Part shown: positions 1 to 64,000 of the stretch, piece by piece
Layout of the letters: every line of letters begins with the position of its first letter
Position numbering within the stretch: position 1 is the stretch's first letter
Source: a virus
DNA length: 64,000 bases
IMG/VR virus record: IMGVR_UViG_3300035698_010479
Coordinates: 62,001 to 126,000 of that record
Strand: one strand, 5' to 3'
Made by a program: the position numbers and the translations under genes
Notes under the pieces: generated by a model
Databases searched by the model: none
Told to the model about the DNA's origin: nothing
Seen by the model: only the letters and a program-made list of their open reading frames with translations

Positions 1-158
1 ATAATAATAATATCAAGTACTGGTCTCTAGAAGTTGTTGAGTTTAAAGTTAAACCACATAATAAAAGACCAAATTCAATATATAAGGACTCTAAAACATC
101 AGGTCATATTACTAAATCAGGTGTTGGTATGGTAGGTAAACTAATTAAAAAAGGCTAA
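1..158 (+). CDS. 3' end of an unidentified protein (partial)
   Basis: An open frame runs from the left edge (first full codon at base 3) to a TAA at 156-158, about 51 codons. The visible tail is basic (many Lys, ending KLIKKG). It stops 4 bases before the NAD kinase start, so it belongs to the same plus-strand operon. I do not recognise the family from this fragment; the 5' part lies outside the window. Confidence 0.55.
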   Translation, partial: NNNIKYWSLEVVEFKVKPHNKRPNSIYKDSKTSGHITKSGVGMVGKLIKKG

Positions 159-162
159 TATT

Positions 163-912
163 ATGCACTCACCGTTAAAATACTGTACTAAGGGTGTACC
201 ACTACCAAATTATTTAATTGACGGACCAGAGCGTGTTTTAAACGTTTCTGAAGCTAATGTGGAAGTAGTTTACGGAGGTGATGGTTCAGTACTTCGTGGA
301 GTACAAGGTATAGTAAAGAACAATGTACCAGACGTTCTAATACTTGGTATTAATACTGGACACGTTGGCTTCTTATCAAACGATATTAGTAAAGAACAAG
401 CATTAGCTTTCCTTACCAATCCTAATGAGGCCCTTATTGAGAAGCGTAATATGTTACGTATAAGCAATAATGATACTGTATGGTATGCACTTAATGAAAT
501 AGTAATTCAACCACTAAAAAGAGGACCATTATTTGAAACGCTGCTTAAAGTTGACAATGATGATTTAGTATATAAGGGAGATGGCTTGATAATTTCTACT
601 CCTTCTGGTAGTACTGCTTATAATCTATCTGCTGGAGGACCTATTATACATCCAAGTACCAACGTGCTTGGTATTACACCTATATGCCCATTTTCTCTCG
701 CTGCACGGCCTATTGTAGTACCGAATTCTGTAAAACTTCTTGTTAATACTTCTGCCGATGCTGAAATAACTATAGATGGTGTATCAGTGTTCGTTGGAGT
801 ACTAAAGAATATGTCGATAGATCTTGCAGCATTTACTATAAATTTAGTTAAGTTTGACTCGTTTTTTGAGGCAATACATAATAAACTTGGGTGGAACTAC
901 TCTATACGGTGA
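163..912 (+). CDS. nadK: NAD kinase
   Basis: ATP-NAD kinase, phosphorylating NAD to NADP in the cytoplasm. The family signatures appear in order: GGDGS near residues 38-42 (usual GGDGT), GINTGHVGFLS, an NEIVI motif, and the long block GDGLIISTPSGSTAYNLSAG ending in GGP. Length 249 aa is slightly short; the usual Rossmann N-terminus is trimmed. AAGG lies 8 bases before the ATG. It overlaps the region of the following macro domain gene start. Phage NAD kinases are uncommon; the neighbour suggests a role in NAD(P)/ADP-ribose metabolism, which is inference. Confidence 0.9.
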   Translation: MHSPLKYCTKGVPLPNYLIDGPERVLNVSEANVEVVYGGDGSVLRGVQGIVKNNVPDVLILGINTGHVGFLSNDISKEQALAFLTNPNEALIEKRNMLRISNNDTVWYALNEIVIQPLKRGPLFETLLKVDNDDLVYKGDGLIISTPSGSTAYNLSAGGPIIHPSTNVLGITPICPFSLAARPIVVPNSVKLLVNTSADAEITIDGVSVFVGVLKNMSIDLAAFTINLVKFDSFFEAIHNKLGWNYSIR

Positions 913-917
913 CTAGT

Positions 918-1373
918 ATGATACAACTTATAAACGAAGATATTCTTGGTAACTTAGATACAAATAAACAAAAAACAATTATTCTTCATGGGTGTAATTG
1001 TTTCCACACAATGGGTTCTGGTATTGCTAAATACTTAAGAGCCAAATTTCCAAAGGTTTACACAGTAGATATTACTACTACTAAACGTGGTGATAAATCA
1101 AAGCTTGGTACTTTTAGTACAGCAATCATTGAGGATAGATTTGTAATACTTAATTGTTATACACAATTCAGATATGGTAGAGATAACATCCTGTATGCTA
1201 ACTATGCAGCTATAGAAAAATGTTTTAGACAGGTGGCTTTGCAGTATGATAATTCATGGGAAGTACGGCTTCCAAAAATAGGGTGCGGATTGGCAGGTGG
1301 TGATTGGAATATTGTAGGGCCATTGTTGATGATGCATTTAAACAATCATAGTACTAAAGTTTATTATAAGTAA
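918..1373 (+). CDS. Macro domain protein (ADP-ribose / ADP-ribose-1''-phosphate processing)
   Basis: About 151 aa. The protein opens with the macro-fold strand (MIQLINEDILGN), then HGCNCFHTMGSGIAKYLRAK, the conserved Asn/Gly-rich ADP-ribose-binding segment, and later RLPKIGCGLAGGDW, the second phosphate-binding loop. Related phage and yeast Poa1p-type proteins hydrolyse ADP-ribose-1''-phosphate, a by-product of tRNA splicing or repair. A GTG at 891 in the same frame would overlap nadK; I prefer the ATG at 918 because the fold begins there and GGTGA sits just upstream. Proximity to RNA ligases fits an RNA-repair role (inference). Confidence 0.85.
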   Translation: MIQLINEDILGNLDTNKQKTIILHGCNCFHTMGSGIAKYLRAKFPKVYTVDITTTKRGDKSKLGTFSTAIIEDRFVILNCYTQFRYGRDNILYANYAAIEKCFRQVALQYDNSWEVRLPKIGCGLAGGDWNIVGPLLMMHLNNHSTKVYYK

Positions 1374-1384
1374 GAGGTGTATAA

Positions 1385-1783
1385 ATGGGTTTATATTTGG
1401 AGCTTTACCATGGCAGAAAAGTACTTGACGTAGATATGAATGGTTGGGGTTTTCATGGTCCAATTATAGGGCCACTAGAGCATATAAGTATGACTTATAT
1501 GGATATACTACGTGTGTTCTGTACATCCAATGACGTGGCAAAAGAATGCGGATTTGAAGACAAAGAAGATGTGTGGTTGACACATAAAGAAGGCTGTGTT
1601 GAATTTCAAGGTAATTATTACGGTGATTGGTCTTTACAAATAATGACCGATGATAAAGTTAAACTATTAAGAGAAGAAGTAACAAGGGTAAATGCTATAC
1701 CTTATAATGTTGATAGTACTTTCATAGACAAAAATAAGAATCCACCTGAAACAATTAATGTCGCTAATATCAGAAGATTTTAA
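1385..1783 (+). CDS. Conserved phage-type protein of unknown function
   Basis: 132 aa, acidic, with a strong SD (AGAGGTG) before ATG. It opens MGLYLELYHGRK and contains a WGFHGPIIGP segment, a pattern I associate with small cytoplasmic phage proteins of unknown role. No signal peptide, membrane segment or catalytic motif is visible. It sits between the macro domain gene and a coiled-coil ORF that overlaps its end by 26 bases. Confidence 0.7.
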   Translation: MGLYLELYHGRKVLDVDMNGWGFHGPIIGPLEHISMTYMDILRVFCTSNDVAKECGFEDKEDVWLTHKEGCVEFQGNYYGDWSLQIMTDDKVKLLREEVTRVNAIPYNVDSTFIDKNKNPPETINVANIRRF

Positions 1784-1949
1784 AATTGACAAGCCTTGGG
1801 ACGTATTAAAAGTATACCCAGAAACAGCATGGCAAGTAATCAAAACTTTACATGATGAGAATATATCACTGAAAGAAGAAAAAGCCAAAACAGATAAGAT
1901 TATTCATAATTTAATTGCATCGCTAGAAGCAGAAGTTAAACTTTACTAA
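1758..1949 (+). CDS. Small coiled-coil protein, unknown
   Basis: 63 aa. The second half is a strongly charged heptad-like helix (many Glu/Lys, ending SLEAEVKLY). It overlaps the previous gene by 26 bases in another frame, and its SD is weak, so translation may be coupled. Function unknown. Codon composition resembles the neighbours, which supports it being real. Confidence 0.55.
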   Translation: MSLISEDFKIDKPWDVLKVYPETAWQVIKTLHDENISLKEEKAKTDKIIHNLIASLEAEVKLY

Positions 1950-1959
1950 GGTTACTGTA

Positions 1960-2748
1960 ATGCTAAAAGAAATAAAAAAGAAGTCTTTTGCTAATGGTTG
2001 TGTATATTTAATGCACACAAAGGACGGCTACCCTATAGAAGTTACTGATACATTCCTACCTTTTTATACTAAAAATGCTATAGGTGTACATCAAAATTAT
2101 CTAAAAAATGATGATTTAGGAAGTAGAAAAGAGCGTTGGATGGTAGGTGTGTCTACAATGAGTGGTTGTCCAGTCGGTTGTAAGTTCTGTGCCACTGGTA
2201 CTATGAAAAAATGCAGGAACCTTACAGCGGAAGAAATTGTCGAGCAAGTTCAGTTTATTTGGGATAAGAACTTAGGCACATGGGTAGATGGCGCTCAAGA
2301 ATTTAAGATCAATTATACCCGCATGGGTGAACCTTTTTTAAACCTGGTCGAAGTAAAAAAGGCTATCAGTGTACTTTCCGAATACAACCCTAAAATACAT
2401 CATTATGTGTCAACTATTGGTGTTAAAGGGTCAGATTTTTCATGGATTAAGGGCAACATAACACTACAATTTTCTATTCATTCGTTTAAAGAAGAATACA
2501 GAGATTGGCTTATACCTTATAAACATAAAATGTCTTTGGAAGAGATTGGAAAAGTTAGGACTGGTAGTAATCTTAAAACTACACTCAATCTTACTTTGGC
2601 CCGCCCAGAAGATTTCGATATTGGCGTTCTTAAAAAGTATTTTGATCCTGATTATTTTTTTATAAAAATTTCCCCTATTAATACTAATGAAGTATCAGAA
2701 AGTAATGGTATGGGTAGTGGTATTATAAGTCAACATAATTTAATATAA
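1960..2748 (+). CDS. RlmN-like radical SAM protein lacking its C-terminal catalytic tail
   Basis: 262 aa radical SAM protein of the RlmN/Cfr type. The 4Fe-4S motif CxxxCxxC is at Cys70, Cys74 and Cys77, followed by the RlmN-like CATGTMKKCRNLTAEEIVEQ region and MGEP near residue 105. RlmN methylates A2503 of 23S rRNA and A37 of some tRNAs. Two key cysteines are missing: the position equivalent to E. coli Cys118 (7 residues before the first cluster Cys) is Gly, and the protein stops soon after SPINTNEVSESNG without the family's ACGQL tail carrying Cys355. A tail of exactly that type is encoded separately at 3938-4132. Good family assignment; activity uncertain. Confidence 0.85.
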   Translation: MLKEIKKKSFANGCVYLMHTKDGYPIEVTDTFLPFYTKNAIGVHQNYLKNDDLGSRKERWMVGVSTMSGCPVGCKFCATGTMKKCRNLTAEEIVEQVQFIWDKNLGTWVDGAQEFKINYTRMGEPFLNLVEVKKAISVLSEYNPKIHHYVSTIGVKGSDFSWIKGNITLQFSIHSFKEEYRDWLIPYKHKMSLEEIGKVRTGSNLKTTLNLTLARPEDFDIGVLKKYFDPDYFFIKISPINTNEVSESNGMGSGIISQHNLI

Positions 2749-2762
2749 TAGGAGTTTACAAT

Positions 2763-3050
2763 ATGGCTATAAATATCGCAGCTGAGGTAGCTTTGCTTAA
2801 GAAGTTAAAACAAAGATTTGTTAATACTGACGCGTATCTAGAGTCAATTCAGGATATGTACGAGGAAGGTCTAATAACAGCTAAAGCATTCAGAGAAATA
2901 ATAAACGAATTAGCTAAACCAAAAATAACAAAGGGTAAATCAAATAGATTGGTACCTCAAAAAGTACTTAAATCTATAATCACAAAACAAACTGGTGTAC
3001 AGGAAATAGATCCATGTTCTCATGGTAACTTCACAAGAACATCATGTTAA
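2763..3050 (+). CDS. Small protein with Cys/Ser/Gly C-terminal tail, unknown
   Basis: 95 aa with AGGAG before ATG. The first about 80 residues are a helical, basic leader-like part; the last 13 are DPCSHGNFTRTSC, with two cysteines and an SHG. It lies between two radical SAM genes and overlaps the second by 7 bases, so the two are probably translated together. The arrangement resembles a peptide substrate beside its radical SAM modifying enzyme, but I know no family with this tail, and a metal-binding role for the cysteines is equally possible. Confidence 0.7.
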   Translation: MAINIAAEVALLKKLKQRFVNTDAYLESIQDMYEEGLITAKAFREIINELAKPKITKGKSNRLVPQKVLKSIITKQTGVQEIDPCSHGNFTRTSC

Positions 3051-3928
3051 ACATTTCATTTATAAATAAACTTAATTTTAGGGAAAACAGCTGTGTTTTA
3101 AACAACACTAATGCTGAAAAAATACCACATAAATATGTGAATATCTATGTAAAAATTACAAGTAAGTGTAATGCTGATTGTAGATTTTGTGTGTATTGTA
3201 CTGACTTTAATAACAAAAAAGAAGTATTCAACTTCGTAAAGTTTGAAAAAATTCTTTTATATCTTGAAGCCAATAATATACACATACATAAGATATCTTT
3301 TACCGGAGGTGAACCATCACTATATTGTAAGAGTATTGAAAAATGTATGGTAAGTGTATTAAAATTGAAATATAAACCATTCATTGTTGTAAATTCTAAC
3401 GGTTTCAAGTTGGGCTTGTTACAAAAAATAAAGGGTATAGACAATATATCTTTATCTAGACACACTATAACAGATGAAGACAACTTCAAGTTATACGACA
3501 CACGCTCAGTTGCTTCATCAAATGACATAAGTAACGCTCAGCCAAATAAAATACACTTGACATGTAACCTTATTAAAGGATTTATAGACTCAGAGGAACG
3601 TATCATTGACTATCTTGAAAAAGCAGCATCTCTAAATGTATATGATGTAGGATTTGTAAGCTTGATGAAGGTAAATACATTCTGTAAAACAAATCATGTG
3701 GATTTTAACGATATAATTTTTAAAAGAAAAGATATAGTGTGTAATAAAGAATGGTCTAATTCCGATGTATGCAGATGTAAAAACTTTCTATACTTACCCA
3801 GTAAGGGTAATAAAGTTGTAAAATTTTATTCACGTTATAGATGTAAGAATGATGTTGACTCTAAAAGTAATTATGTATTTGATGGTAGTCATTTTAGAAG
3901 TAATTTTGGTGGTACAATAATCTATTAG
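3044..3928 (+). CDS. Radical SAM protein (MoaA/SPASM-like core)
   Basis: 294 aa. Cluster motif CxxxCxxC at Cys42, Cys46 and Cys49 (KCNADCRFC), followed by KISFTGGEPSLY, the GGE motif that contacts SAM. The C-terminal third has further cysteines (VCRC, and YRC), possibly for an auxiliary cluster. It has no clear SD and overlaps the 95-aa gene, implying coupling. It ends with TAG directly followed by GAG AAT ATT ATG, so readthrough would fuse it in frame to the RlmN-tail ORF. Substrate unknown. Confidence 0.85.
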   Translation: MLNISFINKLNFRENSCVLNNTNAEKIPHKYVNIYVKITSKCNADCRFCVYCTDFNNKKEVFNFVKFEKILLYLEANNIHIHKISFTGGEPSLYCKSIEKCMVSVLKLKYKPFIVVNSNGFKLGLLQKIKGIDNISLSRHTITDEDNFKLYDTRSVASSNDISNAQPNKIHLTCNLIKGFIDSEERIIDYLEKAASLNVYDVGFVSLMKVNTFCKTNHVDFNDIIFKRKDIVCNKEWSNSDVCRCKNFLYLPSKGNKVVKFYSRYRCKNDVDSKSNYVFDGSHFRSNFGGTIIY

Positions 3929-3937
3929 GAGAATATT

Positions 3938-4132
3938 ATGTCAGAAGAAGTTAAAAAACAAACCAGTAATGGTAAATTAGTAACAAAAGAAGAGTATATC
4001 AAGGAAGTAAAAGAAGAACTGATAAAACTTCAACTACAAGAAGCTGGATATGATTATGCTGTAGCTATAGCCACTGATGCTGAGATAAAAGCAGGTGCTG
4101 CTTGTGGTCAATTAGCTATCATAAACGAGTAG
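3938..4132 (+). CDS. Detached RlmN-type C-terminal domain with catalytic Cys
   Basis: 64 aa with its own SD (AGGAG, spacing 8). The second half has a helix, then AGYDYAVAIATDAEIKAG, then AACGQLAI. In RlmN the end of the protein has the same order: a helix, a GYxxxxR-type strand, and G-D-I-x-A-A-C-G-Q-L, whose Cys (Cys355 in E. coli) is methylated during catalysis. This part is missing from the radical SAM protein at 1960-2748. I infer it is the displaced tail, perhaps acting in trans. It ends TAG TAA. Confidence 0.7.
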   Translation: MSEEVKKQTSNGKLVTKEEYIKEVKEELIKLQLQEAGYDYAVAIATDAEIKAGAACGQLAIINE

Positions 4133-4136
4133 TAAT

Positions 4137-4460
4137 ATGAAAAAGGTGTATATATCATCAAAATATAGTGAAGGAGATAAAGAGGCAAACGTTCAAGCAC
4201 AGATAGATATAGGTAACATATTAATTGATAATGGTTTCAATCCGTTCGTACCGTTGCTATCACACTATCTGAATGCAGTTAAACCTAGATCTTACAATTA
4301 CTGGCTCGGTGCCCTCATAGAGTGGCTTAAAATATGTGATTGTTTACTACGTCTAGAAGGAAAAAGTCCAGGGGCAGATATGGAGGAGATACTCGCTAAA
4401 CGTCTAGGTATACCAATATTCTATTCAATGGAAGATTTACTTAAATATTATAAAAAATAG
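4137..4460 (+). CDS. Nucleoside 2-deoxyribosyltransferase-like protein (DUF4406/DUF1937 type)
   Basis: 107 aa. The pattern VYISSKYSEGDKEAN, then GFNPFVPLLSHY, a central W...LKICDCLLRLEG, and SPGADMEEILAKRLGIPIFY is typical of the small nucleoside 2-deoxyribosyltransferase-like fold found in many phages. The Glu in the GAD-E segment would be the catalytic residue. Actual substrate in phages is not established. It starts 4 bases after the preceding double stop, so translation is likely coupled. Confidence 0.75.
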   Translation: MKKVYISSKYSEGDKEANVQAQIDIGNILIDNGFNPFVPLLSHYLNAVKPRSYNYWLGALIEWLKICDCLLRLEGKSPGADMEEILAKRLGIPIFYSMEDLLKYYKK

Positions 4461-4480
4461 GTATAAAGCAAGGAGGGACC

Positions 4481-5107
4481 ATGTTTAAATACCCAAAAAC
4501 GTATCACTTGACATGGTCGCCAGGAGTAACACATGACGATAAAATTATAAGTTCCTTAGATAACTTCATAGGTAAGCGTGTAATAGTGACCGAGAAATTA
4601 GATGGTGAATGTACTACTATCACAAAAGGAAATATACATGCCAGATCTATGGATTCAAAAGACCACGTGTCCAGACATTGGGTTAAAAGTCAATACGGAT
4701 ATTTGACTTACGCATTGAGAGAGCCTATTAAAATATGTGGTGAGAACGTGTTTGCTAAACATTCAATTGCATATGATAATCTAATTGGCTTCTTTTACGC
4801 TTTCTCTTTATGGGATGGTACTAAGTGCTTATCGTGGGATGACACGCTTGCAGAACTTGCTTTTCTTAATATACCACATGTACCAGTAATATATGATGGG
4901 CTGTGGGATGAATCGTATATAAGACATATTCCTCTTTTAAATACTGAGAAAGGTATTATGGAAGGGTATGTTGTTAGGTTGGCGGATGAATTTGAACTTA
5001 TTGAATTTAGTAACAGTGTGGCAAAATATGTAAGACCTAACCACGTGCAGACAGACGAACACTGGTTATACCAACCTATTATTAAAAATAAATTAATAGG
5101 AGATTAG
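4481..5107 (+). CDS. RNA ligase (Rnl2-like nucleotidyltransferase)
   Basis: 208 aa ATP-dependent RNA ligase. Motif I is TEKLDGE with the AMP-accepting Lys at residue 39; later motifs IV (EGYVVR) and V (VAKYVRP) are present. Such enzymes seal nicked RNA, for example tRNAs cut by host anticodon nucleases. Strong SD (GGAGGG). The stop TAG shares its last base with the GTG of the next gene. A second ligase of different architecture follows at 5332. Confidence 0.85.
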   Translation: MFKYPKTYHLTWSPGVTHDDKIISSLDNFIGKRVIVTEKLDGECTTITKGNIHARSMDSKDHVSRHWVKSQYGYLTYALREPIKICGENVFAKHSIAYDNLIGFFYAFSLWDGTKCLSWDDTLAELAFLNIPHVPVIYDGLWDESYIRHIPLLNTEKGIMEGYVVRLADEFELIEFSNSVAKYVRPNHVQTDEHWLYQPIIKNKLIGD

Positions 5108-5331
5108 TGAAAAATACTGGGTACGTATATGAAGATTTTCATGACGTTGTTATAGAGGTACTTCTTTCTAGAAATACTATAAACAAAGAATATTTAACAG
5201 ACGATTTTGTCAGAGAAGTATATAATAAACTACCAAAAGATATAAAAGCTACTGCTATAACATGGGGTTGTTCTGACACAGTGTTTAGAGATAATGCTTT
5301 CACCTGGTTAAAAGAAAATTGGAGAAATTAA
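5107..5331 (+). CDS. Small protein between two RNA ligases, unknown
   Basis: 74 aa from a GTG that overlaps the upstream stop by one base; it ends immediately before the next ATG. Such tight packing implies coupled expression with both ligases. The sequence is acidic and aromatic-rich (several Trp, Tyr, Phe) with no motif I recognise. A role as a ligase partner is speculation. Confidence 0.65.
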   Translation: MKNTGYVYEDFHDVVIEVLLSRNTINKEYLTDDFVREVYNKLPKDIKATAITWGCSDTVFRDNAFTWLKENWRN

Positions 5332-6474
5332 ATGGAAAGACAGTTAGCATCTATACAAAAAATAGTAGATATACAACCAATAGTTGGTGCTGATAAAATT
5401 GAAGTTGTGTTTATTCTAGGCTGGCAGTGTGTTGCAAAGAAGAACGAGTTTAAAATTGGTGATCTCTGTGTATATTTTGAAATAGACTCCCAGTTACCAA
5501 AGCATATTATATTTGATTTTATGGCACATAGAAAATTCAGAGTCAAAACAATCAAGCTTAGAAAACAAATATCACAAGGATTAGCATTACCACTGTCGAT
5601 TCTATCTAATTTTACAAATAAAAATATAAATTCTTTCCGTGAAGGGGATGATGTATCAGAATTAATAGGTGTTACTAAATATGACCCTAGGCCACAGGAT
5701 GCTGACCCAGTTAGTACTAAAAAGCATAATCCTATTGTTAATTATTTAATGGATTACTTCTGGTTTAGGAAAGTATATAACCTTGTTATGCCTAAAAAAA
5801 CTAAAGGCAACTTTCCAGAATTCATTAAAAAAACTGATGAGACTCGTTTACAAAGTTATCCATTAGTGCTCGTAAAAAATATAGGAAGAAAGTTCTATCT
5901 TACCGAGAAATTGGATGGTAGTTCTGCGTCTTATTTTTTTAATAAAGCACTTGTTGGTAAAAGGTTTGGATTGTTTCCTATCGACAAGGGTAATGGCTTT
6001 GGCGTATGTTCTAGAAATATAAGACTTGTCACACAAGATAAAAGATATTGGTGGAAGTACGCTCTAGATAATAATATGGAAGAAAAAACTAGAACCATTT
6101 CTAAATGTTTAGACTGTAGTATCGCTATACAGGGTGAACTCGTTGGTCCTGGTATTCAGAAAAATAAATATTGTTTAACCGAACTGGACTTTTATTGTTT
6201 TAATTTATTCAATATAGACACAAATACATATTTATCTAAAGAGGATAAAGAAATTATCTGTGATCAGTTTAATATAAAACTTGTTCCTTGTGATGATACT
6301 ATCATCGAATTATCTACTGAGCATGATGTTGCATTTTTTGTTAACCTTTCAAAAAGGAAAAGTAAGCTAAATAAAAAGACCACTGCTGAAGGTATAGTAG
6401 CAAGGAGATTAACAGACGAAACGATAAGCTTTAAAGTAATAAATCCAGAATGGTTACTAAAAAATGATGAATAA
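5332..6474 (+). CDS. RNA ligase with N-terminal OB domain (DraRnl/Rnl5-like)
   Basis: 380 aa. Residues 1 to about 110 form a tRNA-binding/OB-like domain (IVDIQPIVGADKIEV, then GDLCVYFEIDSQLP and ISQGLALP), as in Deinococcus-type Rnl. The nucleotidyltransferase domain follows: motif I TEKLDGSS with Lys193, motif III-like IQGELVGPGIQ, motif IV AEGIVAR, motif V SFKVIN. The DraRnl type seals 3'-OH/5'-phosphate nicks in RNA. It overlaps the next gene by 11 bases. Confidence 0.88.
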   Translation: MERQLASIQKIVDIQPIVGADKIEVVFILGWQCVAKKNEFKIGDLCVYFEIDSQLPKHIIFDFMAHRKFRVKTIKLRKQISQGLALPLSILSNFTNKNINSFREGDDVSELIGVTKYDPRPQDADPVSTKKHNPIVNYLMDYFWFRKVYNLVMPKKTKGNFPEFIKKTDETRLQSYPLVLVKNIGRKFYLTEKLDGSSASYFFNKALVGKRFGLFPIDKGNGFGVCSRNIRLVTQDKRYWWKYALDNNMEEKTRTISKCLDCSIAIQGELVGPGIQKNKYCLTELDFYCFNLFNIDTNTYLSKEDKEIICDQFNIKLVPCDDTIIELSTEHDVAFFVNLSKRKSKLNKKTTAEGIVARRLTDETISFKVINPEWLLKNDE

Positions 6475-6754
6475 AAAAAGACAACCTATAATAGTTTGTG
6501 CCGCATTAAAAAAAGATGATATTATTATAGTTGGTCCAAGACATTTCGATGCATTTATGCATAAACAGATAATTGCTATAGTTGGTGAGGATAACCGTCG
6601 AAAACTAATTGACGCTGAACAAGGTTTTATAGATCAATACGGTACTTTTTGGAATCGCACAGATGCCATGATACTTGTTAGAGCTTCTGGACAACAATTA
6701 GATATGACTAGAAACGGATCAACCACGAAACTATTTAGTGAGGGTTTATATTAA
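6464..6754 (+). CDS. Conserved phage protein, unknown function
   Basis: 96 aa. It contains the string GPRHFDAFMHKQI, then EQGFIDQYGTFWNRTDA, then ASGQQ and a final LFSEGLY. This pattern recurs in small proteins of many large phages, with no known function. It overlaps the RNA ligase end and shares its stop region with the next ATG (TAATG). Confidence 0.8.
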   Translation: MMNKKRQPIIVCAALKKDDIIIVGPRHFDAFMHKQIIAIVGEDNRRKLIDAEQGFIDQYGTFWNRTDAMILVRASGQQLDMTRNGSTTKLFSEGLY

Positions 6755-7068
6755 TGCATATAAAAGCTAGAGAAATAAAACCTGGAATGGTTGTAAGAAA
6801 ACTGAATGCTACTATAAAAGACGATGTCGCACTTATAACTGCAAAGAAAGGTTTGGTTGAAGTAAAATTAACATACTTTAGTAACTTGGATAGTTACTAT
6901 GGTAGGGTTATTAGTACTGTTAAAGGTACTGAAAAATTTAAAGTAGTAAAAGGTAAGAAACGTAAAAAAATATTAAATAATATTATAGAGAGTAATTTTA
7001 AAAGGCTTCATGATATTAATAATGATATCGAACTTTTGCAACTTATTAAGACTATGTTAAATCCATAG
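6754..7068 (+). CDS. Basic protein of unknown function
   Basis: 104 aa starting at the ATG of a TAATG overlap. Lys-rich (VVKGKKRKKIL), with a beta-rich N-terminal half and helical C-terminus. No motif recognised. Stops with TAG. Readthrough would run out of frame into the next gene, so TAG is very probably a true stop here. Confidence 0.65.
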   Translation: MHIKAREIKPGMVVRKLNATIKDDVALITAKKGLVEVKLTYFSNLDSYYGRVISTVKGTEKFKVVKGKKRKKILNNIIESNFKRLHDINNDIELLQLIKTMLNP

Positions 7069-7087
7069 CCTAGACAAAGGAGACTTT

Positions 7088-7345
7088 ATGTTTACAGCTT
7101 TAATGAAATTAACTAGTTTAAATATGTACTATGCTCAGATGAATTTAGAACCTATAACTAGACCGGTATGGCTTACGCCTAATAAATGTCTTTGGTCGGA
7201 TGGCAAAGTTTTAAAATCAGAAGATGTAATTGTACCTAAATTTACTGCTATAGGTACAAATGACGGTGATGAAGCTACTATTTACTCAGTTGTAAGTTCA
7301 ATAGTGTGTCTAATACTTATAGTTGTATTACTTGTAAATATGTAA
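7088..7345 (+). CDS. Tail-anchored small membrane protein
   Basis: 85 aa with AAGGAG before ATG. The last about 20 residues (IVCLILIVVLLV) are a single hydrophobic helix at the extreme C-terminus; the N-terminal part is soluble. Function unknown; three small genes at this operon end carry either a zinc ribbon or a terminal membrane helix. Confidence 0.7.
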   Translation: MFTALMKLTSLNMYYAQMNLEPITRPVWLTPNKCLWSDGKVLKSEDVIVPKFTAIGTNDGDEATIYSVVSSIVCLILIVVLLVNM

Positions 7346-7346
7346 T

Positions 7347-7484
7347 ATGAAATATATAAAAGTAGATTATCATCAAACAAAAGATTGTCCTAAGTGTGGA
7401 AAAGACACCTATCTAACTTATTGGGAAAAAGGGAAATGTCCGCATTGTGGTAGTAAAATTGGTGTAGGAAATAAGGGTATATGA
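7347..7484 (+). CDS. Zinc-ribbon microprotein
   Basis: 45 aa, starting one base after the previous stop. Two CxxC knuckles (CPKCG and CPHCG) about 17 residues apart make a compact zinc ribbon. Ends with TGA. Function unknown; probably a nucleic-acid or protein adaptor by analogy with other phage zinc ribbons. Confidence 0.7.
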   Translation: MKYIKVDYHQTKDCPKCGKDTYLTYWEKGKCPHCGSKIGVGNKGI

Positions 7485-7485
7485 T

Positions 7486-7617
7486 ATGTTTAATAACTTC
7501 CAATCACCTGAAGAGGTAGAGAAAGAAGTAGCTAAAGCAATGCTACCACATATAAAATCATTTTTAATTAAGGTTGGCTTACTGGTAGTAGTAATTATAT
7601 TATTACAAACTCTATAA
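7486..7617 (+). CDS. Small membrane protein
   Basis: 43 aa, starting one base after the previous stop. An amphipathic acidic N-terminus (PEEVEKEVAKA) is followed by a C-terminal hydrophobic segment (VGLLVVVIILL). It is the last gene of the plus-strand operon, directly before a hairpin terminator. Function unknown. Confidence 0.6.
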   Translation: MFNNFQSPEEVEKEVAKAMLPHIKSFLIKVGLLVVVIILLQTL

Positions 7618-7618
7618 A

Positions 7619-7663
7619 CATTAAGCACAATAGATATTTAGTAGACGTCTATTGTGCTTAATG
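7619..7663. terminator. Bidirectional terminator-like hairpin between convergent operons
   Basis: A perfect 16-base inverted repeat (CATTAAGCACAATAGA and its complement) with a 13-base loop lies between the converging plus and minus operons. There is no long U tract on either side, only AT-rich flanks. Position and symmetry suggest termination of both transcripts. Confidence 0.7.
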
Positions 7664-7667
7664 ATAA

Positions 7668-7928
7668 TTAATTAGTGGGTGATAGCACAACACATGCAGG
7701 ACTTATCACTTTTTCTATTGTCCACATTTTTTCTTCCATACCGGCTTCATCAGCAGTCCATTGTGTAGACTTAACTTCACCATACCAATCGGTTTCTTTA
7801 ACGTATATAGCATCGGAGTCTACATCGTATAAAGGGCTATACCCATTACCTTCTGAGTCTTTCTGTAATATAACTATAGAATCCTGCGGCATACTTTGTA
7901 ATATCTCTATCAGTTCCTTTACTAGCAT
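7668..7928 (-). CDS. Conserved phage-type protein, unknown
   Basis: 86 aa with AAAGGAG upstream. It opens with a helix (MLVKELIEILQSMPQDSIVIL) followed by an acidic part containing GNGYSPLYDVDSDA. This helix plus SPL-x-D pattern occurs in many phage proteins of unknown function. It is the last gene of the minus operon. Confidence 0.7.
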   Translation of the reverse strand: MLVKELIEILQSMPQDSIVILQKDSEGNGYSPLYDVDSDAIYVKETDWYGEVKSTQWTADEAGMEEKMWTIEKVISPACVVLSPTN

Positions 7929-7941
7929 ATATTATACTCCT

Positions 7942-8214
7942 TTAAAAATAACAACCATGAATTATATATCTGTACTCTATTCTATCTTCATATTTAGCTG
8001 GTTTAGGTCCATACTATCTATATGTATAAGTACGTTCCTCACCACAAATTGGGCAATGTTCTTTTACAGTTTTATACCAATACTTAATTGATTCTGTATT
8101 ATCTCGTATTTTTCCGGTACCATCACAAGTAACACATTCAGTTTTTTTATTATTAACTCCAGTACCTTCGCAATCTATACAATGATATATTGGATTAAAC
8201 ATTAAATCACTCAT
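7942..8214 (-). CDS. DnaJ-type zinc finger protein interrupted by an in-frame UAG
   Basis: The ATG frame gives 66 aa with two CxxC pairs (CIDCEGTG, CVTCDGTG, as in DnaJ) and a further CPICG knuckle, ending at TAG (8014-8016). The frame stays open after the TAG for 23 more codons, reading YGPKPAKYEDRIEYRYI, to a TAA at 7942-7944. In my recollection, homologous phage proteins have CPxCG, then Tyr/Arg-rich residues, then a PKP-x-(3-6)-DR-x-Y stretch, so the part after the TAG looks like the genuine C-terminus. Readthrough by the CUA-anticodon tRNA at 20247-20321 is the obvious candidate. The alternative is a premature stop giving a shortened product. Confidence 0.6.
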
Positions 8215-8223
8215 TATAAACTC

Positions 8224-8967
8224 CTAAATAGTTATAATCTCTGCGCAATCTTTGTGTATTATTACTTGGTGTTCCACATGACAACTTATTTTACCAGAAT
8301 TTGTTACAACTGTCCAGCCATCATTTAATCTATGATTATCAGAAGGACCGTCTACAAGCATTGGTTCTATACAAATACACATACCTGCTTTTAATTTGAT
8401 ACCTTCTATATCCCTACCAAAGTTAAATATTGGTGGGTCCATATGTAAATCTCTTCCTATACCATGCCCAATGTAGTTTTTAACAACAGAGAAGCCGTAT
8501 TCTAATGCGTAGGCTTCAATTACTCTTCCAATAGTACCTACAGTAACTCCTTCTTTTATTTCCAATATAGCCCCATTTAAAGCCATTCTAGACACATCCA
8601 GTAATTCTTGTTTTTCAACACTAATAGTACCAACACCTGTAGAAAAAGCAGCGTCACCGTAGAAACCATTTTTATAGACACCAACATCAATACTTAGTAA
8701 ATCCCCTTCCACTAGTTCCTTACTTGTTGGGAAACCGTGTACTATGACTTCATTAGTACTGCAACAAGTACAAAAAGGAAAGCCTCTATACCCCTTGAAT
8801 GCGGGTAGTCCTCCTTCAGATAGTATTATTTTTTCAGCTATGCTATCTAATTCTAAAGTAGATATCCCAGGAACTACTAATTCAGCTAGTTCTCTATGGA
8901 CTAAAGCTACTATTCTACCACTTTCTCTCAACTTGTCTAAGTCACTACTAGTATGTGTAACAACCAA
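8224..8967 (-). CDS. map: Type I methionine aminopeptidase
   Basis: 247 aa metallopeptidase that removes initiator Met. Metal ligands are visible in order: Asp (SIDVGVY), Asp (FYGDAAF), His (GHGIGRDLH), Glu (CIEPML) and Glu (HVEHQV). I place the start at TTG 8967, preceded by AAGGAG, since the family begins with a DLDKLRESGRIVA helix; an in-frame ATG at 9105 has no SD and would add unrelated residues. Ends TAG at the family's usual length, showing that TAG terminates here. Confidence 0.85.
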   Translation of the reverse strand: MVVTHTSSDLDKLRESGRIVALVHRELAELVVPGISTLELDSIAEKIILSEGGLPAFKGYRGFPFCTCCSTNEVIVHGFPTSKELVEGDLLSIDVGVYKNGFYGDAAFSTGVGTISVEKQELLDVSRMALNGAILEIKEGVTVGTIGRVIEAYALEYGFSVVKNYIGHGIGRDLHMDPPIFNFGRDIEGIKLKAGMCICIEPMLVDGPSDNHRLNDGWTVVTNSGKISCHVEHQVIIHKDCAEIITI

Positions 8968-9082
8968 AGTACTCTCCTTATGTCTGTGTTTGCGCCCCCA
9001 AGTACTACTCACAATGTAGATAGTACTACTGATAGTGTATGGTTTGTTTGTTGTTTGTTGGGGTTTATCCCATCTATATTTT

Positions 9083-9150
9083 AAAAAATTTTGTGAAGTG
9101 AGCAAGCCCTTGAACCGAAACTTATTTCATACCTACAAGATTTTTACAAA
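9083..9150 (-). repeat. Leader element copy B (diverged 68-base repeat)
   Basis: On the minus strand this lies just after the 9159-9356 gene and about 115 bases before map. It matches the element at 9365-9430 over its whole length at roughly two thirds of positions, sharing TATGAAA, CGGT-CAA, GGCT-GCTC-CTTC and AAATTTTT blocks. It has no coding continuity. It may be a structured 5' leader or a decayed repeat. Confidence 0.5.
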
Positions 9151-9158
9151 AAGTATTA

Positions 9159-9356
9159 TTATTTAGTATATCTTATCAACTGATCATGAAACTGCATACT
9201 TTCTGTGGTACCTAAATTTGTTTTTGAGTGTGCTATAATCGCCTTTTTAGCTGATAAGGATTTAATGGTCCCCCTCATCAATCCTCTGTATCTAATTTGC
9301 ATAAATACTACTGAATCACCAATATTTAATTCATTACCTAAAAAATCTTTATACAT
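9159..9356 (-). CDS. Small conserved phage protein, SH3/KOW-like
   Basis: 65 aa with GGAGGG before ATG. NELNIGDSVVFMQIRYRGL followed by RGTIKSLSAKKAIIAHS looks like a small beta-barrel (GD-V-F ... G-I ... K-A-I). Many phages carry such proteins with no assigned function. Its leader holds repeat copy A. Confidence 0.65.
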   Translation of the reverse strand: MYKDFLGNELNIGDSVVFMQIRYRGLMRGTIKSLSAKKAIIAHSKTNLGTTESMQFHDQLIRYTK

Positions 9357-9364
9357 AACCCTCC

Positions 9365-9430
9365 AAAAATTTAGCGAAGCGAGCCAGCCTATTGACCGGT
9401 TCTTTGTTTCATATCTGCAAAAATTTACAA
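9365..9430 (-). repeat. Leader element copy A (diverged 66-base repeat)
   Basis: On the minus strand it fills the gap between the stop of the 55-aa gene and the SD of the 65-aa gene. The core GGCTCGCTTCGC could form a short hairpin with flanking bases. See copy B at 9083-9150. Both copies precede a gene by a short distance, which suggests a cis-regulatory RNA or a dispersed repeat. Confidence 0.5.
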
Positions 9431-9431
9431 G

Positions 9432-9599
9432 TTACACAGAAATTTCTTTCCAGTTGTGTGGTCGTTTATTATTAATGCTACTTAACTTATCACATCTACT
9501 ACATTTATTAATTATAATCAAAGTGTTATTACCAGTCCATATAGGCTCTTGTAAAACATACCCGTGGCCAAACAACCAACAAATTAACTTTCTAATCAT
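9432..9599 (-). CDS. Small Cys-containing protein
   Basis: 55 aa, GGAG upstream of ATG. It begins MIRKLICWLFGHGY and has a CSRC pair near residue 33-36, suggesting half of a zinc-binding site, and ends with a Trp-rich tail. No family recognised. Codon use matches its neighbours. Confidence 0.6.
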   Translation of the reverse strand: MIRKLICWLFGHGYVLQEPIWTGNNTLIIINKCSRCDKLSSINNKRPHNWKEISV

Positions 9600-9636
9600 A
9601 TGAAAAACTCCTTTAAAGTACTACAGTAACTGTATA

Positions 9637-10578
9637 TTAAGAATCAAATAGGTAACTTAAACTTTGTTCATCATGTATACCTATTATTGCCTCTGCAAAT
9701 AAAGTAGCGGAGGATAATACTTCAATCTTTGTTGATAATTTTATAGATGTATTGTATATAGTATCTGTAACGTACAGTTTATCTATACTTGATCTCTCAA
9801 TATTACTTATAGCCTTGCCACTAAGTACAGGGTGGGTACAGTAACATTCAACAGATGCAGCACCATTATTTAGTAACACATTAGTAGCCTTTACTAATGT
9901 TCCACCAGAATCTACCATATCATCTGCGATTATACAGTGTTTATCTTTAACTTCACCTATCAAAAACATTTCTCCGATTTCAGATGGGCCTGTTCTCTGT
10001 TTGTATATCATTGCTACACTGCATCCTAATTTACCTGCATAACTTTTAGCAACTTTGATAGAACCAGCGTCTGGAGCGACTACGCATATACTATTCCCTG
10101 GATGATTGCTTTTTATATGAGGTACAAACACATTAAACATATGTAGGTTATCTACAGGTATATCAAAGAACCCAGATATTTGTGGACTATGTAATTCAGA
10201 CGTAAGTACTCTATCTGTGCCAGCAGTTTGTATGAGGTTGGCTACCACTTTTGCAGAAATAGGTACACGAGACATTACTTTTCTATCCTGCCTACTATAT
10301 GGATAGCAAGGTAACACTGTGGTAACTCTATAACAACTTGAACGTTTAAGGGCATCTAGTAGTAAAAATAACTCCATTAAATGTGTATCAGTTGTATTGC
10401 TTGCACCTTGAATTACAAACACATCCTTGTTACGTACATTTTCCTTTATTTCTACACGACATTCCCCATTACCGAATGTAGATGTTAACACACCTGTTAA
10501 TGGTACCCCTACTAAATTACTGATACTGTTTGCCAATGCTATATTGGCACTTCCAGAAATAATAGCTAATTCTTTCAT
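9637..10578 (-). CDS. Ribose-phosphate pyrophosphokinase (PRPP synthetase) homologue
   Basis: 313 aa, full length for the Prs family. Visible motifs: CYPYSRQDRK (usual FGYARQDRK), ELHSPQISGFFDIPVDNL (usual DLHAPQIQGFF), flexible loop YKQR (usual DKRR), PRPP loop ADDMVDSGGT and the family C-terminus SLSYLFDS. Prs makes PRPP from ribose 5-phosphate and ATP for nucleotide and NAD synthesis. The same fold includes the phage enzyme Adps of the NARP1 NAD-reconstitution pathway, which uses ADP-ribose. The altered loop residues leave the substrate open. Confidence 0.88.
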   Translation of the reverse strand: MKELAIISGSANIALANSISNLVGVPLTGVLTSTFGNGECRVEIKENVRNKDVFVIQGASNTTDTHLMELFLLLDALKRSSCYRVTTVLPCYPYSRQDRKVMSRVPISAKVVANLIQTAGTDRVLTSELHSPQISGFFDIPVDNLHMFNVFVPHIKSNHPGNSICVVAPDAGSIKVAKSYAGKLGCSVAMIYKQRTGPSEIGEMFLIGEVKDKHCIIADDMVDSGGTLVKATNVLLNNGAASVECYCTHPVLSGKAISNIERSSIDKLYVTDTIYNTSIKLSTKIEVLSSATLFAEAIIGIHDEQSLSYLFDS

Positions 10579-10594
10579 ATTAATTCCTTGATTG

Positions 10595-10858
10595 TTAAGA
10601 TTGGGTACCAGCCATATATTGCTCTAGGTTATGTTTAGCTTCGTCTGCATAATGACTTAGCACAGCATTCTTATTAACCCTTAATGCCTCAAGCTGATGT
10701 GAAGTAAAAACACGCTGAAAGAAAAGGTCTTTCCCAGTATTTTCGTCCATAAGTTTAGTACGTAAAGCAAACCCACCTAATTCAGATATGATGCCTACAA
10801 TACAATCATATCCTATTAGATATTCAACTTTTAAAAGATCTCTTGAAGTTATTAGCAT
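10595..10858 (-). CDS. Unknown small protein
   Basis: 87 aa. I take the second ATG (10858) because AGGGGG lies at proper spacing; the ATG at 10864 is too close. Mixed alpha/beta with no motif recognised. It lies directly upstream of the PRPP synthetase homologue with 16 bases between, so probably co-transcribed. Confidence 0.6.
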   Translation of the reverse strand: MLITSRDLLKVEYLIGYDCIVGIISELGGFALRTKLMDENTGKDLFFQRVFTSHQLEALRVNKNAVLSHYADEAKHNLEQYMAGTQS

Positions 10859-10947
10859 ATTCATTCCCCCTTATTAAATTATTTTAAGAATGAGTAAGTA
10901 TAACGTACTTTAAAAAATAAAGCAATAAGTATTTACGTAAATACTAT

Positions 10948-11520
10948 TTAAGCTATTACATCTACATCAGGCATACTACTTTCCAATTTAAGATGTGAGC
11001 CCGTTTCGTTCACTCTAAAGGTTTCAAACCGTACACTACCACTAGCAACTAAGTCTTTTATATGTTTCTGACTTTTACTTAATTTAGCACCACCTGTTTT
11101 AAATTCTATGAATATTACAGCATCATCCGTTACTTGAATACCGTCTACGGGATTAGCTAAAAATCTAAACTGCTTATGATTGTATGGATAGTCCCTAATA
11201 AATGGCATGAAATTTTCTGCCATTTGGCCTAAACGAACCTCAGAAGATTTTTTCTGAGATTCAATTTTTGTTGTGTTGTCCTGTAACCTGGTGATACCTA
11301 TATTCTGAGTATTGATTTCTGAACGTTGACTTAATATAACATTTTTCTGAACATCAATCAACTCAGTTAGCTCGGTTAATTTAGTATTAGTGTCATTATT
11401 CTTTTTATTAGCCTCCTGTAAATCAAGTTTAATTCTAAAAATAAATTTATTAATACTATAAACAAAAAATAATAACAGAGCACCTAATACCACTACAATA
11501 AATATAATATTTAGATTCAT
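10948..11520 (-). CDS. Membrane-anchored Holliday-junction-resolvase-like nuclease
   Basis: 190 aa in three parts: an N-terminal membrane helix (about residues 4-24, IIFIVVVLGALLLFFVY), a coiled coil (about 30-95), and a C-terminal nuclease-like part with SSEVRLGQMAENFMPF, then GIQVTDDAVIFIEFKTGG and LSKSQKHIKDLV. The D-x(n)-E-x-K arrangement (VIFIEFKTG) and the following LSKSQ match the Endonuc_Holl family (PF10107), a PD-(D/E)XK fold. It overlaps the VWA gene by one base. Confidence 0.7.
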   Translation of the reverse strand: MNLNIIFIVVVLGALLLFFVYSINKFIFRIKLDLQEANKKNNDTNTKLTELTELIDVQKNVILSQRSEINTQNIGITRLQDNTTKIESQKKSSEVRLGQMAENFMPFIRDYPYNHKQFRFLANPVDGIQVTDDAVIFIEFKTGGAKLSKSQKHIKDLVASGSVRFETFRVNETGSHLKLESSMPDVDVIA

Positions 11521-12113
11521 TACTTCCCGCTAGTTCTTGATGTAGTTACATAAGAAGTCATGGACGCGTAACCTTCTTGTACCCCTTTAACTGTAGCATT
11601 AAAAGAGAAAGTAGCTTCTGGGTTAAAAGAATATGTACGTGCAGTGAGGGCTACATCCTGATTAGCACCAATAAATACAAACTCCCAACCAAATTGTTCT
11701 TTTCGCTGTTCAATTAGAGATTTAACTTGTTCTGCTGTAAATTCTTTAGAAGAGTTCTCTTCCCCATCCGTTATAACGCAAACAATAACTTTGGCTGGTC
11801 TATCCTTAGCTTTCATTGAAACCACTTGCTGCCCTACCTTATTAATAACATTTGCTAAAGTATCATTTAAAGCGGTGGAGCCATTAGGTTTATATGTACA
11901 TGCATCAAGCAGTTTGATATCTTCGATAGGTTGATTATCTGCAATGTATTCAAAAGTATTATCAAACAGACATACGGTAACTAGTGCTTTACCTTTTACT
12001 TCCTTCTGAGCCTTAATAAAGTTATTAAAGCCATCAATAGCCCCCTGTTTAATAGCTGACATTGAACCACTCTTATCTACTACTGTTGCGATAAACGTTA
12101 AATTCTTTTTCAT
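11520..12113 (-). CDS. VWA domain protein
   Basis: 197 aa cytoplasmic von Willebrand A domain. The MIDAS motif is VDKSGSM near residue 13, with Thr in NGSTALNDT and Asp in VITDGEENSS completing the metal site. VWA proteins mediate metal-dependent protein contacts. It shares a promoter with the HD protein upstream and the membrane nuclease downstream, suggesting a three-gene module. Confidence 0.85.
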   Translation of the reverse strand: MKKNLTFIATVVDKSGSMSAIKQGAIDGFNNFIKAQKEVKGKALVTVCLFDNTFEYIADNQPIEDIKLLDACTYKPNGSTALNDTLANVINKVGQQVVSMKAKDRPAKVIVCVITDGEENSSKEFTAEQVKSLIEQRKEQFGWEFVFIGANQDVALTARTYSFNPEATFSFNATVKGVQEGYASMTSYVTTSRTSGK

Positions 12114-12827
12114 TTAATTCTCCTTAATTTGTTTTTCTTCTTCTTCGTCATAGTCTAAGCGCTTATGATAAATATTTGAAATTTCAGAAGTTAATATTTT
12201 CTTTATTATTCTTAATTGACCTAAAGATAATATATCTAGTTGCTCATCTTCTATTAGACATCCAATAAGTTTGTCAATAGTAACTTTATATTCTTTCAAT
12301 TTACCGTTATTAGCAAGAGCCCTACAAGCACTCTCTACAACATCACAGCACATTAAAACACACGATTCTACAGAAGTGGGTTTAACAGACCTATATTTAT
12401 AATGATCTTCTATGTCTGCACCTTTGTATACCTCCTTGGCCTTTATCCAAATTGATTTAATAGTACTATTACCATGGTGTTCACTTACAATTTTTATTAC
12501 ACTTGGTGCAACATCCAACTGTACTAATTTTAACACACTGTCTGATAAATGTCTAGATATTAATTGAAAAGATACAACTGGATCTAACTTATCGTGTGCA
12601 TTAACACCAGCTATCTGATTTTCTATAAAATTATCTGGACCTATACATTTACCTATATCATGTAGGGTAGCAGCTAAGACAAGATCATCTGATTTCAAGC
12701 CTAATTCTTTTGCTAGTGGATCACAGAGCTGCGCAACATTTTGGCAGTGTCTAAATGTACCTGGTGCTATCTCTTTAAATCTATCTAATACATGTTCATT
12801 AATAGTCAAAAACTCTTTTGTATCCAT
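12114..12827 (-). CDS. HD domain phosphohydrolase
   Basis: 237 aa. HD signature: His in FRHCQNVAQL, the HD pair in ATLHDIGKCIG, a second His in SEHHG, and a later Asp in CDVVES. Such proteins hydrolyse nucleotides or cyclic nucleotides with divalent metal. It is the first gene after a consensus sigma70 promoter with a downstream palindrome. Substrate not predictable. Confidence 0.8.
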   Translation of the reverse strand: MDTKEFLTINEHVLDRFKEIAPGTFRHCQNVAQLCDPLAKELGLKSDDLVLAATLHDIGKCIGPDNFIENQIAGVNAHDKLDPVVSFQLISRHLSDSVLKLVQLDVAPSVIKIVSEHHGNSTIKSIWIKAKEVYKGADIEDHYKYRSVKPTSVESCVLMCCDVVESACRALANNGKLKEYKVTIDKLIGCLIEDEQLDILSLGQLRIIKKILTSEISNIYHKRLDYDEEEEKQIKEN

Positions 12828-12861
12828 TTAATTACCTTAGTATAAATTATTTTAGTAAGTA

Positions 12862-12881
12862 CTGACACTACATCGTGTCAG
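12862..12881. promoter_or_regulatory. Perfect 7-base palindrome in the leader (operator or hairpin)
   Basis: CTGACAC, 6 bases, GTGTCAG. It lies about 15-35 bases downstream of the -10 box of the strong minus promoter at 12896-12924. Part of it (GACACTACAT, or its complement ATGTAGTGTC) is repeated over the -35 box. It could be a repressor site or a leader hairpin. Confidence 0.5.
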
Positions 12882-12895
12882 CTACCAGAGGCGTC

Positions 12896-12924
12896 ATTAT
12901 AACAAATATATAATGTAGTGTCAA
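12896..12924 (-). promoter_or_regulatory. Consensus sigma70 promoter
   Basis: Minus strand: TTGACA (12919-12924), 17-base spacer, TATAAT (12896-12901), a perfect match to the bacterial housekeeping consensus, 70 bases upstream of the HD gene ATG. It should be used early by host RNA polymerase. Confidence 0.85.
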
Positions 12925-12986
12925 TACTAAATATACTCAATGTAAGTAAATAGATTATAATACGTATTGTCTATTTTTTAGTATCA

Positions 12987-13484
12987 CTATAAAAGAATTT
13001 CATATTTTTTAATAGGTAATTCGCAAAATACTGATAATTCACAAGCTACCTCGACAGCCTTTTCTACTCCGTGCCCTAAGTATAATGCAGCTAATGCAAA
13101 ATCATCTCCTGCACCTATGGCAGAATGGTCATATATTTCTTGTATGAAAAATCCTTCTGCTTGGAAAACATGGTTGTCTATTATGAAAATATGTGTGTTG
13201 TCTATAGACGATGAATCCGTTTTGGTTTTTTTCCAATCGGAAAATTCAGCTAGGAAATTTATTAGAGATGACTCTGTAGCCCGCTCTGGTCTTCTAGTAG
13301 AGCAAAAAACAAATAGTAGTGCACTTTCTTCGGCAGTACCAGTGCTTCCTATAGTCATACCATTTACTTGTATCAATTTAGAATAACTATTTTTGGATTT
13401 ATTTTGGGTCCATCCACGTACAGTTATGCTATCCGATGCTATGGAAATTTTTTCTTTACAAATATTAACCGCTACTACACTCAT
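12987..13484 (-). CDS. Proteasome-beta/HslV-like Ntn-hydrolase
   Basis: 165 aa, close to HslV in size. After Met1 comes SVVAVN, so the nucleophile exposed after Met removal would be Ser rather than the usual Thr. IASDS provides the Asp of the Asp17 position and YSKLIQV the Lys33 equivalent; TIGSTGTAEES corresponds to the Gly-rich loop after Lys33, and SAIGAGDDFALAAL is the family's typical GsG-x-x-AlAA motif. Such subunits form rings that degrade proteins fed by an ATPase. The AAA+ gene at 14752 could be its partner (inference). Confidence 0.8.
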   Translation of the reverse strand: MSVVAVNICKEKISIASDSITVRGWTQNKSKNSYSKLIQVNGMTIGSTGTAEESALLFVFCSTRRPERATESSLINFLAEFSDWKKTKTDSSSIDNTHIFIIDNHVFQAEGFFIQEIYDHSAIGAGDDFALAALYLGHGVEKAVEVACELSVFCELPIKKYEILL

Positions 13485-13507
13485 ATAAAACTCCTTTAAA
13501 TCATAGG

Positions 13508-14041
13508 TTACAGGTTAACTAAGTCAGAGTAAATCTCTTCAGAAGATCTTACCAATGTATATGACAATTTATTTTCCTTAAATAAATGAATCATAGTTTC
13601 ATGAACATTGTTCCTAAAAGTCTCATCATTATCTCTAATACCATCAACGACATTCCAATTAAAAAATAAAGGATCTAGTATATAAACTTTCTTATAGTAC
13701 ATTCTAATATGTGCTGCTACGTAATCCATAAGTAGTAGACTAATACTATTAGTGTTACCAAGTACAGTACTATAACATATAGGGTCCATTAAGCTTCTGT
13801 CTACGATTAGATAATCATAGCGATTCATTTTTTCTAGCTCTTTGGTAATTTGTTTAGTGGCTATCCAAGCCTGTGATCTATCATCAGCGTCTTGATTAAT
13901 AGGGAAAGGACATTCTCTAGCAAGTTCATTAATTACAGCTACATTCTTACCTAATTTTTTCAAAAATGAAGCTATACTAAAAGCCAAAGAACTTTTTCCA
14001 GTTCCATGGGTACCACTAACAGCTATAATTTTACTTGTCAT
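13508..14041 (-). CDS. P-loop ATPase/kinase, AAA_28 (NadR-like) type
   Basis: 177 aa. Walker A SGTHGTGKSS at residues 9-18; YDYLIVDRSLMDP is the Walker B/LID-like region, as in thymidylate-kinase-like and NadR-type kinases. The predicted substrate is a nucleotide or NAD precursor, but the family is mixed. It follows the proteasome-like gene in the same operon. Confidence 0.75.
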   Translation of the reverse strand: MTSKIIAVSGTHGTGKSSLAFSIASFLKKLGKNVAVINELARECPFPINQDADDRSQAWIATKQITKELEKMNRYDYLIVDRSLMDPICYSTVLGNTNSISLLLMDYVAAHIRMYYKKVYILDPLFFNWNVVDGIRDNDETFRNNVHETMIHLFKENKLSYTLVRSSEEIYSDLVNL

Positions 14042-14064
14042 TAATCCCTCAACAGTGATAATAT

Positions 14065-14241
14065 TTAAATAAACTTAACATTCTCGGATGCGCATTGTTT
14101 ACAAGTATCTAGCTCACCAAAAACTTTAGATTTGTTTTCCTCTATAAAGCCACATTCCTGACAAATAAGTTTATACGTAGTAGGTTTAACAACATTTGCA
14201 GTTTCTTTCTTTTCGTTTACTCTACCATTTGTACTGTACAT
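14065..14241 (-). CDS. Zinc-ribbon microprotein
   Basis: 58 aa between the kinase and the 171-aa gene. Two CxxC pairs (CQEC and CKQC) about 18 residues apart form a zinc ribbon after a Lys-rich N-terminus. It starts 2 bases after the stop of the upstream gene, so it is coupled. Function unknown. Confidence 0.65.
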   Translation of the reverse strand: MYSTNGRVNEKKETANVVKPTTYKLICQECGFIEENKSKVFGELDTCKQCASENVKFI

Positions 14242-14243
14242 AA

Positions 14244-14759
14244 TTAACCCCCATTAGTGAATAATTGTGGATCTTCTGGCATAAAATCAAAAAAAGCTGG
14301 GTCTTGTGCTACCAAATAAGGTGCTGACACAGTCAGGCATCTATGATTCTCGTTAACTAAGTATTTATATTTAGGTTCTTTTCCCCAGATTCTTAATCTC
14401 TCTGTTATTATTTTTCTGCCTAGACCTTGCTGTATCATATTATTGAACTGGCGCTGAAATTTATATCTTATATATCTTATATAACCACTTCGCATGAATT
14501 CCCATATAACCTCATCTTTCTTTTCTATCATGTTGTCTGCAGTTGTAATTACTATGTAGCGATATCCTGTTAACTGTTCATATAATTTCTGCATAGTATA
14601 ACTGTAGTCAAGTGGCTCAATACCTATAATTATTACACCTAATTCAGTAACCTCAAAACAATCCGATAGGTTGGAGCCCAATGGTACCCGTTTATAGGGT
14701 ACCATAAAAGCTGAGAGCATCACAGATATTTCTGTTTGTAACTCCTCTAAACTATACAT
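14244..14759 (-). CDS. Unknown protein
   Basis: 171 aa. AAAGGAAG precedes the ATG, and it overlaps the ATPase gene by 8 bases. The central part is basic (YIRYIRYKFQRQF, then GLGRKIITERLRIWGKEPKYK), compatible with nucleic-acid binding, while the ends are acidic. I do not recognise the family. Tight coupling to the Clp-like gene suggests an adaptor role, but this is speculation. Confidence 0.6.
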   Translation of the reverse strand: MYSLEELQTEISVMLSAFMVPYKRVPLGSNLSDCFEVTELGVIIIGIEPLDYSYTMQKLYEQLTGYRYIVITTADNMIEKKDEVIWEFMRSGYIRYIRYKFQRQFNNMIQQGLGRKIITERLRIWGKEPKYKYLVNENHRCLTVSAPYLVAQDPAFFDFMPEDPQLFTNGG

Positions 14760-16695
14760 TAGCTACTTCCTTTAAAGCACCTTTCTGGTCGCTTTCTAGA
14801 TATGTAGGTGCCTTACTTGGTTTTTTGGAGAACTTGAATGTAACACCATTTTTTGCTGTACTTACTGTAACTATGGTATTAATATCTGTAGTACCCTTTA
14901 GTAGTTGTACTGCTAAAGGGGTAGATATATATCGTTCAATAGCTCTCTTTAAAGGTCTAGCACCATACTCTTTAGTAATACCTTTTTCGTATATAAAGTT
15001 ACATACTTTTTTATCAAAAAATATCTCTATATCTTTATATTTAGTTTTATTACTTTGTAAGTTAGTATTTAGTTTAAACAATTCGATATCAATGATTCTG
15101 AAATAGTCTTCTTTTGATAAGTCATTAAAGTAAATTATTTCATCTAATCTATTTAAAAATTCAGGTTTAAATTTCTTTTTTAGTGCTTGTTCCAAAGCTT
15201 GCTCTTTTTTAGCTTCTGTTACTACATTGACATCTCCAAAGCCAATAGTTTTTGATATACTAGCAATATTTTCTACACCTACATTAGATGTCATAATAAT
15301 TACTGTATCCTTAAAAGAAACTTTTGTACCTTTGTTATCTGTTAGTCTACCTTCTTCAAGCACCTGTAAAAGTAGTTGATATATTTTACTTGATGCTTTT
15401 TCTATTTCATCAAAAACTACCACACTAAATGGATTTTCAATTATAGCATTTGTTAAAAGGCCACCATTTTCGTATCCCTGATAACCATTTGGAGATCCTA
15501 TAAGTTTAGAATATTCATGATCTGCTGAATATTCAGAACAATCTATAGTTATCAAGTTATCACGGTCTTTTATCAATTCATTTGCAAGTATTTTTCCTGT
15601 TAAACTCTTCCCACAACCAGTAGATCCGGCAAACAAGAAAGAGCCGATAGGTTTAACTGGATCTTTAAGCCCTACACTAGCACGTTGTATAGCGTCAGTT
15701 AAACTAGCTACAACTTTATCTTGCCCTATAAGGGAGACTTTCATATTTGTAGCTAAATTTAAAAGGTCCTCTTCTGGAACGTCTGCAAAGACTTTCTTTT
15801 TCTTGTCCACTTTATTAGCAAACTGGTCCATAGCAGTAGCACCAGAAGACATAGTTTTCTTACCACTACCGCAATCAGTACAATCAGAAGGTTTTTTATC
15901 TTTGTTAGCTAGCTCCTGAGCATTCTCATAAGTCAGAAAAGGATTACAAGCTTGGCATATATCATATAGTTCTTTCATCAATAGTGGTGGTGATACTCTA
16001 GCTGGTACACCCATATTTTCTAGAACCTGAAACAAAGCTTCAAAGTCTTCGATACATAAAGTAACAACAAAAGTATTAAAGCTAACGCTACTATGAAAAA
16101 ATCTACCATTTATTAATTTACTTAAATCTTGCTCATTAAATACCTTCACAGATACATACCTGCCTATACGTTTCCACCATTTGTCTTTTGTGTTATATAT
16201 AGAATTGGTTGAAGTTTTATCCACAGGATTTCCTTGTTCATCAACAAAGCCATCCGCCAACTCCTTATTATCTGGTATAGTCACATCCGGTATATAGTCC
16301 CAAAGAGGGTTCTCTTCTAACGCTACCACTTCCTCCATATTAGTATCAGTAGTTTTTACTTTCAAAATATGATTTTTATTTATAACAATACTGGAATAAG
16401 CTAAATTTTTATTTTTAGAAAAAATTGCATCCAAGAAATTTGAACGTAATTTAAAAAAATCTAAATTTTTAGATAGTGTTTCGTCGCTTATTTTATGAAG
16501 AATTTGATTAATATTTGCTACACAAGTAGCAATTAAGTAATCATCATATAAGATCTTAGCAACAAGACCATCATCCTTAGCAAAAAAAGTTAGTTTATCT
16601 TCTATATCCTCTGATTTAATTTCTAAAATCAACAGGTTAAAATCTATTAATTCACAATAAACTTCGTGTACTTCGTAGTTAACGTTTTCAGTCAT
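14752..16695 (-). CDS. Clp/HSP100-type AAA+ ATPase with a novel N-terminal domain
   Basis: 647 aa. One AAA+ module: Walker A GSTGCGKS (residues 357-364), Walker B VVVFDE (to 430), sensor TSNVG, arginine-finger-like FLNRLDEI, and a ClpB D2-small-like end with KEYGARPLKRAIERYI. Typical ClpA/ClpB have two modules; here the first is replaced by about 300 residues without recognisable homology plus a CxxC...CxxC pair (Cys247/250 and 272/275), probably zinc. It would unfold proteins for refolding or for the HslV-like peptidase. Confidence 0.85.
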   Translation of the reverse strand: MTENVNYEVHEVYCELIDFNLLILEIKSEDIEDKLTFFAKDDGLVAKILYDDYLIATCVANINQILHKISDETLSKNLDFFKLRSNFLDAIFSKNKNLAYSSIVINKNHILKVKTTDTNMEEVVALEENPLWDYIPDVTIPDNKELADGFVDEQGNPVDKTSTNSIYNTKDKWWKRIGRYVSVKVFNEQDLSKLINGRFFHSSVSFNTFVVTLCIEDFEALFQVLENMGVPARVSPPLLMKELYDICQACNPFLTYENAQELANKDKKPSDCTDCGSGKKTMSSGATAMDQFANKVDKKKKVFADVPEEDLLNLATNMKVSLIGQDKVVASLTDAIQRASVGLKDPVKPIGSFLFAGSTGCGKSLTGKILANELIKDRDNLITIDCSEYSADHEYSKLIGSPNGYQGYENGGLLTNAIIENPFSVVVFDEIEKASSKIYQLLLQVLEEGRLTDNKGTKVSFKDTVIIMTSNVGVENIASISKTIGFGDVNVVTEAKKEQALEQALKKKFKPEFLNRLDEIIYFNDLSKEDYFRIIDIELFKLNTNLQSNKTKYKDIEIFFDKKVCNFIYEKGITKEYGARPLKRAIERYISTPLAVQLLKGTTDINTIVTVSTAKNGVTFKFSKKPSKAPTYLESDQKGALKEVANV

Positions 16696-16709
16696 TAATA
16701 ATTCCTCAT

Positions 16710-17591
16710 TTATTTAGAATTTAAGAATGTTACCATATCAAGCGCATCAGAATACAGCATTGTATCTAAAGATGATGGCACATTACTAGCTCTTGTAGCA
16801 TAGAATTCTTCAGCAACCTCTTCAAAAGTAACGCCTTTGGCAGATAACCTTGTATTAATAGCTACTTTTTGTACCATAGTTAATGCATGTTCTTCACCTT
16901 TTTCTGAGATAGGTGTAGCCATATTAGAAGAAGTAGTTGTACCTGGAATATTACTCATCTTTGGTAAAACACTCGGCCCTTTAGTAGTATTAGTATTACT
17001 CATAGAGGGTAGTGCCTTCGCAACCTCCTCTATAACTTCTTTTGTGGCTGCCGTACTTTGTTTAGGTGGCATTGAAGAAGGTATGGAAGACGGTGGTGCT
17101 GATGAAAAAGTAGGTGGTACATCAGCGGAAGTACTATGTTCTACTGGAAAAGGTGTACCTGTTGTAAAATTAGGTGTGCTAAGTTTAGGCATTGCTGGTG
17201 TGAAAGACTGTCCTGCACTACCTTCAGATTCTTCGTCCTCTTCTTCTAAAAATAAGCCTACACCCCAGTTACGTGCTGCACTCTTAATAGCTCTAGACGT
17301 AGCTGATTTATACACATTCCCTAAATCAACGTTTCTAAATTTTTTAGCTGAGCCAAAACCATCTTGCTTGGCAAGGGTGTTACCCAAGTTATCATAAACT
17401 CTAAGTGAAACAAGTACTAATACCTCTTCATCAATAACTTTATGATCTAGAATTTCTAAACCCCAATTACAATTAAATGCTTTGTTTAATCGGTCAAGCA
17501 CGTATTTAGTCTTAACATATTTAAAGCCTTGTCCTGGTTTTTGGTCAACTTTTAAATCTTCGTATAATTTATCAATAATTTGCTGTTCCAT
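16710..17591 (-). CDS. Rad52/DdrA-family single-strand annealing protein
   Basis: 293 aa. The N-terminal about 130 residues match the Rad52/22 annealing domain: GFKYVKTKYVLDRLNKAF, NWGLEILDH, then FGSAKKF and SATSRAIKSAARNWGVG. A Pro/Ser/Thr-rich linker (about 140-215) leads to a small helical tail. These proteins anneal complementary ssDNA in phage recombination. It has its own consensus promoter at 17627-17655. Confidence 0.85.
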   Translation of the reverse strand: MEQQIIDKLYEDLKVDQKPGQGFKYVKTKYVLDRLNKAFNCNWGLEILDHKVIDEEVLVLVSLRVYDNLGNTLAKQDGFGSAKKFRNVDLGNVYKSATSRAIKSAARNWGVGLFLEEEDEESEGSAGQSFTPAMPKLSTPNFTTGTPFPVEHSTSADVPPTFSSAPPSSIPSSMPPKQSTAATKEVIEEVAKALPSMSNTNTTKGPSVLPKMSNIPGTTTSSNMATPISEKGEEHALTMVQKVAINTRLSAKGVTFEEVAEEFYATRASNVPSSLDTMLYSDALDMVTFLNSK

Positions 17592-17626
17592 AATAACTCC
17601 TTTAGTTTAAATTTCAATTATGGTTA

Positions 17627-17655
17627 ATTATAACTCATTGTTCGTGATTTGTCAA
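17627..17655 (-). promoter_or_regulatory. Consensus sigma70 promoter
   Basis: Minus strand TTGACA (17650-17655), 17-base spacer, TATAAT (17627-17632), 36 bases before the annealing-protein ATG. The -35 box overlaps the stop codon of the 53-aa gene upstream. Confidence 0.85.
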
Positions 17656-17813
17656 TTATTAACCAAGTCTCTTGGATATTTATCTTTTCTACAATAGATA
17701 GTCTTGTCTTTCACTATCTTTGTTTGTGTATTATAATCTATAAATTGCTCTCTTGCAAGTCTTTTTATTAATTTTTTTCTTCGTCTGTCTCTAGACTTAT
17801 CTGATTCATACAC
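17652..17813 (-). CDS. Small basic protein with GTG start
   Basis: 53 aa, GTG start with GGAGG 7 bases upstream. The sequence is strongly basic (KSRDRRRKKLIKRLAREQ) with one Cys, so nucleic-acid or ribosome binding is likely. Stop TGA. No family recognised. A TATAAT with an extended TG sits just upstream at 17826-17831 and could give a very short leader. Confidence 0.6.
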   Translation of the reverse strand: MYESDKSRDRRRKKLIKRLAREQFIDYNTQTKIVKDKTIYCRKDKYPRDLVNN

Positions 17814-17854
17814 AACGTGTCCTCCATTATACCATAAATTAAAAAACTATACTA

Positions 17855-18055
17855 CTAAAAACTAGCAGTATAGTTCTCTTCAGAGGAGTGTTGTATAAAA
17901 TCATCCTCGTCAATTAACTTGTAACTCACTACTTTATCACCGTTTTCATCAAAAAAGTCTAAGAATAAGAAAGCGGATTCGAAGGCATCTTCTGCCGAAA
18001 AATATATTGCTTCTGGTGCATCTTCTGACGATGCAACAAAATAAACAGCGTCCAT
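17855..18055 (-). CDS. Small acidic protein, unknown
   Basis: 66 aa, SD AGGAG. Highly acidic (about a quarter Asp/Glu), with repeated Ala-Glu-Asp-Ala pieces (YFSAEDAFESAF). Such acidic phage proteins can mimic DNA or bind basic host factors, but nothing here proves it. Confidence 0.6.
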   Translation of the reverse strand: MDAVYFVASSEDAPEAIYFSAEDAFESAFLFLDFFDENGDKVVSYKLIDEDDFIQHSSEENYTASF

Positions 18056-18128
18056 AATATCTCCTGTATAAGAATGTTTAAACTATACTACTCCATACTT
18101 TATACAAGTAACATAATTACAAAAGATA

Positions 18129-18692
18129 TTATTTATCTTCCCTCAACCAATAAGTCAAACCATTTGCTAAACTAAAAAAATCTGGAAAGAAGTTAACCCC
18201 ATCTACGTGCTCATTATAGTCATATCTTATAGAGAAAACAGTTACTTCTTTCTCCAAGGCCCTTTTCTGACTAGCGGGAGAGTCATCAATAAAAACACTA
18301 GCGTCATCCAATAAAAAATGTTTATCAAATCCTATATATAGATTGTTATAGGGTATATTTCTAATATCTAACCAGCGCTCAGTAGGCCCAAATGTTTCTG
18401 GGTCTCTATGTGAAGCGATAGTGACATGGTAACCACTCCTCATTAATGTCTTAGTCAATGCACCTGCATTTTGAAAACTACTGAATTCATGTTGACGCAT
18501 ATGTACTTCTTTTACAGTAGCTGCCATTTGATCTTCACTCATAAAGCCCTCATAAAAATGCCACTTAGCTTTATACTTATCTGTACTATTCCCAGGTAAT
18601 GGGCAATTAGGGTAATCCCTTTTTATAACTTCGCCCCAAATGTTGGCCATATTCCATAATATACCATCAATATCTACTACTGCTTTTTTCAT
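18129..18692 (-). CDS. HAD-superfamily phosphatase, 5'(3')-deoxyribonucleotidase-like
   Basis: 187 aa. Motif I VDIDGILWN (Asp7 and Asp9), motif II Ser in TIASHRD, late motif FIDDSPASQKR with two Asp. The size and cap resemble NT5C-type nucleotidases, which dephosphorylate dNMPs or nucleotide by-products. SD AAGGAG. Confidence 0.75.
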   Translation of the reverse strand: MKKAVVDIDGILWNMANIWGEVIKRDYPNCPLPGNSTDKYKAKWHFYEGFMSEDQMAATVKEVHMRQHEFSSFQNAGALTKTLMRSGYHVTIASHRDPETFGPTERWLDIRNIPYNNLYIGFDKHFLLDDASVFIDDSPASQKRALEKEVTVFSIRYDYNEHVDGVNFFPDFFSLANGLTYWLREDK

Positions 18693-18711
18693 TTAATTCT
18701 CCTTTATAATG

Positions 18712-18798
18712 CGGATAGGGAGGGATTTGAACCCTCGGTAGCTTTTAAACTACACCTGTTTAGCAGACAAGCACCATAGGCCACTCGGTCACCTATCC
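18712..18798 (-). tRNA. tRNA-Ser (GCU)
   Basis: 87 bases. Acceptor stem GGATAGG/CCTATCC, anticodon loop CTGCTAA with anticodon GCU reading AGC/AGU, long variable arm typical of Ser, T arm with GTTCAAATC. Discriminator G; CCA is not encoded. It stands between the HAD gene and an HNH gene. Confidence 0.93.
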
Positions 18799-18809
18799 AT
18801 TAACTAAAG

Positions 18810-19100
18810 TTAATATTTAATTTTATGTAATTTTTTATGACAAGCACTACATACAGTGATCAAATTTTTAATAGGCTCGTTCCATGGGTACTTCTTTGTA
18901 TACTTTAAATGGTGGAGATGCAATGTAGTTTCTGTATCACCACATTTCATGCACTTCCAACCGTCTCTTTCAAACATTTTCAAACGCTTCTTTTGCCATT
19001 TTGGATGTTGGAGGGCTGCAGCATACTGCTCTTTTGAAAGCTTTTTATATGGCTTATTTATCTTTTTAGTTATTTTTTTACTAATAATTTTATTCTTCAT
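18810..19100 (-). CDS. HNH endonuclease
   Basis: 96 aa. Lys-rich N-terminus, then CMKCG, LHLHHLKY and CSACHKKLH, the HNH nuclease core with a structural zinc site. It may be a homing endonuclease (it lies 12 bases from the tRNA-Ser gene, a usual location) or a phage packaging/recombination nuclease. It overlaps the previous gene by 4 bases, implying coupled translation. Confidence 0.85.
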   Translation of the reverse strand: MKNKIISKKITKKINKPYKKLSKEQYAAALQHPKWQKKRLKMFERDGWKCMKCGDTETTLHLHHLKYTKKYPWNEPIKNLITVCSACHKKLHKIKY

Positions 19101-19411
19101 ACGACTTCTAGCTCATTAGTATAAATTTCAAAAAAGCATCTATTACTATTAGTCAAATGTAGCATAGTAAAATCTCTACCTTTGAAAATCCAAGGCTCCT
19201 TTAGAGTACTTTGAAAAGCATTAGTCTTATTTGGATATGTATTATTAATAATATCTTCTAAACAAGTAGAAGTGTAAACTGTGGTTCCTTTTATACACCA
19301 AAAATATGTTTCAGCAATATAAATACAACCTACCGTATTAAACATAGTGTCACAGTTGAAATATTTAAATAGTTTATCTCTGGCTCCAATATAATCATCA
19401 AATAGATCCAT
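19097..19411 (-). CDS. Unknown protein
   Basis: 104 aa, GAGG upstream of ATG. Aromatic- and Cys-containing globular sequence with no recognised motif, no signal peptide and no membrane helix. It overlaps the HNH gene by 4 bases. Confidence 0.6.
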   Translation of the reverse strand: MDLFDDYIGARDKLFKYFNCDTMFNTVGCIYIAETYFWCIKGTTVYTSTCLEDIINNTYPNKTNAFQSTLKEPWIFKGRDFTMLHLTNSNRCFFEIYTNELEVV

Positions 19412-19422
19412 AAATTACCTCA

Positions 19423-19812
19423 TTATAATAATTTTAAATGTCCAGTAATGGTGTCTATAACCTCAGATTCTGCTGGACCGATAGCTAAACATGTGCGTGT
19501 AGGAATACCGTTAAACTCTGTTTTTCCAGAGTCTGTTATAAGCGAACAAATAAGATTAGCACTCTTTGCCTTATAATGTATAGTTAATAATTCTTCTTCA
19601 GAGTCCACACTTACACATACCTTAGTAAAGGAATTTTCTAACCAACTCAAGGTTTCGTCAGAAAACCAAGGAGGTACATCAGCTGTAACACATGTGGTAT
19701 AATCTAATTCTTTTAAAATATTAGCTAGGCTGGCATGGCAGCCTTGTGCCACCATTTTTCCTTTACGCATGTTTAAATCTTTACGCATGACTATAACTTG
19801 CTTGGTATTCAT
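19423..19812 (-). CDS. Peptidyl-tRNA hydrolase 2 family protein
   Basis: 129 aa, full length for archaeal/eukaryotic Pth2. KQVIVMRKDLNMRKGKMVAQ is the diagnostic N-terminal strand and helix with catalytic Lys; later KTEFNGIPTRTCLAIGP matches the Pth2 C-terminal core. The enzyme frees peptides from peptidyl-tRNA. A second, more diverged copy is at 20608. Overlaps the next gene upstream by 4 bases. Confidence 0.85.
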   Translation of the reverse strand: MNTKQVIVMRKDLNMRKGKMVAQGCHASLANILKELDYTTCVTADVPPWFSDETLSWLENSFTKVCVSVDSEEELLTIHYKAKSANLICSLITDSGKTEFNGIPTRTCLAIGPAESEVIDTITGHLKLL

Positions 19813-20033
19813 TCAAATATCTCCATGGATATACTTACTCCTGAAATAATACTTTCTGCATACCTGTGCCCTAAAGTACCTACAGACTGCATCTCTATGT
19901 TTATACTTTGATCAGCATGGGTAATACCAGTATCTAGCTTAAACTGTTCAAATATATTAGATACTACTATAAGTATATCATGCTCCGCCTGTTTTTTAAG
20001 ATTATTAAGCTGTTTAATATTTAATTCACACAT
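19809..20033 (-). CDS. Unknown small protein
   Basis: 74 aa, helical N-terminal half and Ser/Ile-rich C-terminal half. It overlaps the Pth2 gene by 4 bases. GAGG 9 bases before ATG. Function unknown. Confidence 0.6.
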   Translation of the reverse strand: MCELNIKQLNNLKKQAEHDILIVVSNIFEQFKLDTGITHADQSINIEMQSVGTLGHRYAESIISGVSISMEIFE

Positions 20034-20043
20034 AACATAAACC

Positions 20044-20220
20044 TCATCTATGGTAAGTAACGTCCGTAAGCTTATCTTTTATCTTCTTGATGGTTGCTTT
20101 CTTAATAACAAACCCATGTCCTGAGCACCTATCACAGCTAAAAAGTCTATCATCCATATTGATTTCACCTGTACCGTTACACATATAACATATTGTAAAA
20201 CTTTCTTTTATTTTTAACAT
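20044..20220 (-). CDS. DnaJ-type zinc finger microprotein
   Basis: 58 aa from the ATG at 20220 with AGGAG upstream; a longer in-frame extension would run through the tRNA gene and is rejected. It has CYMCNGTGEI and CDRCSGHGFV, two CxxCxGxG repeats forming one zinc site, and a basic tail. It resembles the zinc finger of the gene at 7942-8214. Function unknown. Confidence 0.65.
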   Translation of the reverse strand: MLKIKESFTICYMCNGTGEINMDDRLFSCDRCSGHGFVIKKATIKKIKDKLTDVTYHR

Positions 20221-20246
20221 TATTATACTCCTTATATTAATATGTT

Positions 20247-20321
20247 TGTTCCTAGTGAGAATCGAACTCACAACGAAACGCAGGTTTAGAATCTGCCGCT
20301 CTACCACTGAGCTATAGGAAC
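20247..20321 (-). tRNA. tRNA with CUA anticodon (candidate amber suppressor)
   Basis: 75 bases. Acceptor GTTCCTA/TAGGAAC, discriminator A, D arm GCTC...GAGC, T arm GTGAG TTCGATT CTCAC. The 5+7+5 anticodon arm is GCAGA TTCTAAA CCTGC, giving anticodon CUA, which reads UAG. Oddities: an A-C mismatch at the loop-closing pair (31-39) and an 8-base variable loop. If the loop were shifted by one base the anticodon would be UCU (Arg), but then the stem does not pair. Charging amino acid cannot be told from the sequence. Confidence 0.75.
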
Positions 20322-20323
20322 AT

Positions 20324-20355
20324 ATGAGGCTTATATTGTTAGGTATAAGCCTCAT
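20324..20355 (-). terminator. 12-base hairpin between a gene and the CUA tRNA
   Basis: ATGAGGCTTATA, 8-base loop, and perfect complement, directly after the stop of the 77-aa gene and 3 bases before the tRNA 5' end. There is no U tract in the minus direction, so it may be an RNA processing or stability hairpin rather than a terminator. Confidence 0.45.
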
Positions 20356-20359
20356 GTTT

Positions 20360-20593
20360 TTAAACCTCCAATTCCTCACCCATAATAAGTGTAACAACAT
20401 AACGCTGTTTCTTCATAAAATCAACATAACTTAGTGCTTCATTTAATAATGTGAACTCCTTAAAATCTTTACCAGAACTATCATTACAGTATGAGTCAAC
20501 GCTATATACATAATAACAATGGTGTACTTCGTCACCCCAGCCCTGAACTATCTTGTTAAGTTCTCTAATCTTATCCTTTTTATTTTCATCCAT
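20360..20593 (-). CDS. Unknown small protein
   Basis: 77 aa from ATG 20593 (a TTG 12 bases earlier has no room for an SD). Begins MDENKKDKIRELNKIVQGWG, with a helical-charged start and a YYVYSVD strand; no motif recognised. Confidence 0.55.
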   Translation of the reverse strand: MDENKKDKIRELNKIVQGWGDEVHHCYYVYSVDSYCNDSSGKDFKEFTLLNEALSYVDFMKKQRYVVTLIMGEELEV

Positions 20594-20607
20594 AATTATA
20601 ATCAACC

Positions 20608-20904
20608 TTAAAGTAGACGCATACTCTCGAAGAATTCATTACCACCCAAACTTGCTATAGCAGTAAGTTGATTTCCTATATCAGGTTCTTTAAAACTTAC
20701 ATGTGGTATATTACTCCAGTTTAGATCATTTGTCAAGCGCTTTAATTCACCCTCATTATTTACTTTGAGATAGACCAACGTACCGTTATCCCAGTTTGTA
20801 AGTCTGTTATTTAATAAGTATTCAGCCAAAGCATGACCAGCTTGAACGGCTTGCTGAGACTTAGATAGATCTTTACGTGTTATTACATATAGTTTATGCT
20901 GCAT
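20608..20904 (-). CDS. Diverged Pth2-like protein
   Basis: 98 aa. KLYVITRKDLSKSQQAVQAGHALAEYL parallels the Pth2 N-terminus (VIVMRKDLNMRKGKMVAQ), and EPDIGNQLTAIAS parallels the C-terminal core strand. It lacks the family's usual Lys before the AQ/AG helix (Ser-Gln-Gln instead), so hydrolase activity is doubtful. Many phages carry such short Pth2-like proteins. Overlaps the next gene by 11 bases. Confidence 0.7.
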   Translation of the reverse strand: MQHKLYVITRKDLSKSQQAVQAGHALAEYLLNNRLTNWDNGTLVYLKVNNEGELKRLTNDLNWSNIPHVSFKEPDIGNQLTAIASLGGNEFFESMRLL

Positions 20905-21217
20905 TTGTCACAAGCCCCTTCCCCTTCTTAAGGTTTTCCCAATAACGCTCAATTGGTCTCATTATTGTGTCAACATAATATGAATTAGGTCTATTGTCTA
21001 TAGCGCAGTTCCGTTCTATCTCCTCCATAGACCTGCCACGTATAAGACAGTAAGCTATATGATGATGTCTATATTCATAACGTAAATCATCAAGTCCAGC
21101 GACAACACCGTAAGGAGAGCCCTTACGTTTAGATTTCTTATGTCTAATATCAACTGCTGCTTCTTTTAGTGCTACTTTCAAATCCTTTAAAGTTTCAATC
21201 TTAGTATTTATTTTCAT
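20894..21217 (-). CDS. Conserved phage-type protein, unknown
   Basis: 107 aa, basic first half (RHKKSKRKGSPYGV) then YEYRHHHIAYCLIRGRSMEEIE. The last motif (HHHIAYCLIRG-x-S-x-x-x-IE) recurs in phage proteins I cannot assign. GGAG before ATG; the first gene after a 146-base gap. Confidence 0.65.
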   Translation of the reverse strand: MKINTKIETLKDLKVALKEAAVDIRHKKSKRKGSPYGVVAGLDDLRYEYRHHHIAYCLIRGRSMEEIERNCAIDNRPNSYYVDTIMRPIERYWENLKKGKGLVTNAA

Positions 21218-21247
21218 AATCTTAATCTCCGTATTTAATTTATTAGT

Positions 21248-21275
21248 ATAATAATAATAATAATAGTAGTAGTAA
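21248..21275. repeat. TAA/TAG trinucleotide run
   Basis: Simple repeat (ATA)n passing into (GTA)n in the 146-base gene gap 21218-21363. The minus strand holds a TATAAT-like box nearby but no convincing -35. I see nothing else in the gap. Confidence 0.6.
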
Positions 21276-21363
21276 TTATATAGTACTAATAAATTTACGG
21301 TGACCTTGCTACCTAGACAAATCCTGATTTATACATAGGCTACCCTCCACTAGTTAATTGTTA

Positions 21364-21666
21364 TTACTTATTATGCCACTTATTCCACATAAATAACCAT
21401 TTATCACATTTATTTTGAGCTATGGCTCTTATATCGTCTTCGGTAGCTTCTGGATAATTTACCCTAATCATGTCTAAAGCACAAATTATAACGTCCACAG
21501 CTTCTCCTATAATACCATCCTTTCCTGGTAACTTACCACAATGTCCTGTCTGTATATTTACTTCTTCTGCTAATTCTCCTACCTCTGACATTAATGAAGC
21601 CATTATATTATGTGACGTTCTTCCTGGTGTAACTGTGTCCGAAACTTTAAAAACTGTTTTAAGCAT
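21364..21666 (-). CDS. MazG-like nucleotide pyrophosphohydrolase
   Basis: 100 aa. SLMSEVGELAEEV supplies the ExxE part and GEAVDVIICALDMI the second ExxD part of the all-alpha NTP pyrophosphatase metal site. Phage MazG proteins hydrolyse non-canonical NTPs or alarmones. GGAAG before ATG. It overlaps the upstream gene by 64 bases, unusually long for this genome. Confidence 0.8.
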   Translation of the reverse strand: MLKTVFKVSDTVTPGRTSHNIMASLMSEVGELAEEVNIQTGHCGKLPGKDGIIGEAVDVIICALDMIRVNYPEATEDDIRAIAQNKCDKWLFMWNKWHNK

Positions 21667-21863
21667 AATCTTCCGCCGTATTTAAAATCATAACTAGTAA
21701 TATCTTCTTCTGTGAGATACCTTTTAATACGTTCCCCACAAACTATACAATGCAAATCAAAACCGGAGGTATCATTTAAAGGTACCTCCCTATATAGCCC
21801 ACCACAATTATTTAGACAAACTGCATCTGTCATATCTTTTATATTATTAAACGGCTTAATCAT
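21603..21863 (-). CDS. Cys-rich small protein, unknown
   Basis: 86 aa. CLNNC and CIVC pairs suggest a zinc site. GGGGGAA lies upstream of ATG. The 64-base overlap with mazG raises the possibility that one of the two starts is misplaced, but both have an SD. Confidence 0.55.
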   Translation of the reverse strand: MIKPFNNIKDMTDAVCLNNCGGLYREVPLNDTSGFDLHCIVCGERIKRYLTEEDITSYDFKYGGRLCLKQFLKFRTQLHQEERHII

Positions 21864-21923
21864 TTAACACTTTCCCCCGCCTTTTCCTTTACCACCCTTC
21901 TTATCTTTATCTGTTTTAGCCAA
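21864..21923 (-). CDS. 19-residue Lys/Gly peptide ending in Cys
   Basis: TTG start with a strong SD (AAAGGAG, spacing 6) and a TAA. The product begins MAKTDKDKK, becomes almost pure Gly/Lys (GGKGKGGG) and ends KC. It lies directly downstream of a methyltransferase, a radical SAM gene and a glycosyltransferase. Its size makes it uncertain, but the SD and tidy packing favour translation. Confidence 0.5.
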   Translation of the reverse strand: MAKTDKDKKGGKGKGGGKC

Positions 21924-21941
21924 AACGTTCTCCTTTAATTA

Positions 21942-22526
21942 TTAATATTTTATAAGTACTACCGCCAGTACACCAGAGGAATCATATATATGATCCTTAT
22001 TTAAAACTGTTTGTAAAGTATAACCATATTTTTCAAATAAGTCAAGCCACCATTGCTTAGAATGTATTTGAATATGTGTTTTATCATTTTTACTTACGTC
22101 CAGTACAAAGTCTTCACCTTCTACGGCTGCTACCGGTATACGTACTATAAGCTGTGTTGCGTTTACTATATCACCAATAATAGTGTGTAGTGAAAAGGTA
22201 GGTATATGTTCGAGTACATCTAAAAATAGTAGTATATCAAATGGCCCAGAAACTAAATCTGGGTTATAATGATGTAATATACCTCCTAGATTATACTGGT
22301 CAATACCAAATTCTACAGCCCAATAACTTATATCAGTACCTTCACATAGTACATTACGGTTATTTAGTTCATATATTAAACCACCTGTAGCTGCCCCATA
22401 GTCCAGTACGCTTTTGTTCTTTAAGTAAGGAAGTAAATCATCTGCCAATCCTGAAAATTTCTTCTCTCTATAATCTTCATAATTACTTATGGTACTTCTC
22501 ACATAATAATTTTTGTCAAATAGCAT
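21942..22526 (-). CDS. Class I SAM-dependent methyltransferase
   Basis: 194 aa from ATG 22526 (AAAGGT upstream; a GTG at 22559 is in frame). Motif I is VLDYGAATGGLI, followed by CEGTDIS and the LFLDVLEHIP segment of the Methyltransf_23/11 families. It overlaps no gene by much and follows the radical SAM gene, suggesting action on the same small molecule, glycan or peptide. Confidence 0.8.
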   Translation of the reverse strand: MLFDKNYYVRSTISNYEDYREKKFSGLADDLLPYLKNKSVLDYGAATGGLIYELNNRNVLCEGTDISYWAVEFGIDQYNLGGILHHYNPDLVSGPFDILLFLDVLEHIPTFSLHTIIGDIVNATQLIVRIPVAAVEGEDFVLDVSKNDKTHIQIHSKQWWLDLFEKYGYTLQTVLNKDHIYDSSGVLAVVLIKY

Positions 22527-22536
22527 ACTATGACCT

Positions 22537-23475
22537 TTAAATAAATTTGGAGTGGCCACATGGCATAATTACTTGCTCAATAAGGTCATTGTGTTCATTG
22601 AAGAAACATTTACCTTCTTTACAGTTACAAGTATCAAAAGCGGTATCTTTTTTATATGTGTTCTCCCAAGTTTTAATTATATCATCAATATGACATAATG
22701 TAAAGTCAGAATTAAATTTTCTGTCAATTAGAGGGTTAGCACTACAATGATAGACATAGCCATCGGCATTAACAAATGGTTTTATTCTGCCCATCCAACA
22801 TTTATTTGGTACTGTATATTTCTTTTGTTGAAAAAAGAATTTTGGGTACTTATCTAAATAAGGTTGGATCATGTCTGTTGATTTATTTATGTCTTCAATA
22901 GATAGGCAATTAGGTACTATACGAACATAAGTAGCTTTATATTTATCTGCATATGCTGAAATTTTATCTAGCTGTTTTTCTGTTGATAAATCAGTAATTA
23001 CGTAAGAAAAACCTAAAACAACATTTGAAGGTATATTAATATCTATATCTTCAACGTAGTCTAAACTATTAAGACTTATTCTTAACCAAGTTAGTCTACT
23101 AAGATTTTTATAACTAACGTTATCTAGTTTTACACCATTAGTAATCATACCGATACCAGAGTAATTATAAGCAGCAAATTCTATAATATCATTAATGTGC
23201 TTATACATTGTTGGATCGCCTCCTCCGGTAAACTCAACAGTCTTTGCACCAAGAGTTTTAAAATCTGTAAGTACCTTGATAGACTGTTCTAAAGAAAGTT
23301 CATCAGCTTTATTTCGATTTGCTACAGAACACATTACGCAATTTAAATTACATTTATTAGTGGGGGCTAATTGAATACTGATAGGTCTAAAATAACCTTG
23401 CTGCATCTCCTTTAATCTATCCAGATTATGAAGTAATTTATTTTGTGTGCTTGTGTACAGCTGTTCTTTATTCAT
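22537..23475 (-). CDS. Radical SAM protein with C-terminal Cys-rich (SPASM-like) region
   Basis: 312 aa. Cluster motif KCNLNCVMC (Cys42, Cys46, Cys49) and VEFTGGGDPTMY. The C-terminal part holds NKCWMGR, YHCSAN, TLCH, CNCKEGKC and MPCGH, enough cysteines for one or two auxiliary clusters, as in SPASM proteins that modify peptides or sugars. Overlaps the glycosyltransferase upstream by 8 bases. Confidence 0.85.
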   Translation of the reverse strand: MNKEQLYTSTQNKLLHNLDRLKEMQQGYFRPISIQLAPTNKCNLNCVMCSVANRNKADELSLEQSIKVLTDFKTLGAKTVEFTGGGDPTMYKHINDIIEFAAYNYSGIGMITNGVKLDNVSYKNLSRLTWLRISLNSLDYVEDIDINIPSNVVLGFSYVITDLSTEKQLDKISAYADKYKATYVRIVPNCLSIEDINKSTDMIQPYLDKYPKFFFQQKKYTVPNKCWMGRIKPFVNADGYVYHCSANPLIDRKFNSDFTLCHIDDIIKTWENTYKKDTAFDTCNCKEGKCFFNEHNDLIEQVIMPCGHSKFI

Positions 23476-24190
23476 ATATGTAATCCTCTATTAGTAAGTT
23501 TTTATTCCATTGTAAATTAGCGAAAGCCTTATCATGCCACTCATAACTGCAACAGGTACCCATGTCTCTTCCTCGATGGTTAGTTCTAGATAATGTAGGG
23601 AAAATTTCATAAAGATTTTCTTTCTTGCAATGAGCTGCAACAGCCCAATCCCACCCGTAAGAATTAAAGTACTCCTTAGCCAAATCATCATAGAACCAAT
23701 TAGGCTTAAATACCCTCTCGAAATTTTCACTAAATGTACACCAGCCTAATCCCGTAAAACTACCACATCTGGACACAAGTTTATTAGGTGTTACTAAGGT
23801 ACTATCATAATTAAATAAACCATAGCTATTGAATTTAAGTGGATCATTTTTAAAAGTCTTTCTGTAAAATTCGGCAAGTAATAGTGCATCTGGGCCAACA
23901 TGTAAATCATCATCCATATGACAATTAAAAGTACTACCTGAATTAAAAGCCAGTTCTACCGCTGAAAACTGATTTAATCTATGGTTTTTTCTTGTTTTAT
24001 TTACTTCAACTGTTATAGAAGCAAAACCGTAGTTACTGTTTTTTAAAACATTTTTTATTTCGTTTGTTTTTTCAGAAGGGTCTATACATATAAAAAAATG
24101 CCAATCACTAGTGTCACATTTAGCAATATCAATCAAGGTCTCTTGTAAATAATCTGGTCTGTTATAAGCAGTCATACTTAGTGTTTTCAT
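23468..24190 (-). CDS. GT-A glycosyltransferase (GT2-like)
   Basis: 240 aa. Opens SMTAYNRPDYLQETL (nucleotide-sugar binding), contains CHMDDDLHVGPDA (the DxD metal motif) and later TGLGWCTFS and YGWDWAVAAH acceptor-site segments. Probably transfers a sugar to DNA, a virion protein or a host glycan; target unknown. SD AAGGAG. Confidence 0.8.
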   Translation of the reverse strand: MKTLSMTAYNRPDYLQETLIDIAKCDTSDWHFFICIDPSEKTNEIKNVLKNSNYGFASITVEVNKTRKNHRLNQFSAVELAFNSGSTFNCHMDDDLHVGPDALLLAEFYRKTFKNDPLKFNSYGLFNYDSTLVTPNKLVSRCGSFTGLGWCTFSENFERVFKPNWFYDDLAKEYFNSYGWDWAVAAHCKKENLYEIFPTLSRTNHRGRDMGTCCSYEWHDKAFANLQWNKNLLIEDYIYE

Positions 24191-24199
24191 ATAAACTCC

Positions 24200-24583
24200 T
24201 TAATATCTAGTGCCATTTAAATCTTTTAATTCAATAGTCATTGTATGAAAAATATATTTAGAAATGTTATGAGACACTTCATCTATTACTATCTTAGCAA
24301 TATCTTCCCTAGAGTTATTATGGTATTCTAATGGTATATCCCCATGTATACATTTATATAAGATGCTCTTACCAATATGAGTTATACTAAAAGATGTAGC
24401 TACAAATATTTCTATAGCTGTACTTTTTATTGTAAAAGCATCAAGTATTGCGTTTTGAGCTTTAGTTAATAACTCACTGTAGATACGTATACTGTCATCT
24501 GTTGGGGCCTTATGTTCATTAATAGTTTTAGCATAAGGTACATGAACTTCACGAGTAGCGCCTAGTTGATAAGTATCAAACAT
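24200..24583 (-). CDS. Unknown protein
   Basis: 127 aa from ATG 24583 with AAGGAG; a longer frame would run through the tRNA-Tyr gene and is rejected. Mixed alpha/beta, with no motif recognised. It is cotranscribed with the glycosyltransferase 9 bases downstream. Confidence 0.6.
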   Translation of the reverse strand: MFDTYQLGATREVHVPYAKTINEHKAPTDDSIRIYSELLTKAQNAILDAFTIKSTAIEIFVATSFSITHIGKSILYKCIHGDIPLEYHNNSREDIAKIVIDEVSHNISKYIFHTMTIELKDLNGTRY

Positions 24584-24607
24584 ATAATTCTCCTTAATTC
24601 TTATGAA

Positions 24608-24693
24608 TGGGTAGTGATGGAATCGAACCATATGCCCTGTGGGAATAGATTTACAGTCTATCGTAGGACCATCCTACCTTATATACACCACCC
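24608..24693 (-). tRNA. tRNA-Tyr (GUA)
   Basis: 86 bases. Acceptor GGGTGGT/ACTACCC (one G-U), anticodon arm ATAGA CTGTAAA TCTAT, anticodon GUA, long variable arm as in bacterial tRNA-Tyr, T arm GGTTCGATTCC, discriminator A, no encoded CCA. Confidence 0.93.
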
Positions 24694-24698
24694 AGAGT

Positions 24699-25142
24699 TT
24701 ATTCACACCAGTTTTTTTCTTTTGTCCCACCATTATACTTAACGGCTAGGCCTTTGTCAAGTAAAATAGTAGCTAAGTCACCTTCGGCTGTTAAAACTTC
24801 TGCGACAATTCTAAAATATTTTCCTCGTCTAGTATTAAGAAGTGATACCTTGGTATGATCTCGCAGTATAACATATACAGCCTCTTTAGCCGCTAATGCA
24901 AGTTGATGCTCCTTTTCACATTTACTACGCATCTCAGGTGTATCAATACCAAATACACGTACTGATATTTTATAGCCAAATAACTCTGGTATGTCATTTA
25001 TATTTACAGTTAAAGTATCTCCATCATAATTACTAATAACTTCTACATCATAAAAATTTTCATATGTTTTTTCTGACGCATTACTATTATCATAACTACA
25101 AAAAGTACATAACAATAAAAATGATACTAATAGGCTTTTCAT
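24699..25142 (-). CDS. Secreted staphylococcal-nuclease (thermonuclease) homologue
   Basis: 147 aa. N-terminal signal peptide (SLLVSFLLLCTFC, about residues 3-20), perhaps a lipoprotein or cleaved form, then the SNase barrel: YDGDTLTV, VRVFGIDTPE with catalytic Arg/Asp, EKEHQLALAAKEAV, RGKYFRIVAEV and a C-terminal KEKNWCE. Would degrade nucleic acids in the periplasm. SD AAGGAG. Confidence 0.85.
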   Translation of the reverse strand: MKSLLVSFLLLCTFCSYDNSNASEKTYENFYDVEVISNYDGDTLTVNINDIPELFGYKISVRVFGIDTPEMRSKCEKEHQLALAAKEAVYVILRDHTKVSLLNTRRGKYFRIVAEVLTAEGDLATILLDKGLAVKYNGGTKEKNWCE

Positions 25143-25194
25143 ATAAACTCCTTACTTATTCTAAAGTCGTTGATTACTACACTGGTAATATATT

Positions 25195-25277
25195 CGGAGA
25201 GCGTAGGATTCGAACCCACGGGGCTTTCACCCTTTAGTTTTCAAGACTAACGTCATAAACCACTCGACCAGCTCTCC
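25195..25277 (-). tRNA. tRNA-Ser (UGA)
   Basis: 83 bases. Acceptor GGAGAGC/GCTCTCC, anticodon arm TTAGT CTTGAAA ACTAA, anticodon UGA, long variable arm, T arm GGGTTCGAATCC, discriminator G. Second serine tRNA of the window. Confidence 0.93.
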
Positions 25278-25284
25278 AGTTATT

Positions 25285-25356
25285 CGGTCCTACGGGTAGT
25301 CGAAACCCGATACTGAGCTTGAAAAGCTCATGTCCTAACCATTAGACGATAGGACC
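25285..25356 (-). tRNA. tRNA-Glu (UUC)
   Basis: 72 bases. Acceptor GGTCCTA/TAGGACC, anticodon arm TGAGC TTTTCAA GCTCA, anticodon UUC, T arm CGGGT TTCGACT ACCCG, discriminator G. Confidence 0.93.
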
Positions 25357-25403
25357 TAGTTAAACTATTATAACATATTTAAAAATAATGTAAACTTAAT
25401 ATT

Positions 25404-25475
25404 TGCATCCAGGAGGAATTGAACCTCCGGCGCGAGACTCTTCAGGACTCCGCTCTACCACTGAGCTACAGATGC
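25404..25475 (-). tRNA. tRNA-Phe (GAA)
   Basis: 72 bases. Acceptor GCATCTG/TGGATGC with two wobble pairs, anticodon arm GAGTC CTGAAGA GTCTC giving anticodon GAA, T arm GGAGG TTCAATT CCTCC, discriminator A. Odd points: a T-T mismatch at 30-40 and G rather than A at position 37. Confidence 0.82.
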
Positions 25476-25482
25476 TTTAGTT

Positions 25483-25555
25483 TGGTCTCAGATGGATTTG
25501 AACCACCGACTTATGAGTTATCAGCTCATTGCTCTACCAACTGAGCTATAAGACC
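25483..25555 (-). tRNA. tRNA-Ile (GAU)
   Basis: 73 bases. Acceptor GGTCTTA/TGAGACC (one wobble), anticodon arm ATGAG CTGATAA CTCAT, anticodon GAU, T arm with GGTTCAAATCC, discriminator A. First in the minus-strand run Ile-Phe-Glu-Ser. Confidence 0.92.
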
Positions 25556-25560
25556 TTTAA

Positions 25561-25603
25561 ATAAAAAAGGCTACTAGGAAATCGTTTCCCTAGCAGCCTT
25601 TAG
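25561..25603 (-). terminator. Intrinsic terminator
   Basis: Minus strand: AAAGGCTGCTAGG hairpin with its complement followed by TTTTTTAT. It lies upstream of the tRNA run, so the tRNAs either have their own promoter or depend on leaky termination. Confidence 0.75.
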
Positions 25604-25628
25604 TAAGTATATATTTACTATAGTTTAT

Positions 25629-25709
25629 CTAGACAAACGAGTCCCTTTGCTTACTCTCAATAGAGTAGCTCTCGTACATTTTAAAACTTTCTGATTTTTC
25701 GTTTGTCAT
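25629..25709 (-). CDS. Possible 26-residue peptide or structured leader
   Basis: ATG to TAG, AGGAA upstream. The product (begins MTNEKSESF) is charged with no motif. The ORF is bounded by a 9-base inverted repeat (GACAAACGA at 25632-25640 and its complement at 25699-25707) and contains an ACTCT-CAAT-AGAGT hairpin, so an RNA structure is as likely as a peptide. The rest of the 25556-25793 gap shows only the terminator. Confidence 0.35.
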   Translation of the reverse strand: MTNEKSESFKMYESYSIESKQRDSFV

Positions 25710-25793
25710 TTTGTTTGTTCCTAATTAAATTTTAAATACAGTATTTATAAACTATGTATAATATCAAAATTAACCCAAGGCCTTTTAGAAGTC

Positions 25794-26090
25794 TTAAACT
25801 ATAACTACTGAAATTGGGCCAGGAGCCGCTGGTGCCAAAAAATCTACTGTTACATCCTCTATGATTGAAGGTTCTGAACGATTCCCAGCGTCATCAATTG
25901 CCACAATATTAAAAGTAAATGTACCATCCAAATCAGGTGCTGCGTCATTTAGAATTATTTCTAGATTACCATCTGCATTTGGTACAATGTCAGCAACAGG
26001 GTATAACTTTGTAGCTAGGCCCCAAGAAAGTTCATAAGACACAACATCAGTAGATGTTGATGGTGCAAAAACTAGTTTAACTATATTCAT
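25794..26090 (-). CDS. Fibronectin-III/Ig-like domain protein
   Basis: 98 aa, all-beta. FAPSTSTDVVSYELSWG, then GTFTFNIVAIDDAGNRSEPS, typical of an Fn3 fold, and a Pro/Ala-rich end. Such free-standing domains decorate phage virions or bind carbohydrate. SD AAGGAG. It neighbours the cytochrome gene. Confidence 0.7.
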   Translation of the reverse strand: MNIVKLVFAPSTSTDVVSYELSWGLATKLYPVADIVPNADGNLEIILNDAAPDLDGTFTFNIVAIDDAGNRSEPSIIEDVTVDFLAPAAPGPISVVIV

Positions 26091-26130
26091 ATTTCTTCTC
26101 CTTAATGTTTATTATAAGTAGGTTAGTTAA

Positions 26131-26742
26131 TTATCTAATAGGTCTTTTCCTTTTCTTATCACTACTTCCGACCTTAATATGACAATCTAAACAACCCTCG
26201 TGTATCATTTTATCTTCTTTAGCGAACAACACTTGTCCTTTTGAGTGGGGGTAGTGACAGATATTACAAGTTACCTTATCATCTTTATACCATACCAGAA
26301 GATTATTAGAGCCAACCAATAGCTCTTTGGTCATAGGATCTACTGCATTTCCACCAGTTACTGGATCAATTACCTTTCTCCCTATAAACCTACCTGGGGG
26401 GTTGTATTGTGTACAAATAACGTTATCATGTTTAACTATAGCGGTTGTATTAAAAGGGTCATGGCAAGTCATACAAGACGAGTAGCCACTCTTTCTGGCC
26501 CTATCCGGGTGTCCTGCTGCGTGAAGGTTACCTACACCTTGTATATAAGTAACAATAGGCACTACTTCTGGGCAATCTTTACATATAATCGGATCTGGAC
26601 ATACCATTTCAATACACTTACTAGGTTGGGTTAACACTAAAGGCCCACCCTCCTCAGCGCTGAACCACACCTTATCCGCAGCAGCTGCGGCCGTAATGGT
26701 AAAACATAAACACATTATAAGTATTACTAATATCTTCTTCAT
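26131..26742 (-). CDS. Secreted three-haem c-type cytochrome
   Basis: 203 aa. Signal peptide (KKILVILIMCLCFTITAAAAA, about residues 2-22 in full). Three CxxCH haem c attachment motifs: CMTCH (90-94), CNICH (159-163, followed by YPHSKG) and CLDCH (184-188). Additional His residues (LHAAGHPD, KHDN, HEG) could be distal ligands. This fits multihaem respiratory cytochromes of the periplasm. Basic end (KKRKRP). SD TAGGAGG. Codon use and spacing match neighbours, so it is integrated in the phage operon. Very unusual for a phage. Confidence 0.85.
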   Translation of the reverse strand: MKKILVILIMCLCFTITAAAAADKVWFSAEEGGPLVLTQPSKCIEMVCPDPIICKDCPEVVPIVTYIQGVGNLHAAGHPDRARKSGYSSCMTCHDPFNTTAIVKHDNVICTQYNPPGRFIGRKVIDPVTGGNAVDPMTKELLVGSNNLLVWYKDDKVTCNICHYPHSKGQVLFAKEDKMIHEGCLDCHIKVGSSDKKRKRPIR

Positions 26743-26876
26743 TTAGCCTCCTACAAGTAAAATTAATTATCAAAACCTTTGTTAAACTACTAAATTTTAG
26801 TAAGGTAGCTTTACTAAGTACAAACTAAAATGTTCTAGTGACCATGCTTCTTTACCTAAAATAAAAGATACTGGTA

Positions 26877-27380
26877 TTAAATATCTTTACTTGTAAAATT
26901 AAAGTCTTTATACACATCCGTTGTTTTCTTTCTATAACCTGACCACACTATCCAACCAAATAGACGTAAAATAAACCAAGCAGTGTCGTTAAGAAAGAAC
27001 TTACCATTAACATATGTATTTATAGATCTGATTTGTCTGTCAAAGAAACTTCTTGGTTGTTTATCAAATATTTTTTTATGTTCAACATCTAATAAGTGAC
27101 CATAAATATATCCAAAGTCATGAAAAATACTACCAATAAGTAAAATACCAACAGGGTCTAATATAGGCCAAAAGACTCTTGGTACAGATGCCCCATCAAA
27201 GGTAAACCCTTTTGGTATTAAAATTGTGTTATTAAGCCAGGGTAAATATAACGTATAGTCTTTGTCTATTACCCATATACGTCTACTAAACGCATGTTTT
27301 AATTTCTTAACCCAAGTTAGACCACGTGTAGGTATACGTAGTGGGCTAAATGAAGGCATTTTAATAGTGGTATCTATCAT
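26877..27380 (-). CDS. DUF1353 protein
   Basis: 167 aa. The DUF1353 core is clear: ILIPKGFTFDGASVPRVFW, then LDPVG and SIFHDFGYIYG, with conserved Asp and His. The family is widespread in phages and next to lysis genes, with no proven activity. It overlaps the small membrane protein upstream by 20 bases. Confidence 0.85.
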   Translation of the reverse strand: MIDTTIKMPSFSPLRIPTRGLTWVKKLKHAFSRRIWVIDKDYTLYLPWLNNTILIPKGFTFDGASVPRVFWPILDPVGILLIGSIFHDFGYIYGHLLDVEHKKIFDKQPRSFFDRQIRSINTYVNGKFFLNDTAWFILRLFGWIVWSGYRKKTTDVYKDFNFTSKDI

Positions 27381-27564
27381 TTTTTTCCTCCAGCTCGAAT
27401 GTAATATCTGAACTACCCTTTACTACCGTAAACTTTTGGTAGTTGCTCTTTATTACATTTTCAGGTGCACTACCATGAAGTTTGTAAAGAAATAAAAATG
27501 TAATAGAAGATAATGCAAGTACATGCAACCCTTTACATAAAAATACCAAAATATCTGTTTCCAT
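27361..27564 (-). CDS. Small membrane protein
   Basis: 67 aa. One hydrophobic helix (about residues 8-28, CKGLHVLALSSITFLFLY) then a soluble tail. In a block of membrane and lipoprotein genes, so a lysis or envelope role is plausible. Confidence 0.65.
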   Translation of the reverse strand: METDILVFLCKGLHVLALSSITFLFLYKLHGSAPENVIKSNYQKFTVVKGSSDITFELEEKNDRYHY

Positions 27565-27649
27565 AGTAATTTCCCTGATTGTTTAATATGTAATGATTAG
27601 GGACAAAAACTAGTCCCCTGCCTTATACCGAATAGTACTAGTTAACTAA

Positions 27650-28003
27650 TCAGTCATCTTTTTCAGAAGCTAGCCTCATTGCTTCTTTTTTTAAATCAGT
27701 TCTAGCATCTAAAAATCTTGTGTATAATTTATACATGAAAAATACTATTATGCCAGTTTTACCAGTACTTGTCAAAGCGGCTAAATCTGTTATATTATTT
27801 GTGGAATGTAAAGAAGTTACCACGTCTTGTACAGTGTCTGCATACTTATTTAATGTCTCAGGTGATGGTAGCTTTGAGGAAATATCATTACCTAAGATTT
27901 CCTTAATTAAGTATAAACTGCCAAGTAAAACACCAGCCAGAGACTGCCCTTCCAAAGACTGATATGCAGGTTTTATTTTGTTATCTTTTATTTTAGTAGC
28001 CAT
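27650..28003 (-). CDS. Possible holin-like membrane protein
   Basis: 117 aa with two hydrophobic stretches (about 22-38 and 83-97) separated by a polar helix, Lys-rich N-terminus and charged C-terminus. The layout resembles some class II holins, and the next genes upstream are lipoproteins. Weakly supported. Confidence 0.45.
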   Translation of the reverse strand: MATKIKDNKIKPAYQSLEGQSLAGVLLGSLYLIKEILGNDISSKLPSPETLNKYADTVQDVVTSLHSTNNITDLAALTSTGKTGIIVFFMYKLYTRFLDARTDLKKEAMRLASEKDD

Positions 28004-28018
28004 TTATAAAGACCCCTC

Positions 28019-28579
28019 TTAAATTACAGTTATACTTAAAATTTTTACAGCTAAAGTAAGGACAGTAACTACAAGTGTAGCTACTTGACTCATATTATTA
28101 CTTGTTGGGTTATCAAGTAACTTATCAATTTCTGAATAAGCTAGTATAGCTTGGTCATCAAAACTTTTAAACATGTTTTGGTCTTCGCCGTTAAAAGAAT
28201 CTAAATGTACTATAACAATTTTTCTGGCTTTTGCATAGCTAGTCTTAGTTATATCCCACATAAGACTTATATCGTATGTGTCAAAAGTAACAGTACCCAT
28301 GTTAATAATAGTGTTGTACTTCAATAATAAAAGCTTTATAGCCGCCTCTACTTCTAGTAGATCGTTCCATTCACTAGCTGTAAAAATATTATCTTGCTCT
28401 TGTTTATATGCCAATAAGTATTTAACTTTTGTATATGTAGTATCTAAAGTATTTATATACATAGACAATGTGTTAGTATTCACAACATACTTCTGCGGTT
28501 GAGTAGTAGTACAACCACCCAGCAATAACATAATGGATAACATAAAACCAATAATTATTCTATTTGTATTGTACTGCAT
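28019..28579 (-). CDS. Lipoprotein with C-terminal hydrophobic segment
   Basis: 186 aa. Signal with lipobox LLGGC (Cys22) then TTTQPQ, so outer-membrane or inner-membrane lipidated. The middle is helical; the C-terminus (VATLVVTVLTLAVKILSITVI, taken in two parts) is hydrophobic. The ATG overlaps the upstream stop (TAATG). A spanin-like function is possible but unproven. Confidence 0.7.
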   Translation of the reverse strand: MQYNTNRIIIGFMLSIMLLLGGCTTTQPQKYVVNTNTLSMYINTLDTTYTKVKYLLAYKQEQDNIFTASEWNDLLEVEAAIKLLLLKYNTIINMGTVTFDTYDISLMWDITKTSYAKARKIVIVHLDSFNGEDQNMFKSFDDQAILAYSEIDKLLDNPTSNNMSQVATLVVTVLTLAVKILSITVI

Positions 28580-29169
28580 TACTCGATTACACCTGGGTCC
28601 GTTGCTGGTATAGTTTCTGTAATACTATTTGTTGTTTGTGAACCATCACCAGAAGTTATATGACTATCAGTGGCAGTGTTATGTGTACCTGCACCGTTAA
28701 TACCTGCTACAGCAATATCTTTGGCGTTATTGGATTGAGTAATTCCTAAAGCTACACCAGCTAAACCAAGTAAAGTTCCTCCCATCTTTTGTACAGATTC
28801 TCCTACAGTCTCAGGCGCTTCGATCTTACCAAGAGTTACTTTAGGTGTGGTAGCATCAGCCAAAGCTCTTGTAGTCAACCACTTGTCTTCCAACACCATA
28901 AGCATAAGCGGTGTAATAACATCATCCGTTTTGTCTGGTGTTGCTGCTACTGCTTGTAGTGCATTACTAGTGAGTAGTAGCATCTTTTCCTCGTGTTTTA
29001 GTTGTGCAGCTTCTCTTTTGGCTGATTCTTTATCGGCCATAAGTTGAAGTGTTACATTTTGTTCTTTTACAGCATTGGCGTAGCTAGTATATTCTTTACC
29101 AGCACAACCAACTAAAGACGTACATAAAGACAGTACGATTAATATTGCAAACACCTTTCTAATTTTCAT
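28579..29169 (-). CDS. Lipoprotein, unknown function
   Basis: 196 aa. Signal peptide with lipobox SLVGC, then AGKEYTS. Central helical segment with Lys/Glu (MADKESAKREAAQLKHEEK) and a Gly/Thr/Ser-rich C-terminal end. Together with the next gene it forms a lipoprotein pair, as expected in a Gram-negative host. Confidence 0.7.
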   Translation of the reverse strand: MKIRKVFAILIVLSLCTSLVGCAGKEYTSYANAVKEQNVTLQLMADKESAKREAAQLKHEEKMLLLTSNALQAVAATPDKTDDVITPLMLMVLEDKWLTTRALADATTPKVTLGKIEAPETVGESVQKMGGTLLGLAGVALGITQSNNAKDIAVAGINGAGTHNTATDSHITSGDGSQTTNSITETIPATDPGVIE

Positions 29170-29250
29170 AATTCTCTCCCAAAAATAAAAACATTTATGT
29201 TTAAATTAAGTCCCTAACATATTGTAGTCAGTTTATTAACTATAACGTAC

Positions 29251-29283
29251 AAAACCCCAAACTAATAAATTAGTTGGGGTTTT
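29251..29283. terminator. Intrinsic terminator (both directions)
   Basis: AAAACCCCAA(A)CTAAT hairpin with complement ATTAGTTGGGGTTTT, U runs of four on both sides. It lies just downstream of the stop of the 29293-29889 gene and separates it from the lipoprotein genes. Confidence 0.75.
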
Positions 29284-29292
29284 ACAGTAAAA

Positions 29293-29889
29293 CTAGGACT
29301 TAGGTGCAAATAGAGCAATAAATTTATTAAAAAATTCAGTAGGTGTGTGTGGGTCCAACCAACCAGAGATGATTCCTTCCTTGCTTAAACAAACTTTAGC
29401 GGCCATGACCATATCTTCAATTTCTGGAAAAGTATCCTCGTCAATATGTTTATAGAAATCCATAAATATAAAATCATATTTATTCTTTGTACGCACCATA
29501 AATTTTAAACCGTCTTGGTTTAATATAGTATGTCTACTTGCATCATATAAGGACCATTTTTCTAGTTTACCATCTAGCAGTTTAATAGTATCATTGTGTG
29601 AATTTATAACATCTTTACGTAGCTCTACAGTAGTTAAAGACTTTACTTGTGGGTATGTGAGTATACATCTAGAAGCTACACCTAAACCTAAGCCTATCTC
29701 TAAACAATGTCCTTTAGGCTTATCGCCCAACTGCTCCATATATACAGTATACTCACTCTCTAGGGCCCACAGGTTATGCCCAGGACCCACCTCTAGGAAT
29801 AATTCCCCCTGCATCTCATAAACAGTCACATTGCCATGCTTGCTTACGACATTACCATCTTTAAAATAAATACCCGATGCTGTCTGCAT
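29293..29889 (-). CDS. Spermidine-synthase-like methyltransferase-fold protein
   Basis: 198 aa. SAM-fold motif I LEIGLGLGVASR, acidic TTVELRKDV, later FMDFYKHIDED. The gate sequence resembles the spermidine synthase family, but it lacks the complete N-terminal tetramerisation domain. Substrate unknown. Ends TAG, and readthrough would enter the terminator, so TAG is a stop. Confidence 0.75.
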   Translation of the reverse strand: MQTASGIYFKDGNVVSKHGNVTVYEMQGELFLEVGPGHNLWALESEYTVYMEQLGDKPKGHCLEIGLGLGVASRCILTYPQVKSLTTVELRKDVINSHNDTIKLLDGKLEKWSLYDASRHTILNQDGLKFMVRTKNKYDFIFMDFYKHIDEDTFPEIEDMVMAAKVCLSKEGIISGWLDPHTPTEFFNKFIALFAPKS

Positions 29890-29926
29890 TGTGCCCTCCG
29901 ATATGAGTTATATCTTAGTTAAACAA

Positions 29927-30400
29927 TTAAATCACGATGTCACCCTGTTGCTGGTCTTCTTGTTGTTCATATATAGATAAAGCTAGATCGGTTAATTTAG
30001 CAGCCCAATTTGGATCATCTTCATTTTTCTTAAGTTCGGTAGCGAAATCTTCTACGTCGTGCCCTACAATTTTTAACTTACCCTTATCATTAAGTACAAT
30101 ATGATTTAATTCATGAGAAATCATTCTCTTTTTGTCTTGCTCGGATGCATATTGCCATGCAAGTGCGTCAACAATAAATATACAATCGTAACCTTCTGGT
30201 ACACCTTCATCAGTTGTAAGAAATCGTACTTTCTCGTTAGCTAACTCAATAGATGTTAGGGTTATATTTCCCTTGGAAATACGCTTCTTTGTATCAAAAA
30301 GCAATTTAAATGAGATACCTTCCAACCAGTTAAATTCATTTGACAGTGTAACGTTAAAAATTGTTTCTAAAAGATCGTCGGATTCTAGATATCTGTTCAT
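29927..30400 (-). CDS. Putative phage metallopeptidase
   Basis: 157 aa. The zinc motif HELNH (residues about 95-99) is preceded by FIVDALAWQYAS and KRMIS; the fold matches phage-type metallopeptidases (PF18894). Acidic C-terminal tail with Gln repeats. It has its own promoter at 30465-30493. Confidence 0.8.
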   Translation of the reverse strand: MNRYLESDDLLETIFNVTLSNEFNWLEGISFKLLFDTKKRISKGNITLTSIELANEKVRFLTTDEGVPEGYDCIFIVDALAWQYASEQDKKRMISHELNHIVLNDKGKLKIVGHDVEDFATELKKNEDDPNWAAKLTDLALSIYEQQEDQQQGDIVI

Positions 30401-30464
30401 TGTAATTCTCCTTAATGTAAATTAATAATAGCTAGTTATATACTAGCCTTCTTAAACTGCATAC

Positions 30465-30493
30465 ATTATACGCTAGTATAAAAATTAATGCAA
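30465..30493 (-). promoter_or_regulatory. Sigma70-like promoter
   Basis: Minus strand TTGCAT (30488-30493), 17-base spacer, TATAAT (30465-30470), 65 bases before the metallopeptidase ATG. Confidence 0.75.
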
Positions 30494-30497
30494 GTGT

Positions 30498-30749
30498 TTA
30501 TATTATCTGTAGAGGTTTAACTGTACCATAAGGTGGTCCATTATCCCAATGATACTCGGTGTCTTCAAAATGCATACCAAACTTACATCTAGTATATTCA
30601 AAAGCCTTACCATTCCATTTACCTAAACTAAAGTTTCTGGCTTTGCATATATAGTATGCCCCTATAACTAATTCATTAACCGGTAGCCACTTATCGAAAG
30701 GTAAATGTCTTAGAAGTAACTCTCTAATTTCCTGTTCTGTAAATTCCAT
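30498..30749 (-). CDS. Unknown small protein
   Basis: 83 aa, Trp- and Tyr-rich. Begins MEFTEQEIRELLLRHLPFDKW. C-terminal GMHFEDTEYHWDNGPPYG. A WNGKAFEYTRCKFG segment looks beta-rich. Overlap with the upstream gene is effectively nil (2-base gap). Unknown. Confidence 0.6.
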   Translation of the reverse strand: MEFTEQEIRELLLRHLPFDKWLPVNELVIGAYYICKARNFSLGKWNGKAFEYTRCKFGMHFEDTEYHWDNGPPYGTVKPLQII

Positions 30750-30751
30750 AT

Positions 30752-31048
30752 CTACTCCACAACCATTTTAAAATCCCCAGTATTTTCATCAACGATATAA
30801 AGTACTTTTGTAGCTCCTTCGTAATAACCTATACATCGTTTCTCTATCCTAAAAGATTCCTGACAACCAGGAACTACTGATGCTGTATTCCGTATAAAAT
30901 AGGCTTGTTTACCATTTAAATCCCATCTACGTGTATCAAACAACAAGGATAACTGTCTAATATGTATCTTAGGTACTTCACGCCACTGATGGGTGTCCTC
31001 ATTCATTACCCGCCCATCAAATAATACCACTTCCCAACCCCTATTCAT
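30752..31048 (-). CDS. Unknown small protein
   Basis: 98 aa, SD AAAAGGGGG. Beta-rich (SLLFDTRRWDLNGKQAYFIR) with two Cys. No family recognised. It is the first gene after the promoter at 31076-31104. Confidence 0.6.
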   Translation of the reverse strand: MNRGWEVVLFDGRVMNEDTHQWREVPKIHIRQLSLLFDTRRWDLNGKQAYFIRNTASVVPGCQESFRIEKRCIGYYEGATKVLYIVDENTGDFKMVVE

Positions 31049-31075
31049 AAGCTAAATCCCCCTTTTATGTTCAAT

Positions 31076-31104
31076 ATTATACTAAATATTATCAGAGTTG
31101 TCAA
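31076..31104 (-). promoter_or_regulatory. Consensus sigma70 promoter inside the end of a gene
   Basis: Minus strand TTGACA (31099-31104), 17-base spacer, TATAAT (31076-31081). The -35 and spacer lie within the last codons of the 31082-31300 gene, 28 bases before the next ATG. Confidence 0.8.
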
Positions 31105-31300
31105 GAAAAATTTCTGGTTCTTTTAAATTTTTCCCGCAAAACGGACAAAATAAAATAGGTATACCATAAGTATGTGTCTTATGGAAGGTACCCTCGTCAG
31201 ATATTTCAATCCAAGCCATTATTGTACCATAGTTAGAATATTTTTGAAACAAAAAAGGATGATCTATTAAAACATTTTTAAAATCTTCGCAACAATCCAT
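31082..31300 (-). CDS. Small protein with CPFCGK zinc knuckle
   Basis: 72 aa with N-terminal CC and C-terminal CPFCGK, together perhaps one zinc site. No SD is visible; the ATG lies a few bases after the terminator hairpin of dnaK, so it may be leaderless or poorly translated. Confidence 0.55.
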   Translation of the reverse strand: MDCCEDFKNVLIDHPFLFQKYSNYGTIMAWIEISDEGTFHKTHTYGIPILFCPFCGKNLKEPEIFLDNSDNI

Positions 31301-31306
31301 AAAATT

Positions 31307-31333
31307 AAGGGCCTACATTTTAAGTAGACCCTT
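31307..31333 (-). terminator. Terminator-like hairpin after dnaK
   Basis: AAGGGTCTAC, 7-base loop, GTAGGCCCTT, followed by AATTTT on the minus strand, 20 bases after the dnaK stop. Confidence 0.65.
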
Positions 31334-31352
31334 CTCCATTATATTATTAAAC

Positions 31353-33209
31353 TCAAACAGAAGCTTGTGACTCTTCAGGGCCTTGTTGTGGTTGTTCGGC
31401 TGGTTGTGCTTGTGCGTATAGTTTTTCTGATATAGGGTGAAATGCTAAGTTAAGTTCCTCAATCTTTTTAGTAAGTTCTTCTACAGAGACATCTTTAGAA
31501 ATAAGTTCACGAATCTCTGATATTTTAATGGCTAGGTCGTCTTTTTCCTCTTCAGAAACCTTATCAGAGTTATCCTTAATAGTTTTCTCCATTTGATAAG
31601 CGGTATTTTCGGCTTGGTTTTTTGCTTCAATTAAACTACGTTTAGCTTTATCGGCCTCTGCATGTTCCTCTGCTTCTGCTACCATACGGGCAATATCATC
31701 TTTAGAAAGCCCTGAAGAAGATTCAATTTTTATTGACTGCTCTTTACCTGTACCTAAATCTTTTGCTGACACGGTTAAAATACCATTAGCGTCAATATTA
31801 AAACTAACTTCAACCTGTGGTACACCTCTTGGCGCTGGTGGGATACCTACCAAATCAAATCTGCCCAATGTTTTATTATCCTGCGCCATTTCACGCTCGC
31901 CCTGAATAACGTGTATGGAGACAGCGTTTTGATTGTCAACAGCTGTGCTAAAAACCTGGGTTCTCAATACAGGTATTGACGTATTTTTATCTATAATTCT
32001 GGTAGCTACACCACCTAGAGTTTCAATGCTAAAAGAAAGCGCCGTAACATCAAGTAGTAATACATCAGTAGTAACGCCTGCAATAATACTTGCCTGAATA
32101 GCAGCACCCTGTGCTACTACTTCATCAGGATTTACTGATTTATTTAACTTTTTATTAAAAAAATCTTCAACCACTTTTTGTACAGCAGGTATACGTGTAG
32201 ATCCACCCACTAAAATAATCTCATCAATACTATCTTTGGTTAGATGAGCATCATTTAACACGGTCTTACAAAGAACTAAGATTTTATCTACTAAATCAGA
32301 TGTCATACTATCAAACCTAGACCTAGTTAACTTAGTATTTAGATGTTTTGGACCAGAAGCATCCGCTGTGATGAATGGTATATTAATAGTTACCTCCATA
32401 GCAGAAGATAGCTCTTTCTTGGCTTTCTCAGCTTCATCTTTCAGGCGCTGAAGGGCCATATTATCATTACGCAGGTTAATACCTTCATTCTTTTTGAAGT
32501 CGTCTACCAACCAATTAACGATAACTTGGTCAAAATCAGTACCTCCAAGATAACTATTGCCGAATGTACCTATAACTTCAACAACATTATCACCTAAATC
32601 TAATATAGATGTATCACTGGTACCTGCACCAATGTCTACGATCATGACCTTTTCTTCTTTATCGCCTTCAAAGCCGTAAGCAAGTGCAGCAGCTGTAGGT
32701 TCATTAATTATACGTTTTATATCTAGCCCAGCTATCTTACCTGCATCTTTTGTAGCCTGTCTTTGGGCATCTGTAAAATACGCAGGTACAGTAACAACTG
32801 CTTCTGTTACTGTTTCACCTAAGTAATCCTCAGCGTATTTCTTCATCTCTGCTAATACAGCTGCAGATATTTCTACAGGTGACATTAATTTACCATCAAT
32901 ATTAATTAATACTTCACCGGAGGGACCCTCACTTAATTTAAAAGGTGCTATCTTTATAAAATCTTGAACTTCCTTATCCTTATATAAGCGGCCTATAAGT
33001 CTTTTTGCTTCATAGACTGTTCTTTCTGAGTTGGTGACAGCCTGTCGTTTAGCTGCACCACCTACTAATTTAGTGTCATTAGTAAATGCAACTACACTTG
33101 GGGTAGTTGAAGTACCATCACTAGAAAAAATAATTTTTGGTGTACCACTTTCCATAACTGAAACACATGAAAAGCCTGTTCCAAGGTCTATTCCAACAAT
33201 CTTTCCCAT
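31353..33209 (-). CDS. dnaK: Hsp70 chaperone
   Basis: 618 aa, complete Hsp70. Begins [17 protein letters not shown] (phosphate-1 loop), includes [12 protein letters not shown], a phosphate-2 loop, and [15 protein letters not shown]. The substrate-binding domain and lid follow, ending in a Gln/Glu-rich tail. It refolds proteins with DnaJ (62172-62936). AAGGAG before ATG. Full-length DnaK in phages is uncommon. Confidence 0.95.
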
Positions 33210-33238
33210 TTTAAAATCTCCTTAAAAATTTAATTATT

Positions 33239-33805
33239 TTATACTACTTTGTATTTATTCCATATCTCCAAGTCGTAACATGCTGGAGACTTACCTGATT
33301 GCTCTGCTAAATATAATACTTCTTTTTCTAATGTCAAGTATTTTTTACGTGTGGGTGTGCTTTTTGGTACATCATAATCCAGCGATTTCAGATGCTTCAA
33401 CATATGAGTATCCAATGCTGCATATTGCGCATTTGCTCTACTATGTATTAAAAAACATCTTGCTGTTTTCATACCTATACCATATATACTTTCTAGGTCT
33501 TCTGCTGAACAATTACGTAAATCAATTTTAGCATTAGCCAACTGATACAACGTTCGTGCCTTTAAATTATGGCAACCAGTTTTATTAAAGTGTAAAAAAT
33601 CAGCTAGTTGTTTAATATTATAATGCATTATAGCATCAAAGGGTGTTACTTCCATACCAAAATTTTGCCAGAAATTTACCATATTATTGGTAGCTTCTGC
33701 TGCACGTGTACCATTCTTTCCGGCAGCCAACACCCAAAATATCATACGAGCTTCTAGTTCAAAATCAGATAAGTTATAATTAGTTATATTAGCAGCATCA
33801 ATCAT
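33239..33805 (-). CDS. EndoIII-like HhH-GPD DNA glycosylase without FeS cluster
   Basis: 188 aa. Helix-hairpin-helix GIGMKTARCFLIHS with Lys at the catalytic lyase position, and ALDTHMLKHL with the catalytic Asp. The four-Cys iron-sulfur loop of Nth/MutY is absent. It probably removes damaged bases and nicks DNA. Confidence 0.75.
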   Translation of the reverse strand: MIDAANITNYNLSDFELEARMIFWVLAAGKNGTRAAEATNNMVNFWQNFGMEVTPFDAIMHYNIKQLADFLHFNKTGCHNLKARTLYQLANAKIDLRNCSAEDLESIYGIGMKTARCFLIHSRANAQYAALDTHMLKHLKSLDYDVPKSTPTRKKYLTLEKEVLYLAEQSGKSPACYDLEIWNKYKVV

Positions 33806-33848
33806 AAATCCTCCTTGTTTATTTAACCATCATTATTATATGGTAGTA

Positions 33849-33876
33849 AGTATAACATACATCTAAATATAGTCAA
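33849..33876 (-). promoter_or_regulatory. Extended -10 promoter for the glycosylase-dnaK operon
   Basis: Minus strand TTGACT (33871-33876), 16-base spacer, TATACT (33849-33854) with a TG just upstream (TGT-TATACT). It lies in the divergent region between the glycosylase and the tail genes. No clear plus-strand promoter is visible for the tail genes. Confidence 0.65.
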
Positions 33877-33902
33877 GATAAAAGTAAAGGAGTATATATA
33901 TT

Positions 33903-36074
33903 ATGGCAGATTTTTACGTAGACTTCAGTAGAGGTACTAATGGTACGGGCACTGCAGCAGCTCCATGGAACGTATTTACCGCAACACAAAATGCTGGTGT
34001 AAGTTCTGGTGATAGTGTATGGTTTAGACGGTACTTAATGACTTATGATACAAAATTAATGACATGGAAGGCTGGCACTGATAATAATAACAGGATAAAT
34101 TATATAGGTTGGCCTAAACCAGGAGACGTTTTTTATGACACACGAGAAGAAACATTAAAAGCAACTTGGGATGCTGACGCAGATAACTATGCTTATCAGA
34201 TAAAACGTGCATACACAGCAAACACACCAACTGCTTTATTACCAAGTAATATAAACGTATATAGATTTTATATATGGGAAGATTACACTGCACAAGCGTA
34301 TATAAGAGCAGCAATAAGTACTAAGAACAGTTCTAATATATTGTTAAGAAATTGTTATGCTTATTGTTCTTTCAGTCCAACTACTACAGTTGCTGATTGG
34401 TGGGGTGGTCCTTTGTATTGTGAAAATTCTGTCAACATAGAAATCATAAATAGCACTATTGATGGTGGGGGAATTGGTGCATACCGTTACCCTACAACGT
34501 TTAATTCTAAAAATACAACCTTAACATTCACTAATAGCAAACTTTATTATGGTTTGCCTTCTGGAGGCACCCCTGTTGTTGGAAATATAAACGATGTATT
34601 ATCATCTTATTGTATGACAAGTACGCTTATATTTAATGACTGTACATTTTATATTAGTTGCACATCCTCTAATGTAGCTTCCAACTATTCGGAAACGATT
34701 TTTTACGCAGAACAACATTTTGTAGACTGCAATACAACTATGTCTGGTTGTAATGTGGTTATAGGAAGTGCCCTCTATACTCCAACACTAGTTAACCTAA
34801 TGCCAGCAAATATGCCTATAGCTCTATTTAGAGTTTCTGGTGGTAGCCTCTCTTTATTAAATTCGGAAGCTACATTATCATTCAGTAAATTTACTTTTTT
34901 AGAACTAATGAGTGGTGTGAATGTAACAATAGACGGTTTTGATTGGGTTATAGATAACAATTCAGTATCAAACATATTCATATTAATACGTAATACTATA
35001 GGTTATTTACATTTAAGTAATATCACTGGAAGTATACCTGCTACAACTATGGGTGATTATTCCACAGATAATTTCTTTGTTGGTTTTATTGGTTGGCAAA
35101 ATGTGTCTGATGAAAAAGATATAACGCTAGATAATGTGGTTGATGGGCTTGGTGGTATATTAGATGTAGTTAGAACATTAGGGTTAGTACGTGAAAAACT
35201 TTACTTGTCTAATAATTCTAACGTTTTATTAAGGTATGGTACAATTTATGAATGTGGTTTAGAGTTATTTGATGCAAGAAACTGTAATACCGGGGGTATT
35301 AATTTCTTACAAGTTCCTTATTTAGCAGGTAACTTCATACAAGGAACTAACCATACAGCTGTTAGTGTCGTGATGAGAAACTGTTCACTTAGTACTACAC
35401 CAATACAGACAACATCTACAAACACACAAGCTATATATGCTAGGATTTATAACTGCACAGGTGCTGGTACCGATATAGTAAATACAAATGGTAATACTTA
35501 TAACTGCTTAGATTTAGTAGCTTCTAGAAATAATGGATTTTCTGGTATCGGTAGCATACAGGATTCTCCATGGTCAAAAGTAAGTGCTATACTTAATGAC
35601 TTTAATAACGGTACCGCCCAGTATATTGGGTATGAAATAACTTATGAAACATCAACAGCAAGCAGAGCAGGTGGTGCTGGATATTCGGTTAAAATAATCA
35701 AAAAAATAGATGATAACTTAGCAGTTATTTATCCAAATATAGGGGAAGATGCTACATGGGTTTATTTCCCAGTTGCCGGGACATATTCTGTGTCTGGTTA
35801 TGTGGCCTATACCGCTTCTAGTGGCGTGCTAACAACAGAGGAAGTAAAATTAGGTATAGATATAATGGGTGCATACTCATATGAAGACTTATCTTCCACT
35901 TTAAGCGTTGATAATAGTGAATGGTCAGGTTTATCTACACATACTAAAATAAAGCTCACTAGTACAATAGTGGTGCCTAAAGAACAATACGCACCTGTTA
36001 AGTTACAACTAAGTAAACGACTTACGGGTCTTATAGTATATTTTGACCCTAAACTAGATGTAGTAGAACAATAA
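33903..36074 (+). CDS. Large beta-helix-like virion/adhesin protein
   Basis: 723 aa. It begins ADFYVDFSRGTNGTGTAAAPW, a start typical of right-handed beta-helix (pectate-lyase-like) phage tail-spike domains, followed by many Asn/Ser/Thr-rich repeats of about 20-25 residues. No catalytic residues identified. First of four plus-strand genes facing away from the surrounding minus genes. Probably a tail fibre or receptor-binding component. Confidence 0.7.
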   Translation: MADFYVDFSRGTNGTGTAAAPWNVFTATQNAGVSSGDSVWFRRYLMTYDTKLMTWKAGTDNNNRINYIGWPKPGDVFYDTREETLKATWDADADNYAYQIKRAYTANTPTALLPSNINVYRFYIWEDYTAQAYIRAAISTKNSSNILLRNCYAYCSFSPTTTVADWWGGPLYCENSVNIEIINSTIDGGGIGAYRYPTTFNSKNTTLTFTNSKLYYGLPSGGTPVVGNINDVLSSYCMTSTLIFNDCTFYISCTSSNVASNYSETIFYAEQHFVDCNTTMSGCNVVIGSALYTPTLVNLMPANMPIALFRVSGGSLSLLNSEATLSFSKFTFLELMSGVNVTIDGFDWVIDNNSVSNIFILIRNTIGYLHLSNITGSIPATTMGDYSTDNFFVGFIGWQNVSDEKDITLDNVVDGLGGILDVVRTLGLVREKLYLSNNSNVLLRYGTIYECGLELFDARNCNTGGINFLQVPYLAGNFIQGTNHTAVSVVMRNCSLSTTPIQTTSTNTQAIYARIYNCTGAGTDIVNTNGNTYNCLDLVASRNNGFSGIGSIQDSPWSKVSAILNDFNNGTAQYIGYEITYETSTASRAGGAGYSVKIIKKIDDNLAVIYPNIGEDATWVYFPVAGTYSVSGYVAYTASSGVLTTEEVKLGIDIMGAYSYEDLSSTLSVDNSEWSGLSTHTKIKLTSTIVVPKEQYAPVKLQLSKRLTGLIVYFDPKLDVVEQ

Positions 36075-36075
36075 T

Positions 36076-37248
36076 ATGGGGTTGTACGCAGCAATACCAT
36101 TATTTTTTACACCTAATAATACAAATAGTGGTATTGTAAATAAACAAGGATTATTAGTACACGGTAATTCTACTACATCATCTGGAGGTCCAGCTGATGA
36201 GGCTAGGTTATCTCAAATATTTGGGGCGCGCATTGTTAAACAACCTGATATGTATAATGCATATTTAGGCCACGGTACAGGTTCTGATGTTAATACTATA
36301 GTCGCTGTCAACGTTATACCGGCCAAGACTTATCTAAGCTCTAATATTAGTATGTCTTCTATTAACTCTTTACTTAATTTTACTTATGGTAATTTATTAA
36401 GTTTAGACGTAAAATCAGCAATAATAGAGTTGTCAGCTTTTTTAAATGTTATATCTATAGCAGATATTATAGGGTACATTGTACCCACTCAACAAACTTC
36501 TGAAGATTTATGCGCTCTTGTTAGAAGTACCGTACAAAAGAATGAAGTATTAGAAGCTAACTTAGGTGTAGTTGTACCGTACTTGTTATCTCAACTATTT
36601 ACTAAAGGTGACTATGTATATGCAGCTGTACAAAAAGGGATTGAGGTATTTGATATCTATACTGGTAACTCATTATATGTAACAGAGGTACCATACACAA
36701 GAATAAAAACTATTTGGGGAAATGAGGATACTTTATTTTTGGGTGGTATTGGTGGAATATTCTCTATTGCCTATGCAGAACTTCATAGTAGTCGAGAAGA
36801 TGCTGTAGTGACACCTAGCTATACAACACACTCTAATGAAATTACTTATATACATGGTGATGGTGACGCATTACTTGTAGCCACATCCTCAGGTATAGAA
36901 TATTTTAATTGGCGTGGGAATCCTACAATAAAGAGTAAAACATATACAGAAAATGTAAGTAAATGTTTTTTAGTGAATGGTACTGCTTATTATATAACTA
37001 ATACTACCGTATCTGGGCAAGTGGTATCTACACTTAATAGAAAAAATAATTTAATAACTGATTGGTTTTCTCCAGATTTTACCTATGGTAATGGTGATAC
37101 TTTCACGTTAAACACCTCATTAACTGATATATACGTAACTAAACAAACTACAACAAATGGTAATAATACTATATTTTGTGCTACAACTAGTGGTATATAT
37201 GTAATTGATGAAGATTTTAATAAAAAAGCTATATATTATACGAGGTAA
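36076..37248 (+). CDS. Putative tail protein with C-terminal beta-propeller-like repeats
   Basis: 390 aa, starting one base after the previous stop. About residues 170-390 have blade-like repeats (YVYAAVQKGIEVFD, TLFLGGIGGIFSIA, LLVATSSGIEYFN, IFCATTSGIYVID). The N-terminal half holds SGGPADEARLSQIFGAR and helical linkers. Probably virion-associated. Confidence 0.6.
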   Translation: MGLYAAIPLFFTPNNTNSGIVNKQGLLVHGNSTTSSGGPADEARLSQIFGARIVKQPDMYNAYLGHGTGSDVNTIVAVNVIPAKTYLSSNISMSSINSLLNFTYGNLLSLDVKSAIIELSAFLNVISIADIIGYIVPTQQTSEDLCALVRSTVQKNEVLEANLGVVVPYLLSQLFTKGDYVYAAVQKGIEVFDIYTGNSLYVTEVPYTRIKTIWGNEDTLFLGGIGGIFSIAYAELHSSREDAVVTPSYTTHSNEITYIHGDGDALLVATSSGIEYFNWRGNPTIKSKTYTENVSKCFLVNGTAYYITNTTVSGQVVSTLNRKNNLITDWFSPDFTYGNGDTFTLNTSLTDIYVTKQTTTNGNNTIFCATTSGIYVIDEDFNKKAIYYTR

Positions 37249-37250
37249 AC

Positions 37251-39215
37251 ATGGTAAATTTAGAAAACTGGAATAAAAATAATATAATGAAATTTAGTAT
37301 TAATAACTCACTAATAGACGAAGAGTTACTAGATTTTCCAGTGCTTTTGAACATAAGTCAAGGGTCGGGTACTAATCTATATGACTGTTCTAATATAATG
37401 GATGAACTTTTAACAACTAGTTCTGTCAATAATTTTAATAAATATAGGCTTCTTATAAATTTTGAAGGTGATTTTAAAGATAAATCTTTAGAAGGTATAA
37501 ATGATATTACTTTGATAGGTAATAGTAGTATAAGCTCTACAATAAAAAAATTTGGTAGTTACTCTCTTATGTTTACTAATGGTAGTTATTTACTAATCCC
37601 AGCATCCTCAGTATTTTATTTTGGTACTGGAGATCTCACAGTACATAGTTGGATCTATGCAACAACAACAGGTTCACAGTCTTTCTTCTGTATAGGGTCT
37701 TATATTAATGGAATATTACTTTCGTATTTATCAGGAAAAATAAAGTGTGCAATAAATAATACTATGGCTGTAGATACTTTGTTTGATATGCCACTAAACA
37801 CATGGTTTCACATTGCGATAACTAGAAAAGAAGGTTTAGTACGCCTATATTACAACGGTACACAAATTGGTGAAACTGCAATACACGCACAAAATATAAA
37901 CCCATCAACATATTCTTTTATAGGGCGGGATGAAAACTACTATAATGCTTTTTTTGAAGGTTACATTGATGAATTCACTATAATAAGCGAAGCTTTATGG
38001 TATTCAAATTTTACTGTACCATCTAGTCCTGTAGCACCCAGTATTTTTTATAGTAAAAAAATATCAGTTGTGTATCCAAGTGTACAAGAGCACTGGGTAG
38101 CTGGTGAGTTTGAATCATACGATCACGGAGAAAAAGAACAATTATTTTGTGAGATAGAATCAATCAATCATGTTAATAAGTCCATGCAATTATGGGTAAA
38201 AGTACCTAAAATATTAGGTAACCAACCTACAGATCTATTACTGTATTACGATATAACACAGCCAGATAATAACGAGTATATAGGAACCGCTGGTGAAAAT
38301 TCTGCAAAACAAGTCTGGAGTAATCAATATGTAGCGGTATATAATATGGCTCAAATACCTGTAGTAAATACTATATCTATATTAGATTCAACTAGCTACG
38401 CAAACCACGGTACGCCAGTATCACTCCTTACTTCAGATTTAGTGCATGGTTTAATAGGCAAAGCTATAAATTTCGATGGATCAAATGATTACATAACAGT
38501 ACCTACAAGTAGTAGTATAACAATATCAGGTAGTATAACTTTGGAAGCGTTTGTTAAAAATAATAACCTAGGTGCCATTAAGGGTATATTAGAAAAAGGA
38601 GCTATTAGTACAGTAGGTGATTATGCTTTAGTAAAAGAATCAGATAATATAGTGGCATTTAGGCTTTCAAGTACAACTAATGGTTCTGGTGCTGTTTCTG
38701 GTGCGTATATATCAGTAGATGAATGGGCCTCTATCGCTGCAACTTACAGCATGACACAGCAGAAGATTTTCAAAAATGGTGTTATAGAAGCTACACAAAA
38801 CTACACAGCTCCTATAGCTACTACGACAAATATACTTTATATAGGTAGATATACATCATTTTATTGGAGCGGTCTTATACAAAAAATTGCCATATCTAAC
38901 ACCGCCAGAAGTAGTAGTTGGTTAAAAGCATCTAACCACACTCAAAGAGACACACTAATGTACGTATCAAAAGCTAGGTTATACAAAATATCGGGGTATG
39001 TGGATGCTCTTGGATCGCCTGCGAGTAGGCAGCTATTTTTATATGATAGATCTTCAGGAGCATTGGTTGATAAGATTACTTCTGATGAAACTGGTTATTT
39101 TAGTTTATATATGGAAACAGACAGTAGATATAATATAGTATGCTTAGACGACGATTTAGGGTATGACCTTAGTGATAAAATCATAAGTAAAATAGTACCA
39201 GTGGAGGTTGTTTAA
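37251..39215 (+). CDS. Two-LamG-domain tail/adhesin protein
   Basis: 654 aa. A DUF2341-like start (LIDEELLDFPVLLNIS), LamG/concanavalin-like domain 1 (about 63-265, ending in GYIDEFTIISEALWYS), a second DUF2341-like part (HWVAGEFESYDHGE), LamG domain 2 (about 385-560) and a carboxypeptidase-regulatory-like fold near the end (YKISGYVDALGSPASRQ). LamG domains bind carbohydrate, so this is a likely host-recognition protein. Confidence 0.75.
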   Translation: MVNLENWNKNNIMKFSINNSLIDEELLDFPVLLNISQGSGTNLYDCSNIMDELLTTSSVNNFNKYRLLINFEGDFKDKSLEGINDITLIGNSSISSTIKKFGSYSLMFTNGSYLLIPASSVFYFGTGDLTVHSWIYATTTGSQSFFCIGSYINGILLSYLSGKIKCAINNTMAVDTLFDMPLNTWFHIAITRKEGLVRLYYNGTQIGETAIHAQNINPSTYSFIGRDENYYNAFFEGYIDEFTIISEALWYSNFTVPSSPVAPSIFYSKKISVVYPSVQEHWVAGEFESYDHGEKEQLFCEIESINHVNKSMQLWVKVPKILGNQPTDLLLYYDITQPDNNEYIGTAGENSAKQVWSNQYVAVYNMAQIPVVNTISILDSTSYANHGTPVSLLTSDLVHGLIGKAINFDGSNDYITVPTSSSITISGSITLEAFVKNNNLGAIKGILEKGAISTVGDYALVKESDNIVAFRLSSTTNGSGAVSGAYISVDEWASIAATYSMTQQKIFKNGVIEATQNYTAPIATTTNILYIGRYTSFYWSGLIQKIAISNTARSSSWLKASNHTQRDTLMYVSKARLYKISGYVDALGSPASRQLFLYDRSSGALVDKITSDETGYFSLYMETDSRYNIVCLDDDLGYDLSDKIISKIVPVEVV

Positions 39216-39558
39216 TATGGAATGGCCTCCAGGTACTATAGGTAGTAACCTTGTAATATCATTCTCGGAAGAAGATTTAAGAGATACAAATAAAGAATAT
39301 AGCTTCTATTTTTTGCAGAGCCCTGAAAGTATATATATACTAAATGGCTTTTCTAATGTATTTTCATCTATATATGCAGACCAAGATGCTTCCATTACTA
39401 ACGGTAATTTTTATATAGGTACACCTGGAAGCTTGACCACCATTAAAGTTAACAATGGCCAAGCTTCCGTTAAAGATTACTATACAAAAACAAGAGTAGG
39501 TTCTACAGGTGTTGCGCTAGATGATGAGACATTAGTGGATATTGTAGTTAGTTTTTAA
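39208..39558 (+). CDS. Small tail-associated beta protein
   Basis: 116 aa, overlapping the LamG gene by 8 bases. All-beta with many Gly/Thr (SITNGNFYIGTPGSLTTIKV). Last gene of the tail cassette, meeting the minus operon end to end. Perhaps a fibre cap or chaperone; unknown. Confidence 0.6.
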   Translation: MFNMEWPPGTIGSNLVISFSEEDLRDTNKEYSFYFLQSPESIYILNGFSNVFSSIYADQDASITNGNFYIGTPGSLTTIKVNNGQASVKDYYTKTRVGSTGVALDDETLVDIVVSF

Positions 39559-39782
39559 CCAAACAACCAATTAAAAAAATTACCTGACTCTTTTGGCATA
39601 TCCTCTGGATTTCTACTAGCTCTACCCATTGCGTCATTAAGTTGGTCAATTGTAAACAGTGCCGGTACTTCTTTACCATCTACCATAACAACATATGCTG
39701 GGTAGTACGCTAAACAACTACCAAACTTTCTTTCCTTATTATCAAGTTCTTCAACCATTTTAATCTTTGAATCTAATTTCAT
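39555..39782 (-). CDS. Small protein, unknown
   Basis: 75 aa, AGAGG before ATG. It contains AYYPAYVVMVDGKEVPALFTIDQL and a C-terminal amphipathic NFFNWLFG. Ends 4 bases into the tail gene region. No family recognised. Confidence 0.6.
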   Translation of the reverse strand: MKLDSKIKMVEELDNKERKFGSCLAYYPAYVVMVDGKEVPALFTIDQLNDAMGRASRNPEDMPKESGNFFNWLFG

Positions 39783-39839
39783 GTCAATTACCTCTCTATC
39801 TAAATATTTTTATTTATTAATAACAATAACACAAACATA

Positions 39840-40439
39840 TTATACTTTTAAAAAATCATTTACCCTAAACTGTTTATCAACTGTTGGTATGCCAATATGA
39901 CTATGCGTATGATGATTATAAGTAGTACCTTCATCATGAATTAAAAAAAGGGACTTACCTATTTTCAAACCAAAAGTTCGTACTGCTTCACCAATTATTC
40001 TATTAACATATATATTAGCAGTTGGGGCTATTTGTTTAGTTCGGTAAAAAAAATAAAAGCATCTTGCAACATCTAATACACCTGTACGTAAAATTAAACC
40101 CTTTTTATCATCAGCCCATATGTCCTGCACGTCAACTTCCTGAGTATATCTTTGTGTAGCATTTGGCCCTCTAAGTAGGTAATAACTTACATCACAACTA
40201 ATCAGCTGATTGTGTGACGATCCTGGGTGACCTGCTGTGGGCATACCAACTACACTTGTACAACCATCGTATACGTGCAATTGTCTATCATAACTATTAG
40301 GAAAATCATGGTATATGGACTGTGCAACTAATCTTAAAGCTTCATGTTGTATAGGATACATATTATTTAGTTTGGGGTTGCCTCTAAAAACATAGTAAGG
40401 ATTGTTTTTAATAATCATGATATTATCTGCATCATCCAA
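39840..40439 (-). CDS. Putative LAS-type peptidoglycan endopeptidase (endolysin candidate)
   Basis: 199 aa. SSHNQLISCD gives H-x6-D, and HHTHSHIG gives H-x-H, the zinc ligands of LAS peptidases (MepA/VanY/M15-type). Length and motif spacing agree with murein endopeptidases. No signal peptide. It overlaps the next gene by 25 bases. A virion-assembly protease is the alternative. Confidence 0.6.
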   Translation of the reverse strand: MDDADNIMIIKNNPYYVFRGNPKLNNMYPIQHEALRLVAQSIYHDFPNSYDRQLHVYDGCTSVVGMPTAGHPGSSHNQLISCDVSYYLLRGPNATQRYTQEVDVQDIWADDKKGLILRTGVLDVARCFYFFYRTKQIAPTANIYVNRIIGEAVRTFGLKIGKSLFLIHDEGTTYNHHTHSHIGIPTVDKQFRVNDFLKV

Positions 40440-40720
40440 GGTGCTTGTTCAATTTTATAAACATTTGTTATTTTAAGATTATCTGGCCCTAAAATCCTGA
40501 CAATATGTCTACCACTAGCCGCTTTAGGGTATAAGTCTGTAGGAAGAATATACGAGGCATATGTACTTATAGATTGTTGAATCTCTTTAGTAAGTTTACC
40601 ATCAGGATGACTATAAAACCTTATAGTTATGATATTATCTGTAGGATTGTCATTATGGAAATCTAAAGATGACCAATACGGAGGTAAACAATATAAGTAT
40701 GGTATTAAATACTCTTTCAT
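40415..40720 (-). CDS. Unknown protein
   Basis: 101 aa, AAAGGAG upstream. Pro/Tyr-rich N-terminus (LIPYLYCLPPYW), basic centre (GRHIVRILGP). It overlaps the putative endopeptidase and is probably translationally coupled to it. Confidence 0.55.
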   Translation of the reverse strand: MKEYLIPYLYCLPPYWSSLDFHNDNPTDNIITIRFYSHPDGKLTKEIQQSISTYASYILPTDLYPKAASGRHIVRILGPDNLKITNVYKIEQAPWMMQIIS

Positions 40721-40778
40721 TAATAATAACTCCTTTAGTATAGTTTAGTAATAATAAATTTATTTAAAATATTAACAA

Positions 40779-41030
40779 CTAGTTATATTTTGTTAAAATT
40801 TTAGCTATTGCTTTTAAGTCCTTCTCTAAATCCGGTACGATATACACAGCCTTTCCAAGAGAACCATAATGTATTTCTAAACAATTTAGAAGAAGTTGTT
40901 TAATTTTAACCTCATCTGGTTTGGTTTGTAGAGTACTCTTAACATAAAGGTCTTCAAGTTGTTTTTCTTTTCTAAAAAAGAAATCTTCAATTTGGTCCAT
41001 AGTTAAATCGCCAGCCCTAACACTCTTCAA
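40779..41030 (-). CDS. C-terminal part of RlaP-like nucleotidyltransferase (other frame)
   Basis: The frame reads on from the upstream ORF only after a -1 shift at a run of six A (plus 41041-41046). Joined, the protein reads LDLQKNKEQLKSVRAGDLTMDQ, which fits the expected family C-terminus (helix, then R-x-G-x-L-T). A TTG at 41030 could start it alone but has no SD. Ends TAG. Confidence 0.6.
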   Translation of the reverse strand: MKSVRAGDLTMDQIEDFFFRKEKQLEDLYVKSTLQTKPDEVKIKQLLLNCLEIHYGSLGKAVYIVPDLEKDLKAIAKILTKYN

Positions 41031-41671
41031 CTGTTCTTTATTTTTTGAAGATCTAAATCATGTTCTACCAAGATCTGTTCTGCTTGCAAAATTAGTCTAA
41101 ATAAATGCATTGCGAATTTACTGTCGTAGGATAACTTTACATAAGAAGCGTATCTCTTACTTTCTGGTAGAGGTACCTTTGTACGTAACTTCTTTAACTG
41201 GCTGTACGAGTAAGCTATACATGTTTTATAAGCCTCTTTAGATAAAAATAGTTTACGCTGTTCCCTAATAATATCTGATATAGGTGTAGAATAAACTATA
41301 CACGTATCTGGACAAAAGAGTATGTCTAATAAATTAGGATTATTAGCAAAACATAAACTAAAGAACTTAACTATACCGTATGCAGTTAAGTCATATTCCT
41401 TATGCGAGTCTTTGTCTAAAATATGGTGCCTCTGCCAAGTAGTAAATTGTTTAGTTTGTGTGCCAAAACCCAATATCTCTGTTTTTAGGTGGGGAAATAC
41501 ATCTTCTTTATGGGGTATACAAATTGCTGCAACGTCTATATCAGAAGTACCTTCTTTCGCCACACCGTAACTTTCAGAACCAATAATAACTTCATATACC
41601 AAACCGTAATGTACCTCGCTGGGTAAAACCACTAAATTTTTTTTACTTAACATATTAAATCTGCTGGACAT
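41027..41671 (-). CDS. RlaP-like nucleotidyltransferase (frameshifted N-terminal part)
   Basis: 214 aa. GSESYGVAKEGTSDIDVAAI is the pol-beta-type catalytic motif (GS-x-x-YG ... SD-D), followed by KEYDLTAYGIVKFFSLCFANNP as in the RNA-repair RlaP family (PF10127), which often occurs with RNA ligases. The helical end KFAMHLFRLILQ is normally followed by residues now found in the 40779 ORF. Possible pseudogene, slippage product or sequencing error. Confidence 0.75.
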   Translation of the reverse strand: MSSRFNMLSKKNLVVLPSEVHYGLVYEVIIGSESYGVAKEGTSDIDVAAICIPHKEDVFPHLKTEILGFGTQTKQFTTWQRHHILDKDSHKEYDLTAYGIVKFFSLCFANNPNLLDILFCPDTCIVYSTPISDIIREQRKLFLSKEAYKTCIAYSYSQLKKLRTKVPLPESKRYASYVKLSYDSKFAMHLFRLILQAEQILVEHDLDLQKIKNS

Positions 41672-41706
41672 AAAAAACCTAGATTAATATAATTAACCTT
41701 ACAAAT

Positions 41707-41744
41707 AAGTAATCCTACTGATAAATTACCATGTAGGATTACTT
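41707..41744 (-). terminator. Hairpin terminator candidate
   Basis: AAGTAATCCTAC, 14-base loop, GTAGGATTACTT; a perfect 12-base stem, weak U tract (ATTTGT). It lies 22 bases after the stop of the histone-like gene. Confidence 0.6.
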
Positions 41745-41765
41745 AAACTTGGGCAAACATAAGTA

Positions 41766-42143
41766 TTATTTTTTGTTCTTACTAAAATTAAAACCAGTTT
41801 TATTTGATTTTACTTCTTTAGTTTCTTTGGTTTCTACTTCATCGACGTTAGGTACTATAGCAACCTTTACTTCATCAACACTAACAATAGCTTCTTCTAC
41901 TTTAGGTACTTCCGCAACTACTACCTGTGCTTCAGCAACTGCAGCTTTTACTACAATAGTTTCAGCTTCCATGATTGTAGTTTCAATAAACGGTTTCATA
42001 GCGGACATTACTCTTTTGCCATAGCTTCTAGCTTTTGCTACAGCTGAGATATCACCATCATCACACCATTTTTGGCCGTATGTTTCAAATTCCTTAACAT
42101 AATCCATAATTTCTTTAAACATCGCTTTAGATACTCTTTCCAT
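41766..42143 (-). CDS. Histone-H1-like / charged-tail protein (tentative)
   Basis: 125 aa. Residues 1-55 are a helical segment (MDYVKEFETYGQKW, then AKARSYGKRVMSAMK) reminiscent of Hc1-type bacterial histone H1 cores, followed by a low-complexity Val/Ala/Glu stretch and a Lys/Asn tail (KSNKTGFNFSKNKK). Similar helix order occurs in the 59-aa protein at 46173. DNA-binding is a guess. Confidence 0.45.
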   Translation of the reverse strand: MERVSKAMFKEIMDYVKEFETYGQKWCDDGDISAVAKARSYGKRVMSAMKPFIETTIMEAETIVVKAAVAEAQVVVAEVPKVEEAIVSVDEVKVAIVPNVDEVETKETKEVKSNKTGFNFSKNKK

Positions 42144-42168
42144 AATAGCTCCTTATATTTTGTTTTAT

Positions 42169-42459
42169 TTAATCTGTAACATTTGCCCTAAAATTAGCCA
42201 AACAGTCTGGTTTAATATTTTGACTAACTGCTTTAACATAATTATTTTTAGCTTCTTCTTTTAAGGTTTTTTTATGTTCTTTTCTTGTCCTTATACTATA
42301 GGGTACATAATTAGCTTCCATTTTAGTAGGTGTTTTAAACTTTTCTGGTGCATATTCAAATTTAGCACATAGCCTAGATTTATTCTGCGATACACCATTA
42401 CCTTTAAGTAAACAAATAACACCGTTAGTATTTTTACAAAGCTTACATCTTACTTTCAT
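42169..42459 (-). CDS. Small CxxC protein, unknown
   Basis: 96 aa from ATG 42459 with AAGGAG; an upstream in-frame ATG at 42510 lies inside the previous gene. CKLCKN near the N-terminus and a basic middle (RTRKEHKKTLKEEAK) suggest RNA or zinc binding. Unknown. Confidence 0.6.
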   Translation of the reverse strand: MKVRCKLCKNTNGVICLLKGNGVSQNKSRLCAKFEYAPEKFKTPTKMEANYVPYSIRTRKEHKKTLKEEAKNNYVKAVSQNIKPDCLANFRANVTD

Positions 42460-42472
42460 TTTAAAATCTCCT

Positions 42473-42859
42473 TTATTTCCAAGAAATATTAATGCTGCGT
42501 ATTTCCTCAATACAACCCCAGTAGTCTATATCCTGCTTACCCCTATCAATATTCTTGGATACACATGAAATATTGAATCCCTTTTTACGTAGGGAGTTAA
42601 TAAAAGGGTCAAGTTCACCACTAGAAAATATGTTTTTATTCGCCCATGGGAAATTATATTCGACCTGGTTATGCCCTTTGGAGGCTTCTTTTTTAATATC
42701 TGCACTAATATTTTTATTTATTGTTTTAATTATGCTCTCAGCATCATGCTTTATCATAGTATCTTCTTTATCTTGTCTCTTTTTACGTGCAGCCCATTGT
42801 TTATTTTGTAAAACATTTTCAGCAGCCTTCGTAAGCTTTTTAGCACTACTAGCATCCAT
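42473..42859 (-). CDS. Unknown protein
   Basis: 128 aa, SD TAGGAG. Helical and basic N-terminal half (AARKKRQDKEDT), then a segment with a late CVSKNIDRGKQDIDYWG. No family recognised. Confidence 0.55.
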   Translation of the reverse strand: MDASSAKKLTKAAENVLQNKQWAARKKRQDKEDTMIKHDAESIIKTINKNISADIKKEASKGHNQVEYNFPWANKNIFSSGELDPFINSLRKKGFNISCVSKNIDRGKQDIDYWGCIEEIRSINISWK

Positions 42860-42862
42860 AAT

Positions 42863-43096
42863 TTAATCTCCTATATAAGAAAATTCACAACAAGGAAATT
42901 TTCTTCCTTGTTCATCTAAAGGTTCTTTCCAATTATCTAAATCTAGATTATCAGGATTACCGTCGGTTGGCTCCATATTACAACTACATCCTCTTGGTAC
43001 ACATATATCGCAATAGAAATCATTTATCTGCTCACCAGAGTAACTTGGTAAATATAACCATACAGCTACTTTACCACAATCACATTTACCTGTCAT
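42863..43096 (-). CDS. Cys-rich zinc-binding protein
   Basis: 77 aa with CDCG, CDIC, CSC and CC, about eight cysteines, fitting two zinc sites. It overlaps the radical SAM stop by one base (TAATG). Common in phage genomes with no known role. Confidence 0.65.
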   Translation of the reverse strand: MTGKCDCGKVAVWLYLPSYSGEQINDFYCDICVPRGCSCNMEPTDGNPDNLDLDNWKEPLDEQGRKFPCCEFSYIGD

Positions 43097-44046
43097 TATT
43101 TATTTAATACCCTAGATAAAATAAATTGACCACAAGCTGACATAATTTCCTCTCCTGGTGAAAATTGTACTTTTATGTTTTTGTGCTTATCATATAAAAG
43201 TTCCACCAACTTAGCAAAATTCTTAGCTTCTTCAAAACTTGTACCTTCGCATTTATTAAATCTAAGTAAACGTAACTCAATATTATTAAATACTGTTAGT
43301 AAACTTAATAAGTAATTTATATCATTTATGGAGTCGTTAACACCATCAAAAAACATATGATGTAGTATAACATCAATACCATCTTGTTCTAAATACTTAA
43401 GGTAGTCTATGGCAGTAAATGTATCAACAGAACTAGGAATCAATGTGTTCCTTATAGAATCTTCTGCACTGTGCAGGGAGTAAAATACCCTAAATGGTTG
43501 TCTTTTACTCCCCTTTGTATACTTTCTAGCTGGGTTTAAATGTGTTGTCCATACACACTCAGAAAGTAACTTAATATAATCTATATCAGTATTTGGAATT
43601 TTAGGTAATGTCGTAGCAATGTCTACCCCATCTATACCAGCAGACATATCAAAACTCTGTATACACTGTATAATATCTTCCGTAACTTCATACACAAGTT
43701 CAAGGTCTAAAAAGCCATCTCCCATACCCATCCAAGATAATTTAGTGTACATGCTTCGTAATTCAGGCCTAATCTTTAACTCAGCATCAAGTGCATCTAG
43801 CACGTTTCTAGTAATAGCCATAGCAGACAGTTTATGGTAATGGCATTTTTTAACTGTTAGATAACAGAACTTGCAACCTATAGGACAACCTACGGATGTA
43901 CTTATAAAAATATTATATTTATTACCTACACTTCCGTAACCTCCACAGCCAACTTCTCCTGGTGGTATGGTCTTTATAGCCGTTTCAGAACCATCATCGT
44001 GTACATATTTTGATACGTGTCCATTTTTAGCTCTATACACCTCCAT
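43096..44046 (-). CDS. RlmN-like radical SAM enzyme (intact tail)
   Basis: 316 aa. CxxxCxxC at Cys54, Cys58 and Cys61 (GCPIGCKFC), MGMGDGFLD in place of GEP, late LLRFNKCEG, and the tail SPGEEIMSACGQF carrying the methyl-accepting Cys. The resolving Cys118 equivalent is Phe. RlmN methylates rRNA/tRNA; the altered site suggests a different reaction or substrate. SD TAGGAG. Confidence 0.8.
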   Translation of the reverse strand: MEVYRAKNGHVSKYVHDDGSETAIKTIPPGEVGCGGYGSVGNKYNIFISTSVGCPIGCKFCYLTVKKCHYHKLSAMAITRNVLDALDAELKIRPELRSMYTKLSWMGMGDGFLDLELVYEVTEDIIQCIQSFDMSAGIDGVDIATTLPKIPNTDIDYIKLLSECVWTTHLNPARKYTKGSKRQPFRVFYSLHSAEDSIRNTLIPSSVDTFTAIDYLKYLEQDGIDVILHHMFFDGVNDSINDINYLLSLLTVFNNIELRLLRFNKCEGTSFEEAKNFAKLVELLYDKHKNIKVQFSPGEEIMSACGQFILSRVLNK

Positions 44047-44057
44047 ATTCTGATCTC

Positions 44058-44474
44058 CTATAAATTACTTATAATATCACTAACAACTTTACCATCTACT
44101 TTTGCCCCAAAATGTGTTTTAATAATTTTTACTGCTTGCATCTTATTAGCTAATTTAGAAAAATCTATAGTAGTAATAAAACTTAATAATTCTTCCCTTG
44201 ACACTTGTTTAGGTAAATAAGATATTATAAGAGGTTTTAAGGTACTTGTAGAGGTTGGCACTAACTCTAACAACTTATCCTCACCTGCAATAATCAATTT
44301 TAATACGCGTATAGCTTGGTCATCAGTTAAAATAGTACCAACGTAAAACTTACCATCTTTGGTACCTTTTAATCTAGAAAACTCTCCTAAAATATATTTA
44401 AGATCATTAGTTATATCACTATGTGCTTTCATAGCTAATAATAAATCCCTTTTTAAAATATCATGTAAAAGCAT
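44058..44474 (-). CDS. YqeY/GatB-C-like protein
   Basis: 138 aa. Opens ILKRDLLLAMKAHS (D-x-x-x-AMK), contains GTILTDDQAIRVLK and the family signature ISYLPKQVSREELLSFI, and ends FGAKVDGKVVSDIISNL, all typical of YqeY proteins. Their role is probably tRNA-related (homology to the GatB tail), but not proven. SD TAGGGGG. Confidence 0.8.
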   Translation of the reverse strand: MLLHDILKRDLLLAMKAHSDITNDLKYILGEFSRLKGTKDGKFYVGTILTDDQAIRVLKLIIAGEDKLLELVPTSTSTLKPLIISYLPKQVSREELLSFITTIDFSKLANKMQAVKIIKTHFGAKVDGKVVSDIISNL

Positions 44475-44496
44475 TTTAATACCCCCTAAGTAAATC

Positions 44497-45246
44497 TTAT
44501 TTTAATATGTACCGCTTACTCTGCTCAATATCAAAGTAGTATCTATTACTGCCTTCTAAAAATTTATAAAAATTAAATATGCCTGAGTTACGGTCATAAA
44601 CCATTAGCCAAGCATAAACTGGCTTATCACCTCTAACAACCTCAGTTATCATTTTTTTAGCGTAAAGTAATTGACGAATAGTTGCATCTTTCTCATCTGA
44701 ACTTTTTGCTTCAACAACATGAATACCTCGTGCACCTTCGTAGCAACCATCTACCTCTATTTGAACTTTATCTACATCAAAGTCAGTTCTGCCTAATTTA
44801 AATTTAAAGGAGGCTCTTCTCTTATTACGTAACGTCAAAGATACCTTTTCACCAAAACAGTCATCTAATATGCTATTATAATGTGCTAAGTCCAAGGCCA
44901 TTGACTCAGTCTTAGATCCTTTAGAAAATCTATCTAATGTAAGTAAGCCCTCCATCTTTTTAATTGGGTACACCCGCATATCTGAAATATCTGGGATGGT
45001 TACAAACGGATTTTCCTTTGTAAATCTATATTTACCATTTTTAATTGCTAATAAAGATATATTACTTTCTCTCATAATTGGAGGTTGTTTTTTTCTGTTG
45101 TCCATTTTAGCAAGTAAACGTGACTCTTCTCCAGTTATAGCTTTTAGTGTATCGGCTGTTACATCCAAATAACCGAAATTATTAACATGATTAACAACAT
45201 CTAATTGTTCAAAAACACCATTCCATGCTTTTCTAAATTTGCTCAT
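44497..45246 (-). CDS. PD-(D/E)XK type II restriction endonuclease-like protein
   Basis: 249 aa from ATG 45246. QIEVDGCYEG followed about 6 residues later by HVVEAKSS gives E-x-D...E-x-K, the PD-(D/E)XK active site, then IRQLLYAKKMI. The N-terminal half looks like a DNA-recognition domain. It lies directly downstream of a Dam-type methyltransferase, the usual order for a restriction-modification pair. Cognate site unknown. Confidence 0.7.
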   Translation of the reverse strand: MSKFRKAWNGVFEQLDVVNHVNNFGYLDVTADTLKAITGEESRLLAKMDNRKKQPPIMRESNISLLAIKNGKYRFTKENPFVTIPDISDMRVYPIKKMEGLLTLDRFSKGSKTESMALDLAHYNSILDDCFGEKVSLTLRNKRRASFKFKLGRTDFDVDKVQIEVDGCYEGARGIHVVEAKSSDEKDATIRQLLYAKKMITEVVRGDKPVYAWLMVYDRNSGIFNFYKFLEGSNRYYFDIEQSKRYILK

Positions 45247-45260
45247 TTGTAATTCCCCTT

Positions 45261-46100
45261 TTATAAAAATAAACCTGCACAACTTCCGTAGTAGTTTCTT
45301 ATAAGAACCTCACCTTTATCTTTCCTAGACTTAGCAGATGCACCTACACTGTGATAAACAGATAAAGAATTAATTTCAAAGTCTTTAAATAAGTCTCTCG
45401 TCAATGGAGTGTCAGAATTTGATAATAAAAACTTGCCACCTTTAGCATCTACTAAATTACAGTAATCTACCAAGCGTTCCTGATCCTTCACATCGAAACC
45501 TTTGGATGAATAATTAGTGAAATTAGCTGTATCCGAATAAGGTATATATGGTGGATCTAGATAAACAAAAGTTCTATCGTTAACATAAGTTAAAGTATCG
45601 TAAAAATCATCATTTAATATAGTAATACGTCTTAAAATTTTAGATACATTAAGTAAATGTTCATGAGATGGCCACATAACCTTATCATATTTACCATAAG
45701 GTGTATTCATACTACCTTTAGAATTTACTCGCCAAATACCGTTAAAAGCTGTCTTGTTTAAGAATAAGAATCTAGATGCTCTCTCCAAGCAAGATCTATC
45801 ATCACGCCAGTCTATTTCTCTATCATCGCTTCGTATAAGGTAGTAAGATTCCTCAGTTAACTCTAGTTGACTAGTTAGCTGTAATAACTCTAAAGGATTA
45901 TCCCTCACTTGTTTATAAAAATTAATCAGTTCCCTGTTTGCATCATTTATTATACCGTTTGGCGGGTTTAAATAAAATAACAAAGCCCCGCCACCAATAA
46001 ACGGCTCTATGTATTGCTTGTAGTCTGTTGGGACATATAAAGATAAATTCTTTAATACTTTATGTTTACCTCCAATCCATTTTAACAAAGGCTTTGGCAT
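45261..46100 (-). CDS. D12-class adenine-N6 DNA methyltransferase (Dam-like)
   Basis: 279 aa. Motif I KWIGGKHK with EPFIGGGALLF, and catalytic motif IV YLDPPYIPY. A conserved FNGIWRVNSKGSMNTP segment follows the Dam/DpnM pattern, suggesting GATC or a related adenine target. It ends 14 bases before the endonuclease ATG. Might protect phage DNA or form an R-M pair. Confidence 0.85.
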   Translation of the reverse strand: MPKPLLKWIGGKHKVLKNLSLYVPTDYKQYIEPFIGGGALLFYLNPPNGIINDANRELINFYKQVRDNPLELLQLTSQLELTEESYYLIRSDDREIDWRDDRSCLERASRFLFLNKTAFNGIWRVNSKGSMNTPYGKYDKVMWPSHEHLLNVSKILRRITILNDDFYDTLTYVNDRTFVYLDPPYIPYSDTANFTNYSSKGFDVKDQERLVDYCNLVDAKGGKFLLSNSDTPLTRDLFKDFEINSLSVYHSVGASAKSRKDKGEVLIRNYYGSCAGLFL

Positions 46101-46126
46101 TATAACTCCTAATTATACTAAAGTAG

Positions 46127-46157
46127 CTACCAGTACAGTTTATAGCTGTACTGGTAG
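46127..46157 (-). terminator. 12-base perfect hairpin
   Basis: CTACCAGTACAG, 7-base loop, CTGTACTGGTAG, between the 59-aa gene and the methyltransferase gene. No U tract. It may be an attenuator or RNA stability element for the R-M genes. Confidence 0.5.
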
Positions 46158-46172
46158 TAGTTAATCAAATAA

Positions 46173-46352
46173 TTATTCTTTTACAGAAAGCTTTCTAAAT
46201 TCTTTTCCTAGTCTTTCAAGTGCTAATGTAGACTTCCTAAGTCGGGCAGCTGCGGAACTGTTACCCTTTTCAACCCACTTAATACTGTCATCAGTCATAG
46301 TGTCAATGATTTCTTGCATTTCAGATAATACTGTAATAGATGTTCTTTCCAT
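46173..46352 (-). CDS. Histone H1-like (Hc1-type) small protein
   Basis: 59 aa, AGAGG before ATG. VEKGNSSAAARLRKSTLALER followed by LGKEFRKLS resembles the Hc1 core (KGN-x-AA-x-R-x-RK-x-L). Such proteins may bind DNA. Similar to the first part of the protein at 41766. Ends TAA, 16 bases from the hairpin. Confidence 0.55.
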   Translation of the reverse strand: MERTSITVLSEMQEIIDTMTDDSIKWVEKGNSSAAARLRKSTLALERLGKEFRKLSVKE

Positions 46353-46420
46353 TTTTTTACCTCTTAATTTATTGTTTTATTTTTAAAGATTTATAAACTC
46401 TGTCTACTATAAAAAATGCT

Positions 46421-48148
46421 TTAACTACATCTCGAATAGCCACAGCCCTCGTTAACACACTTAATGCACCCCTCGGCATTTACCAGAGAAGGTTCTCCAC
46501 AAGTTGGGCACTTGTTATCATCCCCAACTAAAGCAAAAGCATCTACGTATTTACTTAAAACTCTAGAAATAGCTGTACTAAAATCAGAAATACTGCCATT
46601 TGTTTTTTTAAGTTGCTCTACTATATACTTTGGTAAAGCCCCATGTCTTAAAGCCAAGCTAAGTAATCTAGTCATACCCTTCTGCCCATCAGTCATTAAA
46701 ATAGCAGCAAGGTCTTTGTAAATAACTGGAGACCTTCGTATAACTACATCTAATTCGTATTTACCTTTACCTTGTTTTCTTATTATACCACTATTACAAG
46801 TTTTAGGCAAGTACAAATCTTCAGATGTGCCACAAAAAACCTCATAAGCTTTACCATCAAGTAGCCCAACAAGAACCGTCCACATTTCACCTTTTATAGA
46901 TGTATAAAAAATATCACAAGGTAACTCTTTAGGTCGCTTTGGTGCACAATTTGGAACTATACAAAAAGGTCTTGCCTCATCCTTACAGCCTGTTGCTGAC
47001 TTCTTCTCAAAGTTAGCCTCACTTGTTTTAGGATCTTCGAAAAGTAAAATACCCTCACGCGAACCATCGACATATACAGACACTGCTCTAACCCCGTGAT
47101 TATAAGCCTCCATATAGATAGTTTCTACATCCTTAACCGTAGCTGTAGCAGGCAAATTGTATGTACAACTAATAGCTGCATCTACCCACTTGTATACATT
47201 TCCCATTAATTTAATTTTCTGTAACGGGTCAATGTGATGAGCGGGTTTAAAAAAACCTTTTGGCAAATTTTTATTTATAATAGCTACCAAACCCAAACCT
47301 ATAGTTCCATCCTCATCCAAAACAGACCCAGGAAAAGCATCCAAGATCATATAATCACTACTACTTGGGTCGAGTTTACCAAGAACATATTGTTTTATTT
47401 TATCTGGTATAATAAAATAATGAGTATATTTTCCTTTGTCTATTGCTCTTGTCCTTCTCCAATAATACGGGCCTGGAAAAGGTTCTACACCAGATGAAAA
47501 ACAAGGTGTAGGAAAAGTACTAGACAATGACCCAGTAGGTGCTATAGACATATGGGCCATATTACGCATATGAGTTACTTTAGTATAGTCACCGCCGAAT
47601 AGCTCATCCACCACGTTCTTAAAATACGAAGAACTCATAAGCGCTTTAGGGCTACTTATCATCTCAAATGCTGGTGCATTACCTTTCTCTTTACCTAACT
47701 CTATTGACGCCTTAAATACCTCACATGAGTACCGCTTAAAAAATTCTCCTACATTCTTAATAGCATCATCAGAGTCATAGGGTAGGTCTTGCTTAAGTAA
47801 CCAACCATGTATGTTAGTAATACCAAGCCCCAGTTCTCTGGTCTGTTCCAAGATCCACGCTTGTTCTTTTAAGGGTGATAATTTATGGTATGCTTCATAA
47901 CTAACAACATTGTCCGATAGTCTTACAATATACGGAACAAGGAACGCTAGCTCCTGCGTATACTCTTCTATATCAATTGAAAACATTGCTTGGTTCGGTG
48001 AAAGTAAATTACATACACCATACGGTGGTAAACTTTTTTCCGAATTTTTTACTAACACACCTTCTACATAATAATTATGGTTATCTTGTACCTCAATATT
48101 ATATGTAGGCTTCTTTTCACTATTGTTTACTATACTAATTATTTTCAT
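46421..48148 (-). CDS. nrdJ: Class II ribonucleotide reductase C-terminal part fused to a C-intein
   Basis: 575 aa. Residues 1-35 are a C-intein (block F-like DNHNYYVEGVLVKN) ending in Lys-Asn, and Ser36 is the +1 residue of the C-extein (SEKSLPPYG). The 540 extein residues hold the class II barrel features PTGSLSSTFPTPCFSSG and HGVRAVSVYVDGSREG, plus the C-terminal zinc-type region CPTCGE...CIKC and SRCS with thiol pair. B12-dependent NrdJ makes dNTP precursors and needs no oxygen. Joins in trans to the product of 49226-50482. Confidence 0.9.
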   Translation of the reverse strand: MKIISIVNNSEKKPTYNIEVQDNHNYYVEGVLVKNSEKSLPPYGVCNLLSPNQAMFSIDIEEYTQELAFLVPYIVRLSDNVVSYEAYHKLSPLKEQAWILEQTRELGLGITNIHGWLLKQDLPYDSDDAIKNVGEFFKRYSCEVFKASIELGKEKGNAPAFEMISSPKALMSSSYFKNVVDELFGGDYTKVTHMRNMAHMSIAPTGSLSSTFPTPCFSSGVEPFPGPYYWRRTRAIDKGKYTHYFIIPDKIKQYVLGKLDPSSSDYMILDAFPGSVLDEDGTIGLGLVAIINKNLPKGFFKPAHHIDPLQKIKLMGNVYKWVDAAISCTYNLPATATVKDVETIYMEAYNHGVRAVSVYVDGSREGILLFEDPKTSEANFEKKSATGCKDEARPFCIVPNCAPKRPKELPCDIFYTSIKGEMWTVLVGLLDGKAYEVFCGTSEDLYLPKTCNSGIIRKQGKGKYELDVVIRRSPVIYKDLAAILMTDGQKGMTRLLSLALRHGALPKYIVEQLKKTNGSISDFSTAISRVLSKYVDAFALVGDDNKCPTCGEPSLVNAEGCIKCVNEGCGYSRCS

Positions 48149-49148
48149 TATATAATCCTTCTATTTTTTGTATATACAACTCTATACTACCATAATATTT
48201 AATAATTGATTTATAACTAAATCTAGAATTAGGTCTACAATGCATTTCTTTATATAAAATTATAGTAGTCTCATCAAGTTTACCATATAATGCGTAAAGC
48301 TTTAAACCGTGTTTAATAAGTAAACTATACATTATTTTTTTCTTATCTTCTTCAGTATGCAGATGTCCGCTAGTACCATTTAATTTAGCTTTATAGTTAC
48401 ACCACGAACCCTTACAACTTGCTTTTTTGCAGTATTGCTTGTCTAATAAATCATATGTGTCTACAACATCTCCACAAAATATACATATATTTTGTTTCTT
48501 AACACCATATTTTTGTACACGTAAAATTTCCTGGTGTTTAATCTGTGCAGTACTTATACTAATTCTAAGTTCTGGCCTAGTTTTATGTGTAATTTGCATA
48601 GCAATACTACGCTTTTTACGAACCTCTGGTCTGCTTTGACACTCTAACATAAGCTTGGTGTGTGCTTCTAAACGCTCCTCGGAAAATTTAATACCGTATG
48701 ATGGGTTATTACTTCCAGACATATCATATGAATCAGACCGATCTATATACTCCAGCAAACAGCTTTTAAAGTCTTTGTGCTGTTTATAATAAGCTCTATT
48801 GTACGTTAAAGCGTTGTAGTTAATACCTAATTCCAAAAAATATTTTTTATACAGCGATAAATACGTAGTACATTCTTTAATAGAGTCTTTTATTTCAATA
48901 ATACTATTTAATATTGTATAAGTATTATCAATATAAATGAAAAAATCAGGTTTATAGGTACGATTATCAATAACATATACATGTTGTTCCATCAAGTAAT
49001 AAACATGTTGCTTATCTAAAAGTAAGCACTGTATTTTTTCTAACATTGACCTACAAAAAACACGTTTATTATCCCATGTGGTATGGTAACCGCAATAACC
49101 TCTTCCATTTTTAAAAGAACTTTTTTTTTGACTTCCTCCAACCGACAT
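48135..49148 (-). CDS. Free-standing homing endonuclease between intein halves
   Basis: 337 aa from ATG 49148 (GGAGG 8 bases upstream). Nuclease-like part: FCRSMLEKIQ, TYKPDFFIYI, IIEIKD, giving a PD...EIK arrangement of the PD-(D/E)XK kind. Then a NUMOD3-like DNA-binding motif (SNNPSYGIKFSEERLEAH) and a CIFCG zinc pair with YCKKASC. It overlaps the C-intein gene by 14 bases and follows the N-intein gene by 77. It fits the fractured-gene arrangement first described for split inteins. Ends TAG. Confidence 0.8.
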   Translation of the reverse strand: MSVGGSQKKSSFKNGRGYCGYHTTWDNKRVFCRSMLEKIQCLLLDKQHVYYLMEQHVYVIDNRTYKPDFFIYIDNTYTILNSIIEIKDSIKECTTYLSLYKKYFLELGINYNALTYNRAYYKQHKDFKSCLLEYIDRSDSYDMSGSNNPSYGIKFSEERLEAHTKLMLECQSRPEVRKKRSIAMQITHKTRPELRISISTAQIKHQEILRVQKYGVKKQNICIFCGDVVDTYDLLDKQYCKKASCKGSWCNYKAKLNGTSGHLHTEEDKKKIMYSLLIKHGLKLYALYGKLDETTIILYKEMHCRPNSRFSYKSIIKYYGSIELYIQKIEGLYNENN

Positions 49149-49225
49149 ATTTACATCCTCCATAATTAATAAGTGTTATAGCATAGTAGAGTTAGTTAAA
49201 TATAGGGATGTAATTAATAGTATTA

Positions 49226-50482
49226 TTAAAGTTCCATCAAGTCATCTTCAAGAGTTAAATCTTTAGCCTGTACAATTCCTCTATTAGATGTGTAAAACTT
49301 ATGATCTGGTGTACATTCTATAGAGAGCCCACTACCTAGGTTTAAGGTTAGTGTTTTTACAGGTATACCCGCTTCACGAGCAAACACATCCACTATTGGC
49401 TTTAATTCATCAAGATTAGTACTTGTATTTCTGGATAAAGCCATGAAATCTTCCCCATCTAAAATGCGCTTTATAATATCCTTAATCAGTATATTGCCTT
49501 TATCTGTAAGTATATGATTTTCATCAGTAAAACAGCAGGCGTTTGTAGAAATTATTTTAAATCTTGCATCACCAGTATCCAAATATATCTGATGAACCAT
49601 GGAACCTTCCCTTAGAAGGTCTATATATTGTACACCAGGTTCTGCGTGTTTAAACGCTTGTTCCGCTATTAAGTCGAATAACTCCGTAGCTTTTATTGTT
49701 TTAGATATACGCTTATATTTACTTCCTTCCTCAAACTCAAAAAATAATTCCCAACTAGCATCGGCCTTCACAGCTTCGATAAATTTATTAGAAACCTGCA
49801 CAGAAATATTGGCATTTTCCAAAACACCTTTTTCTGCTTTTGCTCGTACAAACTCATATATATCTGGGTGATGATCTTTTAAACTAACCAATATAGCAGG
49901 CTTTCTACCTTTCTGCCCCACCCATTCACCATTATCTACAAGTTTACATATCCATGGTACAGCACCTGTGGATTCTTCTGCAGCATTATTTACTGGAGCA
50001 CCTCTAGGGCGGAGTACTGAAGCATCAAAACCTAAACCCTGTCTAAAAGCTGCACACTTCATTATATCATAGTCACATTTAGAAATACTTTCCAAGCTAT
50101 CACCAGATAGAGGTAATGTGGTACAATTTAATAAGGATTTCAAGCTTGTAGCACCTACACCAGCAAGAACGCTTCCCCCTGGTCTAAACCAACCAAGCCA
50201 CATGAGTGCAAACCACCTATTACTGTATAGATCTTGCAGTTCTTTGGTTTTCTCCATAGTGGCTAACCCTGAAGATACACGCCAAAACACATCAGCAGGA
50301 GTTTCTATTTTGATATAAGGAGTGTCGGTGTCTGTTATTACTTTACCGTATTCATCCCATTTTGTACAATATTTAGTATCAAACATTTTATGAGCGTACT
50401 CATCTTCTGTAAAGTACTCTCTGCTGGAAATGTTCTTTACATTTTCGTACTTAATTAAATCTAACATCTCAATTGATAACAT
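49226..50482 (-). CDS. nrdJ: Class II ribonucleotide reductase N-terminal part fused to an N-intein
   Basis: 418 aa. Residues 1-316 are NrdJ (RWFALMWLGWFRPGG, PLSGDSLES, ASVLRPRGAPVNNAAEES, QKGRKPAILVSLKDHHPD); the last extein residues are TNAC. Cys317 begins the 102-aa N-intein: block A CFTDENHILTDKGNIL, block B-like SIECTPDHKFYTSNRGIVQ. The frame stops with TAA. Splicing in trans would give TNAC-SEKS, exactly the family active-site string (TN-x-C-x-E). Confidence 0.92.
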   Translation of the reverse strand: MLSIEMLDLIKYENVKNISSREYFTEDEYAHKMFDTKYCTKWDEYGKVITDTDTPYIKIETPADVFWRVSSGLATMEKTKELQDLYSNRWFALMWLGWFRPGGSVLAGVGATSLKSLLNCTTLPLSGDSLESISKCDYDIMKCAAFRQGLGFDASVLRPRGAPVNNAAEESTGAVPWICKLVDNGEWVGQKGRKPAILVSLKDHHPDIYEFVRAKAEKGVLENANISVQVSNKFIEAVKADASWELFFEFEEGSKYKRISKTIKATELFDLIAEQAFKHAEPGVQYIDLLREGSMVHQIYLDTGDARFKIISTNACCFTDENHILTDKGNILIKDIIKRILDGEDFMALSRNTSTNLDELKPIVDVFAREAGIPVKTLTLNLGSGLSIECTPDHKFYTSNRGIVQAKDLTLEDDLMEL

Positions 50483-50493
50483 AAGCTCCCCTA

Positions 50494-50958
50494 TTAATTT
50501 TTACCAGTAGAGCCAAATCCGCCCCTATTTTGATCACCTAAAGTCTCAACTATATTAAAACGCAGTTCTTTTTGATTAGCTATCAAACGGAATTGACAAA
50601 TTCTATCGTTAATCTCAATGACGGTGTCTCTCAAAGCTAACGCAGGTAGTTTGTAAATATCATCATCACCGCAGTAAGAATTATCTACAACTCCAGGACT
50701 ATTTGTTTGAATAATACCAAACTGTTTAAATGTGCTACCTCTTGGAGCAATTAAGACCTCATATCCTTCTGGTAAACGCATTGAAATACCTAAAGATATA
50801 AATTTAAAATCAAACATCTTCATCTCAACACGCTCGGCTGCTCTAAGGTCTATCCAATCTCCTATAGCAATTTTACCAATTTTATCAATTGACTCACTAT
50901 GGTATTTAATAGCAATGTCCAAACATTCATTACCAACACACCCACATAATTTACTCAT
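50494..50958 (-). CDS. dut: dUTPase
   Basis: 154 aa. Motif I DLRAAE, motif II PRGSTF, motif III GVVDNSYCGDD (Tyr ring), motif IV-like DRICQFRL, and the final GDQNRGGFGSTGK, the trimeric dUTPase signatures. It hydrolyses dUTP to dUMP, feeding ThyA and protecting DNA from uracil. AAGGAG before ATG. Confidence 0.9.
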   Translation of the reverse strand: MSKLCGCVGNECLDIAIKYHSESIDKIGKIAIGDWIDLRAAERVEMKMFDFKFISLGISMRLPEGYEVLIAPRGSTFKQFGIIQTNSPGVVDNSYCGDDDIYKLPALALRDTVIEINDRICQFRLIANQKELRFNIVETLGDQNRGGFGSTGKN

Positions 50959-51184
50959 TATAATCTCCTTCTATACTTTCCACAAATAAAAGTTTCTCTC
51001 CAGCCTTACAACCAAGAATAACGCAAGCAGATTGATTTTCACTGCCTCTATCAAGATAAAATAAAGCGCACCAATTACCACATAATAAATTTTCGTTATT
51101 ATACGGGCATTTACTATTAAGAAAATAAGTAGCTTTTTTCTCCATAGATGTTAAAGCAGCAAGCTCCGTAGTAAATACTTTCAT
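50951..51184 (-). CDS. Small Cys-containing protein
   Basis: 77 aa from ATG 51184 (GGAGG upstream; an ATG at 51199 lacks SD). CPYNNENLLCGNWC gives C-x8-C-x3-C, with another Cys pair (ACVILGC). It overlaps dut by 8 bases. Possible metal site; function unknown. Confidence 0.6.
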   Translation of the reverse strand: MKVFTTELAALTSMEKKATYFLNSKCPYNNENLLCGNWCALFYLDRGSENQSACVILGCKAGEKLLFVESIEGDYNE

Positions 51185-51198
51185 AAATACCTCCAACA

Positions 51199-51579
51199 TT
51201 AAATTATTTTCTCTATAAAATTAGCATAAAATTGGCCACTTACCAGTTTTGAATTCTTAGGTACAAAACTAATAACACATAAAGGGTCATCTAGGTCTGT
51301 TGTTACAGATCTCTCAACAAATATAAAGCCTAAATGGATAACGAATTCTAAAGGTTCATCATAAAAATTTTTAATACTAATGTCAATGATTCTATCAAGA
51401 TATTCTAAGTGTACCCCGGTAAAAGCATAACCCTTTAATAAATTGATAGTCGTGATATCAGTAAAACCACATAGATGTGATTGATTATATAGTATTAACT
51501 CACCACCAATGTCGTCTATTATAACATCCTCATGATATTTAGTCAACATAATTTTTATATTATTTCCTACAGTAACCAT
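51199..51579 (-). CDS. Unknown protein
   Basis: 126 aa, SD TAGGAG. Beta-rich sequence with no recognised motif. It lies between PolA and the small Cys protein in the replication operon. Confidence 0.55.
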   Translation of the reverse strand: MVTVGNNIKIMLTKYHEDVIIDDIGGELILYNQSHLCGFTDITTINLLKGYAFTGVHLEYLDRIIDISIKNFYDEPLEFVIHLGFIFVERSVTTDLDDPLCVISFVPKNSKLVSGQFYANFIEKII

Positions 51580-51588
51580 ATAAATCTC

Positions 51589-53523
51589 CTAATCTTGTTT
51601 AGCACCACATTTGGCACATACCAATTTAGTACCATAATGTTCATCATGTACAAATTCCATAATATTATGTCCACATTTTTTACCTTCTACCTCTTCATGT
51701 TCGCACTCATGCTTGATCCAACAAGGTCCAATAACTGGCGCTGTGTGCATAGGCATAACTGGAAAATAATGATTAAACGCGTCATCTACAGAGCTTACAA
51801 CAATTTTAGCTACCTCATCAGCGTACTTAATAGGGGCTTCAACTACAATTTCATCGTGTACAGATAGTAGTAATCTTGCACCAACATTAAGTTGCTCTAA
51901 CCTATCCACACATAAAATCATAGCTAATTTTATAGTGTCACTATCAGATCCCTGAATCTTATGATTCTTTGCAGCTCTTTCGACACCACCTACTATCTTC
52001 TTTCTAGCTGGGTCACTCATAGCTGGTATATTATAGAAACGATGCCTACCAGTTACTGTAGTACTACTATGATTACGCACAGCCTCTTTAGCGGCTTTAG
52101 TAAGCCATGTATTTAACACACTATTAATTCTAAAGTAGGCATCAATCAGTGCTTGAGCTTTTCCTTTTTCTATTTTTAACCTTTTACCTAAACCTACTGC
52201 TGATATACCGTAAGCTAATCCAAACGAAATTGCTTTTGATGCTTTTCTCTGGTCTGGTGTGACTTTATCATAAGGTACTTTAAATATACGTGCAGCATTT
52301 ACTGTATGTAGATCCAAACCTTTTTCATAGGTATCTAAGAAGTTAGGCTCCCCTGACATAGCACCCATAATAACTAATTCAGCAGAGTTCTGGTCAACGG
52401 TTATTAAACACATACCTGCGTCTGCTATAAAGCAAGACCTAAACTTCTGCTTACCTGGTATATTTTGTAAATTAGGGTTATTAGAGGATAGTCTACCTGT
52501 AGAAACCATTTGCTTAAATTGGGTATGTAATCTACCAGTTTTTGGATGAATACGGTCTATTAAAGCTTCACCGTAGGTATTTACAAGCTTAGCATTCTTC
52601 CTATAAGCTAACAAATCATCTATAATTGCATTTCCAGAATATCTTTTTAAAGCCTCACTTGCAGTGGACTCTACTTTAATGCCAAGTTTGTTAAGTGCTG
52701 ATTTAAGTTGAGCGGGGCTAGCAATATTGACAGTAGGCACATCAAATAAGGATAACTGGTCTTGTGTAACTTGAAGACTATCTTCAATATTTCGTTTGAA
52801 TCCAGCCAACTCTGTCGCGAATTCATCCATCATAGTACGCCATTTAGTTACATCTAATTTTACACCATTTAATTCCATTTCTACCAGAGGTTTTATAAAA
52901 GCCATCTCAAGCGACAATGCTTCCTGTAAATTATATTTAGTTATTCTAGGTAACTGCATACTTCTTATTATGTCTAAAATACAAACATCTATCGCAGCAT
53001 AGGCTATCTGTTTATCAGTATAATCCTGGTCGTATATTTCAAAAGTACCTCTAGGCTCTTTATTCATCAACATCCCAAGATACTTTTCAACTAATTTAGC
53101 TAAACTAAAACCAGATTCTTGTACACCTAGGTACATGAGGATCTCTGCCAACATGGTATCATACACATTTTCTATATAAAAACCATACTGTACTTTTAGC
53201 ACCTTCATGTCATAATTAGCATTTTGTAGTATCTTAAGATGTCGTTTACTTGTTAAAATATCTTTAAATAAGCTACCATGAATATCTATTCCTGGCAAAT
53301 CACTACGCACATCAAAGACGTATGCCATATTAGGAATACCAATTTGAATAAGTGTAGTTCTACATTTATACGGGTCTAAGCTAGTGCCTTCTGTATCTAC
53401 TTCTAAAACCGGTTGAGTATCTAAAAAAGCAAGTACTTCTTTAGCCCTATCAGCTCTTTTTATATATTCATAATTTGGAACAGGTAACTCAGGTAAGTCT
53501 ACAAATGCTGCTAAATTCGACAT
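51589..53523 (-). CDS. polA: DNA polymerase I (family A) with 3'-5' exonuclease and zinc-like tail
   Basis: 644 aa. Exonuclease motif I LEVDTEGTSLD near residue 41, and a later Exo region with YAAIDVCILD. Polymerase: motif A TVDQNSAELVIMG, motif B RKASKAISFGLAYG, motif C LLSVHDEIVVE. The Phe in AISFGL is the position that discriminates against dideoxynucleotides. Unusual C-terminal tail with CEHEEVEGKKCGHN and CAKCGAKQD, likely a zinc site. Main replicative polymerase candidate. Confidence 0.93.
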   Translation of the reverse strand: MSNLAAFVDLPELPVPNYEYIKRADRAKEVLAFLDTQPVLEVDTEGTSLDPYKCRTTLIQIGIPNMAYVFDVRSDLPGIDIHGSLFKDILTSKRHLKILQNANYDMKVLKVQYGFYIENVYDTMLAEILMYLGVQESGFSLAKLVEKYLGMLMNKEPRGTFEIYDQDYTDKQIAYAAIDVCILDIIRSMQLPRITKYNLQEALSLEMAFIKPLVEMELNGVKLDVTKWRTMMDEFATELAGFKRNIEDSLQVTQDQLSLFDVPTVNIASPAQLKSALNKLGIKVESTASEALKRYSGNAIIDDLLAYRKNAKLVNTYGEALIDRIHPKTGRLHTQFKQMVSTGRLSSNNPNLQNIPGKQKFRSCFIADAGMCLITVDQNSAELVIMGAMSGEPNFLDTYEKGLDLHTVNAARIFKVPYDKVTPDQRKASKAISFGLAYGISAVGLGKRLKIEKGKAQALIDAYFRINSVLNTWLTKAAKEAVRNHSSTTVTGRHRFYNIPAMSDPARKKIVGGVERAAKNHKIQGSDSDTIKLAMILCVDRLEQLNVGARLLLSVHDEIVVEAPIKYADEVAKIVVSSVDDAFNHYFPVMPMHTAPVIGPCWIKHECEHEEVEGKKCGHNIMEFVHDEHYGTKLVCAKCGAKQD

Positions 53524-53524
53524 A

Positions 53525-54589
53525 TTAACTCCCTAATAAGGTTACAACTTTAAACATTATATTGTAAAATATATGTTCAGCAGGTTTGCCTGTTAAATAT
53601 ATTGGAGTAGTTAATTGAGTCAAGGCATTTGAAATACCTTTTCCGCTACTAAGAGTACTCCTTTTCAAGCAGCCTACAAAAAACCCACAAACAGCTACCC
53701 TAATACTTTCTACAGGGTACTTCTTAACAAGTTGCGCAAATAATAAACAAGCATTACTAAAATCACGTTTAATAAGTAACTTACTTAGATCCATTACTTC
53801 AGCATCATCCTCATCTAAAATAATACCAGTAAGTAGGCTTTTTATTTTAGATAGCTCCCAAGAGCCTTCTGTTATTACTGAATCTAAACAGTTTAAAGCC
53901 TTTCTAGGTACACCTAGAGATAAATCACAAATGTATTTTAGTATATCAACATTATAAGCAACACCTTCAAACTGAGCAACATTTTCCAACATCGACATAA
54001 TTTCTTCAGGTGATAATGCGGTTAGATTTAGTAATTTACATCTGTCTAGAAATGGGTCGTCATCTGACGATTTACTTGTAAGTTTTTCTGGTTCATTAGT
54101 ACAAAATATTACATAAACATGTGAATAGCAATCTTCCATTCTTTTTAGTAGCAACGCTTGAGCGGCTGGAGATAATCTATGTGCTTCATCAAAAATCAAT
54201 ACCTTATTTTTTGAACTAAATGGGGAGGAGGATAAGTCACTAACTATACCATCTACTGCGTCCTTACCACTACTGCTCCCAACATTTATTTCATGAACAT
54301 CAATACTATTTGAGTTAAGTATGGCAACGCACGAATCACATGTTAAACAAGGAATAGAATCTTTAGAGTGCTCACAATTTAAACTTAGCGCTAAAATTCT
54401 AGCTAAAGTAGTTTTACCTAAACCTGCATTGCCTGTTATTAGTAAAATATGTGGTAATGTACCTTTAGTTAGATAATTACTAATTAATGTTTTGACCGAG
54501 GGGCTGCCCAAAAATTCATCTATAGTACAAGGACGATATACTGTCAAAAAACTATTAGCTCCAGCTCTTGTTTCTCTTCTTATAAGCAT
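53525..54589 (-). CDS. dnaX: DnaX-type clamp-loader ATPase subunit
   Basis: 354 aa. Walker A TGNAGLGKTTLA (about residues 51-62), zinc-type CLTCDSC with preceding Cys, Walker B VLIFDEAHRLS, and sensor-like FCTNEPEKL. Loads a sliding clamp; the clamp gene is not in the window. AAGGAG before ATG, one base from polA. Confidence 0.9.
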   Translation of the reverse strand: MLIRRETRAGANSFLTVYRPCTIDEFLGSPSVKTLISNYLTKGTLPHILLITGNAGLGKTTLARILALSLNCEHSKDSIPCLTCDSCVAILNSNSIDVHEINVGSSSGKDAVDGIVSDLSSSPFSSKNKVLIFDEAHRLSPAAQALLLKRMEDCYSHVYVIFCTNEPEKLTSKSSDDDPFLDRCKLLNLTALSPEEIMSMLENVAQFEGVAYNVDILKYICDLSLGVPRKALNCLDSVITEGSWELSKIKSLLTGIILDEDDAEVMDLSKLLIKRDFSNACLLFAQLVKKYPVESIRVAVCGFFVGCLKRSTLSSGKGISNALTQLTTPIYLTGKPAEHIFYNIMFKVVTLLGS

Positions 54590-55023
54590 AAATACTCCTT
54601 CCTATTTAAGTATAATTCAGTCAGTATACCATTTCCAGATGTAGTTTTAAACTTTTTAAATCCTAGATCCTTATTTGTACAAAAAGAGTTAGGTATCATT
54701 TGCATACAAGGGATATCGGAAATGGTGCTACCAATATAAGTAACATCCTCAGCAGTATAATTGTATTTTCGCAAAACGTCAAGCAAAATCTCTCTCTTAT
54801 TTTTTGATGCCCAATAAAAAGGAATACATCTTCTGGCGCATATGTTATAATTAACATTATTATCTGATGATAGAAACACGAAAGTATATTCAGATTTAAG
54901 TTTATTAATTGCTTCAAAATCACCAATATAAAAGTCTTTAAATAATGTTATGCCAATATTATCAATACAGCTTCTTCCAGGTGTTATTACTCCATCTATT
55001 TCTGAAACTATTATTTTAGTCAT
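54580..55023 (-). CDS. HAD-fold protein, KdsC-like, with altered nucleophile
   Basis: 147 aa. The start VSEIDGVITPG aligns with the KdsC/HAD motif DxDGxxTDG, but the first (nucleophile) Asp is Glu. Motif II is FLSSD, motif III-IV YIGSTISDIPCM. Thus either inactive or catalytically altered. It overlaps dnaX by 10 bases and the upstream gene by 4. Confidence 0.7.
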   Translation of the reverse strand: MTKIIVSEIDGVITPGRSCIDNIGITLFKDFYIGDFEAINKLKSEYTFVFLSSDNNVNYNICARRCIPFYWASKNKREILLDVLRKYNYTAEDVTYIGSTISDIPCMQMIPNSFCTNKDLGFKKFKTTSGNGILTELYLNRKEYLCL

Positions 55024-55580
55024 TTTTTACCTACTATTAGTATATCGTGTGGGGTATTCATAAAACAACCTACAGGTGTTTTAATAAAATGTTTCACACT
55101 ACAATTTGAATTATTTATTATTGCTCGCCATAAACCTTCTGATCTATTTCTGGAATTATTATCAGTATAAGATGTATGAAGGTCACCAGAGATGATCATA
55201 AAGCCACCAGATTTAAGGTAAAGACATAAGTTCTCCAAAGATTTTTGCCATACATAATCATCAAGCTCGTAAGATAAACTATCTAATACATGTACTACAT
55301 CATATTGATTTATAAAAACTCCCATAGTGTCCTTTAAACTATTTTGTATGAGATCATAATTCATAGTACTAGTGAATTTACTATGCTGGTCACAAGTACT
55401 ATTTATACTAGTTACAAGAGGTGCTTGAATTATATCTAAGTAAAAATCTAACCAATGTGTATATGCAGTAGTGTCCAATACACATAAATCCTCTAAACTT
55501 GCATTGCAGTACTTATGTATCATTTTAAATATACAATTTTCTATAGTATTATTATGATAAGTATTAAACCATTTATTCAT
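55020..55580 (-). CDS. Class I methyltransferase-like protein
   Basis: 186 aa. LYLKSGGFMIISGDLH and YDVVHVLDSLSYE are compatible with the later motifs of a SAM-dependent methyltransferase, while motif I (LCVLDTTAY) is degenerate. Could be a pseudo-enzyme or other Rossmann fold. Promoter at 55594-55622. Confidence 0.5.
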   Translation of the reverse strand: MNKWFNTYHNNTIENCIFKMIHKYCNASLEDLCVLDTTAYTHWLDFYLDIIQAPLVTSINSTCDQHSKFTSTMNYDLIQNSLKDTMGVFINQYDVVHVLDSLSYELDDYVWQKSLENLCLYLKSGGFMIISGDLHTSYTDNNSRNRSEGLWRAIINNSNCSVKHFIKTPVGCFMNTPHDILIVGKK

Positions 55581-55593
55581 TTAGACTCCGTGT

Positions 55594-55622
55594 ATAGTAA
55601 CATATAATTTTTTATAAAGCAA
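55594..55622 (-). promoter_or_regulatory. Sigma70-like promoter (extended -10)
   Basis: Minus strand TTGCTT (55617-55622), 17-base spacer, TACTAT (55594-55599) preceded by TGT, within 15 bases of the ATG region at 55580. The surrounding 166-base gap (55581-55746) shows no gene. Confidence 0.55.
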
Positions 55623-55746
55623 ATAAATAATTACTATATACTATATTTAATGTAGTATTAATAAGCTGTACAAGCGGCATAGTAGTAAATTAATTTAATA
55701 TATAGTAGTATGTATGTAGTGGTATAAAAATGCAGTACAGCTCAAT

Positions 55747-56247
55747 TTAAGATGTTTTAGAACCTAGTTGCTTAACTACCTTTAATACAAAATTTGAATG
55801 TACACTTTCAGTAGTAACTAAACTTAAGCCAACGTCCCCACATAGTATCTGTAACCAGGCAGTGTCAAACATTACATAATGGAAGTTTCCTGGGTAGTCC
55901 TGACCACCAAACATATGATAAGAAACAAACTTAGCATCTTTATTATCTTTGTAATGTGTAAGAGCCCAATGCATATCTGGTGTACGTATCTCCAAAATAC
56001 CATCAACTTTAAGCACCCTACACCATTCTTTAAGTATACCTATGGTTTTTGATATAGGAAAGTGTTCAATAATATCACTAGCTAGTATATAATCAAAATG
56101 ATTATCTTCAAATGGTATTTTTTCAGCAGGGCCAACTAAATCAACTATGGTTAAATCAGCCCTCTCATCATAATTTATACATTCATACCCTTTTGGATAC
56201 TCAAGGTACGTTCTATCACCACAACCAATATTCAATGTTAATTTCAA
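55747..56247 (-). CDS. Class I SAM-dependent methyltransferase
   Basis: 166 aa from a TTG start with GGGG upstream. Motif I TLNIGCGDRTY, acidic DLTIVDLVGPAEKIPF, then YILASDIIEHFP. Related to small methyltransferases of glycan clusters (Methyltransf_11). Adjacent to a GT4 glycosyltransferase, probably coordinated. Confidence 0.8.
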   Translation of the reverse strand: MKLTLNIGCGDRTYLEYPKGYECINYDERADLTIVDLVGPAEKIPFEDNHFDYILASDIIEHFPISKTIGILKEWCRVLKVDGILEIRTPDMHWALTHYKDNKDAKFVSYHMFGGQDYPGNFHYVMFDTAWLQILCGDVGLSLVTTESVHSNFVLKVVKQLGSKTS

Positions 56248-56269
56248 TGTTTCCCCTTAATTAATTATT

Positions 56270-57385
56270 TTAAAGTAACTCTAAAAATAACTTACCAATA
56301 ACTTCCGATGAAAAATTATCCATCAGATTACTACGTAGTAAATCTCCTCTTGACTGGGCATCTTCGTAATTATTATACACATACCTAGCTAATAGCGCAC
56401 CGTGCGTAGGAGAAGCTTCAGCCCAATTCATGCTACCAAGATACCAAGGCGAGAAAGGCATACCAGACACAGGTGTCTCTACATAATCAACAAGGTAGCT
56501 ATTATCCTCTGTCAAATATTGACTAACACCTCCAAAACCAGTAGCTATTACAGGATTACCAGAGGCGCCAGCATTAGCTGTACTCATGCCCCAACCCTCT
56601 CCTCTGTCCAGGGTAATATAACAGTCGCACCTTTTATGTAATGCTGTAATTTCTTCCTCGCTTAACATGTCCAATATCAAGTAAATTGGGGGGTACTTTG
56701 GTAAAACAATCATCTGTTTTAGTCTTTTTATTGTCGATCTAATAGCATCCCTTTCAGGGTTACTGTAGTTACTACCGTATGTTTTTAAAACTAAGGCTAC
56801 ATTTTCGTCCTCTTGAAAAGCTGTCCAGAAAGCTTTTATAGTGGACAATGGGTTTTTTCGTTCTGTCCATTGATTTATATTATAAAATAAAAACTTATTA
56901 GGGTCTTCGATACTTAATACTGTACTACAATCTTCATTTTTATCAGGATTGAATAAATCAACTACGTGTGGCACAACATAAATAGGTATAGTAACACCAC
57001 TAGACTCAAATACATCTTTATTCCATTTACATGGTACAAATACTTTGTCTACTGTTGTATTTATGTACTCTGGCCAAGATGGGTGTAAACTATCAGTCTC
57101 CCAAACTGTGTAACCAACGTTAAACTTACTCTCCTCACGATAAGACTTCCAGAATTCAGGTGTGGTATGTATAACAACCGTATTATATTGAATATCTTTA
57201 TTAATTAGTGATAATATAATTTCAGAATCTTCACCTAAATCAGGCTTAGCTTCTTCAAATGATATAGGGCTTACTGTGAGTGGTATACCTTGTTTATGTA
57301 ATGCTATTATATAACCACGTGCAGCTTTTGCATACCCAGAATTATCCAAGCATGGTGCTATATATTTAATACCTGTGATTTTCAT
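56270..57385 (-). CDS. GT4-type glycosyltransferase
   Basis: 371 aa, two-Rossmann GT-B fold. YIAPCLDNSGYAKAARGYI is the acceptor-side loop; the C-terminal half has LDRGEGWGMSTANAGASGNPVIATG, the family's E-x7-E-type site. Related to the second GT4 at 59204. Probably glycosylates DNA or surface structures. SD AGGGGG, 12 bases from ATG. Confidence 0.85.
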   Translation of the reverse strand: MKITGIKYIAPCLDNSGYAKAARGYIIALHKQGIPLTVSPISFEEAKPDLGEDSEIILSLINKDIQYNTVVIHTTPEFWKSYREESKFNVGYTVWETDSLHPSWPEYINTTVDKVFVPCKWNKDVFESSGVTIPIYVVPHVVDLFNPDKNEDCSTVLSIEDPNKFLFYNINQWTERKNPLSTIKAFWTAFQEDENVALVLKTYGSNYSNPERDAIRSTIKRLKQMIVLPKYPPIYLILDMLSEEEITALHKRCDCYITLDRGEGWGMSTANAGASGNPVIATGFGGVSQYLTEDNSYLVDYVETPVSGMPFSPWYLGSMNWAEASPTHGALLARYVYNNYEDAQSRGDLLRSNLMDNFSSEVIGKLFLELL

Positions 57386-57390
57386 AATAA

Positions 57391-57777
57391 TTAAATCCCC
57401 CTCTTATAAAATTTACGTAATACGTAATCTGTAGGTGACACAACACAGCTATAATTAAGTGTATTGATATTAAAAACCCCAACCTGTTCATCTGTTCTAG
57501 ATACTGCTCTATGAATACCGCTTGTTTTTATAGTAAAAAAATCTACACTAAAGTGGTTATTATCAGAGTAGTTGTCAAACAGTTGCCAATTATACAGTAC
57601 TAAACCACACTCCTCTTCACATTCGCGTACCATAGCCTCATAAGAAGTTTCATTTTCTTCTATTTTTCCACCCACACCGTTAAGCTTACCTAACTGCCAA
57701 ATAGGTCTCTGTTTCCTAATAAGTAATGTGTTTTCATGAGTGTCATCAAAAATAATACCTACTACATATTTAATCAT
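57391..57777 (-). CDS. Nudix hydrolase
   Basis: 128 aa. Complete Nudix box: GGKIEENETSYEAMVREC followed by EEECGL (GX5EX7REUXEEXGU). MutT-like: hydrolyses oxidised or excess nucleoside diphosphate derivatives. SD AAGGGG, ATG. Confidence 0.88.
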   Translation of the reverse strand: MIKYVVGIIFDDTHENTLLIRKQRPIWQLGKLNGVGGKIEENETSYEAMVRECEEECGLVLYNWQLFDNYSDNNHFSVDFFTIKTSGIHRAVSRTDEQVGVFNINTLNYSCVVSPTDYVLRKFYKRGI

Positions 57778-57780
57778 GCG

Positions 57781-58257
57781 CTACCCCTTCCTATGATAAA
57801 TTCTAAAGTCTAATACCCCACTAACAGTGCTACTATTTAATTCCCATATATTCGCATCTACCCCGTGCCAGTATATGTCACCGGTATATTCAGCGTCAAT
57901 TCTAGTAATATCTAAAATATTAGCATAGTCTATATAGGCATTAAATATCTCAGCACCACCTATAACATATATATTAGTATAGTCTTTGAATTTTGTCAAC
58001 ACATATTTTAGATGATCAAATACAAAGGCCTTACCTTCTGTGTAAAAAGTTAGGTCGCGTGTAAGAACCACATTAGGTCTATTAGGTAAAGGTTTTATAG
58101 ATATGGACTCCCAGGTTCTTCTGCCCATTACTACGGGATATCCAGTAGTAATTTTTTTAAATCTTTTAACATCCTCTGGGTGGTGCCACGGTATAGCGTT
58201 TGCACAACCCATTAAATTATTTTTATCTAGTGCTACTAAAAATATAACTTTTGGCAT
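57781..58257 (-). CDS. folA: Dihydrofolate reductase
   Basis: 158 aa. MPKVIFLVALDKNNLMGCAN, PWHHPEDVKRFKKIT, VVMGRRTWESI and VIGGAEIFNAY are the DHFR motifs. It regenerates tetrahydrofolate for thymidylate synthase, next gene upstream on the minus strand. SD TAAGG. Confidence 0.92.
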   Translation of the reverse strand: MPKVIFLVALDKNNLMGCANAIPWHHPEDVKRFKKITTGYPVVMGRRTWESISIKPLPNRPNVVLTRDLTFYTEGKAFVFDHLKYVLTKFKDYTNIYVIGGAEIFNAYIDYANILDITRIDAEYTGDIYWHGVDANIWELNSSTVSGVLDFRIYHRKG

Positions 58258-58265
58258 AAATTACC

Positions 58266-59132
58266 TTAAACAGCTATGGGCGCTTTAATACCTGGGTGGT
58301 ATTTATAACCCTGTAGAGAAGAGTCTGTGTAAACCCAGTCAAAAATAGACGTAAAATTATTAGTAGTTATATCAGGTAGAGGGTATGGTTCCCTAGTTAA
58401 CTGGGTAGCTACTTGAGATAAATGTGTTGTATATAAATGTACATCTCCTAAAAAACCGCATAAATAACCTTCAGCTAATTTACATTCTTTTGCCAATAGG
58501 TGCAGTAATAATGCATAACTAGTGATATTAAATGGTAGACCAAGGAAAGAATCTACACTTCGTTGATTCCACATTAAGTTTAATTTACCATCTATAACAG
58601 TGCATTGAAAAGACCAATGACATGGTGGTAAAGCCATACGGTAATTATCTATTGGGTTCCATGCTACAACCAACATCCTTCTACTATCTGGGTCAGACTT
58701 CAATGTATCTACTAAATTTTTAAACTGATCGATACCGACGTTAGTGTAGTCTGAATACTCATTAGTATATGCCCCGCCAAAATGCCTCCACTGCCAGCCA
58801 TATAATGGTCCTAAACAGTTTTCATCACGCATCTTTTGTTGTTCAGTGATGTCATGACTATAAGGAATTTTATCTGAAGAGCACCACTCATCCCAAATAT
58901 GATTATTACGTTCATGAAGCCAGTGCTTATCTGTAATACCTTTTATAAAAAATTCTAATTCGGAGGCTACTAAGTTGAAAGGTACTCTTTTAGTAGTTAC
59001 AACTGGAAATCCTTCAGACATATTGTGCTTAAAAAGAACACCAGAGGTTGCCAAGGTACCAGTGCCTGTTCTATCTTGTTTATTAAAACCATTATCTAAT
59101 ATATCTTGTAGTATATTTAAATATTTATACAT
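58266..59132 (-). CDS. thyA: Thymidylate synthase
   Basis: 288 aa. Catalytic Cys in ALPPCHWSFQ, preceded by RRMLVVAWNP; dUMP-binding RSVDSFLGLPFNI; GLPFNITSYALL. Makes dTMP from dUMP. It follows a 71-base gap with a hairpin after the second GT4 gene. Confidence 0.95.
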   Translation of the reverse strand: MYKYLNILQDILDNGFNKQDRTGTGTLATSGVLFKHNMSEGFPVVTTKRVPFNLVASELEFFIKGITDKHWLHERNNHIWDEWCSSDKIPYSHDITEQQKMRDENCLGPLYGWQWRHFGGAYTNEYSDYTNVGIDQFKNLVDTLKSDPDSRRMLVVAWNPIDNYRMALPPCHWSFQCTVIDGKLNLMWNQRSVDSFLGLPFNITSYALLLHLLAKECKLAEGYLCGFLGDVHLYTTHLSQVATQLTREPYPLPDITTNNFTSIFDWVYTDSSLQGYKYHPGIKAPIAV

Positions 59133-59153
59133 AAGTACCCCTTAATATGGTTA

Positions 59154-59193
59154 GGCTACTTAGGCTATTGTAAATATAATTGCCTAAGTAGCC
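59154..59193 (-). terminator. 12-base perfect hairpin between thyA and the GT4 gene
   Basis: GGCTACTTAGGC, 16-base loop, GCCTAAGTAGCC, with no U tract. On the minus strand it lies upstream of thyA and downstream of the glycosyltransferase start side; likely an RNA processing or termination element. Confidence 0.5.
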
Positions 59194-59203
59194 AGTAATA
59201 AAT

Positions 59204-60472
59204 TTATAGTTGTTCTACTTTAATAGAATTAGCTTTCTGTTTGTACACACTAGATGCACTTAATTTTTCAACTTCCTTGTCAAACACTGCTAACCATTGA
59301 TTAGCAATCTTTCCAGACCACTGCATATCAGATTTAACCCAGTTATATGCATTATCGGCTTTAACTTTTGCCTCTTGATAGTTGTCATAAACATAACACA
59401 TCTTACTAACAAGATCGTCAACATCTACCAATGGTCTAGGTATATCATTATCATTTGGTAGAGCAGTCCATAAACTAGAGTTGTTACCACTTTCTGCAAG
59501 AAAGCCGCAATCTTTAGATATAAGTTCAGCCATTGCGGTATTGTTTGGCATTATTGTAGGTGTTTTACAAGCCATAGCTTCCAACCAACTTATACCAAAG
59601 CCCTCACCTAAAGTAGTACTAATAACACAATCACAACTATTGTACAGGTAATTGATTACATCTAGTGGAAACCCTTGGTTAGGTTCCATCTTATCGGGCA
59701 GAACAACATCTCTACCTAATTGAACACCCATCTCAGTCAAAAGCTTTGGTATATTCCACCCTTGGTCTATCGCGCACATATGTAGATATAGCATTGATTC
59801 TGGAACCATCTTTTTAAATTCCTTGAAAGCCTGAATAGTCCTTGGTATGTCTTTTCTTTGTTGATTCCTATTAATATTCATAAAAATAAATCTATCCTTA
59901 CCAATAGAAAAATAAGATTCTCTAAATTTTTTAATTTCCATAGCGTCCAATGGTTTAAACAATGACATATCAACACCATGATGTATAACAGCTACATCAG
60001 ATTTCAAATCTTTAGTGTATTTAAGTAGCGCGGTTTTCCCGAATTCAGTATAGGCAACTAATTTATCTACCTGGGCTATGTTAGCACACCACTCTTCACG
60101 CAATATACTATCTACTGGAAAGTACATTACTGTTCTAAAAGATTTAACTCTATTATTTTTTAGATGTTTAATTAGTTCAGGTACAAAATCTACTATAAAA
60201 GTATCTTGTAATATCCATAATATATCAAAGTCATGTTCAAGTGCAAAGTAACAGAATTTTCTTCGACCATAGGGATCTCCAGTTTGGTGGTCTGCGGCTG
60301 GCCAAATCCTATAAGGTAGTGTATGGGGCTCTCCATGATAGTTTATACCAAAGATATCTACTTCATACTTACCACTTGCATGAAGTTGTGCCAATACATT
60401 TCTTGACACAGTGCCAAAACCTGTAGCTACTGTTGGACTATCACAGTAAGCCAAAATCTTTATTTTTTTCAT
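59204..60472 (-). CDS. GT4-type glycosyltransferase (second copy)
   Basis: 422 aa GT-B fold. Opens ILAYCDSPTVATGFGTVSRNV; the C-terminal half has STTLGEGFGISWLEAMACKTPTI with the family's Glu-rich nucleotide-sugar site. Longer and distinct from the copy at 56270. It may act with it in sequential sugar transfer. Confidence 0.85.
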   Translation of the reverse strand: MKKIKILAYCDSPTVATGFGTVSRNVLAQLHASGKYEVDIFGINYHGEPHTLPYRIWPAADHQTGDPYGRRKFCYFALEHDFDILWILQDTFIVDFVPELIKHLKNNRVKSFRTVMYFPVDSILREEWCANIAQVDKLVAYTEFGKTALLKYTKDLKSDVAVIHHGVDMSLFKPLDAMEIKKFRESYFSIGKDRFIFMNINRNQQRKDIPRTIQAFKEFKKMVPESMLYLHMCAIDQGWNIPKLLTEMGVQLGRDVVLPDKMEPNQGFPLDVINYLYNSCDCVISTTLGEGFGISWLEAMACKTPTIMPNNTAMAELISKDCGFLAESGNNSSLWTALPNDNDIPRPLVDVDDLVSKMCYVYDNYQEAKVKADNAYNWVKSDMQWSGKIANQWLAVFDKEVEKLSASSVYKQKANSIKVEQL

Positions 60473-60477
60473 AAATC

Positions 60478-61662
60478 TTATTCCTCTTTAGTTTTTGTTT
60501 TAGCAACCTTAAGCTTACGTGTAGCTAAAAATGCGCTATTGAAATTTGTCTCACTTATATCATCCATTATAGGTAATATACTTGGGTTCTTATCTAAATA
60601 TTTTTTTAGCTTTGTAGGTGAAACCGTGACTAAAGTAGCAAAATCTTCCTTTGTTATAAAAGTACTTAACTTCTCAGCATTATAAGAAGTCCTAGAATTC
60701 TGCCTTAACACCATCTCTTGTTCACCAGATATCACAGATTTCTCCTGTATTTTTATTTTTTCAATAAGTACAGTAGCTATCTCACGTTCTCTCATATCTA
60801 ATATCTTCTGACTTGTTCTCACCATATCCCATTCATTTATTAAAGCTTCATCTGATAATGTTTGTACGTTTAAAAAAGCAAATTCTTTTTTTACACATAA
60901 TTCCTGATACTTTTCGCATACATTTGTATAGTCACACCAAGCGCAAAGAAAATTTATAGAGGGTTTTGCAGCCTCTTTTGTCAAAGCCGATATTTCCTTA
61001 TGTATAGCTGCTAGATAATCTTCAAACTCGTCCAGTTCTTCATCTGTCCTATATGTGTATACAAGGTCCCCAGATCGTAACATATCTAAACATAATATTA
61101 CTCTACTGTATTGAGGGTATAATTTTCTGGCAACTAAGTTATACATAGATAACTGTATATCAGAACTTAATTTATTAGCATCAGGGACTGTTTTAGACGT
61201 TTTATAGTCTACAATTAATAACGTGTCTGGATTTACCTCAACGGATTTATCTATGGCACCTATTAGTTCTATACCATCCTTGGTTGTTATTGTTTGTGTA
61301 CCTTCAAAACCAAATCTGTCCTCTATACCAATGATTGACTCTCCAATCTTGAAACGTTTCAGTCTAGCCTTAACAATATCTTTACCTACTAAATGTTCTG
61401 AGTAGTCCTCTATACCGTGCTTTACTGAAGCTTCATCATAATAAGATAATAAATCTTTGATTTGTTGATTACTAAATTTTAATAAAGCCTGCTCTTTCCA
61501 TAATCTTCCTGCCTTTTCCAAAGTGTCATGACAAGCTAAACCTAGTTTAAACACTGGATTAGCTAGTTTTTCAAGATGCTCTTCGTAAGAAAACCAGTAC
61601 CTAAGTTTACATTGCAAAAATGTGTTTATTCTAGTAGCACTTAATTTAATCGTTTTTTTCAC
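60478..61662 (-). CDS. RecB/Cas4-like PD-(D/E)XK nuclease with iron-sulfur cysteines
   Basis: 394 aa from GTG 61662 (GGGAG upstream). Opens SATRINTFLQCKLRYWF (first cluster Cys), has GLACHDTLEKA (His), LLIVDYKTSKT (catalytic D...D-x-K), and CAWCDYTNVC (C-x2-C-x5-C), the AddB/Cas4-type 4Fe-4S set. A recombination-associated nuclease. It overlaps the RuvC-like gene by 17 bases. Confidence 0.85.
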   Translation of the reverse strand: MKKTIKLSATRINTFLQCKLRYWFSYEEHLEKLANPVFKLGLACHDTLEKAGRLWKEQALLKFSNQQIKDLLSYYDEASVKHGIEDYSEHLVGKDIVKARLKRFKIGESIIGIEDRFGFEGTQTITTKDGIELIGAIDKSVEVNPDTLLIVDYKTSKTVPDANKLSSDIQLSMYNLVARKLYPQYSRVILCLDMLRSGDLVYTYRTDEELDEFEDYLAAIHKEISALTKEAAKPSINFLCAWCDYTNVCEKYQELCVKKEFAFLNVQTLSDEALINEWDMVRTSQKILDMREREIATVLIEKIKIQEKSVISGEQEMVLRQNSRTSYNAEKLSTFITKEDFATLVTVSPTKLKKYLDKNPSILPIMDDISETNFNSAFLATRKLKVAKTKTKEE

Positions 61663-62179
61663 TTGTTTCTCCCATATAAAGATAGCCATAATCCTTAGGA
61701 TATCTATATTTATATTTTTCCAACACCTCATCCGCGTAATATAATAACTGTGACTGTGCATCTATTATATCATTATCCTTTTTAAATGTCAAGTTATCTA
61801 TATCTAATAAATAACATACAAAATAAAAAAGATCCTCTTTTGTACGGGCAGCGAAATATGATTTAACTTTAGTGTTAGTGACTATAAATGGATCTATTTC
61901 TAAAATTTTCATACAGGTATACTTTGCTACACCTGCAAATTCACTTAATATTTTTAATGTACTAATATTAGCTCCTGAAAAAGTATCTTCTTGAACAATA
62001 AATTCTGGTTTGAATTTAAGTAGTACTATCTCTAAATCTCTACTAAATAACAGTAGTCTAGCGGATCTTTGTAGTTTAGGACTTGTAACAATAACCCCCT
62101 TAATAAAAGTTTTGCCATCACTTGTAAAACACCAACCAGTACAAGACGCTGACACGTCTAGACTTAATATGCTACACAT
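61646..62179 (-). CDS. RuvC-like Holliday junction resolvase
   Basis: 177 aa. Acidic residues in order: [19 protein letters not shown], and [11 protein letters not shown], the RNase-H fold catalytic set of RuvC-type resolvases. It resolves branched replication or recombination DNA. It overlaps dnaJ by 8 bases. Confidence 0.8.
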
Positions 62180-62936
62180 TACACACGTCTTTAATCACGT
62201 TAAGCTGCTCAGGTGTTATCTTACTTGCTGTAGGCATTACTAAATTAAGCTGTATAAACACATTACCGTTAGGTCCACCGTTTCTACCTTTACCACCTTT
62301 ACCTATAAACCTTAGTACAGTACCGTGGGTGGCTCCATCGGGTATGGCTATATCAATTTCCTTTTCCACAACTATATGGCCAGAATCACAGGCGGAACAC
62401 TTTGTTTTAATCAAAAAACCTCTACCAGAACATGCTGTGCATGGTACTTGTGACATCATTCTAACGTTAAATTGACTAATAACTTGATCCTTACTACCTC
62501 TTCCTTGACATTCCGAGCATGTAGTTCTGTCAGATGCACCAGTTCCTTCACAAATATCACAAGGTTCTACGATATTAAATTTAATATTTTTAGTTACACT
62601 TGTTAATATGTCGTACAAATTAACTGCAAATTGTATGTTGACATCCTGCCCAGGCATAGCAAATGGTTGTCTATTGTTTCCACCACCCATACCAAAATGG
62701 TTTTTAAAGAAATCATGTATATCAAAATTGTTGAAGCCAGACCTAGGGTGGTCATGTTGTTGTCTCTTGCCTGGATCTGATAGTATCTGGTAGGCATCGT
62801 TTATTTCTTTAAACTTGGTGTCATCACCGTTATTTTTATCAGGGTGATACTGCAGTGCTAACTTTCTAAACGCTTTTTTAATGTCATCGTCGGAAGCACT
62901 AGTAGGTACACCTAATATCTTATAATAATCTTTCAT
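62172..62936 (-). CDS. dnaJ: DnaJ-type co-chaperone (short)
   Basis: 254 aa. J domain with HPD ([10 protein letters not shown]), G/F-like linker, and a zinc region with [24 protein letters not shown] and CSACDSG, then a shortened C-terminal domain ending in [11 protein letters not shown]. Shorter than the usual about 370 aa. Acts with the DnaK at 31353. Confidence 0.9.
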
Positions 62937-62938
62937 AA

Positions 62939-63289
62939 TTAATCCTCTAACATTGTCACAACTTTACCGTCTATTACTACATTATCGCCCTTTATCGAAA
63001 AGCTCACAGGACAAAATAGCTGATTATCAGTTAGTTGTGGGTACTGCTTCATGCCAAAAAGAACTTTAGTAATTGTAGAAACATGAAAAACGTTATTATC
63101 AAAAATTGTAAAATCACCATCCTCTGCTGAAAAGAAGTCTGGGTCCAAGTTTAGATAAGTGCCTTTACGTGGTAAGGTAAACGAATACATATTTTCACTA
63201 ATACTTATTTTAAAATTATTAGCAGGTAGCATTGCCAGTGTAGGCATTGCGAACATAACTTCACCTTCCTTAAATTCAGTATCATTCAT
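62939..63289 (-). CDS. Unknown protein in the replication/chaperone operon
   Basis: 116 aa with AAAGGAG. Mixed alpha/beta, ending [19 protein letters not shown]. No motif recognised. It lies 2 bases before the dnaJ gene. Confidence 0.6.
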
Positions 63290-63312
63290 AAAATCTCTCC
63301 TTTAATTAATAA

Positions 63313-63621
63313 TTATAGTACAATAAACGTATCAACCATCACATTTGTCCAATACACTTTAGATGGTCCTTGACAATACTTACATTTAGCGTCATAAGAG
63401 GTTTCCTCTATATGACCGAATAGTTTTATATAGGTGCCATTAGGCAGTTCTGCTAAGTCGTCAGCAATCTTACCCCAAGCGCCTATCTTTATATATTGGA
63501 ATTTCTCATCTACAGGCACGGCTAACTTACATTTAAAATTGGTAACATTACTGTAAGTATTTGTCTCTTTGTAAGATATTTTTCCAACCAGTTTAACAAT
63601 ATTTTCACCTGATATATTCAT
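63313..63621 (-). CDS. SSB-like OB-fold protein
   Basis: 102 aa. NIVKLVGKISYKETNTYSN followed by FKCKLAVPVDEKFQYIKIGAWG and YIKLFGHIEETSYD resembles the five-strand OB of SSB/PriB. It has a CKYC pair near the end. Overlaps the primase gene by 17 bases, which supports a replication role. Confidence 0.7.
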   Translation of the reverse strand: MNISGENIVKLVGKISYKETNTYSNVTNFKCKLAVPVDEKFQYIKIGAWGKIADDLAELPNGTYIKLFGHIEETSYDAKCKYCQGPSKVYWTNVMVDTFIVL

Positions 63622-64000
63622 TTAGGTACCCATATATTACTTCCATAGTTAACTCAGCAGGGCTATCTGTTTCGCGTTTAACAGACGGGGTTATATCAAT
63701 ATCTACAACAGGAATTCCTTCCTTAGTTAGAGATTTCACACCCATAGTTGCCGCCGCCCTCCCAGATTTATCTGCGTCATACATCATTATTACACCATTT
63801 AAGGCATATATCTTTAGTAGTTGTACTTGCCCAGGACTTAGAAAAGATCCCATTGTACAAACTACATTATATATCCCGTAATCATATAAGCGCCATACTG
63901 ATTTAAAACCCTCTACTACAACTATTGGTGCTATATTACCATATACTTTAGCATTATGCAAGTTATAAAGCACTGAATCTTTTATAAAGCCTGTAGTAAT
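63605..64000 (-). CDS. DnaG-type primase, C-terminal part (partial at right edge)
   Basis: 132 codons visible. TOPRIM motifs: GNIAPIVVVEGFKSVWRLY (catalytic Glu), CTMGSFLSPGQVQLL, and VIMMYDADKSGRAAA (DxD). Upstream GFIKDSVLYNL also matches DnaG. The 5' part with zinc finger and RNA polymerase core lies beyond the window. Makes primers for PolA. Confidence 0.85.
   Translation of the reverse strand: MTTGFIKDSVLYNLHNAKVYGNIAPIVVVEGFKSVWRLYDYGIYNVVCTMGSFLSPGQVQLLKIYALNGVIMMYDADKSGRAAATMGVKSLTKEGIPVVDIDITPSVKRETDSPAELTMEVIYGYLNEYIR

Follow-up and report, generated by a model that had tools for sequence, protein, structure and literature searches.

A putative phage-encoded, exported three-CxxCH c-type cytochrome in a jumbo tailed phage contig

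The putative cytochrome gene and its neighbourhood

Here, we analyse a gene that probably encodes a three-haem c-type cytochrome, together with the genes around it, in a stretch of phage DNA of 64,000 nucleotides (the window; coordinates in Table 1). The ORF has 203 codons, running from ATG to TAA. Its product begins with what was judged by eye to be a Sec-type, type I signal peptide (MKKILVILIMCLCFTITAAAAA-DKVW, ending in AAAAA-DKVW), continues through a Cys/Pro-rich stretch (CIEMVCPDPIICKDCPE) that precedes CMTCH, and has an insert of about 65 residues between motifs 1 and 2. Three CxxCH motifs appeared in none of 200,000 shuffles of the mature protein, and five histidines lie outside the motifs, four of which are invariant in relatives. 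An earlier, sequence-only reading of this DNA had listed the ORF, its three CxxCH motifs, the YPHSKG that follows one of them, a signal peptide, a normal Shine-Dalgarno sequence and extra histidines, and each of these is borne out by the sequence. The same reading placed the gene within a phage operon, in agreement with flanks made up of a DUF1353 / tail-assembly-chaperone-like gene, DnaK, tRNAs and DNA polymerase. The base composition of the gene is somewhat off from that of the window (40% vs 33% G+C), and a promoter scan near it stayed at chance level. A second cytochrome on the contig was ruled out, as every other ORF across its 228 kb has at most one CxxCH.

Table 1. Features of the cytochrome gene and of selected neighbouring genes, in window coordinates
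Feature	Position	Strand	Evidence
Three-haem c-type cytochrome gene (putative), 203 aa	26131..26742	-	ORF; PF09699 above cut-off; orthologues L002, L095, L128-L132
Strong Shine-Dalgarno AGGAGG, 4 nt upstream of ATG	26747..26752	-	Sequence
Signal peptide, residues 1-22, cleavage site inferred	26677..26742	-	Sequence; signal-like hydrophobic N-terminus common to all orthologues
H74-x3-H78, candidate distal haem ligand pair preceding motif 1	26509..26523	-	Invariant in all rows of alignment A3; ligand role inferred
Haem motif 1, CMTCH, residues 90-94	26461..26475	-	C, C and H invariant in A3
Haem motif 2, CNICH, residues 159-163, then YPHSKG	26254..26268	-	A3; within PF09699 stretch 158-189; H166 invariant
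Haem motif 3, CLDCH, residues 184-188	26179..26193	-	A3; H181 before motif invariant
Ig-like-domain ORF, 98 aa, 40 bp downstream of cytochrome	25794..26090	-	PF19077, E 7.8e-4, below curated cut-off
Staphylococcal-nuclease-like protein, signal-like N-terminus	24699..25142	-	Conserved in L002
Small holin-like membrane ORF	27650..28003		No family match
Two lipoprotein-like ORFs	28019..29169		

The window is part of an IMG/VR record of 228,458 bases that encodes a major head protein, terminase, UvsX-like recombinase, DnaB-like helicase, ligase, DNA polymerase, thymidylate synthase, DnaK and many tRNAs, and this set of head, terminase and replication genes identifies the contig as a jumbo tailed phage. 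Among the best 80 of 188 IMG/VR contigs, which represent a large, common and mostly uncultured clade, the head protein keeps 77-95% identity; its likeness to the head proteins of Bacillus phage G and of Tunturiibacter phage Tunturi_5 is only distant.

Scans of viral sequences returned a 52-kb contig (L002) carrying an orthologue of the cytochrome with five CxxCH motifs. Window and L002 have a common gene order: DnaK, a 157-aa ORF, a methyltransferase, two lipoprotein-like ORFs, a small membrane ORF, DUF1353, the cytochrome, the Ig-like ORF, tRNAs and a nuclease. Because this independent contig keeps the same order, an assembly chimera was ruled out as the origin of the window cytochrome. Between the two contigs the cytochromes are 44% identical, against 62-88% for 10 of the 11 neighbours compared; one lipoprotein-like ORF is 41% identical. 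The Ig-like ORF, which is possibly co-expressed with the cytochrome, has its counterpart after the L002 cytochrome in the same order (8790-9095, 72% identical). A caspase-domain (Peptidase_C14) ORF lies between DUF1353 and the cytochrome in L002 (7028-7909, plus strand) and has no counterpart there in the window.

Family assignment, relatives and conservation

The window protein scores 23.1 bits against Paired_CXXCH_1 (PF09699, Pfam), above the curated cut-off of 20.6, with the best stretch confined to residues 158-189, and 11.8 bits against the sister model TIGR01905, below its cut-off of 25.2. Weaker credible Pfam and NCBIfam matches were to HmcA, GSU2203 decahaem, DmsE-type decahaem, NrfB, cytochrome c7 and c3 models, all below curated cut-offs, so that membership of the c7, c3 or NrfB families is indicated by weak matches only. 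Stray weak matches to PTCRA, Herpes_UL55, UshA-like and similar models were treated as chance. The protein has no match in PHROGs, and neither sequence nor profile comparison found a relative of solved structure, a lone match to rusticyanin (E 0.78) being treated as chance. AlphaFold2 modelling with the window protein as lead sequence reached pLDDT 34, and with the five-haem L002 protein pLDDT 36 (pTM 0.19), from a shallow alignment of five related sequences and with no cofactors placed; models of this quality speak neither for nor against bound haem.

Among bacterial proteins, those of Paired_CXXCH_1 (PF09699 / TIGR01905) are alike in the CNICH...CLDCH spacing and histidines, and differ in that the HxxxH before motif 1 and the insert of about 65 residues fall outside the model and that the protein here is phage-encoded. 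The small periplasmic cytochromes c7 and c3, and NrfB, resemble it in size, export, a bis-His-like pattern and the weak profile matches. To our knowledge, the c7, c3 and NrfB families have neither the Cys/Pro-rich linker near the N-terminus nor the insert that separates motifs 1 and 2.

Beyond L002, orthologues were found on a 234-kb contig (G039) whose head protein belongs to the same clade and in five near-identical loci (L128-L132). The three related phage lineages that join the window's all have five CxxCH motifs in their copies, and the sampling effectively amounts to four lineages, of which two are close. Taking at least two CxxCH motifs on one exported chain to define a multihaem cytochrome, the window protein has three and its relatives five, with a signal-like N-terminus in all. 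The cytochrome gene of G039 and of the L132 group is flanked by a radical-SAM gene on one side and a 211-aa ORF on the other. The cytochrome is thus found in viral genomes, between viral genes and on more than one contig, as the synteny of window and L002 and the copies in G039 and L132 show. It was not found in the clade records G016, G029, G032 and G044 (fragments of 119-189 kb). A search for the locus through DUF1353 or the methyltransferase gave only one new near relative (L153), whose contig shows no cytochrome but ends a short way on. The different locus in G039 and L132, together with the absence from clade fragments, points to an accessory gene subject to movement or exchange between related jumbo phages, and the family as a whole is best described as putative phage-resident, small, exported multihaem c-type cytochromes that are accessory in a large jumbo-phage clade.

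A relative was found neither in the 50,697 phage records of INPHARED nor in the 72,556 plasmids of PLSDB. Two scans of 84,980 prokaryote genomes with a small set of short peptide patterns yielded 63 and 61 stretches, of which none was confirmed; such scans reach close relatives only, which leaves room for a distant host source.

In alignment A3 (the window protein and its orthologues), 59 of 203 residues are invariant, including 18 of 21 Cys and His residues and 41 of 182 others (Fisher p 1.7e-8, with columns taken as independent and rows that are related). The invariant set comprises all six haem cysteines, the three haem histidines, H74, H78, H166 and H181, as well as the non-haem cysteines C43, C48, C54 and C110. 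The four non-motif histidines are candidate distal haem ligands, and would suffice for bis-His ligation of all three haems. Purifying selection is shown for the G039 and L132 copies (dS 0.40, dN 0.03, dN/dS 0.075), the one pair from which the ratio derives, other distinct pairs being saturated at synonymous sites.

The five-haem forms have an extra module at the C-terminus (LCxxCH...H..HA...CTxCH), preceded in G039 and L132 by a Thr/Pro-rich linker. The window copy ends before this module, and the next ORF, 40 bp on, leaves no space for a remnant. Five haems occur in the three other lineages, so a loss in the window's own lineage is the more economical explanation, and the three haems of the window copy are probably the derived state. 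Its divergence, greater than that of most neighbours, and its two fewer haems suggest that its role may be relaxed or changed.

On these family matches, orthologues and conserved residues, the identification of a phage-encoded, exported three-CxxCH c-type cytochrome, as the sequence-only reading had proposed, is supported, and that the protein is a c-type cytochrome at all appears very likely. That reading had also named clearly zinc-binding homologues as a reason to abandon the assignment; zero matches were to zinc-binding families, and the relatives have five CxxCH motifs. It is true that bare CxxCH also occurs in zinc proteins and that AlphaFold2 returned no usable model, as would suit zinc-binding or structural motifs in a protein other than a cytochrome. 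Against this stand the signal peptide, the three to five CxxCH motifs, the invariant extra histidines and profile matches to multihaem cytochrome models. We consider such a protein highly improbable, and the zinc-protein reading was rejected on the family matches and conservation.

Proposed role and alternatives

Phages are well documented to carry auxiliary genes for photosynthesis and for sulfur oxidation; multihaem cytochromes underlie a large part of anaerobic respiration and of extracellular electron transfer. Phage-carried proteins with cytochrome c motifs, SoxD among other sulfur genes, have been read as auxiliary metabolic genes (PMC8190135); SoxD is a subunit of sulfur oxidation, unlike a multihaem electron shuttle, and no relation is claimed. 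The Borg elements of Methanoperedens archaea are reported to carry multihaem cytochromes (PMC12660748). The likeness lies in multihaem cytochromes on large extrachromosomal or virus-like elements, whereas Borgs are archaeal and of uncertain nature and the present contig, with its terminase and head genes, belongs to a tailed jumbo phage. A search of open-access literature, with preprints and most subscription papers outside it, gave no report of a phage multihaem cytochrome, and one coded by a phage is provisionally new to the literature.

We propose that the jumbo phage makes a small, soluble multihaem c-type cytochrome inside its host, which the host Sec pathway would export and whose three CxxCH motifs would receive haem from the host cytochrome c maturation system, with conserved histidines as second axial ligands. 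The cytochrome could then act as a periplasmic electron shuttle that joins a respiratory or extracellular electron-transfer chain of the host, and might benefit the phage by sustaining energy supply or redox balance during infection. The relatives would do so with five haems in two modules, of which the window copy would retain the first, three-haem module. Taken whole, this mechanism of a periplasmic multihaem electron shuttle as an auxiliary metabolic gene has, in our judgement, a little better than an even chance of being right. Counted against it are that no redox partner gene was seen beside the cytochrome, that the gene is accessory, and that the AlphaFold2 confidence is low and solved-structure relatives are lacking by sequence.

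The sequence-only reading had offered a receptor mimic or decoy beside the metabolic role, and a surface function of this kind could also take the form of a superinfection-exclusion factor: by resembling or occupying a surface cytochrome used for phage entry, the protein would block other phages or adsorption to debris. Its exported type, its place among other exported proteins (the lipoprotein-like ORFs and the signal-peptide nuclease) and the divergence of the window copy, which would suit an arms race, agree with this; a pure decoy, however, need not keep all haem ligands as conserved as they are, the protein has no surface anchor (neither lipobox nor sorting tail), and the narrow genome scans found no similar host cytochrome. 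We regard a surface function as rather unlikely, and favour an auxiliary metabolic role over a receptor mimic or decoy. A haem-loaded redox protein might instead serve a lysis or envelope programme, or protect against oxidative or metal stress, apart from respiration. Exported and membrane proteins are nearby, among them the holin-like ORF, and the four invariant non-haem cysteines hint at disulfides or at some thiol function in addition to the haems; the neighbourhood is different in G039 and the L132 group, so any tie to lysis genes is not conserved, and we hold this too to be rather unlikely.

A captured host gene, functionless in the phage and decaying in the window lineage, would account for the absent two-haem module, the raised G+C content and the accessory distribution. 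Such passive cargo is improbable given that the gene is kept in four phage lineages, that dN/dS is low in the testable pair, and that in the window copy the frame and all remaining haem ligands are intact.

Under the electron-shuttle mechanism, which we prefer, some phages probably act on energy metabolism at the host cell envelope. A bolder version, which we put forward as a speculation with a rather low chance of being correct, is that one branch of jumbo phages has a family of exported multihaem cytochromes of its own, with a distinct Cys/Pro linker and insert, through which an infected cell is wired to an electron donor or acceptor beyond the normal chain of the host; viruses would thereby control extracellular electron transfer. 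If the phage cytochromes work, viruses contribute to the electron flow of bacterial respiration wherever these phages live, and whether infected cells go on respiring via a viral electron carrier becomes testable.

Further observations on the contig

Two secreted proteins of the phage score over the Pfam cut-off for PEP-CTERM (G000:C1:47697-48350 and 49358-50014; L005 7697-8350 and 9358-10014), one of them with a CxxxCH motif (CRYDCH), and PEP-CTERM matches also occur in clade members G013 and G032. The two proteins suggest a host with exosortase, which the phage may use. The expected host is a Gram-negative bacterium that has cytochrome c maturation and multihaem cytochromes as well as exosortase; the sequence-only reading had named Desulfuromonadales and Geobacterales as possible host groups. 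A tRNA with a CTA anticodon (tRNA-Pyl according to ARAGORN, possibly an amber suppressor) is present in the window (20246-20322, minus strand) and in L002 (15533-15604, plus strand), and TAG is still the stop codon in about 15% of the contig's long ORFs. A ribonucleotide reductase gene (46421-50482, minus strand), with its best match to the B12-dependent type, runs into an intein start (TIGR01445), and the ORF at 48135-49163 between the reductase halves is perhaps a homing endonuclease. The window also encodes a full-length DnaK (31353-33209, minus strand), which L002 has too, and a DnaJ-like protein (62172-62936, minus strand). Elsewhere, a potassium-channel-like protein combines ion-channel and TrkA-N domains (G000:C1:1567-2607, plus strand).
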